Assembly: GCA_027482185.1 (NCBI GenBank)
Contig: JAIXWF010000022.1
Span: 248,001 to 312,000 of the forward strand
Length of the DNA: 64,000 nucleotides
Source: Opitutaceae bacterium
GTDB lineage: Bacteria > Verrucomicrobiota > Verrucomicrobiia > Opitutales > Opitutaceae
Direction of reading: 5' to 3'
A program made the position numbers and the translations under genes. Positions 1 through 64,000 of this stretch are shown here, piece by piece. Under the pieces are notes generated by a model. The model did not search any database and was not told the DNA's origin. It worked only from the letters and a program-made list of their open reading frames with translations. How positions within the stretch are numbered: the stretch's first letter is position 1; every line of letters begins with the position of its first letter.

Positions 1-617
1 CGATTTCAGAATTTTCATGGGGTATGCCGGCGGGTTGCAATGCATGTGCCAGCAGGGCGATGTAAACTGTATAGTTTTGTTTTAGAAATATTTAAGTTAT
101 TCGCTTAATTCTGGGCCGACTCACTTGCGTTGGAATATGTTAACTTTTCCGACGTTTATCCTAAGGATCGGCAGCAGTGATGGCGGCTCCTTCAGGATAG
201 CCCAAAGAATGAGGCCAACATCGTGGAGTGCATCCAAACGGATCCGGCAAGACGGAGAAACGAACCGAAATGGGGCCGGGGCTTGGGTTCCTGGCGGCCC
301 TCCCTGCCGCTGCGATTCTCCTTCAGCGCGAAAACTTACGGCCTGAAACCCCCAAGCCCCATACCCCGGCCCAGTCGGCACCGCCCGATTGATTGACCGG
401 GTTGCAAGCGGGAAGCGCGAGACTTTGGACTTGGGCACAGCTGCCGCCGCTCAGCGGGCCCCAGACCCCGGCCGGAGAAGATCTTGCCGACTCGAAGGAG
501 CCGCGATGGCCGTGGGCGGCTTTGTCCGGTAGGGGACGGCGGACGCTTGCCGCGGTGAAAACGGGGTCCGGCAACTTGCCGGGATTCGGAATTCCGGGCC
601 AGCGGTCCGCGACCGCT
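1..617. other. intergenic region, no convincing gene
   Basis: No reading frame here has a recognisable family or a codon pattern like the neighbouring genes. The first 120 bases are unusually AT-rich for this genome and could hold a promoter. A minus-strand ATG at 18, reading MKILKS, could be the start of a gene leaving the window to the left, but only six codons are visible. A perfect 10-bp inverted repeat (ggggcttggg at 278-287, complement at 351-360) is one more paired-arm structure of the kind seen elsewhere in this window. CCGGCAACTTGCCGG at 568-582 is a short hairpin just past the end of the minus-strand gene, without a T tract. Confidence 0.6.
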
Positions 618-1505
618 TCAACCCGCGGGCAGCAGCTCGCGCAGGTTGTGGAAGCAGGTGCGCGAGGCTTCTTCGCCGCCGCGGGAGAAACCGTAGCCGG
701 CGGGCAGGTGCAGGTCCGCTTCGGCGATCTGGACGACGCGCCAATGCGTTTCCAGCGAGAAGGCGCCGCGGTAGCCGGCCTGAGCGACGGCCGCGAGGTG
801 GCGGCGCCAGCCGACTTCCCCGAGGCCGACCGGGGCCGCGATCGCGGGCAGGCCGCCGGGTTTCGGGGCCGTGCGCACGGCGTCCTTGACGTGGATATGG
901 GCGACGCGGTCCGCGACGGCGGCGAAATCGGCGACGGCGTCGACGCGCGGCTCCGGCACGTAGAGGACGTTGCACGGATCCCAGACGAGGCCGAATTGGC
1001 GATCGGGCAACAGGCGGAACAGCGCGGCGGATTCGGCCGCGGTGCCGACGATGCAAGAGGCTTCGTTTTCCACGCCGATGACGACGGACGAACCGGCGGC
1101 GGCGGCGCGGAGTTCCTCGAGGTGGCCGGCGATGCGGGCGAGGAGAGCGGGGTGCTCGGCCGAGGAGCGGCGGAGAAATGTGAACACGCGGACGAGGCCG
1201 GCGCCGAGGTCGTGCGCGACGGCGAGGCTGCGTTTGAACTGTTCGACGTGGGCGCGGATGGCGGGCGCGTCGTCGAGGTCGCATTTGAAGACCGGCGAGG
1301 CGCAGCCGTAGATCTTCCAGCCTTCGCCCTGCGCGGTGCGTTTGATTTCGGCGAGGTCCGCCGCGGTCAGGTCCTTGAAGGCGCGGCCGAACATGCTGCG
1401 GAGCTCGATGCCGGGCAGGCCGAACTCTTTCACGAAGCGGACGACGTCCGGCAGGTCCTGGGAAACTTCGTCGGAGATGACGGTGAAATCGGCGGGAAAC
1501 TTCAT
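618..1505 (-). CDS. sugar phosphate isomerase/epimerase-like TIM-barrel protein
   Basis: A 295-residue protein of the AP endonuclease 2/xylose isomerase-like TIM-barrel superfamily. Family hallmarks seen are an early glutamate in GLPGIELRSMFG, a central VIGVENEASC strand, LVWDPCNVLY and HIHVKDA, which carry the usual acidic and histidine metal ligands, and a late SLETHW. There is no signal peptide, so it is probably cytoplasmic. It lies 52 bp after a Gfo/Idh/MocA gene on the same strand. That pairing is common in carbohydrate and inositol catabolism, where the oxidoreductase makes a keto-sugar and the barrel protein isomerises it. Here the partner carries a signal peptide, so a shared pathway is uncertain. 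The exact substrate cannot be told. Confidence 0.82.
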   Translation of the reverse strand: MKFPADFTVISDEVSQDLPDVVRFVKEFGLPGIELRSMFGRAFKDLTAADLAEIKRTAQGEGWKIYGCASPVFKCDLDDAPAIRAHVEQFKRSLAVAHDLGAGLVRVFTFLRRSSAEHPALLARIAGHLEELRAAAAGSSVVIGVENEASCIVGTAAESAALFRLLPDRQFGLVWDPCNVLYVPEPRVDAVADFAAVADRVAHIHVKDAVRTAPKPGGLPAIAAPVGLGEVGWRRHLAAVAQAGYRGAFSLETHWRVVQIAEADLHLPAGYGFSRGGEEASRTCFHNLRELLPAG

Positions 1506-1557
1506 GCGGCGGGGGTTGGAAAAACGGCGACCGGAGCGAGAGCGGCAGGGACGGCGG

Positions 1558-2547
1558 TTATTTTTTCGGCTGGTTGGCCTTGAGCACGTCGGCGAGGGCG
1601 ACGGGGGCGCCGCCGCGGCGTTTGCTCTCGTCGGCGGCTTCCATGAACGTGAACAGCTCGATCGTTTCCTCGGCCGACACGGGCGGCACGCCGGATTTGA
1701 AGAACGCGACGATCTCCTTCAGCAGCGCGCCGTAGCCGGTCTTGAGTTCCGGCGCGACGACGGCGGTGGAGCCGAAGACGGTGATGCCGTAGGCGCCCTT
1801 GCTGTTGCGGTTGCCCCGCATGGTGCCGACGCGGCCGTCGGCCCAGGTGCCGGTGACGATCTCGGTATTGGCGGTCTGGGTACGCGTGACGGTCTGGCAG
1901 CCCCGGCCCATCACGGTATAGAGGGTCTCGACGGCGTGGATGCCGTACCAGAAGAGGTCGGGGTGGGTCGGCTCGAGGGACGCGGGGCCGTAGGCGAAGG
2001 CGCCGTGGAGGTCGCCGTACTTGGCGCCCTTGAGGGCGGCGAGCGCGTTGAAACGGAGCGAGGAGGAACTGAAGACGGGGATCTTGTGCTCCTTGGCCAA
2101 GCGGAAGATCTCGAGCGCGTCGCGCAGGGAGCCGGCGACGGGCTTGTCGATGAACACCGGCTTGCCGCCGGAGAGGACTTCCTTGAATTGCGCGAGATGC
2201 GGGCGGCCGTCGACCGACTCGATCATGATGGCGTCGACGTTGCGCGCGAGTTCGGCGATGGTTTCGTAGAGCTTGATGTTCGGGTCCTTGAGCAGATCGG
2301 CGGTGTAGCCGTCGACGCGCGTGGCGCTGGCGGCGATGTCGGGGCTGCCGCCCTTGAACACGGCGACGACCTTGGCGCCGGGGACGTGGTCCTTGTTGGC
2401 GGGGTCGTTCAGCGCCTTGGTGAAGGCGATCACGTGCGACGTATCGAGGCCGATGAGACCGACGCGCAGATCGGCCGCGCGGGCGGCGCAGGCGAGCAGG
2501 GCGCAGAGGGCGAGGCCGGCGGGGCGAAGGAGACGGGTCAGGCGCAT
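1558..2547 (-). CDS. secreted Gfo/Idh/MocA-family oxidoreductase-like protein
   Basis: A 329-residue Gfo/Idh/MocA-type protein. I start it at the ATG at 2547 because MRLTRLLRPAGLALCALLAC followed by AARAA is a clear signal peptide, which the earlier ATG at 2622 would bury behind 25 unlikely residues. The N-terminal Rossmann-like half contains VGLIGLDTSH, where the usual GxGxxG loop is changed. EKxP-like FIDKPVAGS is the conserved Lys-Pro of the family, and the C-terminal half has the family's beta-sheet pattern. Export plus a degenerate nucleotide loop suggests a periplasmic protein that may carry tightly bound cofactor or be non-catalytic. It follows glpD by 121 bp and precedes the TIM-barrel gene by 52 bp. 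Confidence 0.78.
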   Translation of the reverse strand: MRLTRLLRPAGLALCALLACAARAADLRVGLIGLDTSHVIAFTKALNDPANKDHVPGAKVVAVFKGGSPDIAASATRVDGYTADLLKDPNIKLYETIAELARNVDAIMIESVDGRPHLAQFKEVLSGGKPVFIDKPVAGSLRDALEIFRLAKEHKIPVFSSSSLRFNALAALKGAKYGDLHGAFAYGPASLEPTHPDLFWYGIHAVETLYTVMGRGCQTVTRTQTANTEIVTGTWADGRVGTMRGNRNSKGAYGITVFGSTAVVAPELKTGYGALLKEIVAFFKSGVPPVSAEETIELFTFMEAADESKRRGGAPVALADVLKANQPKK

Positions 2548-2668
2548 GGGGCGGGCAAGTGACGAAGCGGTTACTTGGAACGTGAGGTCCAAGGGGATGC
2601 GCGGCCCGCTTTTCCGATGCAACTGCGAACTCCGGCCGCCGGCGCGAAGCGCGCGGTCGGGGCCGGCC

Positions 2669-4165
2669 TCAACGGGCGGCCAGGGCCGGCTCGCGCCACG
2701 GATCCAGTTTCAGCGCGTGCCACGCGGCCAATTCCGCGGCGCGGCGCGCCGGGCTCCACCCGGCCGCTTCCGCGGTCCACGTGGCGATGTCCTCGAGCGG
2801 CAAGGCCTCGGCGCGGTGGTAATAGTGCCAGCCGCTGCGGCGGAGCAGGATGTCGTCGAGATGCTGTACCCACTCTTTTCCGACGTAGTGCCGGACCGCG
2901 GCGGCGGAAATCGGCGGCGGGATCAGACCGCTGTGGGCGTCGATTTCCGTCGGATCGAGCAGCGGTTCTTCGGCCGTCCGGCAGGGCGCCGCGGCGATCC
3001 CGAGGTGGCGGACCAATTGGTCGACGGCCTGTTCGGCCATCAGGCGGTAGGTCGTGAGTTTGCCGCCGGCGATGTCCCACCAGCCGGGCTGCGGGCTGCG
3101 GATTTGGTGGGCGCGGGAGATGTCGGAGGGCGAGCCGTCGGGATTCGCGATCAGCGGCCGCACGCCGGCCCAGGTGCTGACGATGTCGGCTTCGCGCAAC
3201 GCGATCTGCGGGAAGAACTCGTTGACGGTGCGGAGCACGTAGCGGACGTCGTCGGCTTCCGTGACCACCGCTTCGGGCGCGGCCCGGTAGTCGGTGTCCG
3301 TCGTGCCGATGATGATCCGTTCGCCCCACGGCAGGACGAACAGGATGCGTTTGCCTTCGGTGATCACGACGGCGGACGGCACCCGCAGGCGGGAGCGGTC
3401 GACGACGACGTGGATGCCCTTGCTGAGGCGCAGCTTCACAGCGCTGGGCCGGAGTTGGTCGGCCCAGGGGCCGGTGGCGTTGACGATCGTGCGGGCGCGG
3501 ACGGTGTGCGTGCCGGTGCCGGCGGCATCGGCAATGGTCGCGACCCAGCCGGCGGCGTCGGGCCGGGCGTCCGTGAGTTTCGCGTAATTCGCGAGCGCGG
3601 CGCCGTGGCGTTCGGCGGAGCGCAGATTGTCGAGCACGAGCCGGGCGTCGTTGGTCAGGGCATCGAAGTAGCGGACGGCGCCGGAAAGATTTTCGGCATC
3701 GAGGTCGGGCAGGAGCGCGCGGGTCTCCTCGCGGTTGAAGCCGCGGGACGGCTGGAAATTGCGGCCGCCGCAGAGCAGGTCGTAGAGCTTCACGCCGATG
3801 CGCAGCTGCCAAAGCGGGCGGCCCTCGCCGCGGTAAGCGGGAAACATGAAACCGAGCGGCTCGCCGAGGTGCGGCGCGATGCGGTGGATGGTTTTCTTTT
3901 CGACACTCGCCTCGTGCACGAGCCCGACGCGGCCCTGTTCCAGGTAGCGCAACCCGCCGTGCAGGAGCCGGCTCGAGCGGCTGCTCGTGCCGGCGGAAAA
4001 ATCCTGCATGTCGACGAGCCCGACGCGCAATCCGCGCAGGGCGGCATCGCGGGCGACGCCGCTGCCGACGATGCCGCCGCCGACCACGAGGAGGTCGAGC
4101 GGGGCCTCGGTCAGACGCGCGAACGCGTGGACGCGGGACGGGACAGGTTGGGCGGACGGCTTCAT
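2669..4165 (-). CDS. glpD: FAD-dependent glycerol-3-phosphate dehydrogenase
   Basis: A 498-residue GlpD/GlpA-type flavoprotein that oxidises sn-glycerol 3-phosphate to dihydroxyacetone phosphate and passes electrons to the quinone pool at the membrane. Visible signatures are the FAD-binding VVGGGIVGSGVARDAALRG near residue 28, the family motif SSRLLHGGLRYLEQG, IVNATGPWADQL, GTTDTDYR and IAGGKLTTYRLMAE, followed by a C-terminal helical domain. Length and motif order match complete family members. The start is 3 bp after the HAD phosphatase stop, so it is the sixth gene of the SorC-led operon. In this setting it would process the glycerol 3-phosphate released by the phosphodiesterase or imported by the transporter. 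Confidence 0.95.
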   Translation of the reverse strand: MKPSAQPVPSRVHAFARLTEAPLDLLVVGGGIVGSGVARDAALRGLRVGLVDMQDFSAGTSSRSSRLLHGGLRYLEQGRVGLVHEASVEKKTIHRIAPHLGEPLGFMFPAYRGEGRPLWQLRIGVKLYDLLCGGRNFQPSRGFNREETRALLPDLDAENLSGAVRYFDALTNDARLVLDNLRSAERHGAALANYAKLTDARPDAAGWVATIADAAGTGTHTVRARTIVNATGPWADQLRPSAVKLRLSKGIHVVVDRSRLRVPSAVVITEGKRILFVLPWGERIIIGTTDTDYRAAPEAVVTEADDVRYVLRTVNEFFPQIALREADIVSTWAGVRPLIANPDGSPSDISRAHQIRSPQPGWWDIAGGKLTTYRLMAEQAVDQLVRHLGIAAAPCRTAEEPLLDPTEIDAHSGLIPPPISAAAVRHYVGKEWVQHLDDILLRRSGWHYYHRAEALPLEDIATWTAEAAGWSPARRAAELAAWHALKLDPWREPALAAR

Positions 4166-4168
4166 GAT

Positions 4169-5029
4169 TCAGGAAACGGGACGGCGCGAGGCGGCGAGCA
4201 GGGCGCCGAATTCGGCGAGGCTGGGCAAAACGAGGTCGGGGGCCGGGGACGCCGCGGCGGCATCCGCGGCTGTGGCTTCGCCGGAAAGCACCAACACACC
4301 GAGGGCTCCCGCGCGCTGCGCCATGCGGATGTCCGTGTAGATACGGTCGCCCACCATCGCGACTTGCGCCGGCGCGAGGGCGTGCCGGGCGACGATGCCG
4401 GCGAGCATCGTGGGATCGGGTTTGCCGAGGACGATATCCGGGGCGCGCCCGGTGGCGCGTTCGAGCATCGCGCAGATCGCCCCGCAGTCGACCAGCACGG
4501 TCGGCTGATCGGTCGGACAAACGAGGTCGGGGTTGGTCGCGAGGTAGCGTTTCCCTTGCTTGATCCACCAGGCCGCTCGGCAAACGCGTGCGTAGGAAAG
4601 CGTGAGATCGAAGCCGACGACAACGGCGTCGGGCACATCGGCCGGATCGTCGGCCGTGAGTTCGAATCCGGCCTCGCGGAATTGCCCGAGCATGCTCGCC
4701 GTGCCCAAAACGAAGAGCCGCCGCGCGTCCGGGTGCGCCCGTTTCAGGTGGTCGATCGTGGCGAGGGCCGTCGTGTAGATTTGATCCGCTTCGGCGGGCA
4801 GGCCCAGGCGGCGCAGGTGCGCAAGGTAGTCGGCGAGGCTCTTCGACGGATTGTTGGTCAGGTAGGACCAGCCGATGCCGAGCGCGCGCAGTTGCGCGAG
4901 AAACGCGGGCGTCCACGGAAACAATGTGCCGCCCTGGTAGACGGTGCCGTCGAGATCGAGGGCGACGTGGGCGATGGCGCGGAGCCGCGCCAGCAGGGCG
5001 GCATCGGCGGCGGGGGCGGCGGAGTTCAT
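4169..5029 (-). CDS. HAD-IIA family hydrolase (NagD/AraL-like phosphatase)
   Basis: A 286-residue HAD-superfamily subclass IIA phosphatase. Motif I is ALDLDGTVYQG, motif II is YLTNNPSKS, and motifs III/IV are the lysine in LGKPDP and MVGDRIYTDI, with the C2-type cap between them. Relatives include NagD, AraL, PGP/glycerol-phosphate phosphatase and 4-nitrophenyl phosphatase. I start it at the ATG at 5029, which overlaps the transporter stop as ATGA, rather than at the much longer upstream frame. Bacillus subtilis has a HAD-IIA gene (araL) next to a glycerol-1-phosphate dehydrogenase gene (araM), the same pairing as here. It may dephosphorylate glycerol phosphates or clear a toxic side product. 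The substrate is an inference. Confidence 0.9.
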   Translation of the reverse strand: MNSAAPAADAALLARLRAIAHVALDLDGTVYQGGTLFPWTPAFLAQLRALGIGWSYLTNNPSKSLADYLAHLRRLGLPAEADQIYTTALATIDHLKRAHPDARRLFVLGTASMLGQFREAGFELTADDPADVPDAVVVGFDLTLSYARVCRAAWWIKQGKRYLATNPDLVCPTDQPTVLVDCGAICAMLERATGRAPDIVLGKPDPTMLAGIVARHALAPAQVAMVGDRIYTDIRMAQRAGALGVLVLSGEATAADAAAASPAPDLVLPSLAEFGALLAASRRPVS

Positions 5030-6333
5030 GCGGAGCGTTCGGTTTCGGCGGTGTAGCCGTGGGCTTTGGCCGGCCAGGCGAGGATGAACATGAAGGTGCC
5101 GATGGCGCCGATGCCGAGCAGGGCGCCGAACGCGGCCTGCCAACCGGAGCGTTCGACGAGCAGGCCGAGGCCCCAGCCGGAGACGAGGGTGCTCGCGTAG
5201 CCGAACAGGCCCGTGAAACCGGCGGCCGTGGCCGCGGCGCGTTTCGTGGCGAGGTTGGCGGCGGTGATGCCGATCAGGGCCTGCGGCCCGTAGATGAAGA
5301 AGCCCGCGGCTGCCAGCAGCACGGTGGCGAGGACCGGCGTGTTGCCGATCTGCCAGAAGAGGAACAGGGCGGTGCAGGCCCCGAGCATGCAGAAGACGCA
5401 CATGCGCGCGCCGCGGCCCTTGAAGAAGCGGTCGGTCGCCCAGCCGGCGAGCAGCATGCCGATGATGCCCGAGACCTCGAAGGCGCCGACCATCCAGCCG
5501 CCTTTGTGCACGGGGAAGTGTTTCATCTCCTTCAGCAGCGTCGGGCCCCAGTCGAGGATCGCGAAGCGCAGCACGTACACGAAGAAGTTCGCGAGCGAGA
5601 TCCACCAGATGAACGGATTGAGAAACACCTGCCGGCGGACGAATTCCTTGTAGCCCGCCGAGCTGCGGTCCTCGTGGTCGCCGGCCTGCGCGCCCGCGAC
5701 TTTGATCTCGGGCAAGCCGACCGAGGTCGGCGTGTCGCGCAGCATCCAGAACAAAATCGCGCCCGCGACCGTGCACAGGATCGCCGGGCCGAAGAAGCAC
5801 CAGCGCCAGCCGAAGGCGACGATGTAGCCGCAGAACACGCCCGCGACGGCGGCGCCGATCGAGTGCGAGGTGTTCCAGACGGACATCTTGGTCGCGAGTT
5901 GCTCCGGCGGGAACCAATGCGTCATCAGCCGGCAGCAGGGCGGGAAACCCATGCCCTGGACCCAACCGTTGATCATCCATGCGACGCCGAGGAGCAGTAC
6001 CGTGGAACTGAAGCCGAAGAACACGTTCGCCCCGACCGAGAGCATGAGGCCCGCGACCATGAAATATCGGGCGTTGGCGCGGTCGGCCCACATGCCGTTC
6101 ACGAACCGGGAAACGCCGTAGAGCAAACCGTGCAGCGTGAGAAACAGGCCGAGGTCCGCCTTCGTGATGCCGAGATCGGTCTGCATCGCCGGCATGGCGA
6201 AACTCAGATTTTTGCGGACGAAGTAGAACGCCGCATAGCCGAACATCGTCGCGATGAGCGTGCGGTATTGCCAGTGGCGGAAACGCGCGGCGACGGCGGC
6301 GTCGTCCGCGGGCAGGGTGACGGCGGTGCTCAT
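5026..6333 (-). CDS. MFS transporter, organophosphate:phosphate antiporter family
   Basis: A 435-residue, roughly 12-helix major facilitator protein. RHWQYRTLIATMFGYAAFYF followed by VRKNLSFAMP at the N-terminus and the SRFVNGMWADR loop are typical of the GlpT/UhpT/PgtP (OPA) family, which exchanges sugar or glycerol phosphates for inorganic phosphate. Other matching features are NGWVQGMGFPPCCRLMTHWF and the WNTSHSIGAA helix. The central loop is charged and cytoplasmic. It overlaps the genes on both sides by 4 bp (ATGA at 6330-6333 and 5026-5029), so expression is surely coupled. With a phosphodiesterase, two glycerol-phosphate dehydrogenases and a phosphatase beside it, glycerol phosphate or a glycerophosphodiester is the best substrate guess. 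Confidence 0.92.
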   Translation of the reverse strand: MSTAVTLPADDAAVAARFRHWQYRTLIATMFGYAAFYFVRKNLSFAMPAMQTDLGITKADLGLFLTLHGLLYGVSRFVNGMWADRANARYFMVAGLMLSVGANVFFGFSSTVLLLGVAWMINGWVQGMGFPPCCRLMTHWFPPEQLATKMSVWNTSHSIGAAVAGVFCGYIVAFGWRWCFFGPAILCTVAGAILFWMLRDTPTSVGLPEIKVAGAQAGDHEDRSSAGYKEFVRRQVFLNPFIWWISLANFFVYVLRFAILDWGPTLLKEMKHFPVHKGGWMVGAFEVSGIIGMLLAGWATDRFFKGRGARMCVFCMLGACTALFLFWQIGNTPVLATVLLAAAGFFIYGPQALIGITAANLATKRAAATAAGFTGLFGYASTLVSGWGLGLLVERSGWQAAFGALLGIGAIGTFMFILAWPAKAHGYTAETERSA

Positions 6334-7703
6334 GGGGCGGTGGAGGCGGGGGCGGCGCCGAACGCCGCGTCGAGCAGGCGTTCGAGTTGCCCGGTGCGGA
6401 CTGCGAGATCGAGCACCGTGAACCGGCGCCGGATGTGGTAAGCGCGCCGGAAAGCGGAGCGGAGCCGGGCCGGCGGAATGCCGATGGCTTCCGGCGCGGT
6501 GGGCGCGCCGGCCAAGGCCAGGCGGCGTTCGATCTCCGCGGCGGGCAGCAGCTGCGCCTGCAGGCGGCGGCGGAGCGCGGGCCAATCGCGCCGCAGGCGT
6601 TCCAGCTGGGCGGACAGCTCGGCCGGCGCAGGGTGCTTGGCGCGCGTTTCCGTCACCGCCGTGGCGATGAAGTCCGTGCCGGCGAACATCCGGCGGACGG
6701 CGGCTTCCTCCGTCTCCGGCGCGGGCCAGGCGGCGACGGCCGCCGCCACGTCGAGACGCTCGAAATCGCAGGCGAGCACGGCCTCGTAAAAGCGGGTCAC
6801 GGCGAGCGTCGCGACGCCCACCTTGAAACCGTGGGACGGAGCTTCGCCGCCGTGGACGTGGTGTTCCATGTCCCACAGGTGGCTGAACTGGTGCTCCGCG
6901 CCCGAGGCGGGCCGGCTGCTCTTCGTCCATTGCATCGCGAAGCCGCCGAGCATGAGACCCTCGACCAAGGGGCCGATCGCCTCGATCCGGCCTGCGCGGG
7001 CCCCGGCGGGGTCGGCGAGCGCGGCGCGCAGCCCGCCCTGCACGATGGCCCAGGCGCGCGGTTCGATCGGTTCGGCGCCGAGGGCGTCGGCGAGGATCCA
7101 GTCCGCGCCGGCGGTGAGCTTGGCCGAGAGGTCCGCGTAGCCGGCGGCGGTGAGCCAGTCGGGCGCGCGGCGGATCACGTCGAGGTCCGCCACGACGGCG
7201 CGGGGCGCGGGACAGTTGAACGTCTGCTTGGCGCCTTCGTGCGTGATGGAGGCGCCGAACGCCGTGTAGCCGTCCATCGAGGCGGCGGTGGCGACGCAGA
7301 GGTAGCCTTCGCGGCCGGTCCGGTGCGCCGCGAGTTTGGCGAGGTCGTTGATCGTGCCGGAGCCCACGGCGACCGGGATCGCGTCGTGCCGGCAAAGCGA
7401 CGCCTCGAGGCGGGTTACGTAACCGAATTCCGCATACAGTCCGGCGCCGGGAAACAGGTACATCGGCTCCGTGCCGATCCCGGCGGCGGCGAGGGCGGCC
7501 GCGACGGCGTCGGCGGCGACGGTCCGGGTCTCCGGGTCCGCGACCACGACGGCGCGGCGCCCCGGAAACTGTTCACGGAAGAGGCGGCCGGTTTCGCCGA
7601 GGACGCCGGGCCCGACGAGCAGGGCGCGGGTTTCGCGCGCGCTGCGGAGTGCGTCCGCGAGGGAAAGCCGGACGGCGGCGGGTTGGTCCAGGGCGGCGCT
7701 CAT
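6330..7703 (-). CDS. egsA: sn-glycerol-1-phosphate dehydrogenase (EgsA/AraM-like)
   Basis: A 457-residue member of the iron-containing alcohol dehydrogenase superfamily, group glycerol-1-phosphate dehydrogenase. Visible signatures are the dinucleotide site AVGSGTINDLAKLAAH, the family block ATAASMDGYTAFGASITHEG, and the metal-binding histidine region HQFSHLWDMEHHVHGG followed by SHGFKVGV. The family interconverts sn-glycerol 1-phosphate and dihydroxyacetone phosphate with NAD(P)H. It is central to archaeal lipids, while in bacteria AraM has the same activity. The length fits bacterial members, which carry a C-terminal helical extension. The ATG at 7703 overlaps the phosphodiesterase stop. No PcrB-type prenyl transferase is nearby, so a catabolic role is likely here. 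Confidence 0.88.
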   Translation of the reverse strand: MSAALDQPAAVRLSLADALRSARETRALLVGPGVLGETGRLFREQFPGRRAVVVADPETRTVAADAVAAALAAAGIGTEPMYLFPGAGLYAEFGYVTRLEASLCRHDAIPVAVGSGTINDLAKLAAHRTGREGYLCVATAASMDGYTAFGASITHEGAKQTFNCPAPRAVVADLDVIRRAPDWLTAAGYADLSAKLTAGADWILADALGAEPIEPRAWAIVQGGLRAALADPAGARAGRIEAIGPLVEGLMLGGFAMQWTKSSRPASGAEHQFSHLWDMEHHVHGGEAPSHGFKVGVATLAVTRFYEAVLACDFERLDVAAAVAAWPAPETEEAAVRRMFAGTDFIATAVTETRAKHPAPAELSAQLERLRRDWPALRRRLQAQLLPAAEIERRLALAGAPTAPEAIGIPPARLRSAFRRAYHIRRRFTVLDLAVRTGQLERLLDAAFGAAPASTAP

Positions 7704-8662
7704 CGGGCGGTTTTGGCCGCGGTCTTCGCCGCGTAGTAGGCCTTGAGCTCGCGCAGCGTCAGGTCGGGATGATCCGTGGCGAACGACATCACGCCGAGGT
7801 CGAGGAGTTTGCCGTAGACGGTCGGGTCGTCGGTGTAGGGAAAGGTTTGGAAGAGGACGCCGTGGGCGCGCAGGTCGCGGCCGACCTCGCGCAGGAAATC
7901 GTTGCGCAGGCGGAAGGGATTGTCGGCCGGGCTCGGGTCGGCGGGCGGGGCCCAGGGATCCGCGGTGACCTTGGGGTAGATGTGGATCTGGAGTTGGGTG
8001 ATGCCGGCGAATTTGGCCGCGCGGTGGGCCGCGAGGTCGCGGCTGAGCTCGGCTTCGTTGCCGTGCATCCACAGCAGGGTTTCCGATTCCGGCACGAGCG
8101 CCTTCCAGGCGCGCAATTCCTCCACCTTGCGGGAAGCGAGCACGATTTGTTTTTCGAGGCCGTACTTCCGGATCTCGGCGGCGAGGCGCGGAAACTCGAT
8201 GCTCTTGATGTCCATGTACAGATGCCGCTCCGGCCGGCCCCGCATGAGTTCGAAGATCGTCGCCATCGGCAGCACGCGGCGGCCCTTGAACTGCTCGCCC
8301 TTCCACGCGCCCACGTCGAGTTGCGCGACTTCGGCGTAGGTGAGATCCTTGACGCCCTTCTTCTTCAGTTCCGGCGACGCATCCTTCACCACGCGCGCGA
8401 AAGTGTTGTCGTGGAACGGCACGATCACGCCGTCCTTCGTCATGCGCAGGTCCGACTCCGGGTAGAGGCCCAGTTTCCAGGCGAGCTCGAAGGCTTCCAC
8501 GGTGTTTTCTTCCGCGAGGTAGCCCGCGCCGCGGTGGCCCTGGACGATGACGCGTTCCAGCGGGATGTGGTCGGTGATGTTCCATTCCGGCGTCGCCGCG
8601 GGGGCGACGGCGGCCGCGGCGGCGAGCGCCAGCAGGAACCGGACGGGGTCGGGGACTTTCAT
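7700..8662 (-). CDS. secreted glycerophosphodiester phosphodiesterase
   Basis: A 320-residue GlpQ/UgpQ-type GDPD. The protein begins with a signal peptide (MKVPDPVRFLLALAAAAAV, then APAATPEW), so it probably acts in the periplasm. The catalytic core is seen in QGHRGAGYLAEENTVEAF (HRG...EENT), ESDLRMTKDGVIVPFHD with the second catalytic histidine, and LYMDIKS. These form the TIM barrel and calcium site of the family. It hydrolyses deacylated phospholipids to glycerol phosphate plus an alcohol. The ATG at 8662 overlaps the regulator stop by 4 bp. Its location just before the glycerol-1-phosphate dehydrogenase and transporter makes it the likely supplier of their substrate. Confidence 0.92.
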   Translation of the reverse strand: MKVPDPVRFLLALAAAAAVAPAATPEWNITDHIPLERVIVQGHRGAGYLAEENTVEAFELAWKLGLYPESDLRMTKDGVIVPFHDNTFARVVKDASPELKKKGVKDLTYAEVAQLDVGAWKGEQFKGRRVLPMATIFELMRGRPERHLYMDIKSIEFPRLAAEIRKYGLEKQIVLASRKVEELRAWKALVPESETLLWMHGNEAELSRDLAAHRAAKFAGITQLQIHIYPKVTADPWAPPADPSPADNPFRLRNDFLREVGRDLRAHGVLFQTFPYTDDPTVYGKLLDLGVMSFATDHPDLTLRELKAYYAAKTAAKTAR

Positions 8663-9642
8663 GGCCGGGGTCGTTTGGGGGCGGGCTTGGGGGCAGGGGC
8701 GGCGGCGAGCAGGGCGGCGGCTCCCGGCTCGTCGATCACGAGGGACTTGATCAGGCCGCCGGAGATGGCGGCGAGCAGGGCCGCGGTGCGGTCGCTGCCG
8801 GAGACGAGCGCGATCACCTGCGGGATGGCGCGGAGCTGGTCGAGCCGGATCCCGATCACGCGGTCGCGCCAGGGCGTGGCGCACTCGCGGCCGCGGGCGT
8901 CGAAGAAGCGGCCGCAGACCTCGCCGACCGCGCCGGCCCGCTCGAGCTCCCGGGCCATGGCGGCGTCGATCGTGCCGCGTTCGACGAAGACCGAGTTGGA
9001 AAGCGTGCCGAGCCCCACGAGCGCGACGCCGGCGCGGCCGAGGTGCTCGTGTACGCCGCGCACCTGCTCGAGCGCGAGCAGCGCGTCGCGCGTGCGCTTC
9101 TCCGGGATGAAGGCGGGGGCGTTGAGCGCCAGGAAGCTGCCGCCGAGACGCTGGGCCATCGTGCGGCCGACCTCCTGGGCGTCGAAGGCGTTCACGCTCG
9201 AGTCGACGCTGCCCATCGCCTGCACGACCGTGAGCGACTTCGTCCGGACCGCGGGCAGGTGGTGCACCAGTTCGTGGATCGTGCGGCCGCCCGCGAGCGC
9301 GACCACCGACCGCGGCGGGATCAGCGCATCGACCGGGGCGGCGCCGAAATGGCCGACCGAGCGGCGGAGGTCCGCGCTCTCGAGGCCTTCGCTCGCTTTG
9401 ATCGCGACGGCGGTGTGCAGGCCGAAGCGCGCGGCCAGCCGGTCCTCGAGTTCGCGCCGGCGCGGTTCGTAGTCCGCGACGGTGATCCGGACGATCCCGC
9501 GTTCCTTGGCCAGGGCCAGCAGGCGGGAGACCTTGGCCTGGGATACCTTGGCGAACTTTGCCACCTCGTTCTGCCCGAGGCCGTCCACGTAGTAGAGCCG
9601 GGCGACGAGCCGCAGACGATCGTCTGAATAATCATTCGGCAT
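8659..9642 (-). CDS. SorC/DeoR-type sugar-binding transcriptional regulator
   Basis: A 327-residue SorC-family regulator. The N-terminal helix-turn-helix is LRLVARLYYVDGLGQNEVAK followed by FAKVSQAKVSRLLALAKERG (residues about 10-50). The rest is the sugar-phosphate-binding domain with VVALAGGRTIHELV, TVVQAMGSVDSS, VALVGLGTLSNS and DRVIGIRLDQLRAIP. Effectors of this family are usually phosphorylated sugars or glycerol-like phosphates. It is the first gene of the operon, so it probably controls itself and the downstream glycerol-phosphate genes. The last 15 residues are a Pro/Ala/Lys tail. A perfect 14-bp palindrome lies over its first codons. Confidence 0.9.
   Translation of the reverse strand: MPNDYSDDRLRLVARLYYVDGLGQNEVAKFAKVSQAKVSRLLALAKERGIVRITVADYEPRRRELEDRLAARFGLHTAVAIKASEGLESADLRRSVGHFGAAPVDALIPPRSVVALAGGRTIHELVHHLPAVRTKSLTVVQAMGSVDSSVNAFDAQEVGRTMAQRLGGSFLALNAPAFIPEKRTRDALLALEQVRGVHEHLGRAGVALVGLGTLSNSVFVERGTIDAAMARELERAGAVGEVCGRFFDARGRECATPWRDRVIGIRLDQLRAIPQVIALVSGSDRTAALLAAISGGLIKSLVIDEPGAAALLAAAPAPKPAPKRPRP
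9612..9625. promoter_or_regulatory. 14-bp perfect palindrome, possible SorC operator
   Basis: CAGACGATCGTCTG reads the same on both strands and lies inside codons 6-11 of the SorC regulator, just past its start. A site here could let the regulator block its own operon. It also encodes ordinary residues, so chance is possible. Confidence 0.25.
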
Positions 9643-9682
9643 GTATAATCAGAGAAAACCGGCCGAACCCCGGGCTTGTCAA
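9643..9682 (-). promoter_or_regulatory. possible promoter of the SorC-led operon
   Basis: A perfect TTGACA lies on the minus strand at 9682-9677. The matching -10 region (TTTTCT about 18 bp on) is poor, and the ATG follows within 35 bp, so the transcript would have a very short leader or none. This is the only upstream space available, because the araC-family gene ends at 9698. Confidence 0.3.
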
Positions 9683-9697
9683 GCGGGCGGGCCGGCG

Positions 9698-10525
9698 TCA
9701 GCGCCGTTTGCCCCCGGTCTCGCCGCCGGCGCGCGGCGGCGAGAGCACGAGCCGGCGCCACGCCGTCGGGCTGACGCGCGTGAAGGCCTTGAAGGCGCGG
9801 CAGAAGTCGCTCGACGACGTGTAGCCGCATTCGGCGGCGACGCTTTCGAGTTTCAGGTCGGTCTCCGTCATCAGCCGCATGCTTTTCTCGATCTGCAGCC
9901 GGGCGAAGGCCCGCGCCGGCTTCTCGCGCAGCAGCCGGCGGAAGAGCCGGCGCAGCGTGCTGGGGGAGACGTGCACCTCGCGGGCGACGTCCGTGATCGA
10001 GGGGTTCTGCGCTATGTTCTCCGCGTACCAGGCATTGGCGCGCTCCACGATGCGCTCGCCGTGGTCGGTCTGGAGGGGCGTCTCGGCGGCCGGCAGCTTC
10101 CGCAGCACGAGCAGGGTGAGCTCGATCAGGGCGGCCTGGAACACGAGGGGGCTGAGCCCGTTCGGCTGCTGGTAATGGCTTTCGAGGCTGCGGGCGAGGG
10201 CGGCGACCTTCCGGGCCTCGGCCGCGCGCAGCGGCACGGCGAGCTGGCCGTGTTTGCGCACGCAGGCCTGGAGCACGGCGGGCACGGTGCCGAAGTGGAA
10301 GACGGCGACGTCGGTGGTCTGCGCCCCCTGCGCCGCCCAGGTGTGGGCGCTGCCCGGCGCCGTGACCCAAAGGGTGTTCGTGGCCAGGGCCGGCCGATGC
10401 GCCGGGCCCTGCTGCGGCGCGCAGCGGCCCCGGACCACCGCGAAGAACTCCCAGTTGATGCGGGCGTAGGGTTTGATCGGGAAGCGGCCGAACTGCCGCC
10501 GGCCGAAACCGAGGTAGCGCAACAT
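9698..10525 (-). CDS. AraC-family transcriptional regulator
   Basis: A 275-residue AraC/XylS-type activator. The N-terminal half is a cupin-like sensing domain (residues about 10-150). The C-terminal DNA-binding domain has two helix-turn-helix units: ITDVAREVHVSPSTLRRLFR and LKLESVAAECGYTSSSDFCR followed by AFKAFTRVSPTAWRR, which match the family consensus including the GY-S-FSRAFK region. It is transcribed away from the TonB receptor gene, with a shared 240-bp control region between them, so it is the obvious local regulator of the glycan locus. The stop lies 55 bp from the SorC gene start. The C-terminus ends in a basic, Gly-rich tail. Confidence 0.92.
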   Translation of the reverse strand: MLRYLGFGRRQFGRFPIKPYARINWEFFAVVRGRCAPQQGPAHRPALATNTLWVTAPGSAHTWAAQGAQTTDVAVFHFGTVPAVLQACVRKHGQLAVPLRAAEARKVAALARSLESHYQQPNGLSPLVFQAALIELTLLVLRKLPAAETPLQTDHGERIVERANAWYAENIAQNPSITDVAREVHVSPSTLRRLFRRLLREKPARAFARLQIEKSMRLMTETDLKLESVAAECGYTSSSDFCRAFKAFTRVSPTAWRRLVLSPPRAGGETGGKRR

Positions 10526-10620
10526 GCGCCGACCCTAGGCCGGCGGGACCGCCTGTAAAGTTTGCCTGCGCGGAATCGTATGCGGCGTCCCGGCGTTTTC
10601 GGAGCTTCGCCGGGAGGGGT

Positions 10621-10648
10621 TTGTGCCGGTTGCTCGATTTTGTATGAA
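10621..10648 (+). promoter_or_regulatory. possible promoter for the TonB receptor gene
   Basis: TTGTGC at 10621-10626 and TATGAA at 10643-10648 are 16 bp apart and sit in the only AT-rich patch of the divergent region between the AraC regulator and the receptor gene. The match is loose. Confidence 0.25.
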
Positions 10649-10766
10649 AATTGATTGCCTGCTCCCTGTCGGCCGCCGGAGCTTTGTGCTAACCTGATCG
10701 GTCCGTCACCCCGCCGGCACTCCGTCGCATCCCCGCGCCGCCGCCGCCGGGCACCTTTTGAACCCC

Positions 10767-13700
10767 ATGCAAACCTACCATCGACCCACGTCTTCGTCCC
10801 GGCTGCGGTACGCCGCCGTTTCGTTGCTGCTCGTGCCGGCTTTCGCCCAACAGGTCGCGCCGCCCCCGGCGGCCCCGGCCGCCCCGGCGAAGCCCATCCC
10901 GGTCGTCGCCGGTTCCGGCAATTCCTCCTCCGAGGAAGTGCTGCAGTTGTCCCCCTTCCAGGTCGCCGCCGAGACCGACCGCGGCTACCAGGCCCTCAAC
11001 ACGCTCTCGGGCACCCGCCTCAACTCGAAACTCGAGGACCTCGGCGCCTCGATCACGGTGATCACGAAGCAGCAGATGTTCGACACCGCGGCGCTCGATC
11101 TGAACGACATCTTCCTCTACGAGGCCAGCACCGAGGGTACCGGCAACTACACGCAGTTCACGCCCAACCGCAACGGCGGCGTCATCGACGGCGTGGCCGG
11201 CGACCCCAACACCGCCAACCGCATCCGCGGCGTCGGCAGCCCGATCAGCGGCAGCGGCGTGAATATCGCCATCGGCAATTTCTCGACCAATCCCCGGATC
11301 CCGATGGATCCGTACAACATCGATTCCGTCGAAATCTCCCGCGGTCCCAACTCCAATCTGTTCGGCCTCGGCGCCGCCACCGGCACCGTCAATCTGGTGC
11401 CGTCCAAGGCGAACCTCACCCGGACGTCCACCGGCTTCACCGCCCGCGCCGACAGCGAAGGCGGCCACCGCTTCAGCCTCGATGTCAACCGGCCCCTCGT
11501 CAAAGACATGCTCGCGTTGCGCTTCGCCGCCGTCGACGAGCACAAGGGCTTCACCCGCAAGCCGTCCGGCGAGGATATCCGCCGCTACTTCGGCGCCATC
11601 CAGGCCCGGCCCTTCCGCCAGACCAACCTGAGCGCGTCCTTCGAGAAGTACGACAACAGCTATCGCCGGCCCAACGCCCTCACGCCCCGCGACACCACCT
11701 TCGAGTGGAAAGCCGGCGGCCGGCCCACCTGGGATCCGACCACGCAGCGCGTGACCTTGGCCAACGGCACCTCGTCCGGTCCCTACGCCGTGGCCAACGA
11801 AAACACGCTCCTTCCCATCGGCCTCATGGCCGGCACCGGCTACGGCCGCACCGTCGCCTACATCGAGCCCAGCGGCGTCGGCTTGTTCACCGTCGGCCGC
11901 ATCGCCAATCCGGTCACCACCGGCACGCCGTCCCCGTACACCAACAACAGCAACGTGCGGTACCTCCAGACCGGCACCGACATCCTGCGCCGCAAAGCCA
12001 ACCCGTACCCGCTGTTCTTCGCCCCGGCCACCAACGACAAGAGCCTCTACGATTGGTCCGACACGAATTTCACCGCCGCCAACTACGGCATCGACACCGC
12101 CAACACGGTGCGCCTCGAGGCCGAGCAGGTCGTCTTCAACAACGCGACCCACCTCGTCGCCGCCCGCGCCGGCTGGATGCAGCAGAAGTTCGAACGCACG
12201 AGCTTCAGCTACATCGACAACACCGACACGATCATCTACCTCGACATCAACTCCAAGCTGCTCGACGGCCGCGCCAACCCGTACTTCCTCCGGCCCTACG
12301 TCGAGGCCACCGGTCCCTTCGCCAACCGCAACCCGGACAAGCGCGATGTCGTCAACGCCGACTTGGCCTACCAGTTCACGCCGCGCGACCTGCCGCGGTG
12401 GCTCTCCTGGATCGGCACGCAGCGCTTCAACTCCCACCTCGAGCGCTACGTCAACGACACCGAGAGCTACACCTACGGCCAGTGGATCGCCTCCGACCAC
12501 GCCTGGACCAACCGCGCCAACCGCGTCGCCGTGCCCCAGATCAACCAGCGCTACTACCTCGGCGACAACCAGGGCCAGAACATCGACTACGGTCCGGCCG
12601 CCCTCGACAACATCAACGGCACCTACCCGCTGACCTGGTTCAACAACCTCACCGGCCAGTGGGTCAACGAGCCGACGCGCGTCGACCTCCTCTCCCGGCC
12701 GACGACCACGCGCGCCCGCAACGAACTCCGCACGATCAGCCTCACGGCCCAGAACTACTTCCTCAAGGACCGCCTGATCACCACGGTCGGCTGGCGCCGC
12801 GACCGCCGCCGCGAACGCACCTCCGCCCAGGCCGCCGTCGATCCCGCGACCGGTCTCGTGAATTACAACAACTACGCGACCTGGGGCGCGTGGACCGACG
12901 ACGCCACCGGCCCGCTCGGCGCCGCCACCCGCGCATCCCAGCGCGGCGACACCAAGACCTACGGCGCCGTCGTCCGCCCGCTCAGCTGGTTGAATCTTTT
13001 CTACAACCGCTCCGATTCCTTCTTCCCGCAGGTCGTGCGCTACAGCATGGACCTCAAGGGCGTGATCCCGAACGCCAAAGGCGAGGGCAAGGACTACGGC
13101 GTCAGCTTCACCGCCCTCCAGGGCAAGTTGAACGTGAAGATCAACCGCTACGAAGTCCTCGAGGAAGGCAGCCGCGCCGGCGAAATCGGCACCATCGGCA
13201 ACCGTACCTTCCGTCTCGAAGGCCGCCCCGAGAACAACGGCATCCGCGACGCCAACGGCTTCTACCCGTGGGCGCTCAATCTCGCCCAGAGCCGTTTCGC
13301 TTTCCAGGGCGTCACGCCGACCACCGCCCAGCTCAACGCCGCCACCGCCCGCATCATGGGCGTGACCGACGACTGGATGGCCGTCTTCCTCGCCGCCGGC
13401 CCGGGCCAGCCCCAGACCAACGGTCTCTCCGACGTCCTCTCCAAGGGCTACGAGGTCGAGGCGACCTACAACCCGACCCGCAACTGGCGCATCAAGTTCA
13501 CCGGCGCCCAGCAGGTCGCCATCGATGCCAAGATCGGCTCCGAGCAATTCGACTACTGGCAGTCCCGCCTCCCGGTCTGGACCACTGCCCGCGCGGATTC
13601 CGTCCCCGGCAACGGCGACGGCCGCGGCGCGCCCTACTGGACCACCATCCCCGTCCTCGGCGGCGACACGCCCGAGACCGCCTACTTCAACGGCCTCCTC

Positions 13701-14150
13701 TCGCCGTACCTCTTCGGCGTCGCCAACGTCGGCAAGCCCCGCACCCAGGTCCGCAAGTACCGCTGGAGCACCGTCACGAACTACTCGTTCACCGAGGGCC
13801 GTCTCAAGGGCTGGAACGTCGGCGGCTCCGTCCGTTGGGAAGACAAGGGCTCGATCGGCTTCTTCGGCGCCAAGCCCTCGACCAACCCCGGCTCCTTCAA
13901 CGGCGTCATCCTCGAACTCGATCCCAACCGCCCGATCTACTCGAAGTCCCAGTTCTTCTTCGATCTGTCGGTCGGCTACAAATTCCGCTTCGGCAACGAC
14001 AAGCTGCGCTGCAACGTGCAGCTGAACATCAAGGACGTCTTCGAGGACGGCCGCCTCCAGCCCGTCGGCGCCAATCCGGACGGCTCGACGTTCGCCTACC
14101 GCATCATCGAACCGCGCCGTTTCATCCTCAGCGCGAGCTTCGATCTCTGA
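10767..14150 (+). CDS. TonB-dependent outer-membrane receptor
   Basis: A 1127-residue TonB-dependent receptor. I use the ATG at 10767, because the in-frame TTG three codons earlier adds nothing. A signal peptide (RLRYAAVSLLLVPAFA) is followed by a Pro/Ala-rich linker. Next is a TonB-box-like segment, VLQLSPFQVAAETDRGYQA, in the SPFxV style typical of Verrucomicrobiota receptors. A plug domain follows with ITVITKQQMFD, RIRGVG and SVEISRGPNSNLFGLGAATG, then a long 22-strand-type barrel ending in RRFILSASFDL, with a C-terminal aromatic/hydrophobic strand. It would import a large ligand, probably a glycan fragment, given the sulfatases downstream. A terminator follows the stop. Confidence 0.95.
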   Translation: MQTYHRPTSSSRLRYAAVSLLLVPAFAQQVAPPPAAPAAPAKPIPVVAGSGNSSSEEVLQLSPFQVAAETDRGYQALNTLSGTRLNSKLEDLGASITVITKQQMFDTAALDLNDIFLYEASTEGTGNYTQFTPNRNGGVIDGVAGDPNTANRIRGVGSPISGSGVNIAIGNFSTNPRIPMDPYNIDSVEISRGPNSNLFGLGAATGTVNLVPSKANLTRTSTGFTARADSEGGHRFSLDVNRPLVKDMLALRFAAVDEHKGFTRKPSGEDIRRYFGAIQARPFRQTNLSASFEKYDNSYRRPNALTPRDTTFEWKAGGRPTWDPTTQRVTLANGTSSGPYAVANENTLLPIGLMAGTGYGRTVAYIEPSGVGLFTVGRIANPVTTGTPSPYTNNSNVRYLQTGTDILRRKANPYPLFFAPATNDKSLYDWSDTNFTAANYGIDTANTVRLEAEQVVFNNATHLVAARAGWMQQKFERTSFSYIDNTDTIIYLDINSKLLDGRANPYFLRPYVEATGPFANRNPDKRDVVNADLAYQFTPRDLPRWLSWIGTQRFNSHLERYVNDTESYTYGQWIASDHAWTNRANRVAVPQINQRYYLGDNQGQNIDYGPAALDNINGTYPLTWFNNLTGQWVNEPTRVDLLSRPTTTRARNELRTISLTAQNYFLKDRLITTVGWRRDRRRERTSAQAAVDPATGLVNYNNYATWGAWTDDATGPLGAATRASQRGDTKTYGAVVRPLSWLNLFYNRSDSFFPQVVRYSMDLKGVIPNAKGEGKDYGVSFTALQGKLNVKINRYEVLEEGSRAGEIGTIGNRTFRLEGRPENNGIRDANGFYPWALNLAQSRFAFQGVTPTTAQLNAATARIMGVTDDWMAVFLAAGPGQPQTNGLSDVLSKGYEVEATYNPTRNWRIKFTGAQQVAIDAKIGSEQFDYWQSRLPVWTTARADSVPGNGDGRGAPYWTTIPVLGGDTPETAYFNGLLSPYLFGVANVGKPRTQVRKYRWSTVTNYSFTEGRLKGWNVGGSVRWEDKGSIGFFGAKPSTNPGSFNGVILELDPNRPIYSKSQFFFDLSVGYKFRFGNDKLRCNVQLNIKDVFEDGRLQPVGANPDGSTFAYRIIEPRRFILSASFDL

Positions 14151-14182
14151 GCCGGGCCCGGAAAGTTGGGATTTGAACGTGG

Positions 14183-14215
14183 AGGGTCGAGCCCAGGCTC
14201 GACCCTTCATTTTTT
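14183..14215 (+). terminator. rho-independent terminator after the TonB receptor
   Basis: An 11-bp GC-rich stem (agggtcgagcc at 14183-14193, complement at 14196-14206) is followed within three bases by a run of six T (14210-14215). It lies 33 bp after the receptor stop codon, so most transcripts should end before the sulfatase genes. Confidence 0.8.
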
Positions 14216-14353
14216 ACCACGGAGGCACGGAGAAAACGGAGAAGACGCCTGCGGGAAAAAGTTGGTTTGATGGATCGATTCACCCCCGCAATCGAGCCTG
14301 CTCCCAAGGTGTTTTGCGACCGTTTGTCTCCGTGTCCTCCGCGTCTCTGTGGT
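14216..14353. repeat. CACGGAG-type inverted-repeat cassette
   Basis: Two 26-bp arms face each other. The left arm 14216-14241 starts accacggaggcacggag, and the right arm is 14328-14353. The reverse complement of the right arm matches the left at 21 of 26 positions. About 86 bp lie between them with no reading frame of note. Each arm is itself a run of degenerate CACGGAG units. It looks like a small non-coding mobile cassette or its remnant, and a second copy with a similar layout begins at 21836. Confidence 0.65.
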
Positions 14354-14401
14354 TCAACTTTGTCTTCTAGGTTGAGCCCGCGATCGTCCTCCCGCTTCCA
14401 G

Positions 14402-14435
14402 CGCCTCCCGCCGATCACGGGAGGCGTTTTGTTTT
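14402..14435 (+). terminator. terminator-like hairpin upstream of the toroid protein gene
   Basis: A 9-bp stem (cgcctcccg at 14402-14410, complement at 14418-14426) with a 7-base loop runs into ttttgtttt. It is a second terminator shape 90 bp before the next gene start, so it would act on read-through from the receptor gene or on a short leader RNA. Confidence 0.6.
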
Positions 14436-14524
14436 CGGCCCCGGTCCCGGCGCCTTGCCGCCGCCGATTTTTTCAATCTGGGCTTCGCCCCGCGCAACCG
14501 ATCCCCCAACTTCGTTTCAACCCC

Positions 14525-16246
14525 ATGAACCGCCGTTCGTTTCTCGTCTCGTCCGCCGCCGCCTCGTCCCTCGCCGCCCTCGCTCCGCGCGCGTCCGCCG
14601 CCGCCGCGGCGCCCGCGCCGGAACTGGCCAAAATCGTCGCCGACCACGACGCGGCCATCCCCGCGCTGCTCGCGAAACAGGAGCGTCGCCCCGGCCACCG
14701 TTGGCTCGGCGGCATCATGAACGAATTCGGCATCCACACCGTCGCCGGCACCAACGGCTTCGTCGCCGCCCTCGCCGCCGCCGCCTGCGCCCCCGGCTCG
14801 AAATACTTCGGCTCGGCCGCGCTCGCCGAACCCATGCGCCTCGGTCTCGCCTACATGCTCAAGGCGCAGCACGCCGACGGCACCGTCGACTACTTCGCCA
14901 CCAATTTCCACTCCACGCCCGATCTCGCCTTCATCCTCGAGGGCGCCTGCCCGGCCTGCGCGCTCCTCCGCGCCAGCCCCGTGCCGGAACTTGCCGCCGT
15001 CGCCGAGGAGTACGGCAAGTTTATCCGCCGCGGCGGCGAGGCCCTCGTCGCCGGCGGCGTGCATACGCCCAACCACCGCTGGGTCGTCTGCGCCGCCCTC
15101 GCCTGGGTCAACTCCCTGTATCCCGACCGCCGTTACGTCGCCCGTGCCGACCAATGGCTCGCCGAGGGCATCGATCTCGATCCGGACGGCCAGTACACCG
15201 AAAAGAGCACGACGGTGTATTCCCCCATCGTCGACCGCGCGCTGATCACCGTCGCCCGCCTGCTCGGCCGGCCCGCGCTCCTCGATGCCGTCCGGAAGAA
15301 CCTCGAGATGACGCTCTACTACGTGCACCCCGACGGCGAGGTCGTCACCGAGGCCTCCAAGCGCCAGGACCGTTACACGCGCGGCAGCATGGCGCGCTAC
15401 TACTACGCCTACCGCACCCTCGCTTTGCAGGACCGCAACGGCCGCTTCGCCGCCATGTGCCGCTGGATCGAGCGCAACGTCGCCCCGCGCCATCCCGGCG
15501 AGCTGGGCGTCTATCTGACGGAACCGGAATTCGGGCAACCGCTCCCGCCCGACGCGCCGCTCCCGACCGACTACGCGAAACTGTTTTCCTATTCGGCCCT
15601 CGCGCGCATCCGCCGCGGCGCCGCCAGCGGCACCATCCTCGCGGGCAACACCACCGTATTCTCGTTCCGCAAAGGCTCCGCCGCCCTCGAGGCCGTGCGC
15701 TTCGCATCCGCGTTTTTCGGCAAGGGCCAATTCCAGGGCGACACGCTCGAATTGAAAGACGGCAAGTATGTGATGAGCCAGGAACTCGACGGGCCGTATT
15801 TCCAGCCGCTCTCCGCCGCGCAGATCGCCGACGGCGACCACGTCAAGATGGCCCCCAACGGCACCCTCGCGAACAACAGCCGCGCCCTCCGCGCGAAGTC
15901 GGAAATCCAAATTCAGAAAGCCGTCGTTTCCGTCACGGAAAACGCCGGCAAATTCGACCTCGCGATTTCGGTCCGCGGCACCGACCACGTGCCGGTCTCG
16001 ATCGAATTGGCGTTCCGCCAAGGCGGCACGTTGCAGGGCGTGGTGCCCGTCGCCGGACTCAAAGATGCGTGGATTTTGGAAAACGGCACCGGCCGCTACA
16101 CCGTCGGCAACGACGTCATCGAGTTCGGCCCCGGCCGCGCCGACCACACCTACGTGCAGGTCCGCGGCGCCGTGCCGAAATGGGAAGGCCAGTCCGTGTA
16201 CATCACGGGCACGACGCCGTTCGACTTCACGCTGCGCATCGCCTGA
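14525..16246 (+). CDS. Tat-exported alpha/alpha-toroid-like protein, candidate polysaccharide lyase
   Basis: A 573-residue protein starting MNRRSFLVSSAAASSLAALA, a twin-arginine signal. Residues about 60-400 are helical repeats, with short motifs such as YMLKAQHADGTVDYFATNFH, GGVHTPNHRW and DGQYTEKSTTVYSPIVDRAL. The C-terminal third looks like beta-sandwich. This order, a helical toroid followed by a sheet domain, resembles heparinase II/III-type polysaccharide lyases and related uronate-active enzymes. NHRW and TTVYS could supply the His and Tyr pair used by such lyases. I cannot name a family with certainty. It is followed after 5 bp by three sulfatase genes, which fits removal of uronic acid units from a sulfated glycan. 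Confidence 0.6.
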   Translation: MNRRSFLVSSAAASSLAALAPRASAAAAAPAPELAKIVADHDAAIPALLAKQERRPGHRWLGGIMNEFGIHTVAGTNGFVAALAAAACAPGSKYFGSAALAEPMRLGLAYMLKAQHADGTVDYFATNFHSTPDLAFILEGACPACALLRASPVPELAAVAEEYGKFIRRGGEALVAGGVHTPNHRWVVCAALAWVNSLYPDRRYVARADQWLAEGIDLDPDGQYTEKSTTVYSPIVDRALITVARLLGRPALLDAVRKNLEMTLYYVHPDGEVVTEASKRQDRYTRGSMARYYYAYRTLALQDRNGRFAAMCRWIERNVAPRHPGELGVYLTEPEFGQPLPPDAPLPTDYAKLFSYSALARIRRGAASGTILAGNTTVFSFRKGSAALEAVRFASAFFGKGQFQGDTLELKDGKYVMSQELDGPYFQPLSAAQIADGDHVKMAPNGTLANNSRALRAKSEIQIQKAVVSVTENAGKFDLAISVRGTDHVPVSIELAFRQGGTLQGVVPVAGLKDAWILENGTGRYTVGNDVIEFGPGRADHTYVQVRGAVPKWEGQSVYITGTTPFDFTLRIA

Positions 16247-16251
16247 ACGCC

Positions 16252-17805
16252 ATGGTCGCGCGCCTGCTTGCCCTGTTCGGTTGCTGCCTCGCCGCGGCCG
16301 GCTTTGCCGCCGAATCCCGTTCCGCCAAGCCCAACGTCGTCTTCATCCTCGCCGACGACATGGGCGTGGGCGATGTCTCCGCCTACAATCCCCGCAGCGC
16401 CTGGCGCACGCCGGTGCTCGACCGCCTCGCGCAGGACGGTATCCGGTTTACGGATGCCCACTCCGCGTCCGCGCTCTGCACCCCGAGCCGCTACGCGCTC
16501 CTCACCGGCCGCTACGCGTGGCGCAGCCGGCTGAAACAGGGCGTGTTGCAGGGCTACCACGGGCCCCTGATCGAGCCCGGCCGGCAAACCGTCGCCGCGT
16601 TCCTGCGCGGTGCGGGCTACGCCACCGCCGTCGTCGGCAAATGGCACCTCGGGCTCGATTGGGTGCGCACGGGCCCGCAGCTCGAGGACGTCGATTTCGC
16701 CAAGCCTTTCGGCGGCGGCCCGCTGGCCGTCGGTTTCGACCGTTTCTTCGGCATCAGCGCCTCGCTCGACATGCCGCCCTACGTGTGGCTCGACCAGGAC
16801 CGCGCCACCGCCGTGCCGACCGCAAAGATCGGCGACAGCCCCGCGCCCAAGCTGTGGCGCGGCGGACCCATCGGCCCGGATTTCAAGATGGACGCCGTGC
16901 AGACGCGCTTCACCGACGAGGCGATCGCGTTTGTCGACGCGCGCGCCGCGGCCCGCGACGGCAAACCGTTCTTCCTCTACGTGCCCCTTGCGTCGCCGCA
17001 TACGCCCGTGCTGCCGACGGGTGAGTTTGACGGCAAAACGCGCACGACGCCCTACGGCGATTTCGTGGCGCAGGTCGACGCCGACGTCGGCCGCCTGCTC
17101 GCCGCCCTCGAGCGCCACGGCTTCGCCGACAATACGCTGGTGATCTTCACGGCCGACAACGGCTTCGCCCCGCCCGGCGGCCTCGACGGCCTGCAGAAGA
17201 TTGGGCACGATCCCGCGGTTGGCCGCCGCGGCGTGAAGGCCGATCTCTTCGAAGGCGGACACCGCGTCCCCTTCATCGCCCGTTGGCCCGCCGTCGCGCG
17301 CGGCGGCACCGTCAGCCCCGCGCTCGTCGGTCTGCACGATCTGTTCGCGACCTGCGCCGAGATCCTCGGCCGCCCGCTGCCGGCCGAGGCCGCGGAAGAC
17401 AGCGTGAGTTTCCTCCCCGTGCTGCGCGGGGAAAAAACCACCGCGCGCACCACGCTCGTCAACCACAGCGGCGAAGGCCGTTTCGCGATCCGCGAAGGCA
17501 AATGGAAACTGCTCCTCTGGCCCGGCTCCGGCGGCTGGAGCCACCCGACGCCCACACCGAGCCCCTGGCTCAAGGTCGAGAAGGCCGATCTGGCCAAATT
17601 TCCGCCGTTCCAACTCTACGACCTCGACGCCGATCCCGCGGAGCAAACCAACCTCGCCGCCGCGCATCCCGACGTCGTGCAACGCCTCGGCCGCCTGCTC
17701 CGCGCCGACATCGAGCGCGGCCGCAGCACCCCGGGCGCGCCGCAGCCAAACGCCGCCGGCCCGTGGCCGCAGCTCGCCTGGACCGCCTCCTTTCCCGCTC
17801 CATGA
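16252..17805 (+). CDS. secreted sulfatase (Cys-type, formylglycine-dependent)
   Basis: A 517-residue S1-family sulfatase with a signal peptide (residues 1-19). The metal-binding N-terminus is PNVVFILADDMGVGD. The formylglycine signature is SALCTPSRYALLTGRY, with Cys76 as the residue to be modified by a formylglycine-generating enzyme. Further on are VVGKWHLG, HTPVLP and FTADNGFAP, which carry the remaining calcium and sulfate ligands, and a C-terminal domain with WKLLLWPG and FQLYDLDADPAEQTNLAA. It most resembles arylsulfatase A/GalNAc-6-sulfatase types. It starts 5 bp after the toroid gene and overlaps the next sulfatase by 4 bp (ATGA at 17802). No sulfatase-maturing enzyme is present in this window. 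Confidence 0.95.
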   Translation: MVARLLALFGCCLAAAGFAAESRSAKPNVVFILADDMGVGDVSAYNPRSAWRTPVLDRLAQDGIRFTDAHSASALCTPSRYALLTGRYAWRSRLKQGVLQGYHGPLIEPGRQTVAAFLRGAGYATAVVGKWHLGLDWVRTGPQLEDVDFAKPFGGGPLAVGFDRFFGISASLDMPPYVWLDQDRATAVPTAKIGDSPAPKLWRGGPIGPDFKMDAVQTRFTDEAIAFVDARAAARDGKPFFLYVPLASPHTPVLPTGEFDGKTRTTPYGDFVAQVDADVGRLLAALERHGFADNTLVIFTADNGFAPPGGLDGLQKIGHDPAVGRRGVKADLFEGGHRVPFIARWPAVARGGTVSPALVGLHDLFATCAEILGRPLPAEAAEDSVSFLPVLRGEKTTARTTLVNHSGEGRFAIREGKWKLLLWPGSGGWSHPTPTPSPWLKVEKADLAKFPPFQLYDLDADPAEQTNLAAAHPDVVQRLGRLLRADIERGRSTPGAPQPNAAGPWPQLAWTASFPAP

Positions 17806-19193
17806 ATCTGTTCCGCGCCGCCGTGCTCGTTTTCTCCTCCGCGTTGGCGGGCGCAGCGGCCGTCGCCGCGCCGCCGAATTTCATCTTCATCCTCGCGGAC
17901 GATCTCGGCTGGACGAATCTCTCCGTGGCGCTCGACGACCGCGTGCCCGGCGCGCGCAGCGATTTCCACGAGACGCCCGCCCTGGAGAAACTCGCGCGCC
18001 GCGGCCTGCGTTTCGCCCAAGGCTATGCCCCCGACGCGCTCTGCTGCCCGACGCGCCGCAGTATCCAGTTCGGGCAGACGCCGACGCGCCAGGGCGACGA
18101 CCGTTTCCCGGCGCGCTACGAACCCGTCAAGGGCGCGCGGCTCACGATCCCGCGCGCGCTGAAGGCGGCCGATCCGCGGTATCGGACCGCCCACTACGGC
18201 AAATGGGACCTGCGGTCGGACATCTTTCCCGAGGACCTCGGTTACGACGAGAGCGACGGCAACACCGGCAACCGTCACGGCGACATGAGCGGCAAAGACG
18301 ACAAGTGGTCGGCCCACCACACCAACACCGATCCGAAGCGCATCGTCACCTTGACCGACCGCGCGGTGAACTTCGTCCGCCGCCAGCACGCCGCCGGCGC
18401 GCCGTTCTTTTTGCAGCTTTCGCATTACGCCACCCACGTCGACATGCAGTCGCGGCCCGAGACCCTCGCGAAGTACGAAGCCAAGCCGCCCGGCCGCCTG
18501 CACCGCGAGCCGTCGTGGGCGGCGATGCTCGAGGATCTCGACTCCGGCATCGGCCGCTTGCTCGACGAGGTCGACCGCCTCGGCTTGGCCGGCAGCACGT
18601 ACGTGATCTTCATGGCGGACAACGGCGGCGTCGAAGCCGTGCCCCAGCTCCGCAACAAGATGGCCCATCCCTCGGAGGACGCCGTCCCGCGGCGCAACCA
18701 TCCGCTCCGCGGCGGCAAGTGGACGCTCTACGAAGGCGGCCTCCGCGTGCCCTTCATCGTGGCCGGTCCCGGCGTGAAGGCCGGCGCGCGGTGCGATGTG
18801 CCCGTGGTCGGCTGGGACCTGTTGCCGACGTTGGCCGATCTCGCGGGCTACCGCGGGACGCTGCCCGCCGATCTCGACGGCGGCAGTTTCCGTTCCCTGC
18901 TCGCGGACGGCACCGGCCGGGTGGCGCGGCCGCGCGAGGAATTCGTTTTCCACCGCTATGCGACGGGCTACCCGCATTCCGCGCTCCGGGTCGGCGACCT
19001 GAAGCTCGTGAAAGTTTGGAAAACGGAGGCGTTGGAATTGTACGATTTGAAGAACGACCTCGGCGAAACGACCAACCTCGCGACGCTTCAACCCGAGAAA
19101 ACCGCCGAACTCCATGCGCGCCTGATGACGCTGCTCAAATCCGTCGACGCCGAGGTGCTCCACGGCTTCGGCAAGAAGAAGACCGAAGATTGA
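17802..19193 (+). CDS. secreted sulfatase (second of three)
   Basis: A 463-residue S1-family sulfatase with a signal peptide of about 22 residues. The N-terminal metal site is NFIFILADDLGWTN, and the modification motif is Cys81-Cys82-Pro83-Thr84-Arg85 in DALCCPTRRSIQFGQTP. Cys81 is the predicted formylglycine. The two adjacent cysteines and the loss of the usual LLTGR tail (QFGQTP here) are unusual. HYGKWDLRS, HYATHVDMQ, FMADNGG and GGKWTLYEGGLRVPFI are the remaining core motifs. The start overlaps the previous sulfatase stop, and the next sulfatase begins 28 bp later. It probably removes a different sulfate position from the same glycan. Confidence 0.93.
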   Translation: MNLFRAAVLVFSSALAGAAAVAAPPNFIFILADDLGWTNLSVALDDRVPGARSDFHETPALEKLARRGLRFAQGYAPDALCCPTRRSIQFGQTPTRQGDDRFPARYEPVKGARLTIPRALKAADPRYRTAHYGKWDLRSDIFPEDLGYDESDGNTGNRHGDMSGKDDKWSAHHTNTDPKRIVTLTDRAVNFVRRQHAAGAPFFLQLSHYATHVDMQSRPETLAKYEAKPPGRLHREPSWAAMLEDLDSGIGRLLDEVDRLGLAGSTYVIFMADNGGVEAVPQLRNKMAHPSEDAVPRRNHPLRGGKWTLYEGGLRVPFIVAGPGVKAGARCDVPVVGWDLLPTLADLAGYRGTLPADLDGGSFRSLLADGTGRVARPREEFVFHRYATGYPHSALRVGDLKLVKVWKTEALELYDLKNDLGETTNLATLQPEKTAELHARLMTLLKSVDAEVLHGFGKKKTED

Positions 19194-19221
19194 ACCTCCG
19201 GCAATTTACCCCGTCACACCC

Positions 19222-20667
19222 ATGAAACTGCGTCTCCTCGCCGCGCTCGCCGGCTTTTATTGCGCCGGATTCTCTGCCTCCGCTTTCGCCGCGTCCGCCC
19301 CGGCCGCGCCGAAAACGAACGTCCTCTTCCTCATCGCCGACGACCTCAACTGCGAGCTCGGCGCGTACGGCGCGACCCACATGAAAACTCCCGCGATCGA
19401 TGCCCTCGCCGCCCGCGGCGTGCGCTTCGACCGCGCGTATTGCCAGTTTCCCCTTTGCTCCCCGAGCCGCGCCTCGATGCTGACCGGCCGCCGGCCCAAC
19501 GCCACCGGCGTCCTGACCAATCCCGGCCAGGGCAATCCCTACGCGACCCACTTCCGCAACACGATTCCGGATACGGTCACGCTGCCGCAGCTCTTCAAGC
19601 AGGGCGGCTGGCACTCGGCCCGCGTCGGCAAGCTCTACCACTACGGCGTGCCCAACGACATCGGCACCTCGAGCCTCGACGACTACGCCTCCTGGGACCG
19701 CGTCGTGAATCCCCGCGGCCGCGACCGCGAGCTGCACGACAAGATCTTCTCGCTGCGCGCCGGCCAATTCGGCGGCACGCTGAGCTGGTTGCGCGACGAC
19801 GAGGGCGCGGATGCGGAGCACACCGACGGCATCGGCGCCGCGGAGGCGATCGAGCTGTTGGAAAAGTTCAAACGCGAGTCCCGTCCCTTCTTCCTCGCCG
19901 TCGGCTTCTACCGCCCGCACACGCCTTACGTCGCCCCGAAGAAGTACTTCGATCTGTATCCGCGCGAAAAGATCGAGCTGCCGGCCCTCTCGGCCGACGA
20001 CCGCGCGCGGACGATCAAGCCCGCCTACCAAAGCGCCAATCCGCCCCACGACGGCGCCACCGACGACCAGAAGCGCGACGCGATCCAGGCTTACCGCGCG
20101 TCGATTTCGTTCATGGATGCGCAGGTCGGCCGCGTCATCGCCGCCCTCGACCGCCTCGGCCTCGCGGACAACACCGTCGTCGTTTTCACCAGCGACCATG
20201 GCTATCATCTCGGCGACCATGGCCTTTGGATGAAGCAGAGCCTGTTCGAACGCAGCGCCCGTGTGCCGCTCATCATCGCGCATCCGGGAGCGAAGGCGAA
20301 AGGTGCGGCGGCCGGCGGTGTCGTCGAACTCGTCGATCTTTATCCCACGCTGGCGGCGGCCGCCGGCCTCAAGGCGCCCGCCTATGTCGACGGCACCGAC
20401 CTGCGCCCGATGCTGGACAATCCGAAGGCGGAGGTGAAACCGGCGGCGTTCACGCAGGTGCGCCGCGGCGCCAACCTCGAGGGCTATTCCGTCCGCACGA
20501 CCCGCTGGCGCTACACCGAGTTCGGCGTCGCCGGTGCCGCCGGCCGCCTGCTTTACGACGAAGACGCCGATCCGGCCGAGGCCAACAACCTCGCCGCCGA
20601 TGCGCGGCACGCCGCGACGGTGGCCGAGCTCTCGGCGCTGCTGGCCGCGCAGCGCGCGCGCAAGTAG
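19222..20667 (+). CDS. secreted sulfatase, iduronate-2-sulfatase-like
   Basis: A 481-residue S1-family sulfatase with a signal peptide (residues 1-24). Motifs are NVLFLIADDLNCELGAYG, PLCSPSRASMLTGRRP with Cys79 as the formylglycine site, RVGKLYHYG, GFYRPHTPYVAPKKYFDLYP and FTSDHGYHLGDHGLWMKQSL. The combination LN-x-LGAYG, FYRPHTPY and HLGDHGLW-K-S-LFE is characteristic of iduronate-2-sulfatase-like members (S1 subfamily 7), which act on 2-O-sulfated uronic acids. Such an enzyme fits well beside the lyase-like toroid protein. The sugar kinase gene begins 28 bp after its stop. Confidence 0.94.
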   Translation: MKLRLLAALAGFYCAGFSASAFAASAPAAPKTNVLFLIADDLNCELGAYGATHMKTPAIDALAARGVRFDRAYCQFPLCSPSRASMLTGRRPNATGVLTNPGQGNPYATHFRNTIPDTVTLPQLFKQGGWHSARVGKLYHYGVPNDIGTSSLDDYASWDRVVNPRGRDRELHDKIFSLRAGQFGGTLSWLRDDEGADAEHTDGIGAAEAIELLEKFKRESRPFFLAVGFYRPHTPYVAPKKYFDLYPREKIELPALSADDRARTIKPAYQSANPPHDGATDDQKRDAIQAYRASISFMDAQVGRVIAALDRLGLADNTVVVFTSDHGYHLGDHGLWMKQSLFERSARVPLIIAHPGAKAKGAAAGGVVELVDLYPTLAAAAGLKAPAYVDGTDLRPMLDNPKAEVKPAAFTQVRRGANLEGYSVRTTRWRYTEFGVAGAAGRLLYDEDADPAEANNLAADARHAATVAELSALLAAQRARK

Positions 20668-20695
20668 CGCCCCGCGCGCGGACGCCTCGGGTCGC

Positions 20696-21817
20696 ATGGA
20701 TTACTTCATCGCGGACGATCTCAGCGGCGCCCTCGATGCCGCCGCGGCCTTCCATGCCGCTGGTCGGACGGTGGTCGTGCCGTTGACGCCCGCCGCGTGG
20801 CCCGCGCCCGCGGCCGGAACGGTGGTCGGGGTGACGACGGAGAGCCGCAATCTGCCGCCGGCCGCGGCGGCGGCCGCCGTGCGCGCGGCGTTGGCCGCGG
20901 GGGAGGCGAGGGGAGCGCGGCTGGTTTACAAGAAGATCGATTCGACCCTGCGCGGCCCGGTCGCCGCCGAACTCGCCGCGTTGGCGGCGGCGGATCCGAC
21001 CCGGCGGATTTTGTTCACTCCCGCCAATCCCGCGGTCGGCCGCACCGTCGTCGACGGCATCCTGCGCGTGCACGGCGTGCCGGTGGCGGAAACCGAATTC
21101 GCCCGCGATCCGGTGAGCCCGGTGCGCGTCAGTTCGCTGCGCGAAGTGCTCGGCGCCGCCGCGACCTCGCGGGTCACGCTCGCGGATGCGGCGAGCGCCG
21201 CCGATTTGGCCGCCGCCGTGGCGGCGATGGCGGCGCAACCCGGGCCGTGGGTGGCGGTCGGTTCGGGCGCATTGGCCCGGCCGGTGGCGGCCACGCTGCC
21301 GGCCCCGGCGGAGGCGACGCGGTTCGCGCCGGCGCCGTTGCGCGCCGGTCCGGTGCTCTGGCTCAACGGCAGCGGCCATCCGCGGAGCCGCGAACAGGCG
21401 GACACCTGGGCCCGCGACGCGGGATTGCCGCGGTTTGAATCTGCGGGAAACGCCGGCGGCGAGGCCGCGGCCGCGCTCGCGGCGGCGTTGCGCACGCGCG
21501 GTGCGGCGATTTTGCAGGCGCCGCCGGTCCGCGGGGACAGCGGCGTGGTCCTGGCGGCGTTGATTCGGGCGGCAGCAGCGGCGATCACCGCGGCCGGTGT
21601 GACGCGCCTGCTGGTGACCGGCGGGGAAACGGCGTTTGCGTTGGCGCAGGTTCTGGGCGTCACGCGTTTCGTCTACCGCGGCGAAATCGAGCCCGGTCTG
21701 GCCTTGGCGCGGGCGGAATCCGCCGCCTGCCCGATGGACTGGGCGGTCAAGCCCGGCGGCTTCGGCGATGCCCGCACGTGGCACCGGGCCGCGGAGCGGT
21801 TTCGCGCCGCCGATTGA
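20696..21817 (+). CDS. four-carbon acid sugar kinase (DUF1537 family)
   Basis: A 373-residue member of the OtnK/DtnK (DUF1537) kinase family, which phosphorylates four-carbon acid sugars such as erythronate and threonate with ATP. N-terminal substrate-binding motifs are FIADDLSGALDAAAAF, TTESRNLPP and VYKKIDSTLRGPVAAE. The C-terminal ATP domain has LVTGGETAFALAQVLGV and the final WAVKPGGFG block. I start at the ATG at 20696, giving DYFIADD near the N-terminus as in relatives. It is slightly shorter than the usual 400-430 residues. Its place at the end of the sulfatase series suggests that it handles an acidic sugar fragment released from the glycan, although independent use is possible. Confidence 0.9.
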   Translation: MDYFIADDLSGALDAAAAFHAAGRTVVVPLTPAAWPAPAAGTVVGVTTESRNLPPAAAAAAVRAALAAGEARGARLVYKKIDSTLRGPVAAELAALAAADPTRRILFTPANPAVGRTVVDGILRVHGVPVAETEFARDPVSPVRVSSLREVLGAAATSRVTLADAASAADLAAAVAAMAAQPGPWVAVGSGALARPVAATLPAPAEATRFAPAPLRAGPVLWLNGSGHPRSREQADTWARDAGLPRFESAGNAGGEAAAALAAALRTRGAAILQAPPVRGDSGVVLAALIRAAAAAITAAGVTRLLVTGGETAFALAQVLGVTRFVYRGEIEPGLALARAESAACPMDWAVKPGGFGDARTWHRAAERFRAAD

Positions 21818-22367
21818 ACCCGGAGAACGCTGGCGGTCACGGAGTGCACGGAGGCAAACCGGAGAAACACCGGGGGTTGGCCGGAAATTCGTGGTCGCCG
21901 GCATGGACCCCTCCGTTGCATGCCGCGAACCCACGCTTCGAATCGCAAAATCCGACTCCGTGACCTCAAGGCTGCGCTCGGTGATCTCTGTGACTCCACG
22001 CAAAGGTGCGATCGCGGTTGATTCGTTCCCGCTCTCCAAAATCCGACTCCGCTTGGGTGGAGGTACCCGCGCCGATCCGGCCAAGTGCGGAGAATTCCGC
22101 ACCGCGGCCGACTTGGCCCGGCTTGGCTTCGCGCCGCTTTCCGCCTCTGGCCGCCGGGGTGAAACCCGCCGTCGCTCGAGTCGTGGCACGCCGCCTGCGA
22201 AGGCGTGGTCCCTCTATGCCGGCCGCTTTTCCCGCCTCGGCCCCGCGATCTGCGAGACCTTTTGGACGCAGTCGCGTCTTGCCCTGCCCGGGTCTGTTTG
22301 GACAGGGTGGCGTGTCCGGCGGCCGAAATTGTCTCCGCCAGAAAACCTCATTGTTGGTATTTTCGAT
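21818..22367. other. 550-bp intergenic region upstream of the NHL/Ig protein
   Basis: No convincing gene. It contains a CACGGAG-type inverted-repeat cassette at 21836-21994 and a 14-bp direct repeat aaaatccgactccg at 21947-21960 and 22038-22051. A nested hairpin lies at 22079-22118, with outer arms ggccaagt/acttggcc and inner arms tgcgga/tccgca. The last 250 bases should hold the promoter and leader of the large secreted protein. I could not match any known riboswitch. Confidence 0.7.
21836..21994. repeat. second CACGGAG-type inverted-repeat cassette
   Basis: The left arm at 21836-21853 (gtcacggagtgcacggag) faces the right arm at 21977-21994, whose reverse complement matches it at 14 of 18 positions. 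Extra degenerate units lie inside both arms (cggaggcaaaccggag, ctccgtgacctc). The span of about 160 bp and the unit type match the cassette at 14216-14353. No reading frame worth naming lies between the arms. Confidence 0.55.
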
Positions 22368-25300
22368 ATGAAGAGCATCCCCGTTGGTTGTGTCTCAGGG
22401 CAGAAACCGCAGTCGCGCTGGTCGCGGCTCTTGCTGGCGCTCGTCGCGTGCGCCATGGGCGCCGCCACCGCGGTCGCCCAAACCGTCGGCATCTCCACCG
22501 TGGCCGGTCAGGCGTTGACCTCCGGCTTGGTGGACAACGCCACCGGCACTTCCGCGCGATTCAACAATCCCGCCGGTCTCGCCGCCGATGCGACTTCGAT
22601 CTACATCGCCGATTCCGCCAACAACGCGATCCGCAAGCTCACGATCGCGACCGGTGCCGTCTCCACGTTGATCAGCACCGGCCTCAGCAGCCCCGGCGGC
22701 GTCGCCGTCGACGGCGCGGGCAAGGTCTACGTCGCCGACTCCGGCAACCACGTGATCCGCCGCTACTCCGCCGCGGGTGCCCTCGAGGCCACCTTCGGCG
22801 TCGCGAGCACCTCCGGGTTGGTCAACGGCACGCTCGCCACCTCCCGCTTCTCGAGCCCCCAAGGCATCGCGGTCGATGCTGCCGGCGCCTTCGTCTACGT
22901 CGCCGACACCGGCAACGATGTCATTCGCCGGATCAATATTGCCGGCGACGCCGTCACGACGATCGCCACCGGCTTCAAGCCCTACGGTGTCGCGCTCAAT
23001 ACCGGCGCGACGATCCTTTACGCGACCGACTTCGGCACGCACTCGATCCGCAGCGTCACCCTCGCGGGCAACGTCCTCGCCACCGTCGCCGGCACGGTCA
23101 GCACTGCCGGCAGCACCGATACCCCCGCGCTCTTCCGCAATCCCCAGGGCATAACGGTCGACGCCGCCGGCGACCTCTACGTCGCCGACACGGTCAACCA
23201 GATCATCCGCAAGATTTCCGGCGCCACGGTCACGACGATCGCCGGTTCCGCGGGCAGCTTGGGCAACACCGACGCCGTCGGTGCCTCCGCCCGCTTCCAA
23301 GGTCCCTTCGGTATCGTCGCCACGGGTGTGAACACCCTCTACATCAGCGACAGCAACAACCACACGATCCGCCGCGCCTCGCCGACCACGGCCCCGGCGA
23401 TCACGAGCGCCAACAACACGACCTTCGTCTCCGGCGTCACGGGTTCGTTCACCGTCACTTCGAGCGGTTCGCCGGCCGCCACCTACAGCATCAGTTCCGG
23501 TTCGCTGCCGTCCTTCGCCACGCTCAACGCCACCACCGGCGTGATCTCCGGCATGCCCTCCAACGCGACCGGCTCGCCCTTCACGTTCACGATCCAGGCC
23601 AGCAACGGCGTGGCCCCGGCGGCCACCCAGGTCTTCACCCTGACCGTCACGCAGCCGCCGACCATCACGAGCACCAACGCCGCGACCTTCTCGGTCAACA
23701 ATGCCGGCAGCTTCACGGTTGTCGCGACCGGTTCCCCGGCGCCGACCTTCAGCATCAGCGCCGGCACCTTCCCGCCCTGGGCTTCCCTCAACACCACGAC
23801 CGGCGCCATCACCGGCACGCCGACCAACAACACCGGCTCGCCGTTCACGTTCACGATCCAGGCCAGCAACGGTGTCGGCACCGCCGCCACCCAGAGCTTC
23901 ACCCTCACGGTGAACAACGGCCCGGGCATCAACACCCAGCCGGCCAATTCCTCCACGCTCATCGGCCAAAACGCCACGTTCGCCGTGGTGGCGACCGGTA
24001 CCCCGGCGCCGACCTACCAATGGCAGCGCCAGCCGGCCGCGGGCGGCGGTTTCTCCGCTTTGCCCGAAGGCGGCACCTACACCGGCACCCAGACCGCGAC
24101 CCTCACCGTGAACTCCGTCTCCGGCGCAATGAACGGCGACCAGTTCCAGGTCGTCATCACCAACGGCGTCGGCTCCCCGGTCACGTCCAACACCGCGACG
24201 CTGACGGCCGCCCAAGTGCCCGCCATCACGAGCGGCGCCTCGACGACCTTCGTCGTCAACCAGGCCGGCTCCTTTACCGTCACCTCGACCGGCACCCCGG
24301 CCCCGACCTACAGCATCATCGCCGGCACCTTCCCGCCCTGGGCTTCGATCAACGGCACCACGGGTTCCATCACCGGCACGCCGACCAACACCACGGGCGC
24401 GCCGTTTGCCTTCACGATCCAGGCCAGCAACGGCGTCGCCCCGGCCGCCACGCAGGCCTTCACGCTCAACGTCAGCCTCGCCGACGTCGTTCCCGCCATC
24501 TCGACGCAGCCGTCCTCGATCTCCGTCCAACTCGGCGCCGCCGCGACCTTCACGGCCGCCGCCACCGGCACGCCCGCCCCGACCCTGCGCTGGCAGCGCC
24601 AGCCCGCCGGGACCTCGGGCTTCGTCGACCTCTCCGATGACGGCACCTACAGCGGCACCACGACCGGCACGCTCACCGTCGCCGCGGCCGTCGCCGGCAT
24701 GACGGGCGACCAGTTCCGCGTCATCGCGACCAACACGATCAGCGGCACCACCAACACCGCGACCTCCAATGTCGCCACGCTGACGGTCAACATCGGCACC
24801 ACGATCACGACCTTCGCCGGCACGGCCGGCCTTGCGGGTTCGGCCGACGGCACCGGCACCGCCGCCCGCTTCAACACCCCCGCCAGCATCGCGGTCGACC
24901 TCTTCGGCAACTTCTACGTCGCCGACGCCGCGAACCACGTGATCCGCAAGATCACCGCGGGCGGTGTCGTCACCACCCTTGCCGGCTCGCCCGGGGTCAG
25001 CGGCAGCGTCGACGGCACCGGCGCCGCGGCCCGCTTCAACGGCCCCTCCGCGGTCGCCGTCAACTCCGTCGGCACCGTCTTTGTCGCCGACACCTACAAC
25101 CACACCGTCCGTTCGATCTCGGCGGCCGGTGAAGTCGTGACGATCGCCGGTTCGGCCAACGCGACCGGCTTCGTCGACGGCACCGGCGGCGCCGCCCGCT
25201 TCTCGTTCCCGGCCGGCATCGCCGTGGACAACAGCGCCAACATCTACGTCGCCGATTCTTCGAACCACGCCATCCGCCGTGTCACCACGGGCGGCGTCGT

Positions 25301-28300
25301 CACGGTCTTCGCCGGCACCGGCGGCACCGCCGGCAGCGTCGACGGCACCGGCACCGCCGCGCGCTTCTCGTATCCGAACAATCTCGCGATCGACAGCGCC
25401 GGCAACCTCTACGTGGCCGATTCGTTCAACCACCTCATCCGCAAGGTCAACGCCGCCGCCGTCGTCACGACGATCGCCGGCGGCGCCGGTTCCGCCGGCA
25501 GCCTCGACGGCAACGGCGTCGCGGCCCGCTTCAACCAGCCCACCGGCGTCGCGGTCGACACCGCCGGCGTCGTGTACGTCGCGGATACGTTCAACAACAC
25601 GATCCGCAAGATCGCGGTCAACGGCGACGTCACCACGCTCGCTGGCGCCGCGGGCGCTTCCGGCACGGCCGACGGCGTCGGCGCCACCGCCCGCTTCACG
25701 CAGCCCTTCGCCATCACGGTCGACACGAGCGGCAACCTCTACATCGCCGACACCCGCAACAACGTGATCCGCCGCAGCGGCACCACGTCCGCCCCGGGCG
25801 TCCAGACCCAGCCGCAGAACCGCACGGTTCCGGTCGGCGGCACGACGGCCTTCACCGTCGTCGCCACCGGCGCTCCGGCTCCGACGTACCAGTGGCAGCG
25901 CCAGCTCGCCGGCCAGGTCACGTTCACCAACCTGACCAACGACGGCATCCACAGCGGCGCGACCACCGCGACCCTGACCGTCGCGAATGTCGTCAGCTCG
26001 ATGAACGGCGACCAATACCGCGTCATCCTCGCCAACGGCATCAATCCCGCCGCCACCTCCGGCGCCGCGACTTTGACCATCGGCGAAGTGCCCGCCTTCA
26101 CCAGCGCGGCCGTCGCCACCTTCAAGGCCACCGAAGCCGGCACCTTCACCGTCACCGCGAGCGGCACGCCGTCCTCGAGCTTCACCAGCACCGCGCTGCC
26201 GGCCTGGCTGACCCTCTCGTCGGCCGGTGTCCTCTCCGGCACGGCCCCCGCGGGCGCCGAAGGCACGTACACCTTCACGATCACGGCCAACAACGGCGCC
26301 ACCGTCACGCAGGCGTTCACGCTCACCGTCACGCCTGCCGTCATCGCTCCGACCATCTCGACGCAGCCGGTTTCCGCTTCGATCCGCCAGGGCGAAAACG
26401 TGACCTTCAGCGTCACCGCGGCCGGCACCGCCCCGCTGGCCTACCAGTGGCGCAAGAACGGCGCGGCGATCGTCGGCGCGACCTCCGCCACCTATACGGT
26501 CGGCAACGCCCAGCCCTCGAGCTCCGGCGTTTACTCGGTGGTCGTTTCCAACGCCGCCGGCTCCGTCACCTCGGCCAACGCCGAGCTGATCGTGAACACC
26601 GTGCCGCTCTTCGCCTCGCAGCCCCGCAGCCAGTCCGCCCTCGCGGGCAGCGTGGTGACCTTCGAGGTCTCCGCCACCGGCAGCGCGTCCTTTACCTACC
26701 AATGGCGCAAGAACGGCGTGGCGATCGTCGGCGCGACCTCCCCGGTCCTTACCCTCAACGGTGTCACCGCCGCCGATTCCGCCAGCTACGACGTCGTCGT
26801 GACCAACGTCCTCGGCTCCGTCACCAGCTCGCTCGCCCTCCTCAACGTCACGTCGACGCCGAGCGCGCCGGTCATCACCGCCCAGCCCGCCGCCCGCACC
26901 GCGCTGGCCGGCAACGCCGTTTCCCTGAGCGTGTCCGCCTCCGGCGTCCCGAGCCCGACCTACCAGTGGCGCAAGAACGGCGCCACGATCGCCGGCGCCA
27001 CCGCCGCGACGTTCACCCTGCCGGCCGCCAACTCCGGCGATTCGGGCAACTACGATGTCATTGTCACCAATGCCTCCGGCTCCGTCACCTCCGTGCCGGC
27101 CGCCCTCCGCGTCATCGCCCGCAGCTACGCCGGCTACTACTTCGGCGCCTTCAGCGGCGGCGTCGGCAGCTTCGCGATCTATGTGCGCGACGACAACACG
27201 GGTGTCTTCCTCGGCTACGTCCCCGGCGCCTCCGCCCCGGTCAGCAGCCTCAACATCCTCGTCAGCGACGCCGGCACCTTCAACTTCGCCCAGGCCGCGA
27301 TCGCCGGTGAAGCCGCCGTCGCCGGCGGACCCGCCCGCGCCGCCGCCCTCGGCGGCGTGACGGTCGTCGGTTCGATCGGCACCGACGGTGCCGTGACCGG
27401 CTCCCTCCTCGGCGGGGCCAACGCCTCGCTCTCCGGCGCGCGTTCCCCGGATACGGGCACGACGCAGACCGTCGCCGGCTTCTACTCCGCCGGTGCCGCC
27501 GCCAGCGCCGCCACCTCGTACACGATCGCCGGCCCGAACGGCCAGGCCTTCGTCGTCACGCAAGCCGGCAACGCCTCCGACGGCGGCCCCGGCAGCGTCG
27601 GCAACACGGGCGCGGTCAGCGTCGTCACCAACCGCTCCGTCATCAGCGCCACGATCGTCCCCGGCACGGGCACGATCACCGGCAGCGTGGCCGGCGGCGT
27701 CGCCGCCAGCTTCAACGGCGGCAGCGAAGCGGCCCTCGGCCGCCAGCGCCTCGTCAACATCTCCAGCCGCGCCCGCGTCGGCACCGGCGACTCCGTCGCC
27801 ATCGCCGGCTTCGTGATCTCCGGCGAGGAATCCAAGCCGGTCCTCATCCGCGCCGTCGGCCCGACCCTCGGCTCCGCCTTCGGCCTCACCGGCGCGCTGG
27901 CCTCCCCGCGCCTCGAGCTCTTCCGCGGCTCGACCTCGCTCGCGGTCAACACCGGGATTGCCGCCAACCGCGTCGCCATCGATGCCGCGGGCGCGCAGGC
28001 CGGCGCGTTCACCCTCGGTACCTCCGGCGCCGATGCCGCGATCCTCACGACCCTCGCGCCGGGCAACTACACCGCGATCGTGAGCAGCTCGACCAACACG
28101 GCCGGCATCGCCCTCGTCGAGGTGTACGATCTGTCCGCCGCCGCCACCGGCCAGAAACTGCTCAACATCGCCACCCGCGCCTCCGCGGGCACGGCCGAAG
28201 CCACGCTCATCGCCGGCTTCGTCGTTCCTCCGGGGCCCTCCAAGCGCGTCCTCGTCCGCGGCGTCGGCCCCGGCCTCTCCGCCTTCGGCGTCACCGGCGT

Positions 28301-28544
28301 GATTGCCCAGCCGGTCCTCACCGTGCTCAGCGGCAACACCACGGCCGCGACCAACACGGGCGTCAATACGTCGACGGATGCCGCGGCCATCACCGCCGCC
28401 TCGCAGCAGGTCGGCGCCTTTGGCCTCGCGGCCGCCGATTCCGCGGTGATCGTGACGCTCGCGCCGGGCAACTATACCGCCCAAGTGACCGGCGTCGGCG
28501 GCGCCACCGGCGTCGCCCTGATCGAAGTCTACGAGCTGCCGTAA
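22368..28544 (+). CDS. giant secreted NHL-repeat and Ig-like domain protein
   Basis: A 2058-residue exported protein. I start at the ATG at 22368, giving a long signal peptide that ends near AVAQ38. Domain order, approximate residues: a first NHL beta-propeller (40-340) with repeats like IYIADSANNAIRK; putative-Ig (He_PIG) modules with ASNGVAPAATQ (345-520 and 618-705) and Ig-like modules with YQWQRQ (520-615 and 710-810); a second NHL propeller (813-1140) with repeated VYVADTFNNTIRKI; more Ig-like modules with YQWRKNG (1145-1583); a unique beta-rich stretch (1585-1795); and two C-terminal modules (1795-1925 and 1929-2058) starting LVNISSRA and LLNIATRA and ending IEVYELP. The same C-terminal modules end the C39 protease at 53774. 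Likely surface binding or adhesion. A strong terminator follows. Confidence 0.88.
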   Translation: MKSIPVGCVSGQKPQSRWSRLLLALVACAMGAATAVAQTVGISTVAGQALTSGLVDNATGTSARFNNPAGLAADATSIYIADSANNAIRKLTIATGAVSTLISTGLSSPGGVAVDGAGKVYVADSGNHVIRRYSAAGALEATFGVASTSGLVNGTLATSRFSSPQGIAVDAAGAFVYVADTGNDVIRRINIAGDAVTTIATGFKPYGVALNTGATILYATDFGTHSIRSVTLAGNVLATVAGTVSTAGSTDTPALFRNPQGITVDAAGDLYVADTVNQIIRKISGATVTTIAGSAGSLGNTDAVGASARFQGPFGIVATGVNTLYISDSNNHTIRRASPTTAPAITSANNTTFVSGVTGSFTVTSSGSPAATYSISSGSLPSFATLNATTGVISGMPSNATGSPFTFTIQASNGVAPAATQVFTLTVTQPPTITSTNAATFSVNNAGSFTVVATGSPAPTFSISAGTFPPWASLNTTTGAITGTPTNNTGSPFTFTIQASNGVGTAATQSFTLTVNNGPGINTQPANSSTLIGQNATFAVVATGTPAPTYQWQRQPAAGGGFSALPEGGTYTGTQTATLTVNSVSGAMNGDQFQVVITNGVGSPVTSNTATLTAAQVPAITSGASTTFVVNQAGSFTVTSTGTPAPTYSIIAGTFPPWASINGTTGSITGTPTNTTGAPFAFTIQASNGVAPAATQAFTLNVSLADVVPAISTQPSSISVQLGAAATFTAAATGTPAPTLRWQRQPAGTSGFVDLSDDGTYSGTTTGTLTVAAAVAGMTGDQFRVIATNTISGTTNTATSNVATLTVNIGTTITTFAGTAGLAGSADGTGTAARFNTPASIAVDLFGNFYVADAANHVIRKITAGGVVTTLAGSPGVSGSVDGTGAAARFNGPSAVAVNSVGTVFVADTYNHTVRSISAAGEVVTIAGSANATGFVDGTGGAARFSFPAGIAVDNSANIYVADSSNHAIRRVTTGGVVTVFAGTGGTAGSVDGTGTAARFSYPNNLAIDSAGNLYVADSFNHLIRKVNAAAVVTTIAGGAGSAGSLDGNGVAARFNQPTGVAVDTAGVVYVADTFNNTIRKIAVNGDVTTLAGAAGASGTADGVGATARFTQPFAITVDTSGNLYIADTRNNVIRRSGTTSAPGVQTQPQNRTVPVGGTTAFTVVATGAPAPTYQWQRQLAGQVTFTNLTNDGIHSGATTATLTVANVVSSMNGDQYRVILANGINPAATSGAATLTIGEVPAFTSAAVATFKATEAGTFTVTASGTPSSSFTSTALPAWLTLSSAGVLSGTAPAGAEGTYTFTITANNGATVTQAFTLTVTPAVIAPTISTQPVSASIRQGENVTFSVTAAGTAPLAYQWRKNGAAIVGATSATYTVGNAQPSSSGVYSVVVSNAAGSVTSANAELIVNTVPLFASQPRSQSALAGSVVTFEVSATGSASFTYQWRKNGVAIVGATSPVLTLNGVTAADSASYDVVVTNVLGSVTSSLALLNVTSTPSAPVITAQPAARTALAGNAVSLSVSASGVPSPTYQWRKNGATIAGATAATFTLPAANSGDSGNYDVIVTNASGSVTSVPAALRVIARSYAGYYFGAFSGGVGSFAIYVRDDNTGVFLGYVPGASAPVSSLNILVSDAGTFNFAQAAIAGEAAVAGGPARAAALGGVTVVGSIGTDGAVTGSLLGGANASLSGARSPDTGTTQTVAGFYSAGAAASAATSYTIAGPNGQAFVVTQAGNASDGGPGSVGNTGAVSVVTNRSVISATIVPGTGTITGSVAGGVAASFNGGSEAALGRQRLVNISSRARVGTGDSVAIAGFVISGEESKPVLIRAVGPTLGSAFGLTGALASPRLELFRGSTSLAVNTGIAANRVAIDAAGAQAGAFTLGTSGADAAILTTLAPGNYTAIVSSSTNTAGIALVEVYDLSAAATGQKLLNIATRASAGTAEATLIAGFVVPPGPSKRVLVRGVGPGLSAFGVTGVIAQPVLTVLSGNTTAATNTGVNTSTDAAAITAASQQVGAFGLAAADSAVIVTLAPGNYTAQVTGVGGATGVALIEVYELP

Positions 28545-28570
28545 ACGCAGCCAAGTAGTCCCCCCTTCGA

Positions 28571-28599
28571 GCCCGCCTCCTCCCGGAGGCGGGCTTTTT
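28571..28599 (+). terminator. strong rho-independent terminator
   Basis: A perfect 10-bp stem (gcccgcctcc at 28571-28580 and ggaggcgggc at 28585-28594) with a tccc loop is followed by five T. It ends the transcript of the NHL/Ig gene 27 bp after its stop codon. Confidence 0.92.
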
Positions 28600-28643
28600 G
28601 TTGCCCGAATTCCGCCAACTTCCGCCCGGAAACCAGAAATCTG

Positions 28644-28735
28644 AACCACGGATTTCACGGCCGGCCACGGAAGACCAGTCCCCAAACTCCAAACTCTAGA
28701 TCGCGGACCCGAGACCCCAAACTCCGAACCCCAAA
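28644..28735. repeat. degenerate repeats before cstA
   Basis: Between the terminator and cstA lie ccacggatttcacggccggccacgga (28646-28671), similar to the CACGGAG units, and two copies of a C/A-rich unit, ccccaaactcc, at 28680-28690 and 28715-28725. No facing arm is visible, so this may be a half-cassette. Confidence 0.4.
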
Positions 28736-28823
28736 CGCAAAACCCTCCCACCGCGCGCGCCGCACGCCGGTGCGCTTGCACCGCGCCGTTCCGCCGCCCA
28801 AGGTCGCGCGTTCCCTTCGCCCC

Positions 28824-30896
<2,073 letters not shown>

Positions 30897-30915
30897 CCGG
30901 AAACGCCCCGGTCCG

Positions 30916-31491
30916 TCAGCGCCGCCGCCGGCGCACCCCGGCGATCGCGCGCCGGATGCCGGCACGGTGGTTGTGCAGGTAGTGCCGCAACCAGTACGCG
31001 TAGCGCCGCGGCCGGCGGGCCGTGTCGGCCAGCAATTCGTCCAGCGTGAGGAACTCAACGGCGTCGACCTCCTCGGGATTCAACGCGAAGGCCGCCGGGC
31101 TCGCGCCGAAGTACACGTGCACGATTTCGTTTTCGGTCAGCCCGTTGGGCAGCTCGGTCCGGTAGGTAGCCCGGAAACAATACCGCAGCGGCGCCGTCGC
31201 GCCGAGTTCCTCGCCGAGGCGCCGCTTGGCCGCAGCCAGCGTGCGTTCGCCGGGCCGCGGATGGCCGCAGCAGGAATTCGCCCACAGGCCCGCCGAGTGG
31301 TACTTCGCCCGGGAACGGCGTTGCAGCAGGAGCCGGCCCTTTTCGTCGACCAGGAAAATCGAGAACGCGCGGTGCCGCAGGCCGTCCCGGTGCACGGCCC
31401 ATTTTTCCGCCCGGCCGACGGCACGGTTGCGCGCGTCGACGAGGATCAGTTGCTCGGCGGGAAGGGAAATCGGTGCGCGCGGCGTTGCCAC
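30916..31491 (-). CDS. idi: type 1 isopentenyl-diphosphate delta-isomerase
   Basis: A 191-residue Nudix-fold isomerase that interconverts isopentenyl and dimethylallyl diphosphate. Visible motifs are HRAFSIFLVDEKGRLLLQRR, the catalytic cysteine in LWANSCCGHPRPGE, the Nudix-like helix AAKRRLGEELG, and ENEIVHVYFG with the metal-binding glutamates. I choose the GTG at 31491 because the 114 residues upstream in the same frame are low-complexity Arg/Ser-rich and overlap the opposite-strand gene. With this start the length matches the usual 180 or so. It is divergent from the ebo-type cluster, which contains an UbiA-type prenyltransferase, so isoprenoid supply and use lie side by side here. Confidence 0.93.
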   Translation of the reverse strand: MATPRAPISLPAEQLILVDARNRAVGRAEKWAVHRDGLRHRAFSIFLVDEKGRLLLQRRSRAKYHSAGLWANSCCGHPRPGERTLAAAKRRLGEELGATAPLRYCFRATYRTELPNGLTENEIVHVYFGASPAAFALNPEEVDAVEFLTLDELLADTARRPRRYAYWLRHYLHNHRAGIRRAIAGVRRRRR

Positions 31492-31555
31492 GGGGGAGAT
31501 GTTTGTTTGCGTTGCCCCGGGTTCGTCAATTTGAGTTTCCCTCCCGCAGCCGCCC

Positions 31556-31897
31556 GTGGCCAAAAAAAATCCCCAACGTCCCGCCCCCCTCGCCCCCGTC
31601 GCGGATCCGGTGCGCGCCGTCGTCGACCACGGCTTCATCGCCGTGCGCGCGAAGCTGATCGAGGTCGCGGCCTTCTTCGACCGCGCGGAGCGGCACGGCG
31701 TGGCGGACGATTTCCGCTGCGCCGCCCTGCGCCGCGCCGCCAAGCTGCTCTGCGACGGCCGCCCCGAGCGCGCCCGCCGCATCCTCGAGTCGCTGAGCGA
31801 CCCGACCACCCGGCCCGAACTTGTTTCCTCCGGCAAAGCCGCGCTCGGCGCGTGGCGGAAGCCGGCCGCGCTGCCGAAACCGAAAGCGAAACGCTGA
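31556..31897 (+). CDS. small hypothetical protein in the EboA position
   Basis: A 113-residue protein with a GTG start at 31556. It is Ala/Arg-rich and predicted mostly helical, with a Pro/Lys-rich start and a Lys-rich tail. Its stop lies 4 bp before the eboB start, so it is the first gene of this cluster. In other ebo clusters the first gene encodes EboA, a helical protein of roughly 220 residues. The position and helical character are similar, but this protein is about half as long and I see no diagnostic motif. It may be a reduced EboA-like protein or unrelated. Confidence 0.6.
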
Positions 31898-31901
31898 ACC
31901 G

Positions 31902-32708
31902 ATGCGCTACATCGAACCGCATGGCCACATGGTCAGCCGCACGACCGACGACTATCAGGCGATGGTCACGGCCGGCTGCGTCGCCGTCTGCGAACCCGCC
32001 TTCTGGGCCGGCTTCGACCGCGGCTCGGTCGACGGTTTCCGCGACTACTACCGCCAACTGACCGAGTACGAGCCCGCGCGCGCCGCGAAGTTTCTCCTGC
32101 CGCATTTTTCCTGGCTCTGCCTGAATCCGAAGGAATCCGAGGACCTCGCGCTTGCCCGCGATGTGCTGGCGCTGATTCCCGAATTTCTCGGCCGGCCCAA
32201 TGTGCTCGGCATCGGCGAGATCGGCCTGAACCGGAACACGCGCAACGAAATGGCCGTGCTCGAGCAGCACGTGGAGTTGGCGGTGAAGCACGACCAGCTG
32301 ATTTTGGTCCACACGCCGCACCTCGAGGACAAACTCAAGGGCACGAATCTCATCCTCGACCTGCTCGGCTCGCACCGCGGCGTGAATCCCGGCCGCGTGA
32401 TCATCGACCACGTCGAGGAGCACACCGTGAAACGCGTGCTCGACCGCGGCTTCTGGGCCGGGATCACGCTGTATCCGGATTCCAAATCCTCGCCCCCGCG
32501 CGCCGTCGACATGCTCGAGATCACGGGCGGGGAATGCATCTGGCTCAATTCCGCGTGCGACTGGGGCGTGAGCGATCCGCTCGCGGTGCCGAAGACGGCG
32601 CTCGAACTCCGCCGCCGCGGGCACAGCGAGGATTTCGTCGACGCCGTGCTTTACCGGAATCCGCTCCGCTTCCTCTCGCAGTGCCCGAAGTTCAAGCTCG
32701 GCGCCTGA
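31902..32708 (+). CDS. eboB: TatD-family metal hydrolase, EboB-like
   Basis: A 268-residue TatD/amidohydrolase-type protein. Metal ligands seen are His7 and His9 in EPHGHMVSR, the glutamate in [11 protein letters not shown], the histidine in [11 protein letters not shown] and IIDHVEEHT, and an aspartate in [10 protein letters not shown]. The short sequence beginning directly with RYIEPHGHM and the LYPDSKSSP block are features I associate with EboB of the ebo (metabolite-traffic) clusters. It starts 4 bp after the small upstream gene and is followed 9 bp later by an EboE-type gene. Its substrate in ebo clusters is not known. Confidence 0.85.
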
Positions 32709-32717
32709 TCCCGCCGC

Positions 32718-33890
32718 ATGCACCTGCGCGCCGGCCTGCACCTCGCCTACTGCACGAACGTCCACCGGGGTGAGACCTGGGCCGAGACCTTCGCCGCCCT
32801 CGAACGCCACACCTTGCCCGTGCGGGAACGCGTCGCCCCCGGCCGCAGCTACGCCATCGGCCTGCGCCTCGGCCAGCGCGCCGCCGCCGAACTCGCCGCG
32901 CCGGCGACGCTCGCGGCGTTCAAAGCGTGGCTCGCGCGGCACGACTGCTACGTTTTCACGATCAACGGCTTTCCCTACGGCAGTTTCCACGGCACGCGGG
33001 TGAAGGAACAGGTCTACGCGCCCGATTGGTCCACGCCGGAGCGGCTCGCCTACACGCTGCAACTGTTCGAATTGCTCGCGCAACTGCTGCCGCCCGGCGT
33101 CGCCGGCAGCGTCAGCACCGTGCCCGCCTCGTTCAAACCTTGGATTGTCGCCGAGCCCGCGCGCCTGGAAAAGATTTTCGGCCACCTCACCGCCTGCGGC
33201 CGCGCGATCGCCGCCTTGGCCGCGCGCACGGGGCACGACCTGCATCTCGGCCTCGAGCCCGAGCCGTGTTGCCATCTGGAAACGACGGAGGAAACGGTAC
33301 GCTTCTTCGCCGCCTGGCGCGCGAGCGATCCGGCCGTCGACCGCGAGGGCCTGCTGCGTTTCGTCGGTGTTAACTACGACTGCTGCCACCTCGCCGTCGA
33401 ATTCGAGTCGGCCCGCGAGGCGCTCGACCGCCTGGCCGCGGCCGGATTGCGCCTGAGCAAACTGCATCTCAGCTCCGCGCTGCGCGTGCGGCCCGACGCC
33501 GCCGGCCGCGCCGCCTTGGCCGCCTTCGCCGAGCCGACCTATCTGCATCAGGTGGTCGTCGGCCCCGCCGGCGGCGGCGAGGTGCGGCGGCGTTTTGTCG
33601 ATTTGCCCGACGCGTTGGCGACGGCGGCGTCCGCGCCCGACGACGAATGGCGCGTGCATTTCCACGTGCCGCTGCACGCCGCGCCCGGGGCGCCTTTTTC
33701 GGATACGCGCGACCACCTCGAGGCGGCGCTCGATTGGCTGGCGGCGCATCCCGGCGCCTGCGGCCATCTCGAAATGGAAACCTACACGTGGGAAGTCCTG
33801 CCGGCAGCCCTGCGCGTGCCGATCGAGGATCAATTGGCGGGCGAGTACGCCTGGACCTTGGCGGCGCTGCAGGGCCGCGGTCTCGCCTAG
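32718..33890 (+). CDS. eboE: EboE-type TIM-barrel protein (metabolite traffic)
   Basis: A 390-residue protein of the xylose-isomerase-like TIM-barrel superfamily that matches the EboE pattern. It begins with LAYCTNVHRGETWAETFAAL and contains FTINGFPYGSFHGTRVKEQV, LGLEPEPCCHLETTEETV, VGVNYDCCHLAVEFE, KLHLSSAL, HFHVPLH and ETYTWEVLP, which supply conserved Glu, Asp and His ligands of the barrel's metal site. It is cytoplasmic by sequence. It lies 9 bp after eboB and 10 bp before the UbiA-type eboC. In cyanobacteria the ebo genes are needed to move a scytonemin precursor to the periplasm. The substrate here is unknown. Confidence 0.87.
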   Translation: MHLRAGLHLAYCTNVHRGETWAETFAALERHTLPVRERVAPGRSYAIGLRLGQRAAAELAAPATLAAFKAWLARHDCYVFTINGFPYGSFHGTRVKEQVYAPDWSTPERLAYTLQLFELLAQLLPPGVAGSVSTVPASFKPWIVAEPARLEKIFGHLTACGRAIAALAARTGHDLHLGLEPEPCCHLETTEETVRFFAAWRASDPAVDREGLLRFVGVNYDCCHLAVEFESAREALDRLAAAGLRLSKLHLSSALRVRPDAAGRAALAAFAEPTYLHQVVVGPAGGGEVRRRFVDLPDALATAASAPDDEWRVHFHVPLHAAPGAPFSDTRDHLEAALDWLAAHPGACGHLEMETYTWEVLPAALRVPIEDQLAGEYAWTLAALQGRGLA

Positions 33891-33900
33891 GCGCTGGCGC

Positions 33901-34629
33901 ATGAAAACGCGTTCGCCGCTGCGGGCGGGTTTCGATCTGGCGCGGGCCGGCAATTTCCCGTCGGTCGCGAGCAACGTGCTCGCGGCGTTGGTCCTATCGG
34001 ATTCCGTTGGCGGCGGCTTTCCGGCTCCTGCCCTGCTCGGTGGCGCGGTGGTCGCGGGCTGCCTCGTGTATGCCGGCGGGGCGACGTTCAACGACGTGTT
34101 CGACGCGGGCTTCGACGCGAAGCATCGGCCCGGCCGCGCGATTCCGAGCGGCGTGATCTCGCGCGGGGCGGCCGGCGGGTTGGCCGGCGTGGAAATGCTT
34201 CTTGGGTTGGCCCTGCTCGTTTGGCTCGGCGCGTCGCCGCTGCTGGCCGCGGCGTTGGCCGCGACGATCTTGGCCTACGACTGGATTCACAAACGCTGGC
34301 TCGGCTCCGTCGTGCTGATGGCGGGTTGCCGGGTTTTCCTCGCGTTGACGGTGGCGTCGTTGCCCGGCCAGGCGCAGTTGCCGGCGCTCAACACGTGGGT
34401 CGCCGCGCTCTTCGTCTACATCGTGGCCCTCAGCCTGATTGCGCGTTGGGAATACAAACCGGGCGCGCCGGCGGCGAAGCTCGGCCGTGCCGTGGGCCAA
34501 TTGCTCGCTTTCATTCCGCTGGTCGACGCCGCCGCCCTCGCGTGGATCGGCGCTTGGGGTCCGGCTTTGGCCTGCGTCATCGCGGTGCCGCTCGGCAAAG
34601 TCGCGCAACGCCTCGCCGCCGCGACGTGA
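33901..34629 (+). CDS. eboC: UbiA-type prenyltransferase, EboC-like
   Basis: A 242-residue membrane protein of the UbiA superfamily with about seven transmembrane helices. The first Asp-rich motif is TFNDVFDAGFDAKHRPGRAI, and a second conserved loop is AYDWIHKRWLGSVVL. Members join an isoprenoid chain to an acceptor. Size, the KHRPGRAIPSG block and the neighbouring eboB and eboE identify it as EboC. The start codon at 33901 lies 10 bp after eboE. The usual eboD (dehydroquinate-synthase-like) and eboF (nucleotide phosphodiesterase) are absent from this window. The gene is convergent with the DMFase-like gene, separated by a GTTGAAAG-type cassette. Confidence 0.86.
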   Translation: MKTRSPLRAGFDLARAGNFPSVASNVLAALVLSDSVGGGFPAPALLGGAVVAGCLVYAGGATFNDVFDAGFDAKHRPGRAIPSGVISRGAAGGLAGVEMLLGLALLVWLGASPLLAAALAATILAYDWIHKRWLGSVVLMAGCRVFLALTVASLPGQAQLPALNTWVAALFVYIVALSLIARWEYKPGAPAAKLGRAVGQLLAFIPLVDAAALAWIGAWGPALACVIAVPLGKVAQRLAAAT

Positions 34630-34639
34630 GGTAGAATAA

Positions 34640-34760
34640 GTTGAGAGATGAGCGTTGAGAGTTGAGCGCTCGAACCGTCGGAGGTTCGCCGCGCCGTGGA
34701 TGCCCGCGGCAACGCCGCCCTCCGGCTCGAGCTTTCAACCTGCGTCTTTCAACTTTCAAC
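34640..34760. repeat. GTTGAAAG-type inverted-repeat cassette (copy 1)
   Basis: The left arm 34640-34666 begins gttgagagatgagcgttgag, and the right arm 34732-34760 is ctttcaacctgcgtctttca and on. The right arm read backwards is runs of GTTGAAAG, a near match to the left arm's GTTGAGAG units. The arms nearly fill the 149-bp gap between two convergent genes. A short hairpin (cgaacc/ggttcg, 34670-34687) lies between them. Confidence 0.6.
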
Positions 34761-34778
34761 TGCGCCGCGCGCGGCGCT

Positions 34779-36338
34779 TCAGCGGAGGGCGCGCGCGAGC
34801 AAGTTGCGCATCATCTGCTGGACGCGTTCGTCGGGGCCGTGGGGGCGGCTCCAATGCGACCAAGGCAAGACGTGGCCCGGGGGCGAGGCCATCGCCTGCG
34901 GCCACCAGATCGTGGCGGCGTTGAAGACGAAGTTGTTCTTCGGTCCCGGGTACAGTGTCGCGGCCCATTGCTGCGGTGTCACGCCGCCGACCCAGGCCTG
35001 GCCGGCGCCGACGATTTCAAGTCCGGGAATTTCCGTCGCGGGCATGCCGTGGTACTCCCAGCCGATGAGGCCCGGGATGCTTTCGCCGCGCTTCATGCCG
35101 GTGCCGGCGAAGAGCCAATGGTCGGGGGCGGTGCAGGTCCAGTCGCCGCCGCCGTTGACGGGTTCGACGTTGCGCGCGCCCATGAGCAAACCCTCGTCGG
35201 GGCCGCGGTGCGGAAACGGCCCGTGCCGTTCCTGTCGTTCGCGCGCGTAGGGCTGGTCGGCGCCGTAGGGGCCGCCGCGGAAGAAAATGCGGTTGGGCGT
35301 GCCGGCGTCGTTTGCGCGGAAGGGCGAGACCCAGCAGACGGAGTTGCCGGAAAGGAACAGCAGGCTTGTGCCGGCGTCGCGCAGTCGCTCGACGCTGCGG
35401 AATTGGCGAATATCCCAATATTCGTCGTGGCCGACGCTGAGGAAGGTCCGGCACTTCAGCGCGCGATCCGGCACGAGCAGGTCGCTGTTGGAGCAATAGG
35501 CGACGTCGTAGCCGTGCTGCTCGAGCCAATACGCGAGCGGAAATTCGAAACAGAGCCATTCGCCGGAGCCGACGGTGCGCGGGTCGTTGACGACGCCCTG
35601 CCATTGGGCCTCGCGGCCGTAGGGCCGGTCGAAGCTCACGTCGGCCCACGGGCCCTGGTTGCCCTTCGGGTGCGTGTAGACGGAAAAGTTGTTGGGCCAG
35701 CGGTTGTAGGCCTGCCACGTGTTGTCGCTGCACTGGAAGAGGATGTCGGCGGGCCGGTCGTCGGTGACGATGAAGACGACGTAGCTCTGCCAGTACGGCT
35801 CGCTGGGGCTTTCGGGAATCGTGGTGAGGCGGCCGAGGTAGACGCCGCTGACCCAGTCGGCGGGAATTGTCAGCGAAGCCGAGGGTTCCCAGGCGCAGGC
35901 GTGGAGATTTTTTTCGCCGGGCTTGGGCGTGGGCTGCGTTTTCGCGGGCAGCGGCCCGAGTTCGGTCAGTTTGCGGGCGCCGCGGCCGCCGTAGTAGCCG
36001 GTGCGGAAGATCTCGAGGCGGAAGGCGCGGGCCGGGTTCGCCGAGACCATGATGTCGATCGTTTCGCCGGCGCGGACGCTTTGGCGGGAGCAATAGCCCT
36101 CGATCCAAGGGGAACGGAAACCCTGGGCGTCGACGCGGACGCGGGTGAGTTGCCAATCGCGCGAGCCCTCGCGGGCGTTTTCGCGGGCGATGACATCGCG
36201 GCCGCGGCCGGCGGCGGCCGCGGCCGCGTTGGCGGCGAGGGAACCGAGCAGCGTCGCCGCGGCGCCGGAGTGCAGGAAGGAGCGGCGCGAAAGCCCGGCG
36301 TCGGACGCGGGGCCGTGGGAGGGAGGAAGGGACGGCAT
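34779..36338 (-). CDS. Tat-exported N,N-dimethylformamidase beta-subunit-like protein
   Basis: A 519-residue protein. I start at the ATG at 36338, giving a twin-arginine signal SRRSFLHSGAAATLLGSLAA near residue 15. The longer upstream frame overlaps the ketoacyl synthase. After the signal comes an Ig-like sheet region (IEGYCSRQSVRAGETIDIMV, RTGYYGGRGARK). It is followed by the large domain shared with the dimethylformamidase beta chain: FQCSDNTWQAYNRWPNNFSV, LEQHGYDVAYCSNSDL, LSVGHDEYWD and LLFLSGNSVCW. Many secreted or surface proteins have this domain without any link to dimethylformamide, so the reaction is unknown. It is the last gene of a four-gene operon, 25 bp after the ketoacyl synthase. 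Confidence 0.82.
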   Translation of the reverse strand: MPSLPPSHGPASDAGLSRRSFLHSGAAATLLGSLAANAAAAAAGRGRDVIARENAREGSRDWQLTRVRVDAQGFRSPWIEGYCSRQSVRAGETIDIMVSANPARAFRLEIFRTGYYGGRGARKLTELGPLPAKTQPTPKPGEKNLHACAWEPSASLTIPADWVSGVYLGRLTTIPESPSEPYWQSYVVFIVTDDRPADILFQCSDNTWQAYNRWPNNFSVYTHPKGNQGPWADVSFDRPYGREAQWQGVVNDPRTVGSGEWLCFEFPLAYWLEQHGYDVAYCSNSDLLVPDRALKCRTFLSVGHDEYWDIRQFRSVERLRDAGTSLLFLSGNSVCWVSPFRANDAGTPNRIFFRGGPYGADQPYARERQERHGPFPHRGPDEGLLMGARNVEPVNGGGDWTCTAPDHWLFAGTGMKRGESIPGLIGWEYHGMPATEIPGLEIVGAGQAWVGGVTPQQWAATLYPGPKNNFVFNAATIWWPQAMASPPGHVLPWSHWSRPHGPDERVQQMMRNLLARALR

Positions 36339-36363
36339 CGCGGGAAGGGGACGAAGACGCAGG

Positions 36364-37617
36364 TCAGCGGACGGCGCGCAACACGAGCGCGACGTTGCTG
36401 CCGCCGAAACCGCTGCTGTTGCTGAGGACGGTGCGGATCGGGACATCGAGCGTCGTGGACGGGAGCCGCAGGTGCTCGCAGTCCGGATCGACGTTTTGCA
36501 GATGGGCCTGGCCGGGCACGAATCCCAGGTCGAGGGCCAGCGTGCCGATGCCGGCCTCGAGGGCGCCGGACATGGAGAGCGGATGGCCGGTGAGGGCCTT
36601 GGTGCTGCTCACGGCGGGGCCGAGTTCGCCGAACACCCGGCGCAGGGCCGCAGCCTCGGCGCGGTCGCCGACGGGGGTGCCGGTGGCGTGGGCGTTGACG
36701 TAGTCGACATCCATCGGATCGACGCCGGAGGCGGCGAGCGCGCGGCGTATCGCGGCTTCGAGGCCCGCGCCGGTCGGTTCCGATTGGGCCACGCTGTGAC
36801 CGTCGGCCGATTGGCCCCAGCCGGCGAATTCGGCGAGCGCCACGGCGCCGCGGTCGCGGGCGACGTCGGCGTCTTCGAGAACCAACGCGGCGGCGCCGCC
36901 GGCGCCGACGAAGCCGTCGCGCGCCGCGTCGAAGGGCCGCGAGGCGAGGAGCGGATCCGCCTGGCGGGACAGCGCGCGCAGGCCGGCGAAGGGCAAGATG
37001 GATTCGACGGTGGGTTCCTCCGCGCCGACGACGATCATGCGTTTGTGCCGGCCGAGCGCGATTTCGTCGCGGGCGTAGCCGAGCGCGTGGGCGCTGGCGG
37101 CGCAGGCGGAGACGAAGCCCGTCACCGCGCCGCGGATCCCGTAGTGGGCGGCGAGGTTGAAATTGAGCGTGCCGGAAATCGAACGCACCACACCCCACGG
37201 GTGGAGCCGGCGGCCCTCGGAGTGCAGCATTTCGCCGAGATGATGGTGCAGGAAGCGCGGCGAGCCGGCCGAGGCGCAGAACAGGCCGGTGGCGCCGTCG
37301 CCGAGTTCGCCGCGCGTGAGCCGGCTTTCCGCGAGCGCCTGCTCGATCGCGCAGTACGCGTAGACGCCGTGCGGCGGGAGCGAACGGAGGGTCTCGCGGG
37401 CGAGGGCGTAGCGTTCCGGCCAGCGCCAGGCGGCGCAGTTGAAGTCCGCGAGGTCGAAGTCTTTGACCGTGCCCGCGACGGAAACGCCGGCTTCGGGAAA
37501 CCACGGCACGGTTTCGAGGCCGTGGCGCAGGTCGCGGAGGCTGGCGACGACCGCGGCCCGCTCGTTGCCGATCGGAGTGATGAAGCCGAGACCGGTGATG
37601 ACGACGCGGCCGGGCAT
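36364..37617 (-). CDS. beta-ketoacyl-ACP synthase (FabF/FabB-type)
   Basis: A 417-residue thiolase-fold condensing enzyme with all catalytic residues: cysteine in GFVSACAASAHALGYA, the first histidine in YVNAHATGTPVGD, lysine in SSTKALTGHPLSMSGALEAG and its histidine, and NSSGFGGSNVALVL at the end. It extends an acyl chain on acyl carrier protein with malonyl-ACP. The start lies 6 bp after the acyl carrier protein gene. The setting, with a dedicated carrier protein, a LicD-like protein and a secreted protein, is unlike housekeeping fab operons. It suggests a specialised chain, for example for an unusual lipid or a secondary metabolite. A link to the ceramide-type genes at 38719-42976 is possible. 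Confidence 0.93.
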   Translation of the reverse strand: MPGRVVITGLGFITPIGNERAAVVASLRDLRHGLETVPWFPEAGVSVAGTVKDFDLADFNCAAWRWPERYALARETLRSLPPHGVYAYCAIEQALAESRLTRGELGDGATGLFCASAGSPRFLHHHLGEMLHSEGRRLHPWGVVRSISGTLNFNLAAHYGIRGAVTGFVSACAASAHALGYARDEIALGRHKRMIVVGAEEPTVESILPFAGLRALSRQADPLLASRPFDAARDGFVGAGGAAALVLEDADVARDRGAVALAEFAGWGQSADGHSVAQSEPTGAGLEAAIRRALAASGVDPMDVDYVNAHATGTPVGDRAEAAALRRVFGELGPAVSSTKALTGHPLSMSGALEAGIGTLALDLGFVPGQAHLQNVDPDCEHLRLPSTTLDVPIRTVLSNSSGFGGSNVALVLRAVR

Positions 37618-37623
37618 CGGAGA

Positions 37624-37989
37624 TCAGGCGGCGACCGCCTTGGCGCGCACGGCGGCGCGCAGGTCGCCGAGCGTGCGGAGCTGGCGGAGTTCGTCGTCGG
37701 GAAACTTCGCCCCGAGCAATTCCTCGAGCAGGAAAGTCATCTCCACCATCGCGAGGGAATCGAGCCCGATGTCCTCCACCAGCCGCGTGTCGGCCGGCAA
37801 TTCGCCGAGCGGCGGCCGGCCCGGCTTGGCGGGCAAATGGAAGGCGAGAACGCCGTCGACCAGCCGGTCGAGCGCGGCGACATCGCCGGCGCCGAAGAAC
37901 GCTTCCGCCGCGGCCAAGGTGCCGTCCGGGTAACCGCGCAGCTGGTCGCGGGCGCGTTGCAGGCGGCTCGCTGGGTCGGAGGCGTTCAT
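37624..37989 (-). CDS. acyl carrier protein with N-terminal extension
   Basis: A 121-residue protein whose C-terminal 75 residues are an acyl carrier domain. LVEDIGLDSLAMVEMTFLLE carries the DSL serine that receives phosphopantetheine. The first 45 residues are a helical extension absent from housekeeping AcpP. The ATG at 37989 overlaps the LicD-like stop by 4 bp, and the ketoacyl synthase follows after 6 bp, so all three are translationally linked. It is likely a dedicated carrier for the adjacent synthase. Confidence 0.9.
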   Translation of the reverse strand: MNASDPASRLQRARDQLRGYPDGTLAAAEAFFGAGDVAALDRLVDGVLAFHLPAKPGRPPLGELPADTRLVEDIGLDSLAMVEMTFLLEELLGAKFPDDELRQLRTLGDLRAAVRAKAVAA

Positions 37990-38636
37990 CGGTGGGTGCC
38001 TTCGGTCTGTGCCGCGGGGCCCGCGGGGTGTCGAGGCCGGAAGTAGCGCGTGACCGGATCGCGGACCGCGTCGGGCCCGAGGTAGCCGTAGTGGTGGCGC
38101 AGCAGCGCTTCGGGTTGCGCGGGCAGGGAGACCGCTTCGCCGAGCAAGGTGCCGGCCGCCAGCGGAAAAACCAACGCGCGCGGAAACGGCTCCGTTTCCC
38201 CAGGATTGCGCGAGCGTTCGGTCGAGCGCAGGCGCCCGTCCGACTCGGCATAGAAGTAGAGATCGGCCTCCCAGCCCGCGTGGGTGACGTAGAGTTTGGG
38301 GCCGTGGTGGCGGTGCGAGCTGTCGCGCAGGACGAAGCCGGGCGGCAGACGCCCGCCGGCGTATCGGAGAATCTCGTACGCGGCGAGCGGGGCGCCGAAG
38401 TCGACGTCGGTGTCGTGCGGCAAAATCGCCTTTTCCCGGTGCCAGCCGAGCAACGTCCCGTAGGCGAGCCAGTGGTCGGTGCCGACGGCGCGGAGCCAGG
38501 CGTTGACCCCGCGGAACAGCGCGGCGAGGGCGGGGCCGCGGACGGCGTCGCGGCGGCCCGCCAGCCGCACGCGGTGGCCCAGCAGGCGCAGCTGCCGCTG
38601 CCAGGCGGAGCAGCGGGGGGCGGGCGGCGGCGGCAT
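37986..38636 (-). CDS. LicD/fukutin-family phosphotransferase-like protein
   Basis: A 216-residue protein starting at the ATG at 38636. The core is HWLAYGTLLGWHREKAILPH followed by DTDVDFGAPL, which matches the LicD/fukutin signature of a nucleotidyltransferase-like fold: WLxYGTLLG, then H-D-x-D-x-D. Members transfer phosphocholine or other phospho-alcohols to sugars or polymers. KLYVTHAGWEADLYFYAES continues the domain, which closes with LLRHHYGYLGPD. It heads the operon with the carrier protein, ketoacyl synthase and DMFase-like genes, and is divergent from the inositol-phosphate synthase gene with 82 bp between them. No membrane segment is visible. Confidence 0.83.
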   Translation of the reverse strand: MPPPPAPRCSAWQRQLRLLGHRVRLAGRRDAVRGPALAALFRGVNAWLRAVGTDHWLAYGTLLGWHREKAILPHDTDVDFGAPLAAYEILRYAGGRLPPGFVLRDSSHRHHGPKLYVTHAGWEADLYFYAESDGRLRSTERSRNPGETEPFPRALVFPLAAGTLLGEAVSLPAQPEALLRHHYGYLGPDAVRDPVTRYFRPRHPAGPAAQTEGTHR

Positions 38637-38718
38637 GGGGCGAAGGCGCCAGCGGGCCGGCGGGCCTGCAACCCTTAATCTTGCGTCGGGGCGGACCGCT
38701 CGGCTCCACTCGGCGTTC

Positions 38719-39966
38719 ATGAACCAACAGGCGACCTCGGGCCGCGTCGGAGTGTTTTGCGTCGGCATGGGCGCCGTGGCCTCGACGATGATCGCGGGGG
38801 TGGAATTGGCCCGGCGCGCGGGCCGGGTGCCGGTGGGCAGTCTGAGCGAGCTCGGCGCCGTGCCCGGCGAGGCGGCGGAGCGGCGCTGGGCGGATGTGCT
38901 GCCCTTGGCGCCGCTCGACGCGCTGGTCTTCGGCGGCGTGGATCTGATCGAGACCGACGCCGCGGGCGCGGCGCGGACCGCCGGGGTGCTCGACGCCGCC
39001 GACCTCGCGGCGACGGCCGACTTTCTGGCGACCGTTAAGGCCGGTCGCGGGCTGCACGATCCCGGCTACGTGCGGTTGCTGCCGGCGGTGCGGGCGCGGC
39101 CCGAAACGGGCAAGCGGGCGCAGCTCGGGGCGATGGTGCGCGAGTACCGGGCTTTTTTCGCAGGGGCGGGTTGCGCGCGCGGCGTGGTGTTGCTGACGCT
39201 GTCGACGGAGGCGTGGCGCGATCCGGGCGAGCTGCATGCGACGCCGGAAGCGTTTCTCGCCGCGGTCGACCGCGACGATCCGGCGGTTTCGCCGTCGCAG
39301 CTCTACGCGTGGGCGGCCCTGGAAGCGGGTTACCCGGTCGTGAACTGCACGCCGAACCCGGTGCTCGATGCGCCGGCGATCGTGACCTTCGCGGAGCGGC
39401 GCGGGTTGCCCATCGCGGGTTCCGATCTCAAGAGCGGGCAGACCTACATGAAGACGATTGTGGGCGCGGCGCTCGGGAAACGCCTGCTCGGCGTGCACGG
39501 CTGGTTCAGCACGAACATTCTCGGCAATCGCGACGGCCTTGTCCTCGACGAACCGCAAAACTTCCGGGCGAAGGAAATCACGAAGGGCGGCGTGCTCGAC
39601 GACCTGCTCGACGCGAAGCGCCACCCGGAGCTCTACGCCGGAATGGAGCATCAGGTGCACATCCACTACTACCCGCCGAAGGGAGACAACAAGGAGGCCT
39701 GGGACGCGATCCAGCTCTTCGGTTGGCTGGGCTACGGCATGGAATTGAAAATCAATTTCCAGTGCCGCGATTCCATCCTCGCGGCGCCGCTGGTGCTCGA
39801 TCTCGCGCGCTTCATCGACCTGGCGGCCCAGAAGGGCGCGGCCGGCGTGCAGTCGTGGCTGGGCAACTATTTCAAGAACCCCGCGCCGCGGCCGGGCGAG
39901 ATCCCGACCAACGACGTGCACGTGCAGCTCGCCGCGCTCGAGCGGCAGTTGCTGGCGTGGCGCTGA
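38719..39966 (+). CDS. ino1: inositol-3-phosphate synthase (MIPS family)
   Basis: A 415-residue NAD-dependent cyclase of the myo-inositol-1-phosphate synthase family, which turns glucose 6-phosphate into inositol 3-phosphate. The N-terminal NAD site is VFCVGMGAVASTMIAGV. The catalytic region is PIAGSDLKSGQTYMKTIVG, STNILGNRDGLVLDEPQNF and RAKEITKGGVLDD, matching the SGQT, NxLGNxDG and FRxKE blocks of the family, with the catalytic lysines visible. Its length is that of the shorter prokaryotic form. It is divergent from the LicD-like gene and convergent with the CDP-alcohol phosphatidyltransferase. It would supply the headgroup for an inositol lipid. Confidence 0.93.
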   Translation: MNQQATSGRVGVFCVGMGAVASTMIAGVELARRAGRVPVGSLSELGAVPGEAAERRWADVLPLAPLDALVFGGVDLIETDAAGAARTAGVLDAADLAATADFLATVKAGRGLHDPGYVRLLPAVRARPETGKRAQLGAMVREYRAFFAGAGCARGVVLLTLSTEAWRDPGELHATPEAFLAAVDRDDPAVSPSQLYAWAALEAGYPVVNCTPNPVLDAPAIVTFAERRGLPIAGSDLKSGQTYMKTIVGAALGKRLLGVHGWFSTNILGNRDGLVLDEPQNFRAKEITKGGVLDDLLDAKRHPELYAGMEHQVHIHYYPPKGDNKEAWDAIQLFGWLGYGMELKINFQCRDSILAAPLVLDLARFIDLAAQKGAAGVQSWLGNYFKNPAPRPGEIPTNDVHVQLAALERQLLAWR

Positions 39967-39980
39967 TCCGAACGCCGGCA

Positions 39981-40102
39981 GTTGGGGGAGCTTGGCTGGG
40001 AGTTGAGCGCGAAACCGTTCGGTGTTTCGCACCGCGCGCTGCGGCGATGTTCTCCGGTCCTCGTTCCGGTCCTTCGACTTTCAACCTACAACTTTCAACT
40101 CC
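39981..40102. repeat. GTTGAAAG-type inverted-repeat cassette (copy 2)
   Basis: The left arm 39981-40007 (gttgggggagcttggctggg, then agttgag) faces the right arm 40078-40102 (ctttcaacctacaactttca, then actcc), whose complement reads GTTGAAAGTTGTAGGTTGAAAG. The left arm has decayed more than the right. It fills the gap between two convergent genes, like the other two copies. Confidence 0.55.
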
Positions 40103-40116
40103 AAGGTCCCGGCCGA

Positions 40117-40836
40117 TCAGCCGCGGGCGGCGCGGTGCAGCGCGGCGAGGCGCAGGATTGCCGAGACATTGGCGGCCGCGGCCACGACCGTGAATGCGAC
40201 GACGAGCGCCGCCGGCCCGGCGAGACCCGCGGCCGTCGCGCCGCCCAGCAGCCAGACGATGCGCTCCGGGCGTTTCATCCAGCCGCGCGGCGGCGTGAGC
40301 CCGAGAGCCTCGGCCTTCGCCGTCGAGTACGTGACCATCATCGCCCCGAAGAGCGCAGCCAGGACGGCGAGCTGCGCGGGCATGTGTCCGGCAAACAGGT
40401 ACAGCGCGCCGGCGTGGAAGAAGAATTCGACGTAGCGGTCGAGGACCGAGTCGAGGGCCGCGCCGGCGGCGGAGGCGCGGGCGGTGGCGCGGGCGACGGC
40501 GCCGTCGAGCAAATCGCAGAGTCCGCTCAGGCCGAGCAGCCACGCGGCGCAACCCGGCAAACCGGCGGCAAGGGCCGCGCCGCTGCCGGCACCGAAAACC
40601 AACGAGGTCCACGTGATCGTATCGGGGGAGACACCGAGCCGGATCGCGCCCGCGACCAGCGGTTGCGCGAGGGCGTAGCCGCGCTGCATCACGGCGGCGC
40701 CGAGAAACACGGTGCCGCCTTCCCGCGTGACGCGCTCCGCCGCGGCGGCCGGCCGGCGCAGGGCGGCGGCGAGCGCGAGGAGCCCGACGGTGCCGGCGAG
40801 GGCGGCGGCAGCGACGGCGTCGGGCGTCCAGGTCAT
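40117..40836 (-). CDS. CDP-alcohol phosphatidyltransferase, candidate phosphatidylinositol-phosphate synthase
   Basis: A 239-residue membrane enzyme with about six helices. LLDGAVARATARASAAGAAL continuing DSVLD fits the family signature DG-x2-AR-x8-G-x3-D-x3-D exactly. Members move a phosphatidyl group from CDP-diacylglycerol to an alcohol such as inositol phosphate, glycerol phosphate or serine. Beside an inositol-phosphate synthase, inositol 3-phosphate is the likely acceptor, giving phosphatidylinositol phosphate. Archaetidylinositol- and PIP-synthase-type enzymes are of similar length. It faces the MIPS gene and is divergent from the GNAT-type gene, with 98 bp between the two starts. Confidence 0.88.
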   Translation of the reverse strand: MTWTPDAVAAAALAGTVGLLALAAALRRPAAAAERVTREGGTVFLGAAVMQRGYALAQPLVAGAIRLGVSPDTITWTSLVFGAGSGAALAAGLPGCAAWLLGLSGLCDLLDGAVARATARASAAGAALDSVLDRYVEFFFHAGALYLFAGHMPAQLAVLAALFGAMMVTYSTAKAEALGLTPPRGWMKRPERIVWLLGGATAAGLAGPAALVVAFTVVAAAANVSAILRLAALHRAARG

Positions 40837-40934
40837 GCGTGCCGCGATGCAGCCACGGGCGCGGGGGCAAGTCCAACCGATGTTGTGGGCGCGGCGGCTC
40901 GACAGGTCCGGCGGGCGGGGGCAGAACGGCGCGC

Positions 40935-42062
40935 GTGATCGCGATCGAGGCAGTCGAGCGGGCGGCGCAGCGGGAGGAGTTTCTCCGGCTGCCCTGGCGC
41001 CTGCACGGGGCGACGCCGGCGTGGGTGCCGCCGTTGCTTTCCGACCAGCGGCGCGCGCTCGATCCGCGGCGCGGGGACTATTTCAAGGCGGGCAACACGG
41101 GCGCGTGCTGGCTGGCCCGGCGCGACGGCCGCGCGGTGGGCCGGATCGCGGCGTTCCGCAACGAAGCGCACCTGCGCGCGCACGGCGACGGCGCGGGCTT
41201 CTTCGGTTTCTTCGAATGCGAGTCCGACGCGGAGGTCGCGCGGCCGTTGCTGGCCGCGGCGGAGGCGTGGCTGCGCGCGGCGGGCCTGACAACGGTGCGC
41301 GGGCCCGCGAATTTCAATATCCAGGAGGAGGCGGGCGTGCTGCTCGACGGCTTCGACCTCGCGCCGATGGTGGGGATGGCGTGGACGCCGCCGTACTACC
41401 GCGACCTGCTGGAGCAGGCGGGGTACACGCCGTGCCGCGACCTGCGGGTCTACCGCTGCGACTGGGCGTCGGAGCAACGGGAGCAGTCGGCGCGGCTGGC
41501 GAAGGTGGCGCGGCAGGTCGAGGAACGCGGCCGGGTGCGGGTGCGCACGCTCGATCTCGGCGATCTGCCGGGCGCGGCGCGGCATCTCGCGATCGTGTTT
41601 GCGGAATCGTGGCGGGACAACTGGGGCCACGTGCCGATCAGCGAGGCGGAGTTTCTCGAGCTTTACCGGCGTTACCGGCTGCTGCTGGTGCCGGAGTTGG
41701 TTTTGCTGGCCGACGTGGACGGCGAGCCGGCGGGCGTGTGGGTGACGATGCCGGATTTCAATGTGCCGATCAAAGCGATCGACGGCCGGCTGTGGCCCTT
41801 CGGCTGGTGGCGGTTGCTGCGGGCACGGCACACCGTGACGCGTTATCGCGCGATGATTCTCGGGGTGCGGCCGAAGTTCCGCCGGCTCGGCCTGCCGTTG
41901 ATCTTCGTGCAGCGCTGCCGGGACGAGTTGGCGCGGCGGGGCGCGACCCTGTTGGAGCTGTCCTGGGTGCTCGACGACAACCACGAGGTGATCGCGGGCA
42001 TCGAGCGGTTCGGCGGGCGCTGTGCGCAGACCCTGCGGCTCTACGGAAAGGACCTGCGTTGA
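40935..42062 (+). CDS. GNAT-fold N-acyltransferase, candidate bacterial ceramide synthase
   Basis: A 375-residue GNAT-superfamily protein. I use the GTG at 40935, because the 32 residues before it (starting at 40839) are low-complexity Gly/Arg. The sequence has LPWRLHGATPAWVPPLLSDQ, GRIAAFRNEAHL, FFGFFECESD, VRGPANFNIQEEAGVLLDGF, ESWRDNWGHVPISEAE and SWVLDDNHEVIAGIERFGGR. These are features of the large YghO-like GNAT family to which the bacterial ceramide synthase of Caulobacter belongs. That enzyme acylates the amine of a sphingoid base. The assignment rests on recalled resemblance. The neighbouring Aur1-like gene, which overlaps it by 4 bp (TTGA), supports it. No serine palmitoyltransferase is in the window. 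Confidence 0.72.
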   Translation: MIAIEAVERAAQREEFLRLPWRLHGATPAWVPPLLSDQRRALDPRRGDYFKAGNTGACWLARRDGRAVGRIAAFRNEAHLRAHGDGAGFFGFFECESDAEVARPLLAAAEAWLRAAGLTTVRGPANFNIQEEAGVLLDGFDLAPMVGMAWTPPYYRDLLEQAGYTPCRDLRVYRCDWASEQREQSARLAKVARQVEERGRVRVRTLDLGDLPGAARHLAIVFAESWRDNWGHVPISEAEFLELYRRYRLLLVPELVLLADVDGEPAGVWVTMPDFNVPIKAIDGRLWPFGWWRLLRARHTVTRYRAMILGVRPKFRRLGLPLIFVQRCRDELARRGATLLELSWVLDDNHEVIAGIERFGGRCAQTLRLYGKDLR

Positions 42063-42976
42063 GCGCCGCGGACCGCCTTGGGCGGATCGTGGCGACGGCG
42101 GCGGTGGCCGTTTATCCCGCGGTGCTGGCGGCGGCGGGCGCGTTGCAGGCGGAGCACCTGGTGTTTGCCGGGACCGGGGCGGCGGCGATGTGGGCCCGGG
42201 GCAAGGTGCGGACGGCGGCGCGGTTCTTCGTGCCCTTCGTGCTGATCCTCGCGGTGTACGACGCGCAGCGCCATGTGATCGACGATTGGCGCGGGCGAAT
42301 TCGGGTGGCGGAGCCGTTGGCGTGGGAATTGGTCTGGTTCGGGATCGGGACCGCGGACGGCCGGCTGGAAACACCGGCGGCGTGGTGGCAACGGCATACG
42401 CATCCCGTGCTCGATGTGATCTGCGGGGCGGCCTACCTCGGTTTCGTGCCGGCGTACCTCGCGGCGGCGGCGTGGTGGCGCTTCGGACGGCGCGAACCGC
42501 GGGCCCGCGAGGCGATGTGGACGCTGCTGGCCCTCTATCTGGCGGGTTACGCGCTGCAGTTCGCCTACCCGGCGGCGCCGCCGTGGTACACGGATCGCTA
42601 CGGGCTGGGGCCGGCGGTCCTCGCGGCGCCGCCGGAGGCCGCGGGCGCGGCGCGGTTCGACGCCGCTCTCGGCGTGAAAGTCTTCGCCGGCTACTACGGC
42701 AAGAGCACGAATGTCTTCGGCGCGATCCCGTCGCTGCACGTCGGCACGACGTTCCTCGGGCTGTTGTTCGCGTGGCGGTACCGGTCGCTGCGGGCGGTGT
42801 TCGCGGGGCTGTGGGCGGTCACGGCGTTCGCGTCGGTGTACCTGAACCACCACTACGTGATCGACGGCCTGGCCGGCATGGCGTTGGCGGCGGCCGGGTT
42901 CGGCGCGGCGGCGGCGCTGGGGCGCCGGCCGCCGGCCGGGCCGGGGCTCACTTCGGATCGAGCTGCCGGAGGGTGA
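42059..42976 (+). CDS. Aur1-like PAP2-family protein, candidate inositol phosphoceramide synthase
   Basis: A 305-residue membrane protein with a TTG start that overlaps the acyltransferase stop. The PAP2 catalytic motifs are VFGAIPSLHVGTTFLGLLFA and SVYLNHHYVIDGLAGMALAA, supplying the two histidines and the aspartate. The preceding loop FAYPAAPPWYTDRYG resembles the TAPPWY loop of Aur1, the fungal inositol phosphorylceramide synthase, and its bacterial relatives. Such enzymes move phosphoinositol from phosphatidylinositol to ceramide, while a lipid-phosphatase role is the alternative. Its 3' end overlaps the convergent DUF4097 gene by 29 bp. Confidence 0.85.
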   Translation: MSAADRLGRIVATAAVAVYPAVLAAAGALQAEHLVFAGTGAAAMWARGKVRTAARFFVPFVLILAVYDAQRHVIDDWRGRIRVAEPLAWELVWFGIGTADGRLETPAAWWQRHTHPVLDVICGAAYLGFVPAYLAAAAWWRFGRREPRAREAMWTLLALYLAGYALQFAYPAAPPWYTDRYGLGPAVLAAPPEAAGAARFDAALGVKVFAGYYGKSTNVFGAIPSLHVGTTFLGLLFAWRYRSLRAVFAGLWAVTAFASVYLNHHYVIDGLAGMALAAAGFGAAAALGRRPPAGPGLTSDRAAGG

Positions 42977-44003
42977 CGTCGCCGTTCATCGTTGCGACGC
43001 TGATCTCGGGGCCGCCGCCGTTGAGGGCGCCGGTGACGAGCTTGCCGCCGGTGATGGTGGGGACGGCGGGCGGGCGGGGGGCCTTGGGCGAGGCGGGCGG
43101 CAACGGGGTGCGGGGCTTTTCGGCGCCCTCGCGCTGGCGGGCGGCCTCGATACCTTCGCGGGCGGCGAGCGCGGCCTCGCGGACGGCGACCGCCACTTCG
43201 CGGGCGGCTTCGGCGCCGACGCGGCCGGCTTCGCGCAGGGCTTCGCGGGCCTCGGGCGGGAGGACGCCGGCCTCGGCCGTGCCGTGGCGGACGCGGATGT
43301 TCCCGCGGGGGGAATTCTCGGTCTTGGTGACGAGGGCTTGCTCGGGAAAATCGGTGAGGACGGAGCCGTTCTGGGTCCGGAGCCGGACGTTGGCTTTGGC
43401 GTCGGCGGGGGCGCGGATGACGACGGCGCCGTTCAGCGAGGTGAACGAGATCGGCTTGCCCTCGCGGAGCTCGCGGACGACGGCGGTGATGTCGCCGTTC
43501 ATGTTGGAAACGACGGCGCCGCCGGCGAGATCCTCGATCCGGACGTCGCCGTTGAGGGTGGTGATCTCGAGATCGCCGGCGAGGTTGCGGCACTGGATGT
43601 CGCCGCCGAACGAGTTCTGCACGACGACATGGGTGCCGCGGGGCACGGTGACGGTGAAATCGGCGGGGGCGCCGGCCATGCCCTCGGCGAGGGCGTCGAG
43701 CACGACGACGTTGTCCTTCTCGGTGAGGCTGAAGCCCGAGGCGGCGGAGAGCACGCGGAGACCGTCCTTGCGCGGCTTGCCGAGCGCGGGCTGGGTGTCG
43801 GACCGGACCGAGACCGCGGCGGTGTCCGCGCCGACGATCTTCACGTCGCCGCGGCTGACCTGGATCCGGAGGGTGCCGGGTTTGGCGGGATCGGAGAAAC
43901 GGACGACGGACGGTTCCTCGTCGGCGGCGCGGACCGCGGCGGCGAAGGCGAGCGCGAGGGCGGCGGCGAGGACAAAGGCGGGACGGGGACGTGGTGAATT
44001 CAT
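42948..44003 (-). CDS. exported DUF4097-type beta-solenoid protein
   Basis: A 351-residue protein with a signal peptide (residues 1-26, ending AVRAA). Residues 40-240 are a repeating beta pattern with NGDV/NGDI-type turns, for example ITTLNGDVRIEDLAGG and VVSNMNGDITAVVREL, which is the DUF4097/DUF4098 repeat. A helical Ala/Arg/Glu stretch (about 255-300) and a Pro-rich linker follow. One last repeat, VATMNGDVTLRQL, sits at the C-terminus. Function is unknown; such proteins often follow sigma/anti-sigma pairs, as here. It is the third gene of that set, 64 bp after the anti-sigma gene, and overlaps the PAP2 gene tail-to-tail by 29 bp. Confidence 0.88.
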   Translation of the reverse strand: MNSPRPRPAFVLAAALALAFAAAVRAADEEPSVVRFSDPAKPGTLRIQVSRGDVKIVGADTAAVSVRSDTQPALGKPRKDGLRVLSAASGFSLTEKDNVVVLDALAEGMAGAPADFTVTVPRGTHVVVQNSFGGDIQCRNLAGDLEITTLNGDVRIEDLAGGAVVSNMNGDITAVVRELREGKPISFTSLNGAVVIRAPADAKANVRLRTQNGSVLTDFPEQALVTKTENSPRGNIRVRHGTAEAGVLPPEAREALREAGRVGAEAAREVAVAVREAALAAREGIEAARQREGAEKPRTPLPPASPKAPRPPAVPTITGGKLVTGALNGGGPEISVATMNGDVTLRQLDPK

Positions 44004-44067
44004 GCTGCGGATACGGACGGAGGGTTGGCGGTTGGGCCGCGTTCGGGTCGGTTGTGGAAAGTCGGGT

Positions 44068-44907
44068 TCAGAGCTGCGCGAGGGCGCGCCGGGCGGCGGT
44101 GCGGACGGAGGCGTCGGCGCCCTCGTTGAGGACGAGTTTCTCGAGCGCGGGGCGGGCTTCGGCGTCGCGGGCGGTGGCGAGGAAGTCGATCATCGAGACC
44201 TGGACGATCGGGTTTTCTTCGCGCGGGAGGGAGGCGAGGACGCCCGCGCGGACGACCTCGCGGTCGGCATGCGGAAAGAGTCCGTCGAGCGCGCGGAGGC
44301 GGACGTTGACGCTGGGGTCGAGGGCGAGGGCGCTGATGAGTTCGTTGATGACGCGGTCGTCGGGGTTCTCGTCGGCGCGGAGGGCGGAGGTGAGGACGCC
44401 GCGGAGCCGGTCGTTCGTCGGCCGCTGCTGCTGCTGGAGCAAGGAGTAGCCGACGAGCTGGCCCATGGTATCGACCTTGCGGCGGAGATCCTCGAGCTCG
44501 CGGCGGGAGGCGGCGTCGGTCTGGGCGAGGGCCGGGGAGTAACCGGCGGCGGGCGCGGCGACGCGCTGGCCGGCGAAGAAGCCGCCGGCGACGAGCGCGG
44601 CGCCGGCGAGCGGCGCGAGGATCCAGCGCCAGACGGAGGTGCGGCGGGAGCGTTCGACGGTGGCGCGGACGCTGGCGGCGGAGTTCTTTTCCTCCTCGAG
44701 GAGGGCGTAGAAGTTGCGGCGGAGCCGGGGCGAAGGGGCAGGATCGGGCAGGGCGCCGAGGGCGTCCGCCGTGCGTGACAAGGTGGCGAAGTCGCGCTGG
44801 CAGTCCGGGCAGCCGGCGAGGTGGGTGCGCGCGTCGAGGTGGGCGGTCGCGGCGGTGCGGGCGTCGAGGAGTTCGGGAAAGACTTCGCGGGCGCGTTGGC
44901 AGTTCAT
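44068..44907 (-). CDS. anti-sigma factor-like membrane protein with HEAT-type repeats
   Basis: A 279-residue protein. The N-terminus has a zinc-finger anti-sigma motif, MNCQRAREVFPELL then HLAGCPDCQRD (H-x3-C-x2-C). One transmembrane segment follows near residue 95 (ILAPLAGAALVAGGFFAG). The periplasmic part starts with a coiled-coil-like stretch (RRELEDLRRKVDTMGQLVG) and continues with HEAT-type helical repeats (INELISALALDPSVNVRLRA, EENPIVQVSMIDFLATARD). The HEAT part may sense a partner at the membrane. It is 25 bp after the ECF sigma gene, which it should hold inactive. Confidence 0.88.
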   Translation of the reverse strand: MNCQRAREVFPELLDARTAATAHLDARTHLAGCPDCQRDFATLSRTADALGALPDPAPSPRLRRNFYALLEEEKNSAASVRATVERSRRTSVWRWILAPLAGAALVAGGFFAGQRVAAPAAGYSPALAQTDAASRRELEDLRRKVDTMGQLVGYSLLQQQQRPTNDRLRGVLTSALRADENPDDRVINELISALALDPSVNVRLRALDGLFPHADREVVRAGVLASLPREENPIVQVSMIDFLATARDAEARPALEKLVLNEGADASVRTAARRALAQL

Positions 44908-44932
44908 GGCGGGGCGGAAGAGGGCGGGCGTT

Positions 44933-45583
44933 TCAGTCGGCGGCTTCCTGCTGGAGCCGGAAGTAGAGATCGCGGAGCTGGCGGAGGGCGCGGTGGGCGC
45001 GGACTTTGGCGGCGCCGACGGAGCACTCGAGAATGCCGGAGATCTCGGCGAACGAGAGCTCCTGGAACCGGGCGAGGAGGAGGACCTCGCGGTCGTCGCG
45101 GTCGAGACGGGCGAGGGCGGTATGCAGAAGGGCGTGGTCGTCGCGGGCGGCGGCGCGGTGGCCGGCGTGCGGGGCCTCGTCGGCGTGGTCGTGGAGATCG
45201 GCCGGATCGGTGGCCTGCGGGGCGGCGTTGGCCTTGCGGTAGTGGTCGGTGGCGCAGCGGCGGGCGAGGTGGTACATCCAGGCGGTGAAGCTGCCGTCGT
45301 CGCGGTAGGTGTGGCGGTATTTCAGCATGCGCTGGAAGACGATCTGGGTGATGTCCTCGGCGGCGGACCGGTCGCCCGTGAGCTTGGCGAGGTAGCCGAA
45401 AAGCCGGCCGTGGTGGCGCTCGAAGAGCTCGCCCAGGGCGTCGAGCTCGCCGTCGCGGACGGCGAGCATCAAGGCATGGTCGGAGCGTTGGGCGGGAGCG
45501 TTAACCACGGCGGCCGGGCGGGATCCGACGTTACGAACGGCGGGGACGGGAGCGACAGGGATTTCGGGCAGGGCGGCGATCAC
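44933..45583 (-). CDS. ECF RNA polymerase sigma factor
   Basis: Region 2 is LGELFERHHGRLFGYLAKLT to FTAWMYHLARRCATDHYRK, and region 4 is LDRDDREVLLLARFQELSFA to VGAAKVRAHRALRQLRDLY, so this is a complete sigma-70 ECF protein. From the GTG at 45583 it is 216 residues. The ATG at 45469 (MLAVRDGELDALG) is an equally fair start giving 178 residues. Neither has a clear ribosome binding site. Anti-sigma and DUF4097 genes follow on the same strand, so the three probably form an autoregulated envelope-response operon. Confidence 0.92.
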   Translation of the reverse strand: MIAALPEIPVAPVPAVRNVGSRPAAVVNAPAQRSDHALMLAVRDGELDALGELFERHHGRLFGYLAKLTGDRSAAEDITQIVFQRMLKYRHTYRDDGSFTAWMYHLARRCATDHYRKANAAPQATDPADLHDHADEAPHAGHRAAARDDHALLHTALARLDRDDREVLLLARFQELSFAEISGILECSVGAAKVRAHRALRQLRDLYFRLQQEAAD

Positions 45584-45743
45584 GGCGGCGGGACATGGCG
45601 TGGTTGTCCGGAGAGAACTCGGACCGCGCGGATTGGTTACGGAAAATCCGCGGAAATTCCGCCGGCCGCCCCGGCGGCGCTGCGGGATTGCCCTTCGGCC
45701 CGCCGCGTGTACCGGTAACGGGCCAACCGCCCCCCTCCCCACC

Positions 45744-46670
45744 ATGAACCGTCGTTCCTTCCTCATCCGTTCCTCCCTCTTCACCGCCGCCGGCCTCCTT
45801 GCCCGGCCCCTGGTTTCCGCGCAGGCGCCGAAGGCCGCCCCGGCCCCGGTCGTGCCCGACTTCAAACTCCTGCGCCGGGACGTCGGCGTGTTTTCCGCCC
45901 GCGGCGGCAGCATCGGCTACCTCGCGGCGAAGGACGGCCTGGCGGCCGTGGATACCCAGTTTGCGGATACGGCGAAGCTCTTTCTCGACGGCTTGCCCGG
46001 CCGCGGCGGCCGGCAGCTGGACGTGCTGGTGAACTCCCACCACCACGGCGACCACACGGGCGGCAACGGCGTCTTCAAGCCCGCGACGAAGAAGATCGTC
46101 GCCCACGCGAATGTCCCGGCCCTGCAGAAGGCGGCCGCCGAGCGCTCCAAGAGCGTCGATGCCCAGGTCTACGCCGACACGACGTTCGCGGCGACGTGGC
46201 GCATGGATGTCGGCAGCGAGGTGATTTCCGCCAAGTACCACGGGATTGCGCATACGAGCGGCGACATCGTGACCCTGTTCGAGAAAGCCAACGTGATCCA
46301 CATGGGCGACCTGATGTTCAACCGCCTGTACCCGGTGATCGACCGCGGCAGCGGCGGCCGTTTCAAGGGCTGGATCAAGGTCCTCGAGGAAGTGGCGAAG
46401 ACCTATCCGAAGGACGCGATCTACATCTTCGGCCACGGCAACGCCAAGTTCGGCGTCACCGGCACGGCCGCCGACCTGCTCACGTTCCGCGATTACCTGA
46501 GCGGCCTGCTCGACTACACCGACAAGAAAATCAAGGCGGGCGAGCCGAAGGAGAAGATCGTCGCGCTGGAGAACCTGCCCGGCTTCGCCGATTTCCATCA
46601 GGCGCTGCCCAACCGCCTCGGCGGCAATCTGGCCGCCGCCTACGACGAGCTGACGGAAAAGCAGGGCTGA
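45744..46670 (+). CDS. Tat-exported metallo-beta-lactamase-fold hydrolase
   Basis: A 308-residue protein with a twin-arginine signal (NRRSFLIRSSLFTAAGLLA). The zinc site is NSHHHGDHTGG, the HxHxDH motif. A further histidine lies in KYHGIAHTSGDIV, an aspartate in VIHMGDLMFN, and a histidine in YIFGHGNAKFG. The overall plan is that of the MBL-fold class that includes SoxH-like and quinoprotein-relay-like hydrolases. The substrate is unknown; lactams or thioesters are possible for the fold. It is divergent from the ECF sigma gene and followed by a terminator. Confidence 0.9.
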   Translation: MNRRSFLIRSSLFTAAGLLARPLVSAQAPKAAPAPVVPDFKLLRRDVGVFSARGGSIGYLAAKDGLAAVDTQFADTAKLFLDGLPGRGGRQLDVLVNSHHHGDHTGGNGVFKPATKKIVAHANVPALQKAAAERSKSVDAQVYADTTFAATWRMDVGSEVISAKYHGIAHTSGDIVTLFEKANVIHMGDLMFNRLYPVIDRGSGGRFKGWIKVLEEVAKTYPKDAIYIFGHGNAKFGVTGTAADLLTFRDYLSGLLDYTDKKIKAGEPKEKIVALENLPGFADFHQALPNRLGGNLAAAYDELTEKQG

Positions 46671-46752
46671 TTCCGGCGGCCATGACGGACCCGGGGCTCG
46701 CCGCCGGGAGAATTCGCGAAAGATTCGGGCCGGCGGCCGCGTTGCAGGACAA

Positions 46753-46775
46753 CGGGGCCGCCGGCCCCGCTTTTT
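46753..46775 (+). terminator. rho-independent terminator after the MBL-fold gene
   Basis: A 7-bp stem cggggcc (46753-46759) pairs with ggccccg (46763-46769) around a 3-base loop, followed by cttttt. It lies 83 bp past the stop and directly before the next gene. Confidence 0.75.
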
Positions 46776-46794
46776 CTCCAACCTGTCCCGCCCC

Positions 46795-47364
46795 ATGAAA
46801 TCCGTCCGTTCCAAGAAGTCCTTCGCGCCGGTTCCGGTGCTCCTGTCCGAACCCCTGCTGCCCACGTCGGCGCACTGCGAACGCACGTTCGCGTCGACCG
46901 AAGGCCGGCCCACGCTGACGGTCCGCTCGACGCTGCGGACCCTCGCCGGTCCCAACGACCCGATCTCCTACCGCGTTGCGATCAACCGCGCCGAGGGCGC
47001 CCCGGCCACGCCGAGCTACAGCCTTTACACCCTGTGCATCCAGGGCCGGCGTTGGCGGGTCGAGATCACGCAGGCCTCGGGTGAGAACGTGGCGTTCATC
47101 GATCCCAAGGGCACCGTCGCGAAGGAAATCACCGGGATCAAACAGCCGGTGAATCTGGTTTTGGCCCGGGCTCAGCCCAAAGGCTCGCCGGGCGTCGATC
47201 CGGCCAAGGTCTGGTCCCTCGCTTTCGCGGGCGACTCCTGCGAGCTGTGGGTGACATCGTACCGCCCGAAGCTGCGGAAGCCGAAGCGTCCGGGCGATAC
47301 GGACGACAGCAGCGACTGCCCGCCCCCGCCGGAATCGGGCGGCGAGGACGGCGACTCCGAGTAA
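46795..47364 (+). CDS. hypothetical protein with acidic C-terminus
   Basis: A 189-residue protein I do not recognise. It starts with a basic segment (MKSVRSKKSFAPVP), has no signal peptide or membrane segment, and its middle (residues 40-150) looks beta-rich, with TVRSTLRTLAG, YTLCIQGRRWRVEITQAS and VWSLAFAGDSCELWVTSYRP. The last 30 residues are Pro, Asp, Glu, Ser and Gly, probably disordered. Codon use matches its neighbours. It lies between a terminator and the convergent kinase gene, with only 6 bp to the kinase stop, so it is probably transcribed alone. Confidence 0.75.
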   Translation: MKSVRSKKSFAPVPVLLSEPLLPTSAHCERTFASTEGRPTLTVRSTLRTLAGPNDPISYRVAINRAEGAPATPSYSLYTLCIQGRRWRVEITQASGENVAFIDPKGTVAKEITGIKQPVNLVLARAQPKGSPGVDPAKVWSLAFAGDSCELWVTSYRPKLRKPKRPGDTDDSSDCPPPPESGGEDGDSE

Positions 47365-47370
47365 CCGCAA

Positions 47371-50300
47371 TCAGCGCGCTCCGGCGGCCGTCTCCGGGGC
47401 GTGCAGGATCCGCACGCGGCCCGACCGGAAAAACACGAGGATTTCCTGGCCGTCCGGCGCGACGCGGACGGATTGGACCTGTTCCTCGCCCACGCGCAGA
47501 AGCGTGGCGAGCAGGTCGCCGGTCTCGACGGAGAGCACGTGGATTTCGCCCTCGGGCGCGCCGACCAGGAGGCGGCGTCCGTCCGGCGTGGGAGCAAGCG
47601 ACGCGGGAGCCGCGCTGCCGGACTCGACCGTCCGGAGCAGGCGGCCGTCCGCCTTGGCCCGGAACTGGATCCGCCCGTTGCGCATGGAGACGGCGAGTAC
47701 GTCCCGGCCGGGAATGGCCACCAGGCCGATGGGCAGGGCCGGCAGCAGGTGTTTCCACCGCACGGCGCCGTCGGGCAGGTTCAGGCAGCTGATTTCCGCG
47801 ACGTTGCCGATGGCGAACACGTGGGAGCCGTCCGGCGCCAGATGCCGCAGCCACACGTCGCGGAACTTGCCGGCCGAGCGGCGCTCGACGGGTTGGGCCG
47901 GGTCGGTGAGATCGACCGTCCAGATTTCGCCGTTGGTGCGGTTGACGGCGAGATGGCGACCGGTCTCCGCCACCACGGTGTGGGTGATCGGTGTATCGCC
48001 GGCGGCGAGCAGCGGCAGCGCCGGCGCGGCCGACGGTTGCCAGCGGGCCACGGCCTGGAGGTCGGCGGTGAGGCCCCAGAGCGTGTCGCGCACGAAGGCG
48101 ACCGGCTGCCGGATCGCGCCGGCCGGCGCGATCTGCCGGAGACGCGCCGTCTCGAACATCGCGGCTTCGCGAGCATTGATCGTGGCGAAAAAATGGCGTC
48201 CGTCGGCGCCGTAGACCATGCTTTGGTTGGTCGGGGTGGCCCCGGTCAGGGTCAGCTTGGGGGCGGCGGCATCCATGGCGGCGAAGTCCCAGCGCCGGAC
48301 TTCGCCCGAAGCGCTCGCGCTGAACAACCAGGGCCGGTTCCGCGCCGCGAGCAGGGCGGTGACGGCGCCGTCGTGCCCGCGGAATCGCCGGGCCTCCGGG
48401 GCGACTTGGCCGGAGAGACCCACGGTCACGATCTGCGAACCGGTGGCCGCGAGCAAAGTGTCGGCGGTCAGCGTGTCGGGGACCACGGCGCCGATCGCCA
48501 ACGCGAGCGGCCGGGCCGCCTTCCAGGTTCCGTCTACCCGGTCGAGTTTCCAGTTCTGGTTACCGGCAGGGGGCGACGCGTACCAGTCGCCCGGCGTACC
48601 GGGCTCGGGCCGGCAGTACAGCACCCAAGGGACCGCGGCCCCGACTTCCTGGTGCCGAAACGACGGCGCATCGCCGAGCTTGAGGTGCGTGAGCCGGGAC
48701 TGGACGCCGGGGTAGCGGCCGCGGACGGTGACCAAGGCGATTTCGTCGCGGGCGACGTTGTGGCCGCTGCGGAAAAACTCCCACGGCAACTCGCTGGGCT
48801 CGTCGAGCAGCAGCTCGACGACCGGGCGGTTCACCGTGAAGTCCCAGACCACCAGCGTGAGCGGGATCGGGCCGCGCTTGCGGCTGGGGCTGGTCGGTTG
48901 GGCGTCGATCAAAGCGACGAGCCGGTCGGGGCCGATGGCCAGGAGCGGGCGGACCCAGAAGTGGCCGTGGCCGCTGCGGTCCGGGCGGCCGTCGGCCACC
49001 GACCAACGTTGCGGCGTGGCCAACGGCAGGGAGCTCGTGCCGACGAGCCACTTTCCGTCCGTCGAGAAGCCGGCGAATTTGCGCACGCCCTCGATCCGGC
49101 GCACCGCGCGGCCGCTTTCCGCCTCGAGCAGCGTAAGGTTGCCCGCGTCGTCGTGGACCGCGACGAGGGATTCGTCGGGGGAGAATTCCATCCGGCCGAT
49201 GGGCGATCCGCTCGCGATCAGGAGCTCGCTCGGGTCGCCGGCGGCGGCGTGCCGCAGCGCGCGCCACTCGAAGGGGGGCGGTTCGCCCGGCCGCTCGGGG
49301 TCGTTGGCAACCTGGGAGAGGAGCGTGCGGGCGCGGCCGAAGTCGTTGCGTTCGATCGCGCGCTGGGCCTGGGCCAGCGTCGCCGCGTAGACCGCGCGGC
49401 GGGCGAGCGTGTCGCGCTCGGCCTCGGCGGTGCGGCGGCGGTCGAGTTCGTCGGCCGCGCGCCGGTGCTCGATCCAGGCGCCGCCGCCCGCGACTGCGGC
49501 CACGACGGCGAGGGCTGCTGCGGCGCGGAGGGCGCGGCCGAGGTGGCGCTCGGCGGCGCGGAGGCGGCGGACTGAACGCCCGGCCTGGAGGAGCAGCACG
49601 TCGTCGAGCAACGCGGCGGCGTCGCGGTAACGTTTTGCGGCGAGCGGGTCGCAGGCGCGGATGAGGATTTCGTTGAGCTCGAGCAGTTCCTTCCGGTCGG
49701 GCCAGGTGTGGAATTCGGTGGGCAGCCGCGGGTAGTCGTGGCGCCCGAGGCCGGTGGCGAGTTCGTACAGCAGTTTGCCGAGGCTGAAGATGTCGGCGGC
49801 GGGCGCGCCCGGGCCCTCGGGGGCGACGTAGCCTTCGGTGCCCACGAAGGTGAGGCCTTCGCTCGCGGCGGCGACGAGGCCGATGTCGGCGAGTTTCGGC
49901 ACGCCGCCGACGAAGATCACGTTGGAGGGCTTGATGTCGCGGTGGACCAGTTCGCGGCGGTGGAGGCCGGCGAGGGCGCGGGCAAGGTCGGCGGCGAGGG
50001 ATACGACTTCCTTGGCCGGGAGGCGGCCGCGGCGGGCGAGCGTTTCGCGCAGCGTGTGGGGGACGTAGCTCGCGGGATCGATGTCGCGGCCGGACACGGC
50101 GTCGTCCGCCAGCTCCATCACATAGTAGAAAAACGCCTCGCCGCGGCCGACGTGGAGGAGGGCGAGCTGGCGCGATTCCTCGAGCGAGACGCGGGCGAAT
50201 TCCTTGAGTCCGTTGAACTCGCGCTCGTAGGGCTGCGGATCGGTGAATCGCTCGCGCCAGACGAGTTTGACGGCGCGGTAGATGCCCGTGACGCCGCGGG

Positions 50301-50397
50301 CAAGCCAGACATCGCCGTAGCTGCCGCGGCCGATGAGGCGCAGGAGCTCGTAGTCTGGAATCGCGGGTGCGGCGACCGGCGGAGTCACGCCCGCCAA
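47371..50397 (-). CDS. membrane Ser/Thr protein kinase with beta-propeller C-terminus
   Basis: A 1008-residue protein; the start is a TTG at 50397 or the GTG at 50388. The kinase domain (residues 15-270) has the glycine loop LIGRGSYGDVWLARG, lysine in RAVKLVWRE, the catalytic loop LVHRDIKPSNVIF, ADIG in place of DFG, and GTEGYVAPEGPG. The DFG change keeps the metal-binding aspartate. A transmembrane helix (about 298-318) is followed by a charged coiled-coil-like stretch with an Ala-rich repeat (340-365) and then WD40/quinoprotein-type propeller repeats to the end (SPDESLVAVHDDAGNLTLLE and others). The last repeat unit is APDGQEILVFFRSGRVRILH. The ECF sigma gene lies 64 bp upstream on the same strand, suggesting that the kinase controls that sigma factor. 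Confidence 0.92.
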   Translation of the reverse strand: MAGVTPPVAAPAIPDYELLRLIGRGSYGDVWLARGVTGIYRAVKLVWRERFTDPQPYEREFNGLKEFARVSLEESRQLALLHVGRGEAFFYYVMELADDAVSGRDIDPASYVPHTLRETLARRGRLPAKEVVSLAADLARALAGLHRRELVHRDIKPSNVIFVGGVPKLADIGLVAAASEGLTFVGTEGYVAPEGPGAPAADIFSLGKLLYELATGLGRHDYPRLPTEFHTWPDRKELLELNEILIRACDPLAAKRYRDAAALLDDVLLLQAGRSVRRLRAAERHLGRALRAAAALAVVAAVAGGGAWIEHRRAADELDRRRTAEAERDTLARRAVYAATLAQAQRAIERNDFGRARTLLSQVANDPERPGEPPPFEWRALRHAAAGDPSELLIASGSPIGRMEFSPDESLVAVHDDAGNLTLLEAESGRAVRRIEGVRKFAGFSTDGKWLVGTSSLPLATPQRWSVADGRPDRSGHGHFWVRPLLAIGPDRLVALIDAQPTSPSRKRGPIPLTLVVWDFTVNRPVVELLLDEPSELPWEFFRSGHNVARDEIALVTVRGRYPGVQSRLTHLKLGDAPSFRHQEVGAAVPWVLYCRPEPGTPGDWYASPPAGNQNWKLDRVDGTWKAARPLALAIGAVVPDTLTADTLLAATGSQIVTVGLSGQVAPEARRFRGHDGAVTALLAARNRPWLFSASASGEVRRWDFAAMDAAAPKLTLTGATPTNQSMVYGADGRHFFATINAREAAMFETARLRQIAPAGAIRQPVAFVRDTLWGLTADLQAVARWQPSAAPALPLLAAGDTPITHTVVAETGRHLAVNRTNGEIWTVDLTDPAQPVERRSAGKFRDVWLRHLAPDGSHVFAIGNVAEISCLNLPDGAVRWKHLLPALPIGLVAIPGRDVLAVSMRNGRIQFRAKADGRLLRTVESGSAAPASLAPTPDGRRLLVGAPEGEIHVLSVETGDLLATLLRVGEEQVQSVRVAPDGQEILVFFRSGRVRILHAPETAAGAR

Positions 50398-50461
50398 CGC
50401 TGCGGCGGCCGGCGGTCGCGTCGATGTCGAAATCGCGGCGGCCGGACCCGCCGGGCGCGCC

Positions 50462-51103
50462 TCAGCCGAGCTGCTGCTCGAGGCGGGCGACCTCGGCTTT
50501 CAGCTGTTTGGTGAGGCGGTGCGTGATGACGTAGACCGTGGCGACGGCGAGATCGAGTTCGCGCGCGACGCGCAACACGGGCCAGCCCTGACGGTGGCAG
50601 AGCTCGAAGGCCTGGAAATGGCGCGCGGGCACCCGTTGCGCGAGGCGCGCGAGGGCGGCGTCGAGCACGTGGCGGCGCCATTCGTCGTCCCAGATCTCGT
50701 CGCCCGCCTGCCCGGCGGGATCCGGCACGCGCTCGATCGTGGCGGTGCGGTCGGAGTCGGCGCCGCCCGGGGCGCGGTGGGCGGCGTGGCGCTGGCGCTC
50801 GCGGAATTTGTCGGTGATGCGCCATCGGGTGAGGTTCATGAGCCAGCCGCGGAACGAGCCGCGCGCGGGATCGGATTCGAATTCGTGGATGGTCTCGGCG
50901 ACGCGCTTGAACACGTCCTGCGTGACTTCCTCGGCCTCGTGGCGCGCGAGGCCGGCGCGCAGCGCGAGATTGAAGACGAGCTTTTCGTAGAGCCGGTAGA
51001 ACTCGCCCCAGCTGGCGGCATCCTGCCAGTCCCGGAGTCGGAACAGCAGGCTGGCCCGCGTGGCGGCGGTGGAGGCGGCGGTGGGGTCGGAGGGCATGAT
51101 CAT
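50462..51103 (-). CDS. ECF RNA polymerase sigma factor linked to a Ser/Thr kinase
   Basis: A 213-residue sigma-70 ECF protein. Region 2 runs from WGEFYRLYEKLVFNLALRAG to FRGWLMNLTRWRITDKFRER, with the typical HEAEEVTQDVFKRV. Region 4 includes VPARHFQAFELCHRQGWPVL, LDLAVATVYVITHRLTKQLK. A disordered linker (residues 110-135) rich in Arg, Ala and Asp separates them. There is no anti-sigma gene; the next gene is a membrane Ser/Thr kinase. Such sigma-kinase pairs are known in Planctomycetes and others, where phosphorylation replaces anti-sigma control. The start may be ATG 51103 or 51097. It is divergent from the histidine kinase. Confidence 0.93.
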   Translation of the reverse strand: MIMPSDPTAASTAATRASLLFRLRDWQDAASWGEFYRLYEKLVFNLALRAGLARHEAEEVTQDVFKRVAETIHEFESDPARGSFRGWLMNLTRWRITDKFRERQRHAAHRAPGGADSDRTATIERVPDPAGQAGDEIWDDEWRRHVLDAALARLAQRVPARHFQAFELCHRQGWPVLRVARELDLAVATVYVITHRLTKQLKAEVARLEQQLG

Positions 51104-51243
51104 GTACCCTTCGAAACGCGGGCCGGGGCGCGGATCTTACAGAATTCGTGCGGCAGGGGCACGGCGGAGAATTTTCGCGTTTTTCTGAAAGATCAACCCG
51201 GACGCCGTCGTTGCAGGCCACGGAACCCCTCGCCGACCACGTC

Positions 51244-52656
51244 ATGACCGCCAGTCCCGCCCCCCGTACCACGACCGCGCCGTCCCGAGCCGAGGTGCCG
51301 CCCGATTTTCTCGCTTTGGTGTGCCACGAATTGCGCACGCCGCTGCAGGCAATCATGGGTTGCGGCGAATTGCTGCTGCGGGATGCCGCCGACGAAACCA
51401 GCCGCGCCCGCCTGGCGACGATCGGCCAGCAGGGGGCGCTGATGCTGCGGCTGGTCAACGATCTGCTCGACCTGCGGGCGATGGAGGCGGGGGGCTTCTC
51501 GATCCGGTTGCAACCCGTGAACCTGCCCGCGCTCGTGATGCAGGCGGTGGAGAGCTGCCGGCCGGCGGCCGCGGCGAAGGGCCTGGCCCTGCGCTGCACC
51601 GTCGCGGCCGACGCGCCGGGCTGGGTGCTGGCGGACGGCGACCGGCTCGGGCAGGTGCTGCTGAATCTGGTGGCGAACGCGATCAAGTTCACGGTGCAGG
51701 GCCGCATCGACGTCGTGCTCAACGCCGCCGCGGAGGTCGGCGGGGCGGAGCTCGCGGTGTCCGACACCGGCCCGGGCATCTCCCCGGCCGAGCAGGAGAA
51801 AATCTTCCAGCCTTTTGCGCGGCTGGCGGGAGCGTCGGGCACGGAGGGACTCGGGCTCGGCCTCGCGCTCGCGGCGCACCTTTGCCGCCGCATGGGCGGC
51901 GATCTGTCGGTGACGAGCGACGGCCGCAGCGGCTCGACGTTCTACGCGCGCTTCGCGGCGCTGCGCACCGCGGTCCCGGCGGCCGCCGCCGCGCCGGAAC
52001 CGGGTTCGCTGGGCGGCCGCCGGGTGCTCGTGGCCGACGACAACGCGCTCGTGCGCGAGGTTTTGGCCGCGCAGTTGGCGCGGCTCGGGGCCAAGTGCGA
52101 GACCGTCGGCGACGGCGAAGCGGCCCTGGCGCTCGCGCTCAGCGGAAAGTTCTCCGCCGTCGTGCTCGACCTCTCGATGCCGCGCATCGACGGCCTCGAG
52201 GCGGCGCGCCGCATCCGCGCGCGGTGCGGGCCGACGGTCCGGATCGTGGGGGCCAGCGCGCACGCCGCCGCGGCGGACCGCTCGCGCGCGATCGCGGCGG
52301 GCATGGATGCATTTGTCACGAAGCCCGTGAACCTCGGCGCCCTCGCCGCGGCCCTCGGCTGCGTGCCGGGCGTGGCCGGGCCCGACGAGTCCGATCTGGC
52401 GCCCGCTTCGTTGGCGCGCTGGTTCCGTCAGGAAGTCCCGCCGGCCCGCGTGGCGCTGTGCGCCGCGTGGCGGCTGCGCGACTGGGCCGCGCTCGAGCGC
52501 CAGGCCCACTACCTGCGCAACAGCGCCCTCGCGGTCAGCGATGCCGCGCTGGGCGCGGCCTGCGCGAAACTCGAGGAAAGCGCCGTCGCCCGCGACGAAG
52601 CGGCGGCGGGCCGCAGTTGGCTGCAGTGCGAGGCGGAGCTGGCGCGCTGGCTCTGA
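51244..52656 (+). CDS. hybrid histidine kinase with receiver and Hpt domain
   Basis: A 470-residue protein. The dimerisation/phosphoacceptor box ALVCHELRTPLQAIMG has His28. The ATPase domain follows with NLVANAIKFTVQGR (N box), VSDTGPGISP (G1) and GLGLGLALAAHLC (G2). The receiver (about 262-375) has VADDN and the phosphoacceptor Asp309 in VVLDLSMPRIDG, with a lysine in FVTKPV. The C-terminus is a short Hpt-like helix bundle with His422 in AHYLRNSALAV. There is no sensor or membrane domain, so it is a soluble relay kinase whose input must come from a partner. The GTG at 51148 would add 32 residues without a domain. Confidence 0.93.
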   Translation: MTASPAPRTTTAPSRAEVPPDFLALVCHELRTPLQAIMGCGELLLRDAADETSRARLATIGQQGALMLRLVNDLLDLRAMEAGGFSIRLQPVNLPALVMQAVESCRPAAAAKGLALRCTVAADAPGWVLADGDRLGQVLLNLVANAIKFTVQGRIDVVLNAAAEVGGAELAVSDTGPGISPAEQEKIFQPFARLAGASGTEGLGLGLALAAHLCRRMGGDLSVTSDGRSGSTFYARFAALRTAVPAAAAAPEPGSLGGRRVLVADDNALVREVLAAQLARLGAKCETVGDGEAALALALSGKFSAVVLDLSMPRIDGLEAARRIRARCGPTVRIVGASAHAAAADRSRAIAAGMDAFVTKPVNLGALAAALGCVPGVAGPDESDLAPASLARWFRQEVPPARVALCAAWRLRDWAALERQAHYLRNSALAVSDAALGAACAKLEESAVARDEAAAGRSWLQCEAELARWL

Positions 52657-52762
52657 TTCCCGGCCGGGCCCCGGCGCCCGTCCCGGGTCCGCGGGACTTG
52701 TTCCCGCCGCTTCGGGTTTGCGTGCGCCCGCGGGCGCGTCCCGAATCGGCGACCACCCCGCC

Positions 52763-53764
52763 ATGATGCGCTTCGCTTCCGCCTGTTGTGTTCTTGTTTC
52801 GGGCCTGTGGCTGGGCGGCTGCCAATCCGCCTCGGCCGACGCCGTCCTCGTGCTGGCCCGCCGCGAAGCCGACCGGCAGACCTATTTTGTGCGGGACGCC
52901 GCGGGCGTCCGCGCGTGGACCGAGCCCGGCCTGCCCGCCGCGACAGGGAACCTGCGGCTGGCGCCCGCGGGCGGCACGGCGCTCGCGACGATCGGCGCCG
53001 CCGGAAGCGGCGCGGCCGAGTTGCGCCTGCTCCAGCCCGGCACCGCGGTGGCGCCCACGGTTTTGGCCAAGGAGTGGGTGTGGGACGTCGCCCTGCGAGC
53101 CGACGGCGCCGCCGCCGCGTGGATCGAAGGCAATGCCCCCCGGCGGCTGCGCACGGCGCAGGCGCCCGAATGGCGGCCCGCCGATTTTCCGTTGCCGGCC
53201 GGCGCGGAGCCGGCGGCGCCGCGTTGGCTGCCCGGCGGCGGGCTGCTCGTCGTGCTGCGCGAGCCGGGCGGCAGCCGCGTGGTTGCCCTGGCGGCCGACG
53301 GCGCCGTGACCGCGACGTGGCACCGCGTCGCCGGGGACACGCGGTTGGCCGAGCCGGTGGCGGCGGCGGGAAATGTGTTCGTGCTTGAAGTTCCGGCCGA
53401 CGGTTCGCCCCGGCGCCTGCTGCGCTTGGCGGCGCCCGGGGGCGGGCTGGCTGTGCTGGCGACGGGTTACTTCGCGGAAGGCACGCTGCAGGCCTCGCCC
53501 GACGGACGGTATCTCGCCGCGGTGTGGGGCGAAACACTCGCCGCGGTGCAGCGCGGCGAGGCCGGCCTGCGCTGGATCGGGCCGGCGTGGCCCGGCTTGC
53601 CCTCCGGATTGCCGCGGGCCGCGGGTTTCGCCTGGAGTCCCGACGGCCGCCGCCTCGCCGTCGCCCGCCGGGCGGACGGCCGCGAATGGGTCGAGGTCCA
53701 TCCGGACGGAGCCGCGGCCGAACTGCCCGGCTTCGCCCCGCAATGGTGGTCCGCCCGCCGCTGA
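52763..53764 (+). CDS. lipoprotein with WD40-like (PD40) repeats
   Basis: A 333-residue protein with a lipoprotein signal, VLVSGLWLGGCQSA, with the lipid-bearing cysteine at residue 20. The rest is beta-rich, with weak TolB/PD40-type repeats (TLQASPDGRYLAAVWGETLA and GFAWSPDGRRLAVARRAD near the end). A binding or scaffold role at the outer membrane is likely. It lies 9 bp before the C39 protease gene on the same strand, so the two are probably co-transcribed. Confidence 0.82.
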   Translation: MMRFASACCVLVSGLWLGGCQSASADAVLVLARREADRQTYFVRDAAGVRAWTEPGLPAATGNLRLAPAGGTALATIGAAGSGAAELRLLQPGTAVAPTVLAKEWVWDVALRADGAAAAWIEGNAPRRLRTAQAPEWRPADFPLPAGAEPAAPRWLPGGGLLVVLREPGGSRVVALAADGAVTATWHRVAGDTRLAEPVAAAGNVFVLEVPADGSPRRLLRLAAPGGGLAVLATGYFAEGTLQASPDGRYLAAVWGETLAAVQRGEAGLRWIGPAWPGLPSGLPRAAGFAWSPDGRRLAVARRADGREWVEVHPDGAAAELPGFAPQWWSARR

Positions 53765-53773
53765 TTTTCCGCC

Positions 53774-56700
53774 ATGACCACGTTGCTCCGCCGGGTTGTC
53801 CTGCTCCTTTTCTGCGCCGCCCGTCTGGCCGCCGAGACCGCGGTCAAGCCCGAGGTGCCGCTCACGGTGGCCAAGGCCGTCGCGCTCGCGGTGGCCGAGG
53901 AGCGCCTGCCCGGCGCGGCCCTGGCCTCGGCCAAGCTGTATCGGAATCTCGAGGACGCCCCGGCGGTCTGGGTTTTCGAGTTCCGCGCGGCCGACGGCGA
54001 CACGCCCTACACCGTGGTGGCCGCCGCAACGCGCGCCCTGCCGCCGGTGGTCATGCACTGGCGCGGCCTGCCGTGGCACGCCGATCCCGCCTATCTGGCC
54101 CGCGCCCGCGAGAGCCTCGCGGCCTACCGGCGCGCGGATGCCAAAGCCGACTGGGCCGACCTCCGCTGGGAGGGGCCGCTCGACCTTTGGGTGCCGCGCG
54201 TCGATGCCGCGGCCGAGCAAACGTTCGCCGCCGTGCGCGACCGCGTGGAACTCACCCGCACCGATGTCGCCGCGCGGGCCGCGCGGCGCGAGGTCCTGGC
54301 CCCGGACGCCGCCGCGTACGTGGCGGCGGCATGGGCCGATGTCGACCGCGCCGGCGTGCACTTGGCCGACCGGCCGCGGCCCGTCGCGGCGACCCCGCAG
54401 TCGGGTTTCACCCGCTACATTCCGCGCGTGCCTTACCTGAACCAGACGGATTCGCCCGACTGCGGCATCGTTAGCATGATGGACATTCTGCTTTACCACG
54501 ACGCCAACGGTTTCCCGACCTTGGTGAACGAGAACGACCTCACCGGCCTGCGCCTGCGGCTGCGCACGTTGATGGAATGGACCACCAACGGCACCTACGC
54601 CGACAAGCAGCTCAGCGGCACCCGCACCTACGTGCAGGAACGCGGCGTCGCCGGCTACAACTTCGCCCTGCACGCGCGCGGCAACTTCCGCGGCGTGACC
54701 TCGACCGACATGGCGTTTTCCCAATTCACTTCGGAAATCGACGCCGGCCGGCCCGTGCAGCTCAACATCCTCAATTACGCGGGCACGACCGGCGGCCACG
54801 CCGTCTGCGGTGTCGGTTACTATTCGGGCCGGGTGGGCAACATCACCAGCGCCACCTGGGCGATCATCCACGACAACTGGAAAGGCAGCTTCACCAACCC
54901 GTACCTGAATCCCGACGAGCCCTACGTCGACTTCGCGACCACCAACAGCTTCATCAAGGTGGTGCCGCCCGCGGTGGCCCCGCCCTCCGCGACCGCCGTC
55001 GTGATCGATGCGCCGACCAACGGCTCGACCCTCTCCGTCGGCAGCGCCGCCAGTTACATCGCGCGGGTCACGACCGCGGCGGGCGTCGGCGTCAACAGCG
55101 TCAGTTTCCGCGTCGGCGACACGATTCTGCGCACCGCGACGGCCCCCGATGCGAACCAGCCCGCGGGCCGCGTGGGCAACACCTATTCGACGACGTGGAC
55201 GCCGACCGCGGCGGGCACGTACCGCTTGATGGTCAGCGGCGTCGATTCCCTGAACCGTGGCTTCCTATCCGAGGTTTCCGTCAACGTCACCGCGGTGAAC
55301 GCCCCGCCCGTCGTGGGCTGGTCCTCGCCGCAGTACGACAACGCCCAGTTGCTCACCGGCAATCCGGTCGATCTCTCGGTGGCCGCGAGCGACAGCGACG
55401 GCACAGTCGGAGCCGTGGAATTCATTTTGCTCGGCTCGCCGGCCGTGAGCCTCGGCCGCGTCGTGCCGTCGGGCGGGACCTTCGTGACGCTGCGCGGCGT
55501 GAACCTCAGCGCGAGTGGCGACGCCACGCTGCGCGCGATCGCCACGGACAACCGCGGCGCCACCACGACTGTCGACCGCCGCGTGCGCGTCGTCGCCGCG
55601 GCCTCCGCCAACAACGATGCCTTCGCCGGCGCGTCCGTGCTCGCCCCGGCCGGCGCGATCGTGACCACGACGTCGTTGCGCGCCACGCGCGAGACCGGCG
55701 AACCCGCGCATGCGGGCAATGCCGGCGGCCGCTCGCTGTGGTGGCGTTGGACGCCGTCCGCCGCGGGCACCGCGGTGATCGCGACGCGCGGTTCGAGTTT
55801 CGACACGGTGCTCGGCGTCTACACCGGCAGCGCCGTCGGCGCCCTCGCCGCCGTCGCGAGCAACGACGACGACGACGATTCCTACAGCAGCTACGTGCGG
55901 TTCACGACCGTCGCCGGCGCGACGTACTTCATCGCCGTCGACGGCTACAACGGCGAAGGCGGCGACGTCGCCCTGACCGCGCTGCATTCCGCGTCGGCCT
56001 CGCCGAACGACGCCTTCTCCGCCCGCGCCAACCTCGCGGGCACGGCCCTCGACGTGGCCGCCAGCAACATCGTGGCGACCCGCGAGACGGGCGAGCCGAC
56101 GCATGCGTCGGCCGGCGGGCGTTCGCTCTGGTGGACCTGGGTCGCGCCGGACAACGGCACCCTCAGCCTGTCGACGGCGGGCTCCACTTTCGACACTTTG
56201 CTCGGCGTCTACACCGGCAGCGCGGTGGGTGCGCTGACGGCGGTGGCCGCCAACGACGACGGCGGGCCGGAGTACACTTCGGCCCTGTCGCTCGCGGTGA
56301 CGCGCGGCACCGCCTATCAGATCGCGGTGGACGGCTACGGCGGCGCCAACGGCCGCGTGCGTCTCGTGCTGGGCTTCCTAGCGGCGGGCGCGCGCCCGGC
56401 CAACGACAACTTTGCGGCGCGCACGGTGCTCACCGGTTCGCAGATTTCCGTCGCGGCGACGACGGCCGGAGCGACGAAGGAAACCGGCGAACCCAACCAT
56501 GCGGGTTCCGCCGGCGGCTCGTCCGTGTGGTGGTCGTGGACCGCGCCGGGCGACGGCACGCTGACGTTGAGTACCGAAGGCAGCAGTTTCGACACGGTGC
56601 TTGCCGTGTACACCGGCACGGCGTTCAACGCGCTCAGCTTGGTCGGGGCCGACGACGACGGCGGCGACGCCGGCAGCAGCCGGCTGGCCCTGCCCGTGCG

Positions 56701-57637
56701 GGCCGGCACGGCGTATCAGATCGCCGTGGACGGCTACAACCGCGCCGCCGGCTCGGCGTTGCTTTACCTGACCTTCGCCGGCGGCGGCGCTCCCGCGAGC
56801 CCGGTGCGCGCGCGCCTGATCAATGTCGCGACGCGCGGCCTCGCGGGCAGCGGCAGCTCGACGATGATCGCGGGCTTCAGCATCACGGGCGCCTCGGCCA
56901 AATCGGTCCTGATCCGCGCCGTCGGCCCCACGCTCCGCGGTTTCGGCGTCGGCAACGCGATCGCCGATCCCGTGCTCACGCTCTTCCGCGGCGACGCGCG
57001 GCTTTCCGCCAACGACAACTGGGAGGATAATCCGAGCCGCGCGCTCATCGAGGAGAAGGCCCGGCAGACCGGCGCGTTCGCCCTCGCCGCCGGCGCCAAG
57101 GACGCCGTCCTGCTGACGACGCTGTCGCCCGGCAGCTACACCGCGCAGATCACCGCGGCGACCGGCACCTCGAGCGCCGGCGTGGCGTTGGTCGAGATTT
57201 ACGACGCGGACACGGCGGCCGACGCCGACGCCACCGGCCGGCGGCTCATCAATCTTTCGACCCGCGGCCAGATCGGCGCCGGCGGCGATATCATGATTGC
57301 CGGCGTGGTCGTGACGGGCACGGAAAGCAAACGCCTGCTCATCCGCGGCGTCGGTCCGACGCTCGGTGTCTTTGGCGTGACTGGTGCGTTGGCGGATCCG
57401 GTGCTAACCGTAGTGCGCGACGGCACGACGGTGGCGACCAACGACGACTGGTCCGCCCAGGCCAATGCCGCGGCGATCGTGACCGCGACGCAGCAGGCGG
57501 GCGGCTTCGCGCTCGTCAACGGCTCGCTGGATTCCGCGCTGTTGCTGACGCTCGCTCCCGGGGCCTACACGGTGCAGCTCGCCGGCCTCGGTGGCACGAC
57601 GGGCGTTGGTTTGATCGAGGCGTACGAACTGCCGTGA
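53774..57637 (+). CDS. secreted C39-type cysteine protease with Ig, PPC-like and C-terminal modules
   Basis: A 1287-residue exported protein with a signal peptide (about 1-20). Residues 25-110 resemble the Spi-type pro-region of C10/C39-like peptidases (AVWVFEFRA, YTVVAAATRALPPVV). The peptidase domain (215-400) has catalytic Cys230 in VPYLNQTDSPDCGIVSMMD, His342 in TGGHAVCGVGY and Asp367 in AIIHDNWKG, fitting Peptidase_C39_2. Two Ig-like domains follow (about 405-610), then three repeats with ETGEPxHA and SLWWxW (615-1000) that resemble pre-peptidase C-terminal domains. The last two modules begin LINVATRG and LINLSTRG and end in IEAYELP, the same layout as the NHL/Ig protein at 22368. Active against an external protein or peptide is the best guess. 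Confidence 0.88.
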   Translation: MTTLLRRVVLLLFCAARLAAETAVKPEVPLTVAKAVALAVAEERLPGAALASAKLYRNLEDAPAVWVFEFRAADGDTPYTVVAAATRALPPVVMHWRGLPWHADPAYLARARESLAAYRRADAKADWADLRWEGPLDLWVPRVDAAAEQTFAAVRDRVELTRTDVAARAARREVLAPDAAAYVAAAWADVDRAGVHLADRPRPVAATPQSGFTRYIPRVPYLNQTDSPDCGIVSMMDILLYHDANGFPTLVNENDLTGLRLRLRTLMEWTTNGTYADKQLSGTRTYVQERGVAGYNFALHARGNFRGVTSTDMAFSQFTSEIDAGRPVQLNILNYAGTTGGHAVCGVGYYSGRVGNITSATWAIIHDNWKGSFTNPYLNPDEPYVDFATTNSFIKVVPPAVAPPSATAVVIDAPTNGSTLSVGSAASYIARVTTAAGVGVNSVSFRVGDTILRTATAPDANQPAGRVGNTYSTTWTPTAAGTYRLMVSGVDSLNRGFLSEVSVNVTAVNAPPVVGWSSPQYDNAQLLTGNPVDLSVAASDSDGTVGAVEFILLGSPAVSLGRVVPSGGTFVTLRGVNLSASGDATLRAIATDNRGATTTVDRRVRVVAAASANNDAFAGASVLAPAGAIVTTTSLRATRETGEPAHAGNAGGRSLWWRWTPSAAGTAVIATRGSSFDTVLGVYTGSAVGALAAVASNDDDDDSYSSYVRFTTVAGATYFIAVDGYNGEGGDVALTALHSASASPNDAFSARANLAGTALDVAASNIVATRETGEPTHASAGGRSLWWTWVAPDNGTLSLSTAGSTFDTLLGVYTGSAVGALTAVAANDDGGPEYTSALSLAVTRGTAYQIAVDGYGGANGRVRLVLGFLAAGARPANDNFAARTVLTGSQISVAATTAGATKETGEPNHAGSAGGSSVWWSWTAPGDGTLTLSTEGSSFDTVLAVYTGTAFNALSLVGADDDGGDAGSSRLALPVRAGTAYQIAVDGYNRAAGSALLYLTFAGGGAPASPVRARLINVATRGLAGSGSSTMIAGFSITGASAKSVLIRAVGPTLRGFGVGNAIADPVLTLFRGDARLSANDNWEDNPSRALIEEKARQTGAFALAAGAKDAVLLTTLSPGSYTAQITAATGTSSAGVALVEIYDADTAADADATGRRLINLSTRGQIGAGGDIMIAGVVVTGTESKRLLIRGVGPTLGVFGVTGALADPVLTVVRDGTTVATNDDWSAQANAAAIVTATQQAGGFALVNGSLDSALLLTLAPGAYTVQLAGLGGTTGVGLIEAYELP

Positions 57638-57652
57638 GCGCGCGCCGCGCGC

Positions 57653-57751
57653 GGTTGAAAGTTGAAAGGTGAAGGTTGAAGGAACGGACCTGTGCCGGCG
57701 GTCCCGGTACGGCGCTCTCAGCGTTCAATTTTCAACTTGGACCTTTCAACC
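57653..57751. repeat. GTTGAAAG-type inverted-repeat cassette (copy 3)
   Basis: The left arm 57653-57681 (ggttgaaagttgaaaggtga and on) faces the right arm 57723-57751. The outermost ten bases, CGGTTGAAAG at 57652-57661 and CTTTCAACCG at 57743-57752, are perfect complements. It is the best preserved of the three copies and lies between two convergent genes. Confidence 0.7.
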
Positions 57752-57775
57752 GCCGGGTGCCGCAACGGCAACCGG

Positions 57776-58420
57776 CTAACGGCGCAAAATCGCGCGGATC
57801 GGGGAACCGTCGCCGCCGCGGAGCTTGAGCGGCAGGGCGATCAATTCGTAGACGCCGGCTTCGACGTCGCGGAGGTCGAGGCTTTCGATGATCAGGATCC
57901 CGGCGTCGTCGAGCAGGTGGTGGATCGCCATGTCCTTGTTGTTGAGTTCGTCGACCGAGGGCAGGTCGAGGCCGATGAGTTTCACACCGCGGGCGGCGAG
58001 CCACGCGGGCAGGGCGCGATCGAGCAGGGGCCACACGGTGGGAAAGGTCGTGAGGTCCGACCACGCGTCGGTGCGGAACAGGATCCGCGGCACGGCGGCG
58101 AGATCGGCGTCGGTGAGACCGTGGAAGAGCGCCGGCGTGAACGTCGGGTGGCCGCGCGCATCGATCACGCGGGCGGGGCCGACATAGAGCGAAAGGTCGA
58201 GTTGGTCGGTCGTGAGCCCGCGGGAATTGTAGTGGAACGGGGCGTCGAGGTGCGTGCCGTTGTGGACGCTGCAGGAGAGCCGGCCGACGTTGCAGGCGGC
58301 GCCCGCCGCCATGCTGGCCGTGAGGTCGAGGGCCGTCGCGCTGTCGCCGGGCCAATGCGGGGACCCCGTGTAGAGCGGACGGGAAATGTCGATGATCCGG
58401 TAGTTCGGAGGGGAATTCAT
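57776..58420 (-). CDS. kynB: kynurenine formamidase (cyclase family)
   Basis: A 214-residue metal-dependent hydrolase that turns N-formylkynurenine into kynurenine in tryptophan breakdown. The signature is SCSVHNGTHLDAPFHYNSRG (HxGTHxDAPxH), with YRIIDISRPLYTGSPHWPGD at the N-terminus and GIDLPSVD-like LIGLDLPSVDELNNKDMAIH near the C-terminus. I start it at the ATG at 58420. The frame stays open upstream with no stop and joins the GxxExxY gene, so a 360-residue fusion could also be made. Kynureninase lies next on the same strand beyond the GxxExxY unit, so the two kyn genes were probably adjacent before an insertion. Confidence 0.92.
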   Translation of the reverse strand: MNSPPNYRIIDISRPLYTGSPHWPGDSATALDLTASMAAGAACNVGRLSCSVHNGTHLDAPFHYNSRGLTTDQLDLSLYVGPARVIDARGHPTFTPALFHGLTDADLAAVPRILFRTDAWSDLTTFPTVWPLLDRALPAWLAARGVKLIGLDLPSVDELNNKDMAIHHLLDDAGILIIESLDLRDVEAGVYELIALPLKLRGGDGSPIRAILRR

Positions 58421-58858
58421 GGCAGGGAGCGACGGGACAGGATGGACGGGACGGGCGGAGACAGGATGGACAGGACGGTAGTGGGCGTGGCGGTGAGGGT
58501 GCTTGCGCTTGAATTCAAGCCGGGCACCGCCGAATCCCAAGAGGAGGCCGACTTCGATTCCGGTGACCGTGAGATAGTTCACCGTTTGTACCTCGTGCGC
58601 AAGTGTCAGCGCGGACGAAGCCTTCAGCTCGATGACGACTTGCGACTCAACCAACAGGTCCGGAATAAATTCTCCCACGACAATCTGATCGTAGGTTACG
58701 CTTAGCTTTGCGTCGGATTCGGCCCGAAGTCTGGATCGCGCCAGTTCCACTTGCAGTGCCCGACGATACACGGACTCCAGGAACCCCGGCCCCAGCTTCT
58801 TGTGCACGGCGATGGCAGCCCCGATGATTCGCGCGGTCAGGTCGGCATGGTTCTCCAT
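58421..58858 (-). CDS. GxxExxY-family PD-(D/E)XK protein, stop lost, in frame with kynB
   Basis: The first 118 or so residues match the GxxExxY family (PDDEXK_3 fold): GPGFLESVYRRALQVEL carries Gly25, Glu28 and Tyr31, and the nuclease-type core is Asp67 in EFIPDLLV plus Glu77-Leu-Lys79 in VIELKA. VNYLTVTGIEVGLLLGFG and LEFKRK form the usual end. Members normally stop here. In this copy translation continues through the flanking repeat (HYRPVHPVSARPVHP) and straight into kynB with no stop codon. The start at 58858 lies 3 bp from a 16-bp inverted repeat whose partner is inside the 3' end. All predicted active-site residues are intact. The biological role of the family is unknown. Confidence 0.85.
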
Positions 58859-58902
58859 GCATCCTGTCCATCCTGTCCTCCGGACATCCTGTAAATCCTG
58901 TC
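58431..58902. mobile_element. GxxExxY cassette bounded by GACAGGATG inverted repeats
   Basis: gacaggatggacagga at 58460-58475 and its exact complement at 58862-58877 form a 16-bp perfect inverted repeat around the GxxExxY gene. Further degenerate units lie outside (gacgggacaggatggacggg from 58431, and ggacatcctgtaaatcctgtcc at 58882-58903). The layout of gene plus facing arms is like an insertion sequence, but the only gene inside is a PD-(D/E)XK-type protein and I see no target-site duplication. The unit sits between kynU and kynB. Confidence 0.5.
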
Positions 58903-58928
58903 CTCACCCCGAATCCCGTCCGTTCGTC

Positions 58929-60212
58929 CTAAGGCACCAGTCCCGGATCGCGGCCCCACGCTTCGTACGCCCGCTTTTCCATGATCTCCCTCAGGCGCGA
59001 GATTGCCTCCGCGCAATCGGCAAAGCGCGTGTAGAGCGGCGAGGGCGCGAGGCGGATGAGGTCGGGCCCGCGGAAGTCGGGCACCACGCCGGCCGCTTTC
59101 AGGGCCTGGCAGATCCGCGCGGCGTCGGGGTGCGCCAGCGCGAGGTGGCCGCCGCGCGCCAAATGGCCACGCGGGGTCGCGACGGTAAACCCGAAGTCCC
59201 CGAGCTCGGCCTCGATCCGCGCGAGGAGGAAATCCGTCAACGCGAGCGACTTTTCCCGCAATGCCGCCGCGCCGCCCGCGGCCGCGATCAGTTCCAGCGA
59301 ACCGAGCAGCGGCGCAAGCGCGAGGATCGGCGGGGTGCCGATGTGCAGGGCCGCGGCGCCGTCCGCGGGTTCGTGCCGCGGGGCCATGGCGAATCTCCGG
59401 TCCGGCCGCACGCCCCACCAGCCGGCGAGGCCGGGGGCGCGCCCGTGGTGCTTGGAATTCAGATACAGGCCGCCGGCGGCGCCGGGGCCGGCGTTGAGCC
59501 ATTTGTAGGTGCACCAGAAGGCGAAATCGACGCCGTCGCGGTCGAATGCATGCGGCACGGCGCCGATGCTGTGGGAGCAATCGAAGCCGACCAAAATGCC
59601 GCGTTCGTGCGCTTTGCGCGTGAGGGTCGCGACATCGAGCAATTGCCCGCTGGTGAACACGACCGCGGGCAGCACCGCGAGTTGCACGTCGTCGGTGAAG
59701 GCCGCGAGGAGGTCGTCGAGCCGCAACACGCGGCCGTCGCGCGACGGGATCAGCCGCAGGTGTTGCGCCGGATCAAGGCCGCGCAGCCGCAGGTGGCTTT
59801 GCAGGGCGTAGGCATCGGAGGCGAAGTTGAGGACGTCGCCGACGATGACGCGACGCCCCGGCCGGGCCGGTTCGAAGAGCGTCGCGAGCAACTGGTGCAG
59901 GTTGGCCGTGGTCTGGCCCGTGATCGCGACCGACGAAGGGTCGGCGCCGACCAACGGCGCGAGCGCGGCGGCCGCGCGGTCGGCCAGCGTGAGCCAGGCG
60001 GGATCCGCCCCGGTCCAGCCGTCGATCCCGAGCGTGCGCCATTGTTCGACGGCGCGGAGCAAGGTGGCCTCGGCGCGGCGGGACAGCAGCCCGAGCGAGT
60101 TGCCGTCGAGGTAGAGGCGTCCGGCGGGCAGGAAGAATTCGTCGCGCAGCGGCGCCAGCGGATCGGCCCGGTCGAGAGCGGCGGCGGAGAGGGCGGGGGC
60201 GCAGGCGGACAT
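58929..60212 (-). CDS. kynU: kynureninase
   Basis: A 427-residue pyridoxal-phosphate enzyme that splits kynurenine into anthranilate and alanine. Family signatures are the opening PLAPLRDEFFLPAGRLYLDG then NSLG, AITGQTTANLHQLLATLF, LVGFDCSHSIGAVPHAFD, the PLP lysine in FAFWCTYKWLNAGPGA, and GWWGVRPDRRFAM. Length and motif order match complete kynureninases. The start is the ATG at 60212. The kynB gene lies downstream beyond the GxxExxY unit; tryptophan dioxygenase is not in the window. The neighbouring gene on the other strand starts about 100 bp away. Confidence 0.96.
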   Translation of the reverse strand: MSACAPALSAAALDRADPLAPLRDEFFLPAGRLYLDGNSLGLLSRRAEATLLRAVEQWRTLGIDGWTGADPAWLTLADRAAAALAPLVGADPSSVAITGQTTANLHQLLATLFEPARPGRRVIVGDVLNFASDAYALQSHLRLRGLDPAQHLRLIPSRDGRVLRLDDLLAAFTDDVQLAVLPAVVFTSGQLLDVATLTRKAHERGILVGFDCSHSIGAVPHAFDRDGVDFAFWCTYKWLNAGPGAAGGLYLNSKHHGRAPGLAGWWGVRPDRRFAMAPRHEPADGAAALHIGTPPILALAPLLGSLELIAAAGGAAALREKSLALTDFLLARIEAELGDFGFTVATPRGHLARGGHLALAHPDAARICQALKAAGVVPDFRGPDLIRLAPSPLYTRFADCAEAISRLREIMEKRAYEAWGRDPGLVP

Positions 60213-60315
60213 GGGCCGAGGCCAGCAGCTTTGGTCGCGGCTGCGAAGCGAAGAATGGCCGCCGCCGGCGCGTTTCCCCGGTTGCGCCGGGGCGCGCCGC
60301 GGTTTCGCTGGCGGG

Positions 60316-62142
60316 ATGCGTAACTTCTTTGTCCGGGCCGCGGTCGCCGCGGTTTCGATCTGCGCGTCGGCGCTCGGCGCCGCCGCGACGTATTCGCCCG
60401 CGGAGATCGCGGCGGAGTCGAAAAAGGCGAACGACTTCTTCGAGCGCGCATACCAGGACCGCGTCGACCGGAGTCCCGAGTTGCAGACCTACCTCGGGGT
60501 GAAGAAGGACTACGGGCGCTGGGACGACGACTCCGAGGCCCGGGCGACCGAGGATTTCGCCCGGGAGGCGGCGTTGCTTGCGGAGCTGAAGCGGACAGTG
60601 AACTTCGCCGCGCTCGATCCGCAGACGCAGCTCAGCTACCGGCTCTGGGTGCGGGAGGCCGAGCGCGCGATCGAGGGCTTCCGGTGGCGGCACCACGACT
60701 ATCCGGTGAACCAGATGTTCGGCCAGCACACGTCGCTGGTCGCGCTCCTGATCAGCCAGCACCGGGTCGACGACGTGAAGGACGCCGAGGCGTACGTCGA
60801 GCGCCTGCGCGGACTCAAAGCCAAGCTCGCGACCTTGGTCGAGAATCTGGAAATCCGCCGGGCCAAGGGCATCGTGCCGCCGAAGTTCGTGTTTCCCATC
60901 GTGCTCGAATCGTCGCGGGGCATCGTGCAGGGCGCGCCGTTCGACGCCTCCGGCAAACCGAGCGCCTTGCTCGAGGATTTCGAGGGCAAGCTCGCCAAGC
61001 TCCCGGGCGCCGAAGCGCCCGTGAAGGAACGGCTGCTCGCCGCGGCGAAGGACGCGCTGCTGACGTCCGTAAAACCCGGATACGACGCGCTTATCGCCAA
61101 GCTCGAGGCGCTGGAGCGGGAGGCGACGGAGGACGACGGCGTCTGGAAGTTTCCCGCCGGCGCCGAATTCTATGCGTACCAGCTGCGCGGCGCGACGACC
61201 ACGGGCCTGGGCGCGACGGAGATCCACGAACTCGGCCTGAAGGAGGTTGCGCGGATCCACGCGGAGATGGACGCGATCCGCGCGAAGGTCGGCTTCGCCG
61301 GCGACCGGACCGCGTTTTTCAAATACCTGCGCGAGGATCCGAAGTTCTATCTGCCCAACACCCCCGAAGGCCGCGCGGCCTACCTCGAAATGTCGGTCAA
61401 GCTGATCGACACGATGCGCAGCCGGCTCGACGAGCTCTTCATCACGAAGCCGCGGGTGCGGTTGGTCGTGAAGCCGGTCGAGCCCTTCCGGGAGCGGGAA
61501 AGCGCCTCGGCGTTCTACCAGCAGCCGGCGGCCGACGGTTCGCGGCCGGGCATGTACTACGTCAATCTTTACGACACGTCCGCGTTGCCGATCTACGAGA
61601 TGGAGGCGCTGGCGTACCACGAAGGCCTGCCGGGGCACCATATGCAGATCGCGATCGCGCAGGAGCTGGAAGGCATCCCGCGTTTCCGCCGCTTCGGTTT
61701 CGGCAACACCGCCTACGTCGAGGGCTGGGGGCTCTACTGCGAACTCGTGCCGAAGGAGATGGGGCTGTACGCGGATCCGTATTCGGACTTCGGCCGGCTC
61801 TCGATGGAGCTGTGGCGCGCGGCGCGGCTCGTGGTCGACACGGGCCTTCACGCCAAGCGCTGGACGCGCGTGCAGACCATCGCGTGGCTCAAGGCCAACA
61901 CGCCCAACACCGACCGCGAAATCGAGACGGAGACCAACCGCTACATCGTCCTTCCGGGCCAAGCCACGGCCTACAAGGTCGGCATGCTGAAGATTCTCGA
62001 ATTGCGGGCTTTGGCGCAGCGCGAACTCGGCCCGCGGTTCGACCTGCGGCGATTCCACGACCTCGTGCTGCGGGACGGCGCGGTCCCCCTCGATGTGCTC
62101 GAGGAAATTGTCCGGGACAGGATCGCCCGCGGCGGACGTTGA
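60316..62142 (+). CDS. exported DUF885-family metallopeptidase-like protein
   Basis: A 608-residue DUF885 protein with a signal peptide (starting MRNFFVRAAVAAVSICASAL). The presumed zinc site is YHEGLPGHHMQIAIAQEL, the HEGxPGH form of HExxH typical of this family. The downstream helix has RRFGFGNTAYVEGWGLYCEL with the third metal-ligand glutamate. The first 350 residues are mostly helical. I use the ATG at 60316, since the upstream residues in the frame do not look like protein. Distantly related members are peptidases. It probably digests peptides in the periplasm. The gene is divergent from kynU. Confidence 0.9.
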   Translation: MRNFFVRAAVAAVSICASALGAAATYSPAEIAAESKKANDFFERAYQDRVDRSPELQTYLGVKKDYGRWDDDSEARATEDFAREAALLAELKRTVNFAALDPQTQLSYRLWVREAERAIEGFRWRHHDYPVNQMFGQHTSLVALLISQHRVDDVKDAEAYVERLRGLKAKLATLVENLEIRRAKGIVPPKFVFPIVLESSRGIVQGAPFDASGKPSALLEDFEGKLAKLPGAEAPVKERLLAAAKDALLTSVKPGYDALIAKLEALEREATEDDGVWKFPAGAEFYAYQLRGATTTGLGATEIHELGLKEVARIHAEMDAIRAKVGFAGDRTAFFKYLREDPKFYLPNTPEGRAAYLEMSVKLIDTMRSRLDELFITKPRVRLVVKPVEPFRERESASAFYQQPAADGSRPGMYYVNLYDTSALPIYEMEALAYHEGLPGHHMQIAIAQELEGIPRFRRFGFGNTAYVEGWGLYCELVPKEMGLYADPYSDFGRLSMELWRAARLVVDTGLHAKRWTRVQTIAWLKANTPNTDREIETETNRYIVLPGQATAYKVGMLKILELRALAQRELGPRFDLRRFHDLVLRDGAVPLDVLEEIVRDRIARGGR

Positions 62143-62254
62143 GCGGACGCAGCACGTCCGGGCCGGCACATCCGCCGCGCGAATTCAGGATTCCCATTGC
62201 GGCACCGCGCGGGCGCCGCTAGCCCCTGAGGTCGATCCGCATTCCCTTTCCGCC

Positions 62255-62509
62255 ATGCTCAAAGCCGTCGTCAAAACCATCGCCCTGCTCGCGATCCTCT
62301 TCGTGATGCTCTACGTGGGCATGCACAACACCCAGGCGATCGATTTCCATTTCCCGATCGCCGGCACCACGACGAAGACGCCGATCCACGCGTCGGCCGC
62401 GCTGGTGTACTTCGGCATCTTCGCCGTCGGCCTGGTCGCCGGCACCATCCTCGCCGTCGGCGGGGGCAAATCCGGCGGCGCCAAGAAGAGCGGCGGCAAG
62501 GACAAGTAA
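62255..62509 (+). CDS. small two-helix membrane protein (LapA-like)
   Basis: An 84-residue protein with two transmembrane segments (residues 8-28 and 48-70) joined by a short loop with MHNTQAIDFHFP, followed by a Gly/Lys-rich tail. The pattern is like LapA (DUF1049) inner-membrane proteins, which take part in lipopolysaccharide assembly control. The match rests on topology and the N-x-x-x-I-x-F-x-F region. It lies 9 bp before the glycosidase-like gene. Confidence 0.72.
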   Translation: MLKAVVKTIALLAILFVMLYVGMHNTQAIDFHFPIAGTTTKTPIHASAALVYFGIFAVGLVAGTILAVGGGKSGGAKKSGGKDK

Positions 62510-62518
62510 CGGGCCGAG

Positions 62519-63742
62519 ATGGCGTCCGCGCCCGAGTCCCTTGCGGAGTCCGCGTCGCGTTGGCGTTCCGGCACGGGGCGCGGCCGCGAGGGCTTTTTCC
62601 GGGTGGCGCAGCGGCCCGACGGCCGCTGGTCGCTGCTGGCGCCGGACGGCGCGCCTTTCTTCGCGCGCATTGTGAACGGGGTGAAAGCCGCGGCGCCCGC
62701 GGCGGACCGCCCGGCGGCGCCCGACAGCGCGGCGCGGCTGCGCGCCTGGGGTTTCAACACGCTCGGCGCCGGGTCCGAGGCGGGGTTGCGCGACGACGGT
62801 TTGGCCTACGTGGCCACGGTGGATTTCGCCGCCGGCGCCGCCATGGTGGCGGCGCCCGGTGTGCGTTTGCCCGACGTGTACGCGGCGGAATGGTCCGGGG
62901 GCGCGGCGGAGCGGGCGGGCGCGGTGTGTTCGCCCCTGCGGGGCGAACCGTCGTTGCTGGGGTGGATCACGGACGAGCAACTCCTCTGGGGCGAGGCGCG
63001 GCCGGACCGGCCCGGGCTGCTGCAGGTTTGCCTCAGCCTCGAGCCGTCATTTGCCGCGTACCACGCAGCGTGGGAATTCGTGCTGGCGCTGCACGGGGGC
63101 AAACTCGATGCGCTCGCCCGCGCGTGGGGCGTGCCCGTGGCCAACAAGGAGACGGTGCGCGACTGGACGCGCGGCGACCGCGGCGTCGTCACCCGCGGCT
63201 GCCTGCGCGACGACGCGCGCTGGGTGCGCGAATGGGCGCGCCGCTACTTTTTCTCGACCGCCGCGGCGATCCGCGCCGCCGATCCCGACCACCTTGTGCT
63301 CGGCTGCCGCTTTGCCGGGCCGGCGCCGGCCGCGGTCCAGGCGGAGGGCGTTTATCCCGCGGTCGACGTGGCGCTGCCGGTCTGGACCGATTTGCCCGGG
63401 GCCGAGGGCCAGACGCTGCACCCGGTGATCGCGGGGGAGGTGGCTTGGAACGGCGCGGAATTCCAGCAGGCGCCGGCGACCGGCCCCGCGCGGCGGCTCA
63501 CGTCCGTCGAGCGCATGCTGCGGCGCGCGCGGACCGCGCTCGACCGCACGGCCCGGCATCCGGCGGTCGTCGGCTATGCCTGGGCGCAGTGGCAGGACGC
63601 CGCCGGCGAAGTGCCGCCGTTCGCCCGGGGTCTGGTCCACGGCGACGGCGCCGAGGCCCGCGAACACACCGAATTGCTCGCCCCTTTCAACGCCCGCGTC
63701 GAAACTCTGCGCCGTCCGGAACGCCCCGCTTCTTCCCCATGA
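62519..63742 (+). CDS. GH-A clan glycosidase-like TIM-barrel protein
   Basis: A 407-residue protein without an obvious signal peptide. LLAPDGAPFFARIVNGVK and RLRAWGFNTLGAGSE resemble the start of agarase- and beta-galactosidase-like GH-A glycosidases. GWITDEQLLWGE contains Glu153, in the place of the acid/base glutamate of the usual DNE motif. HPVIAGEVAWNG has Glu307, a likely nucleophile, and VVGYAWAQWQDAAGE closes the barrel. The substitution of Asp before Glu153 is unusual, and the substrate is unknown. It is adjacent to a lipoprotein gene, overlapping by 4 bp (ATGA at 63739). Confidence 0.7.
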   Translation: MASAPESLAESASRWRSGTGRGREGFFRVAQRPDGRWSLLAPDGAPFFARIVNGVKAAAPAADRPAAPDSAARLRAWGFNTLGAGSEAGLRDDGLAYVATVDFAAGAAMVAAPGVRLPDVYAAEWSGGAAERAGAVCSPLRGEPSLLGWITDEQLLWGEARPDRPGLLQVCLSLEPSFAAYHAAWEFVLALHGGKLDALARAWGVPVANKETVRDWTRGDRGVVTRGCLRDDARWVREWARRYFFSTAAAIRAADPDHLVLGCRFAGPAPAAVQAEGVYPAVDVALPVWTDLPGAEGQTLHPVIAGEVAWNGAEFQQAPATGPARRLTSVERMLRRARTALDRTARHPAVVGYAWAQWQDAAGEVPPFARGLVHGDGAEAREHTELLAPFNARVETLRRPERPASSP

Positions 63743-64000
63743 AACTCCGCCGTCTCGCCCTGCTGTCCGCGTTGGCCGCCGTTCTTCTCGGCGCCGCGGG
63801 CTGCTCCCATCTCGACACCACGCCGGCCGGGAATCCCGACCGCGTGCTCAACGGCGCCGTCGTGTTCGAGGGCACGCTCCCGGCCGGGACCGAGATCATC
63901 GTCCGCCTGCTCGAGTCGGCGCCGAACGAAAAGGGCCGGAGTGCGGGAGCCGATTTCCCCGCGGCCTCCCCGGCGGCCGGTCCCCGTCCGGACCGTCTGC
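63739..64000 (+). CDS. lipoprotein with YbaY/YscW-like domain (cut by window edge)
   Basis: Only the first 87 residues are present. The lipoprotein signal is LAAVLLGAAGC with the cysteine at residue 22. What follows, RVLNGAVVFEGTLPAGTEII continuing VRLLE, is close to the start of the YbaY/YscW family of small beta-sandwich lipoproteins. The remainder lies beyond 64000. The ATG overlaps the glycosidase stop. Confidence 0.7.
   Translation, partial: MKLRRLALLSALAAVLLGAAGCSHLDTTPAGNPDRVLNGAVVFEGTLPAGTEIIVRLLESAPNEKGRSAGADFPAASPAAGPRPDRL

Follow-up and report, generated by a model that had tools for sequence, protein, structure and literature searches.

The GxxExxY gene that lies between kynU and kynB in the stretch of DNA analysed here (the window, 64,000 nucleotides, G000:C19:248001-312000) forms a unit with the inverted arms of short repeated words on either side of it. 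Such units are absent from the corresponding sites of some related genomes, the words of their arms are linked to the clade of the protein, and arms of the same kind occur as gene-less copies elsewhere in the genome. We think it fairly probable that the window holds a copy of a compact mobile element that moves slowly, is passed on mostly by vertical descent and encodes a nuclease able to recognise the word arrays of the element itself. The mobile-element reading is strong, with the cutting step as its weak link, and finding gene and repeats together as a package in several phyla suggests a kind of small element, slow to move, that has not been described before. GxxExxY is a widespread family for which, to our knowledge, no function has been assigned. 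An earlier note on this DNA had seen in the nuclease the possible mobilising enzyme of a minimal element; the insertion and the arms bear this interpretation out in part, but mobilisation by the nuclease is something that we infer.

The nuclease gene and its insertion site

The genome of origin, G000, comprises 6.43 Mb in 24 contigs. Judging by its nearest named loci, Didemnitutus and Opitutus, it probably belongs to the Opitutaceae. The GxxExxY domain is encoded on the minus strand at 58500..58858 (PF13366/TIGR04256, hmmscan E 3.9e-35, 2.3e-36) and exceeds the curated cut-offs of both TIGR04256 (124.7 bits vs 35) and PDDEXK_3 PF13366 (121.2 vs 22). In the RecB/Cas4-like PD-(D/E)XK pattern a Glu in the first helices is followed by D, ExK and then QxxxY. 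Residues E28, D67, E77, K79, Q91 and Y95 are all invariant across 23 GxxExxY sequences, and the protein is predicted from its sequence to be a PD-(D/E)XK nuclease of RecB/Cas4-like fold. The AlphaFold2 model of the domain has a pLDDT of 94.8, and a PDB sequence search with the nuclease gave no match at E up to 1. In contrast to the nucleases of the Cas4, RecB and lambda-exonuclease families, the window gene stands alone inside its own repeat arms.

The upstream arm, on the kynU side (58860..58903), consists of two pairs of GACAGGAT-like words and is followed directly by the start codon of the nuclease, while the downstream arm, on the kynB side (58435..58478), has two pairs of GACAGGATG-like words; both were delimited by an inverted repeat search and a pattern scan. 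Within them, the sequence GACAGGATGGACAGGA occurs at 58460-58475 (+) and again, inverted and without mismatch over its 16 nt, at 58862-58877 (-); farther out lie two degenerate copies, one with 1 mismatch (58436-58451) and one with 2 (58887-58902). Allowing up to 3 mismatches, the whole window has 5 matches to the 16-mer, the fifth lying elsewhere at 3330, vs 0.30 expected, and this number was reached by 0 of 100 shuffles of the window. The perfect pair and its outer copies exceed chance, and the arrangement described in the earlier note, a GxxExxY gene between inverted arms, is confirmed. The gene order in G000 likewise agrees with its statement that the unit splits kynU from kynB. The kynU-like gene (58929..60212, minus strand, 427 aa) takes its name from context, as it stands directly before kynB in the relatives with an empty site. 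The assignment of kynB (arylformamidase; 57776..58420, minus strand) rests on TIGR03035 (E 6.4e-56), at 189.6 bits below the curated cut-off of 223.05. No Rfam family matched in the window at the gathering threshold.

When the KynU-like protein was searched against 57 genomes, our own and its relatives, seven proved to have a close homologue (at least 71% identity). Empty kynU-kynB junctions, for which the earlier note had suggested looking, are present in five of these (G003, G008, G009, G011 and G026), with kynB starting no more than a few tens of bases from the kynU stop; in the other two, G000 and its sister genome G006, the nuclease and its arms stand between the genes. A second gene-bearing element, G006:C71, has arms of CGCTGAT words and is absent at G000:C16:289487-289526. 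Flank identity at this empty site is 91-93%; the two genomes differ over some 45 bp of target at the junction, and comparison of element and empty site showed no target duplication. We read the arm of this element as giving the gene next to it a new start codon, just as in the window an arm stands before the start of kynB.

Inverted arms across the GxxExxY family

Inverted arms are general to the GxxExxY family. We assembled 193 loci, 4 from our own genome, 109 from relatives and 80 from named genomes, of which 184 were usable, the rest having short flanks; in our own genome and its relatives 113 of 169 matches were taken, by list position and not at random, and 5 of the 193 loci with a stop in the matched stretch were kept in the set. 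Arms were scored by reverse-complementing the downstream 200 nt and aligning them locally with the 200 nt upstream. A score of at least 18 was reached at 113 of the 184 loci, so the recurrence of inverted arms that the earlier note had proposed to look for is found, but with words usually other than GACAGGATG. At least 14 was reached at 145, with 71 loci falling under 18 and 39 under 14. When flanks were paired between loci of different genomes, 1.5% reached 18 and 5.8% reached 14, and displaced flanks 200-400 bp away did so at 4 and 7 of 176 loci. With 400-nt flanks, 19 of 29 GxxExxY loci scored at least 18 (29 of 33 were used, 4 near contig ends being dropped), vs 0 of 21 control genes, these being weak matches of the KynU search (21 of 22 control loci, from 23 weak hits with a locus).

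In the named genomes 73 of the 80 loci could be used, 7 with short flanks being dropped; against their own null, 27 were at the 99th percentile or above, compared with 10 in direct orientation. By their record titles the 27 belong to Acidobacteriota, Verrucomicrobiota, Pseudomonadota, Bacteroidota, Chloroflexota, Planctomycetota and Cyanobacteriota, with one Deferrisomatales record. In direct orientation, strong similarity between the flanks was seen at 33 of the 184 loci at a score of at least 18 and at 36 at 14 or more. Two GxxExxY matches follow one another within some frames (G018:C279, G031:C1), so that tandem copies occur.

Each arm is a short array in which one 7-nt word, in most cases CRCNRAN, recurs; of 203 steps counted from one word start to the next, 178 measure 8-10 nt, and within one element the word is largely constant. 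When 315 word pairs are compared between arms, agreement is 94-100% at positions 1, 2, 3, 5, 6 and 7 and 72% at position 4, values biased upward as the aligned stretches chosen favour agreement. The arms are not tied to the sequence of the 16-mer, and other GxxExxY genes have other words: clades carry CRCRRAG, CRCRRAT, CRCGRAA or CRCTRAT, the window copy has GACAGGATG, and L069, its nearest clustering neighbour, has CGCAGAT. Word similarity tracks protein identity (Mantel r 0.446, 0 of 999 shuffles as high; 122 of the 124 loci with a score of at least 16, 2 with stops being left out), and does so too if shuffling of labels is confined to each genome (r 0.443; highest of 999 shuffles 0.267). 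Part of this link would arise in any case, since a gene moves along with its arms.

Across phyla, proteins about 51-62% identical to the query still have the CRCRRAG word. In two groups of loci sharing a site, one of 8 (CACGAAA, CACGGAA, CGCGAAT) and one of 6 (CACTGAT, CACTAAT), most words in both arms have shifted together, although these changes were judged by eye with no null for comparison, and each group has some words that depart from its majority. The conservation across phyla and the coordinated shifts at fixed sites favour the view that the words are under selection; the shifts could also stem from gene conversion or from an element being replaced at its site. A ranking of residues by mutual information, as candidates for setting the word, was dropped as inseparable from shared ancestry. 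At one place two loci, L261 (G028) and L280 (G033), share the same insertion point with proteins only 0.37 identical and words CACGGAG vs CACAGAT, and perhaps represent two independent insertions at one site. Linking each GxxExxY gene to a repeat that can be recognised, and that repeat to a clade of the protein, makes the family a system open to a direct test of binding and cutting, and it offers a natural series of small nucleases with the target word shifting in step with the protein.

Gene-less copies, inheritance and movement

With at most 1 mismatch, G000 has 71 copies of the 16-mer vs 4 for the reversed control pattern. Where the surroundings were read, many were inverted pairs and others single-sided, and nearly all are gene-less because G000 has only 4 GxxExxY genes. 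Counts of GACAGGANNGACAGGA were 66 in G000, 29 in G006, 23 in G005, 19 in G013 and 16 in G004, with no more than 2 in any of the remaining 52 genomes. Among the matches listed (best down), G000, G006 and G005 have a full-length nuclease that shares 60% identity or more with that of the window, and the other 54 genomes have none; G013 and G004 thus have GACAGGA arrays with no nuclease of that identity among the matches listed. CACGAAA/CACGGAA arrays number up to 147 copies (G031) and 120 (G016), the reversed-pattern controls giving 0-4 except in G043. At least 12 of the 57 genomes have more arrays of GACAGGA, CACGAAA and CACGGAA than GxxExxY genes, and many of the arrays are compact '++ --' pairs.

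The counts of CACGAAA/CACGGAA arrays follow the resident word only loosely. A one-to-one relation between the two was tried and rejected: the resident word is the commoner in 6 of the 7 genomes with such a resident, its lead is often narrow (25 vs 24 in G012, 10 vs 9 in G025) and it is reversed in G004, while G013, G016 and G031 are rich in these arrays with no such resident among the loci fetched.

We read 14 unique paired gene-less copies in G000, reduced from 29 rows that counted most copies twice. The downstream arm of the window is nearer to their L-type than to their R-type end (p 0.0098), and for the upstream arm no difference between the two end types was found (p 0.10). In one region four gene-less copies were read: three keep their positions between G000 and G006, and the one difference, in a tandem pair, may be due to recombination.

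Other repeats were seen along the way. Four single-sided GACAGGA arms in L206 (G000:C19:700001-720000; at 8355, 11369, 14482 and 17459) have the same orientation, lie about 3 kb apart and have no partner arm within 200 bp. A 77-bp stretch at L204:10545-10634 is present in G000 and missing in G006, and its right-hand portion has counterparts of 81-90% identity at four further sites in G006, marking another dispersed repeat. In G043 the reversed control pattern AAGGCACN{1,3}AAGGCAC has 363 matches, and an IVP locus of the same genome, L096, has arms of the word GGCACAAA; together they are perhaps a second resident gene with matching genome-wide arrays.

Locus pairs with more than 70% protein identity are at the same place in 58 of 102 cases, from which we take movement to be rare, and at different places in 44. 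Protein relatives of L078 were found on 8 of 72,556 plasmids and in 0 of 50,697 phages, and 13 same-place groups hold 52 of 110 loci, with protein identity down to 0.49-0.52 in the two largest. These observations and the stable gene-less copies indicate that the elements move rarely and are mostly inherited in place. Between G000 and G006 the window nuclease has a dN of 0.051 vs a dS of 0.685 (NG86; 0.065 and 0.568 by YN00), and is therefore under purifying selection; the corresponding values are 0.041/0.319 for kynU and 0.026/0.265 for kynB. The nuclease dS is about twice that of either neighbour.

The same-place groups, the rarity on plasmids and phages and the purifying selection would also suit a resident host unit with little spread of its own, a regulator or a repair or defence nuclease together with its sites, of which copies were dispersed by recombination and transfer. 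This is unlikely in our view, given the empty sites, the close pairs at different places and the up to 147 arrays of one word per genome, and also given copies at different places within one genome that are 96% identical in G043 (one contig, about 2 kb apart) and 83% identical in G009 (one of them with a stop in frame).

Under the mobile-element reading, the nuclease would bind the arrays on either side, both of its own copy and of gene-less ones, and would cut at them, and host repair might then occasionally copy or move the element DNA to new sites without consistent target duplication. Movement would be rare, with many copies inherited in place and the window copy held under purifying selection. 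The earlier note had proposed a search for duplications outside the arms. In that search no excess of matches of at least 6 nt was found at 113 gene-bearing edges (0.06 vs 0.04), but there is a modest excess of 5-nt matches at these edges (about 27 of 113, 0.24 vs 0.14 expected, p 0.004), to which shared base composition may add since the null pairs edges of different loci; at gene-less edges 5-nt matches were found at 0 of 26 (0.00 vs 0.13 expected). In these comparisons the ends of the elements are known only roughly. Several observations count against the reading: the loci with arms below a score of 18 or 14, the missing consistent target duplication, the close pairs at one place, the share of the word-protein link due to co-inheritance, the GACAGGA arrays of G004 and G013, the loose relation between array counts and resident words, the stable gene-less copies, and the weak arms of G005 and its place in the kynB tree. 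If the reading is correct it would explain many short inverted repeats in the genomes of the window genus and its relatives, from which the gene-less counts come, and perhaps in other phyla where GxxExxY genes have arms of this kind.

Known systems and the read-through frame

RAYT-REP/REPIN systems comprise a small enzyme gene flanked by inverted sequence and many gene-less copies, and RAYTs are vertically inherited over long periods and near absent from plasmids and phages. The GxxExxY element resembles RAYT (TnpA-REP) and REP/REPIN in having one small enzyme gene, inverted flanks and many gene-less copies per genome, and in being long inherited vertically and nearly absent from plasmids and phages. 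The earlier note had drawn this analogy with REP sequences and Y1-type proteins, and the gene-less arrays, vertical inheritance and plasmid and phage rarity fit it, whereas mobilisation by the nuclease would be its conjectural part. Unlike the HUH Y1 enzyme of RAYT, the GxxExxY enzyme is of the PD-(D/E)XK RecB/Cas4-like type, and its arms are arrays of 7-nt words where REPs are single palindromes; because the enzyme is unrelated, the GxxExxY element is not a member of RAYT-REPIN. Pfam matches to the frame encoding the window nuclease (E <= 0.001) were to PDDEXK_3 and Cyclase only, with no HUH Y1 domain. Like insertion sequences and MITEs, the element has terminal inverted sequences, gene-bearing and gene-less copies and empty sites, but it differs from them in its arms of degenerate words, in showing no consistent target duplication and in lacking a match to a transposase family, none of which, DDE included, was among the Pfam and TIGR matches of that frame. 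Our literature search, which had most subscription papers outside its scope, found no title on such elements and none of five arm-word strings. GxxExxY appears as an incidental domain name in PMC8934634 and is also named in PMC12085832, and PF13366 is named in PMC9756366.

A parallel is found in the 23S_rRNA_IVP genes (PF05635, four-helix bundle) of the same genomes, which also lie between inverted arrays. At 28 of 30 loci used, a score of at least 18 was reached by 20 with 400-nt and by 19 with 200-nt flanks. Autocorrelation of their arm words is 0.73 at 7 and 0.72 at 14, and of 38 arms, 34 have a best period of 7 nt and 4 one of 8, in contrast to the 8-10 nt period of the GxxExxY arms. The 23S intervening sequence of Coxiella is described as a selfish element with terminal inverted repeats, a 28-bp terminal stem and an S23p ORF (PMC4990558). 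It shares with the window a small ORF between terminal inverted repeats, but the window ORF is a nuclease and lies between protein genes, kynU and kynB, and not inside 23S rRNA. The Coxiella sequence may be a special case of the IVP word-array class; 23S rRNA intervening sequences would then be the visible tip of a wider, genome-wide class of elements. It is possible, and we suggest it tentatively, that GxxExxY proteins are the enzymes of an undescribed element class with a clade-specific, co-evolving 7-nt word address that licenses gene-less copies, paralleled by the 7-nt-period address of 23S_rRNA_IVP.

The Coxiella stem with its S23p ORF, the inverted arms around a small ORF and the architecture shared with the four-helix-bundle genes could also suggest that the arms act as RNA, the transcript forming a stem that is processed as in the 23S intervening sequence with the protein as an RNA-processing or RNA-binding partner. 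We give this rather little credence. Tests of G-U asymmetry and arm-to-arm similarity did not support an RNA stem in the words: in word columns G-U-tolerant changes are enriched on neither strand (49 vs 44, p 0.68), and in 14 gene-less copies an arm resembles its partner no better than it resembles arms of other copies (14.9 vs 14.8). Word position 4, moreover, is mismatched in 28% of the 315 word pairs. In spacer and other columns antisense G-U-tolerant changes do exceed sense ones (115 vs 70, p 0.001), an excess that is unexplained.

Returning to the mobile element, it may have landed at the 5' end of kynB, with loss of the nuclease stop codon giving the nuclease-KynB frame now present in three species. 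In the window this minus-strand frame (57776..58858, 360 codons) runs from the nuclease through an arm-encoded linker (RPVHPVSARPVHPVPSLPA) into kynB, with matches to TIGR04256/PF13366 at residues 7-119/6-118 and to the arylformamidase families TIGR03035/PF04199 at residues 154-360/156-303. The lack of a stop reported in the earlier note therefore stands, and the frame is open through the arm into kynB in G000, in G006 (358 aa) and in G005, but the nuclease-formamidase product itself we infer. Linker length differs among the three (19 residues in G000 and 17 in G006, read from the translations). In G005 kynU is not beside the nuclease, which is 60% identical to that of the window; its arms are weak (score 14.0), the upstream one being similar to neither end type of the gene-less copies, and the kynB tree did not join G005 with G000 and G006 (support 0.62). 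A stop is missing up to the end of the right arm in only 4 of 113 armed loci, the window included, so stop loss is peculiar to the window lineage and not a feature of the GxxExxY family. That rarity, and a frame kept open with linkers of different length, might be taken to mean that a domesticated nuclease-KynB chimera is the selected product and the arms are left over, which we hold to be very improbable as the open frame is cheap (the period-9 word array has no stop in the kynB frame), kynB keeps its own ATG in G000 (58418-58420) and G006, and GACAGGA arrays are still numerous genome-wide in G000, G006 and G005. Just after kynB, at 57651-57753, GTTGAAAG-like words form an inverted pair with 30-nt arms, 80% complementary, that has the look of a four-helix-bundle (IVP) type of element in gene-less form.
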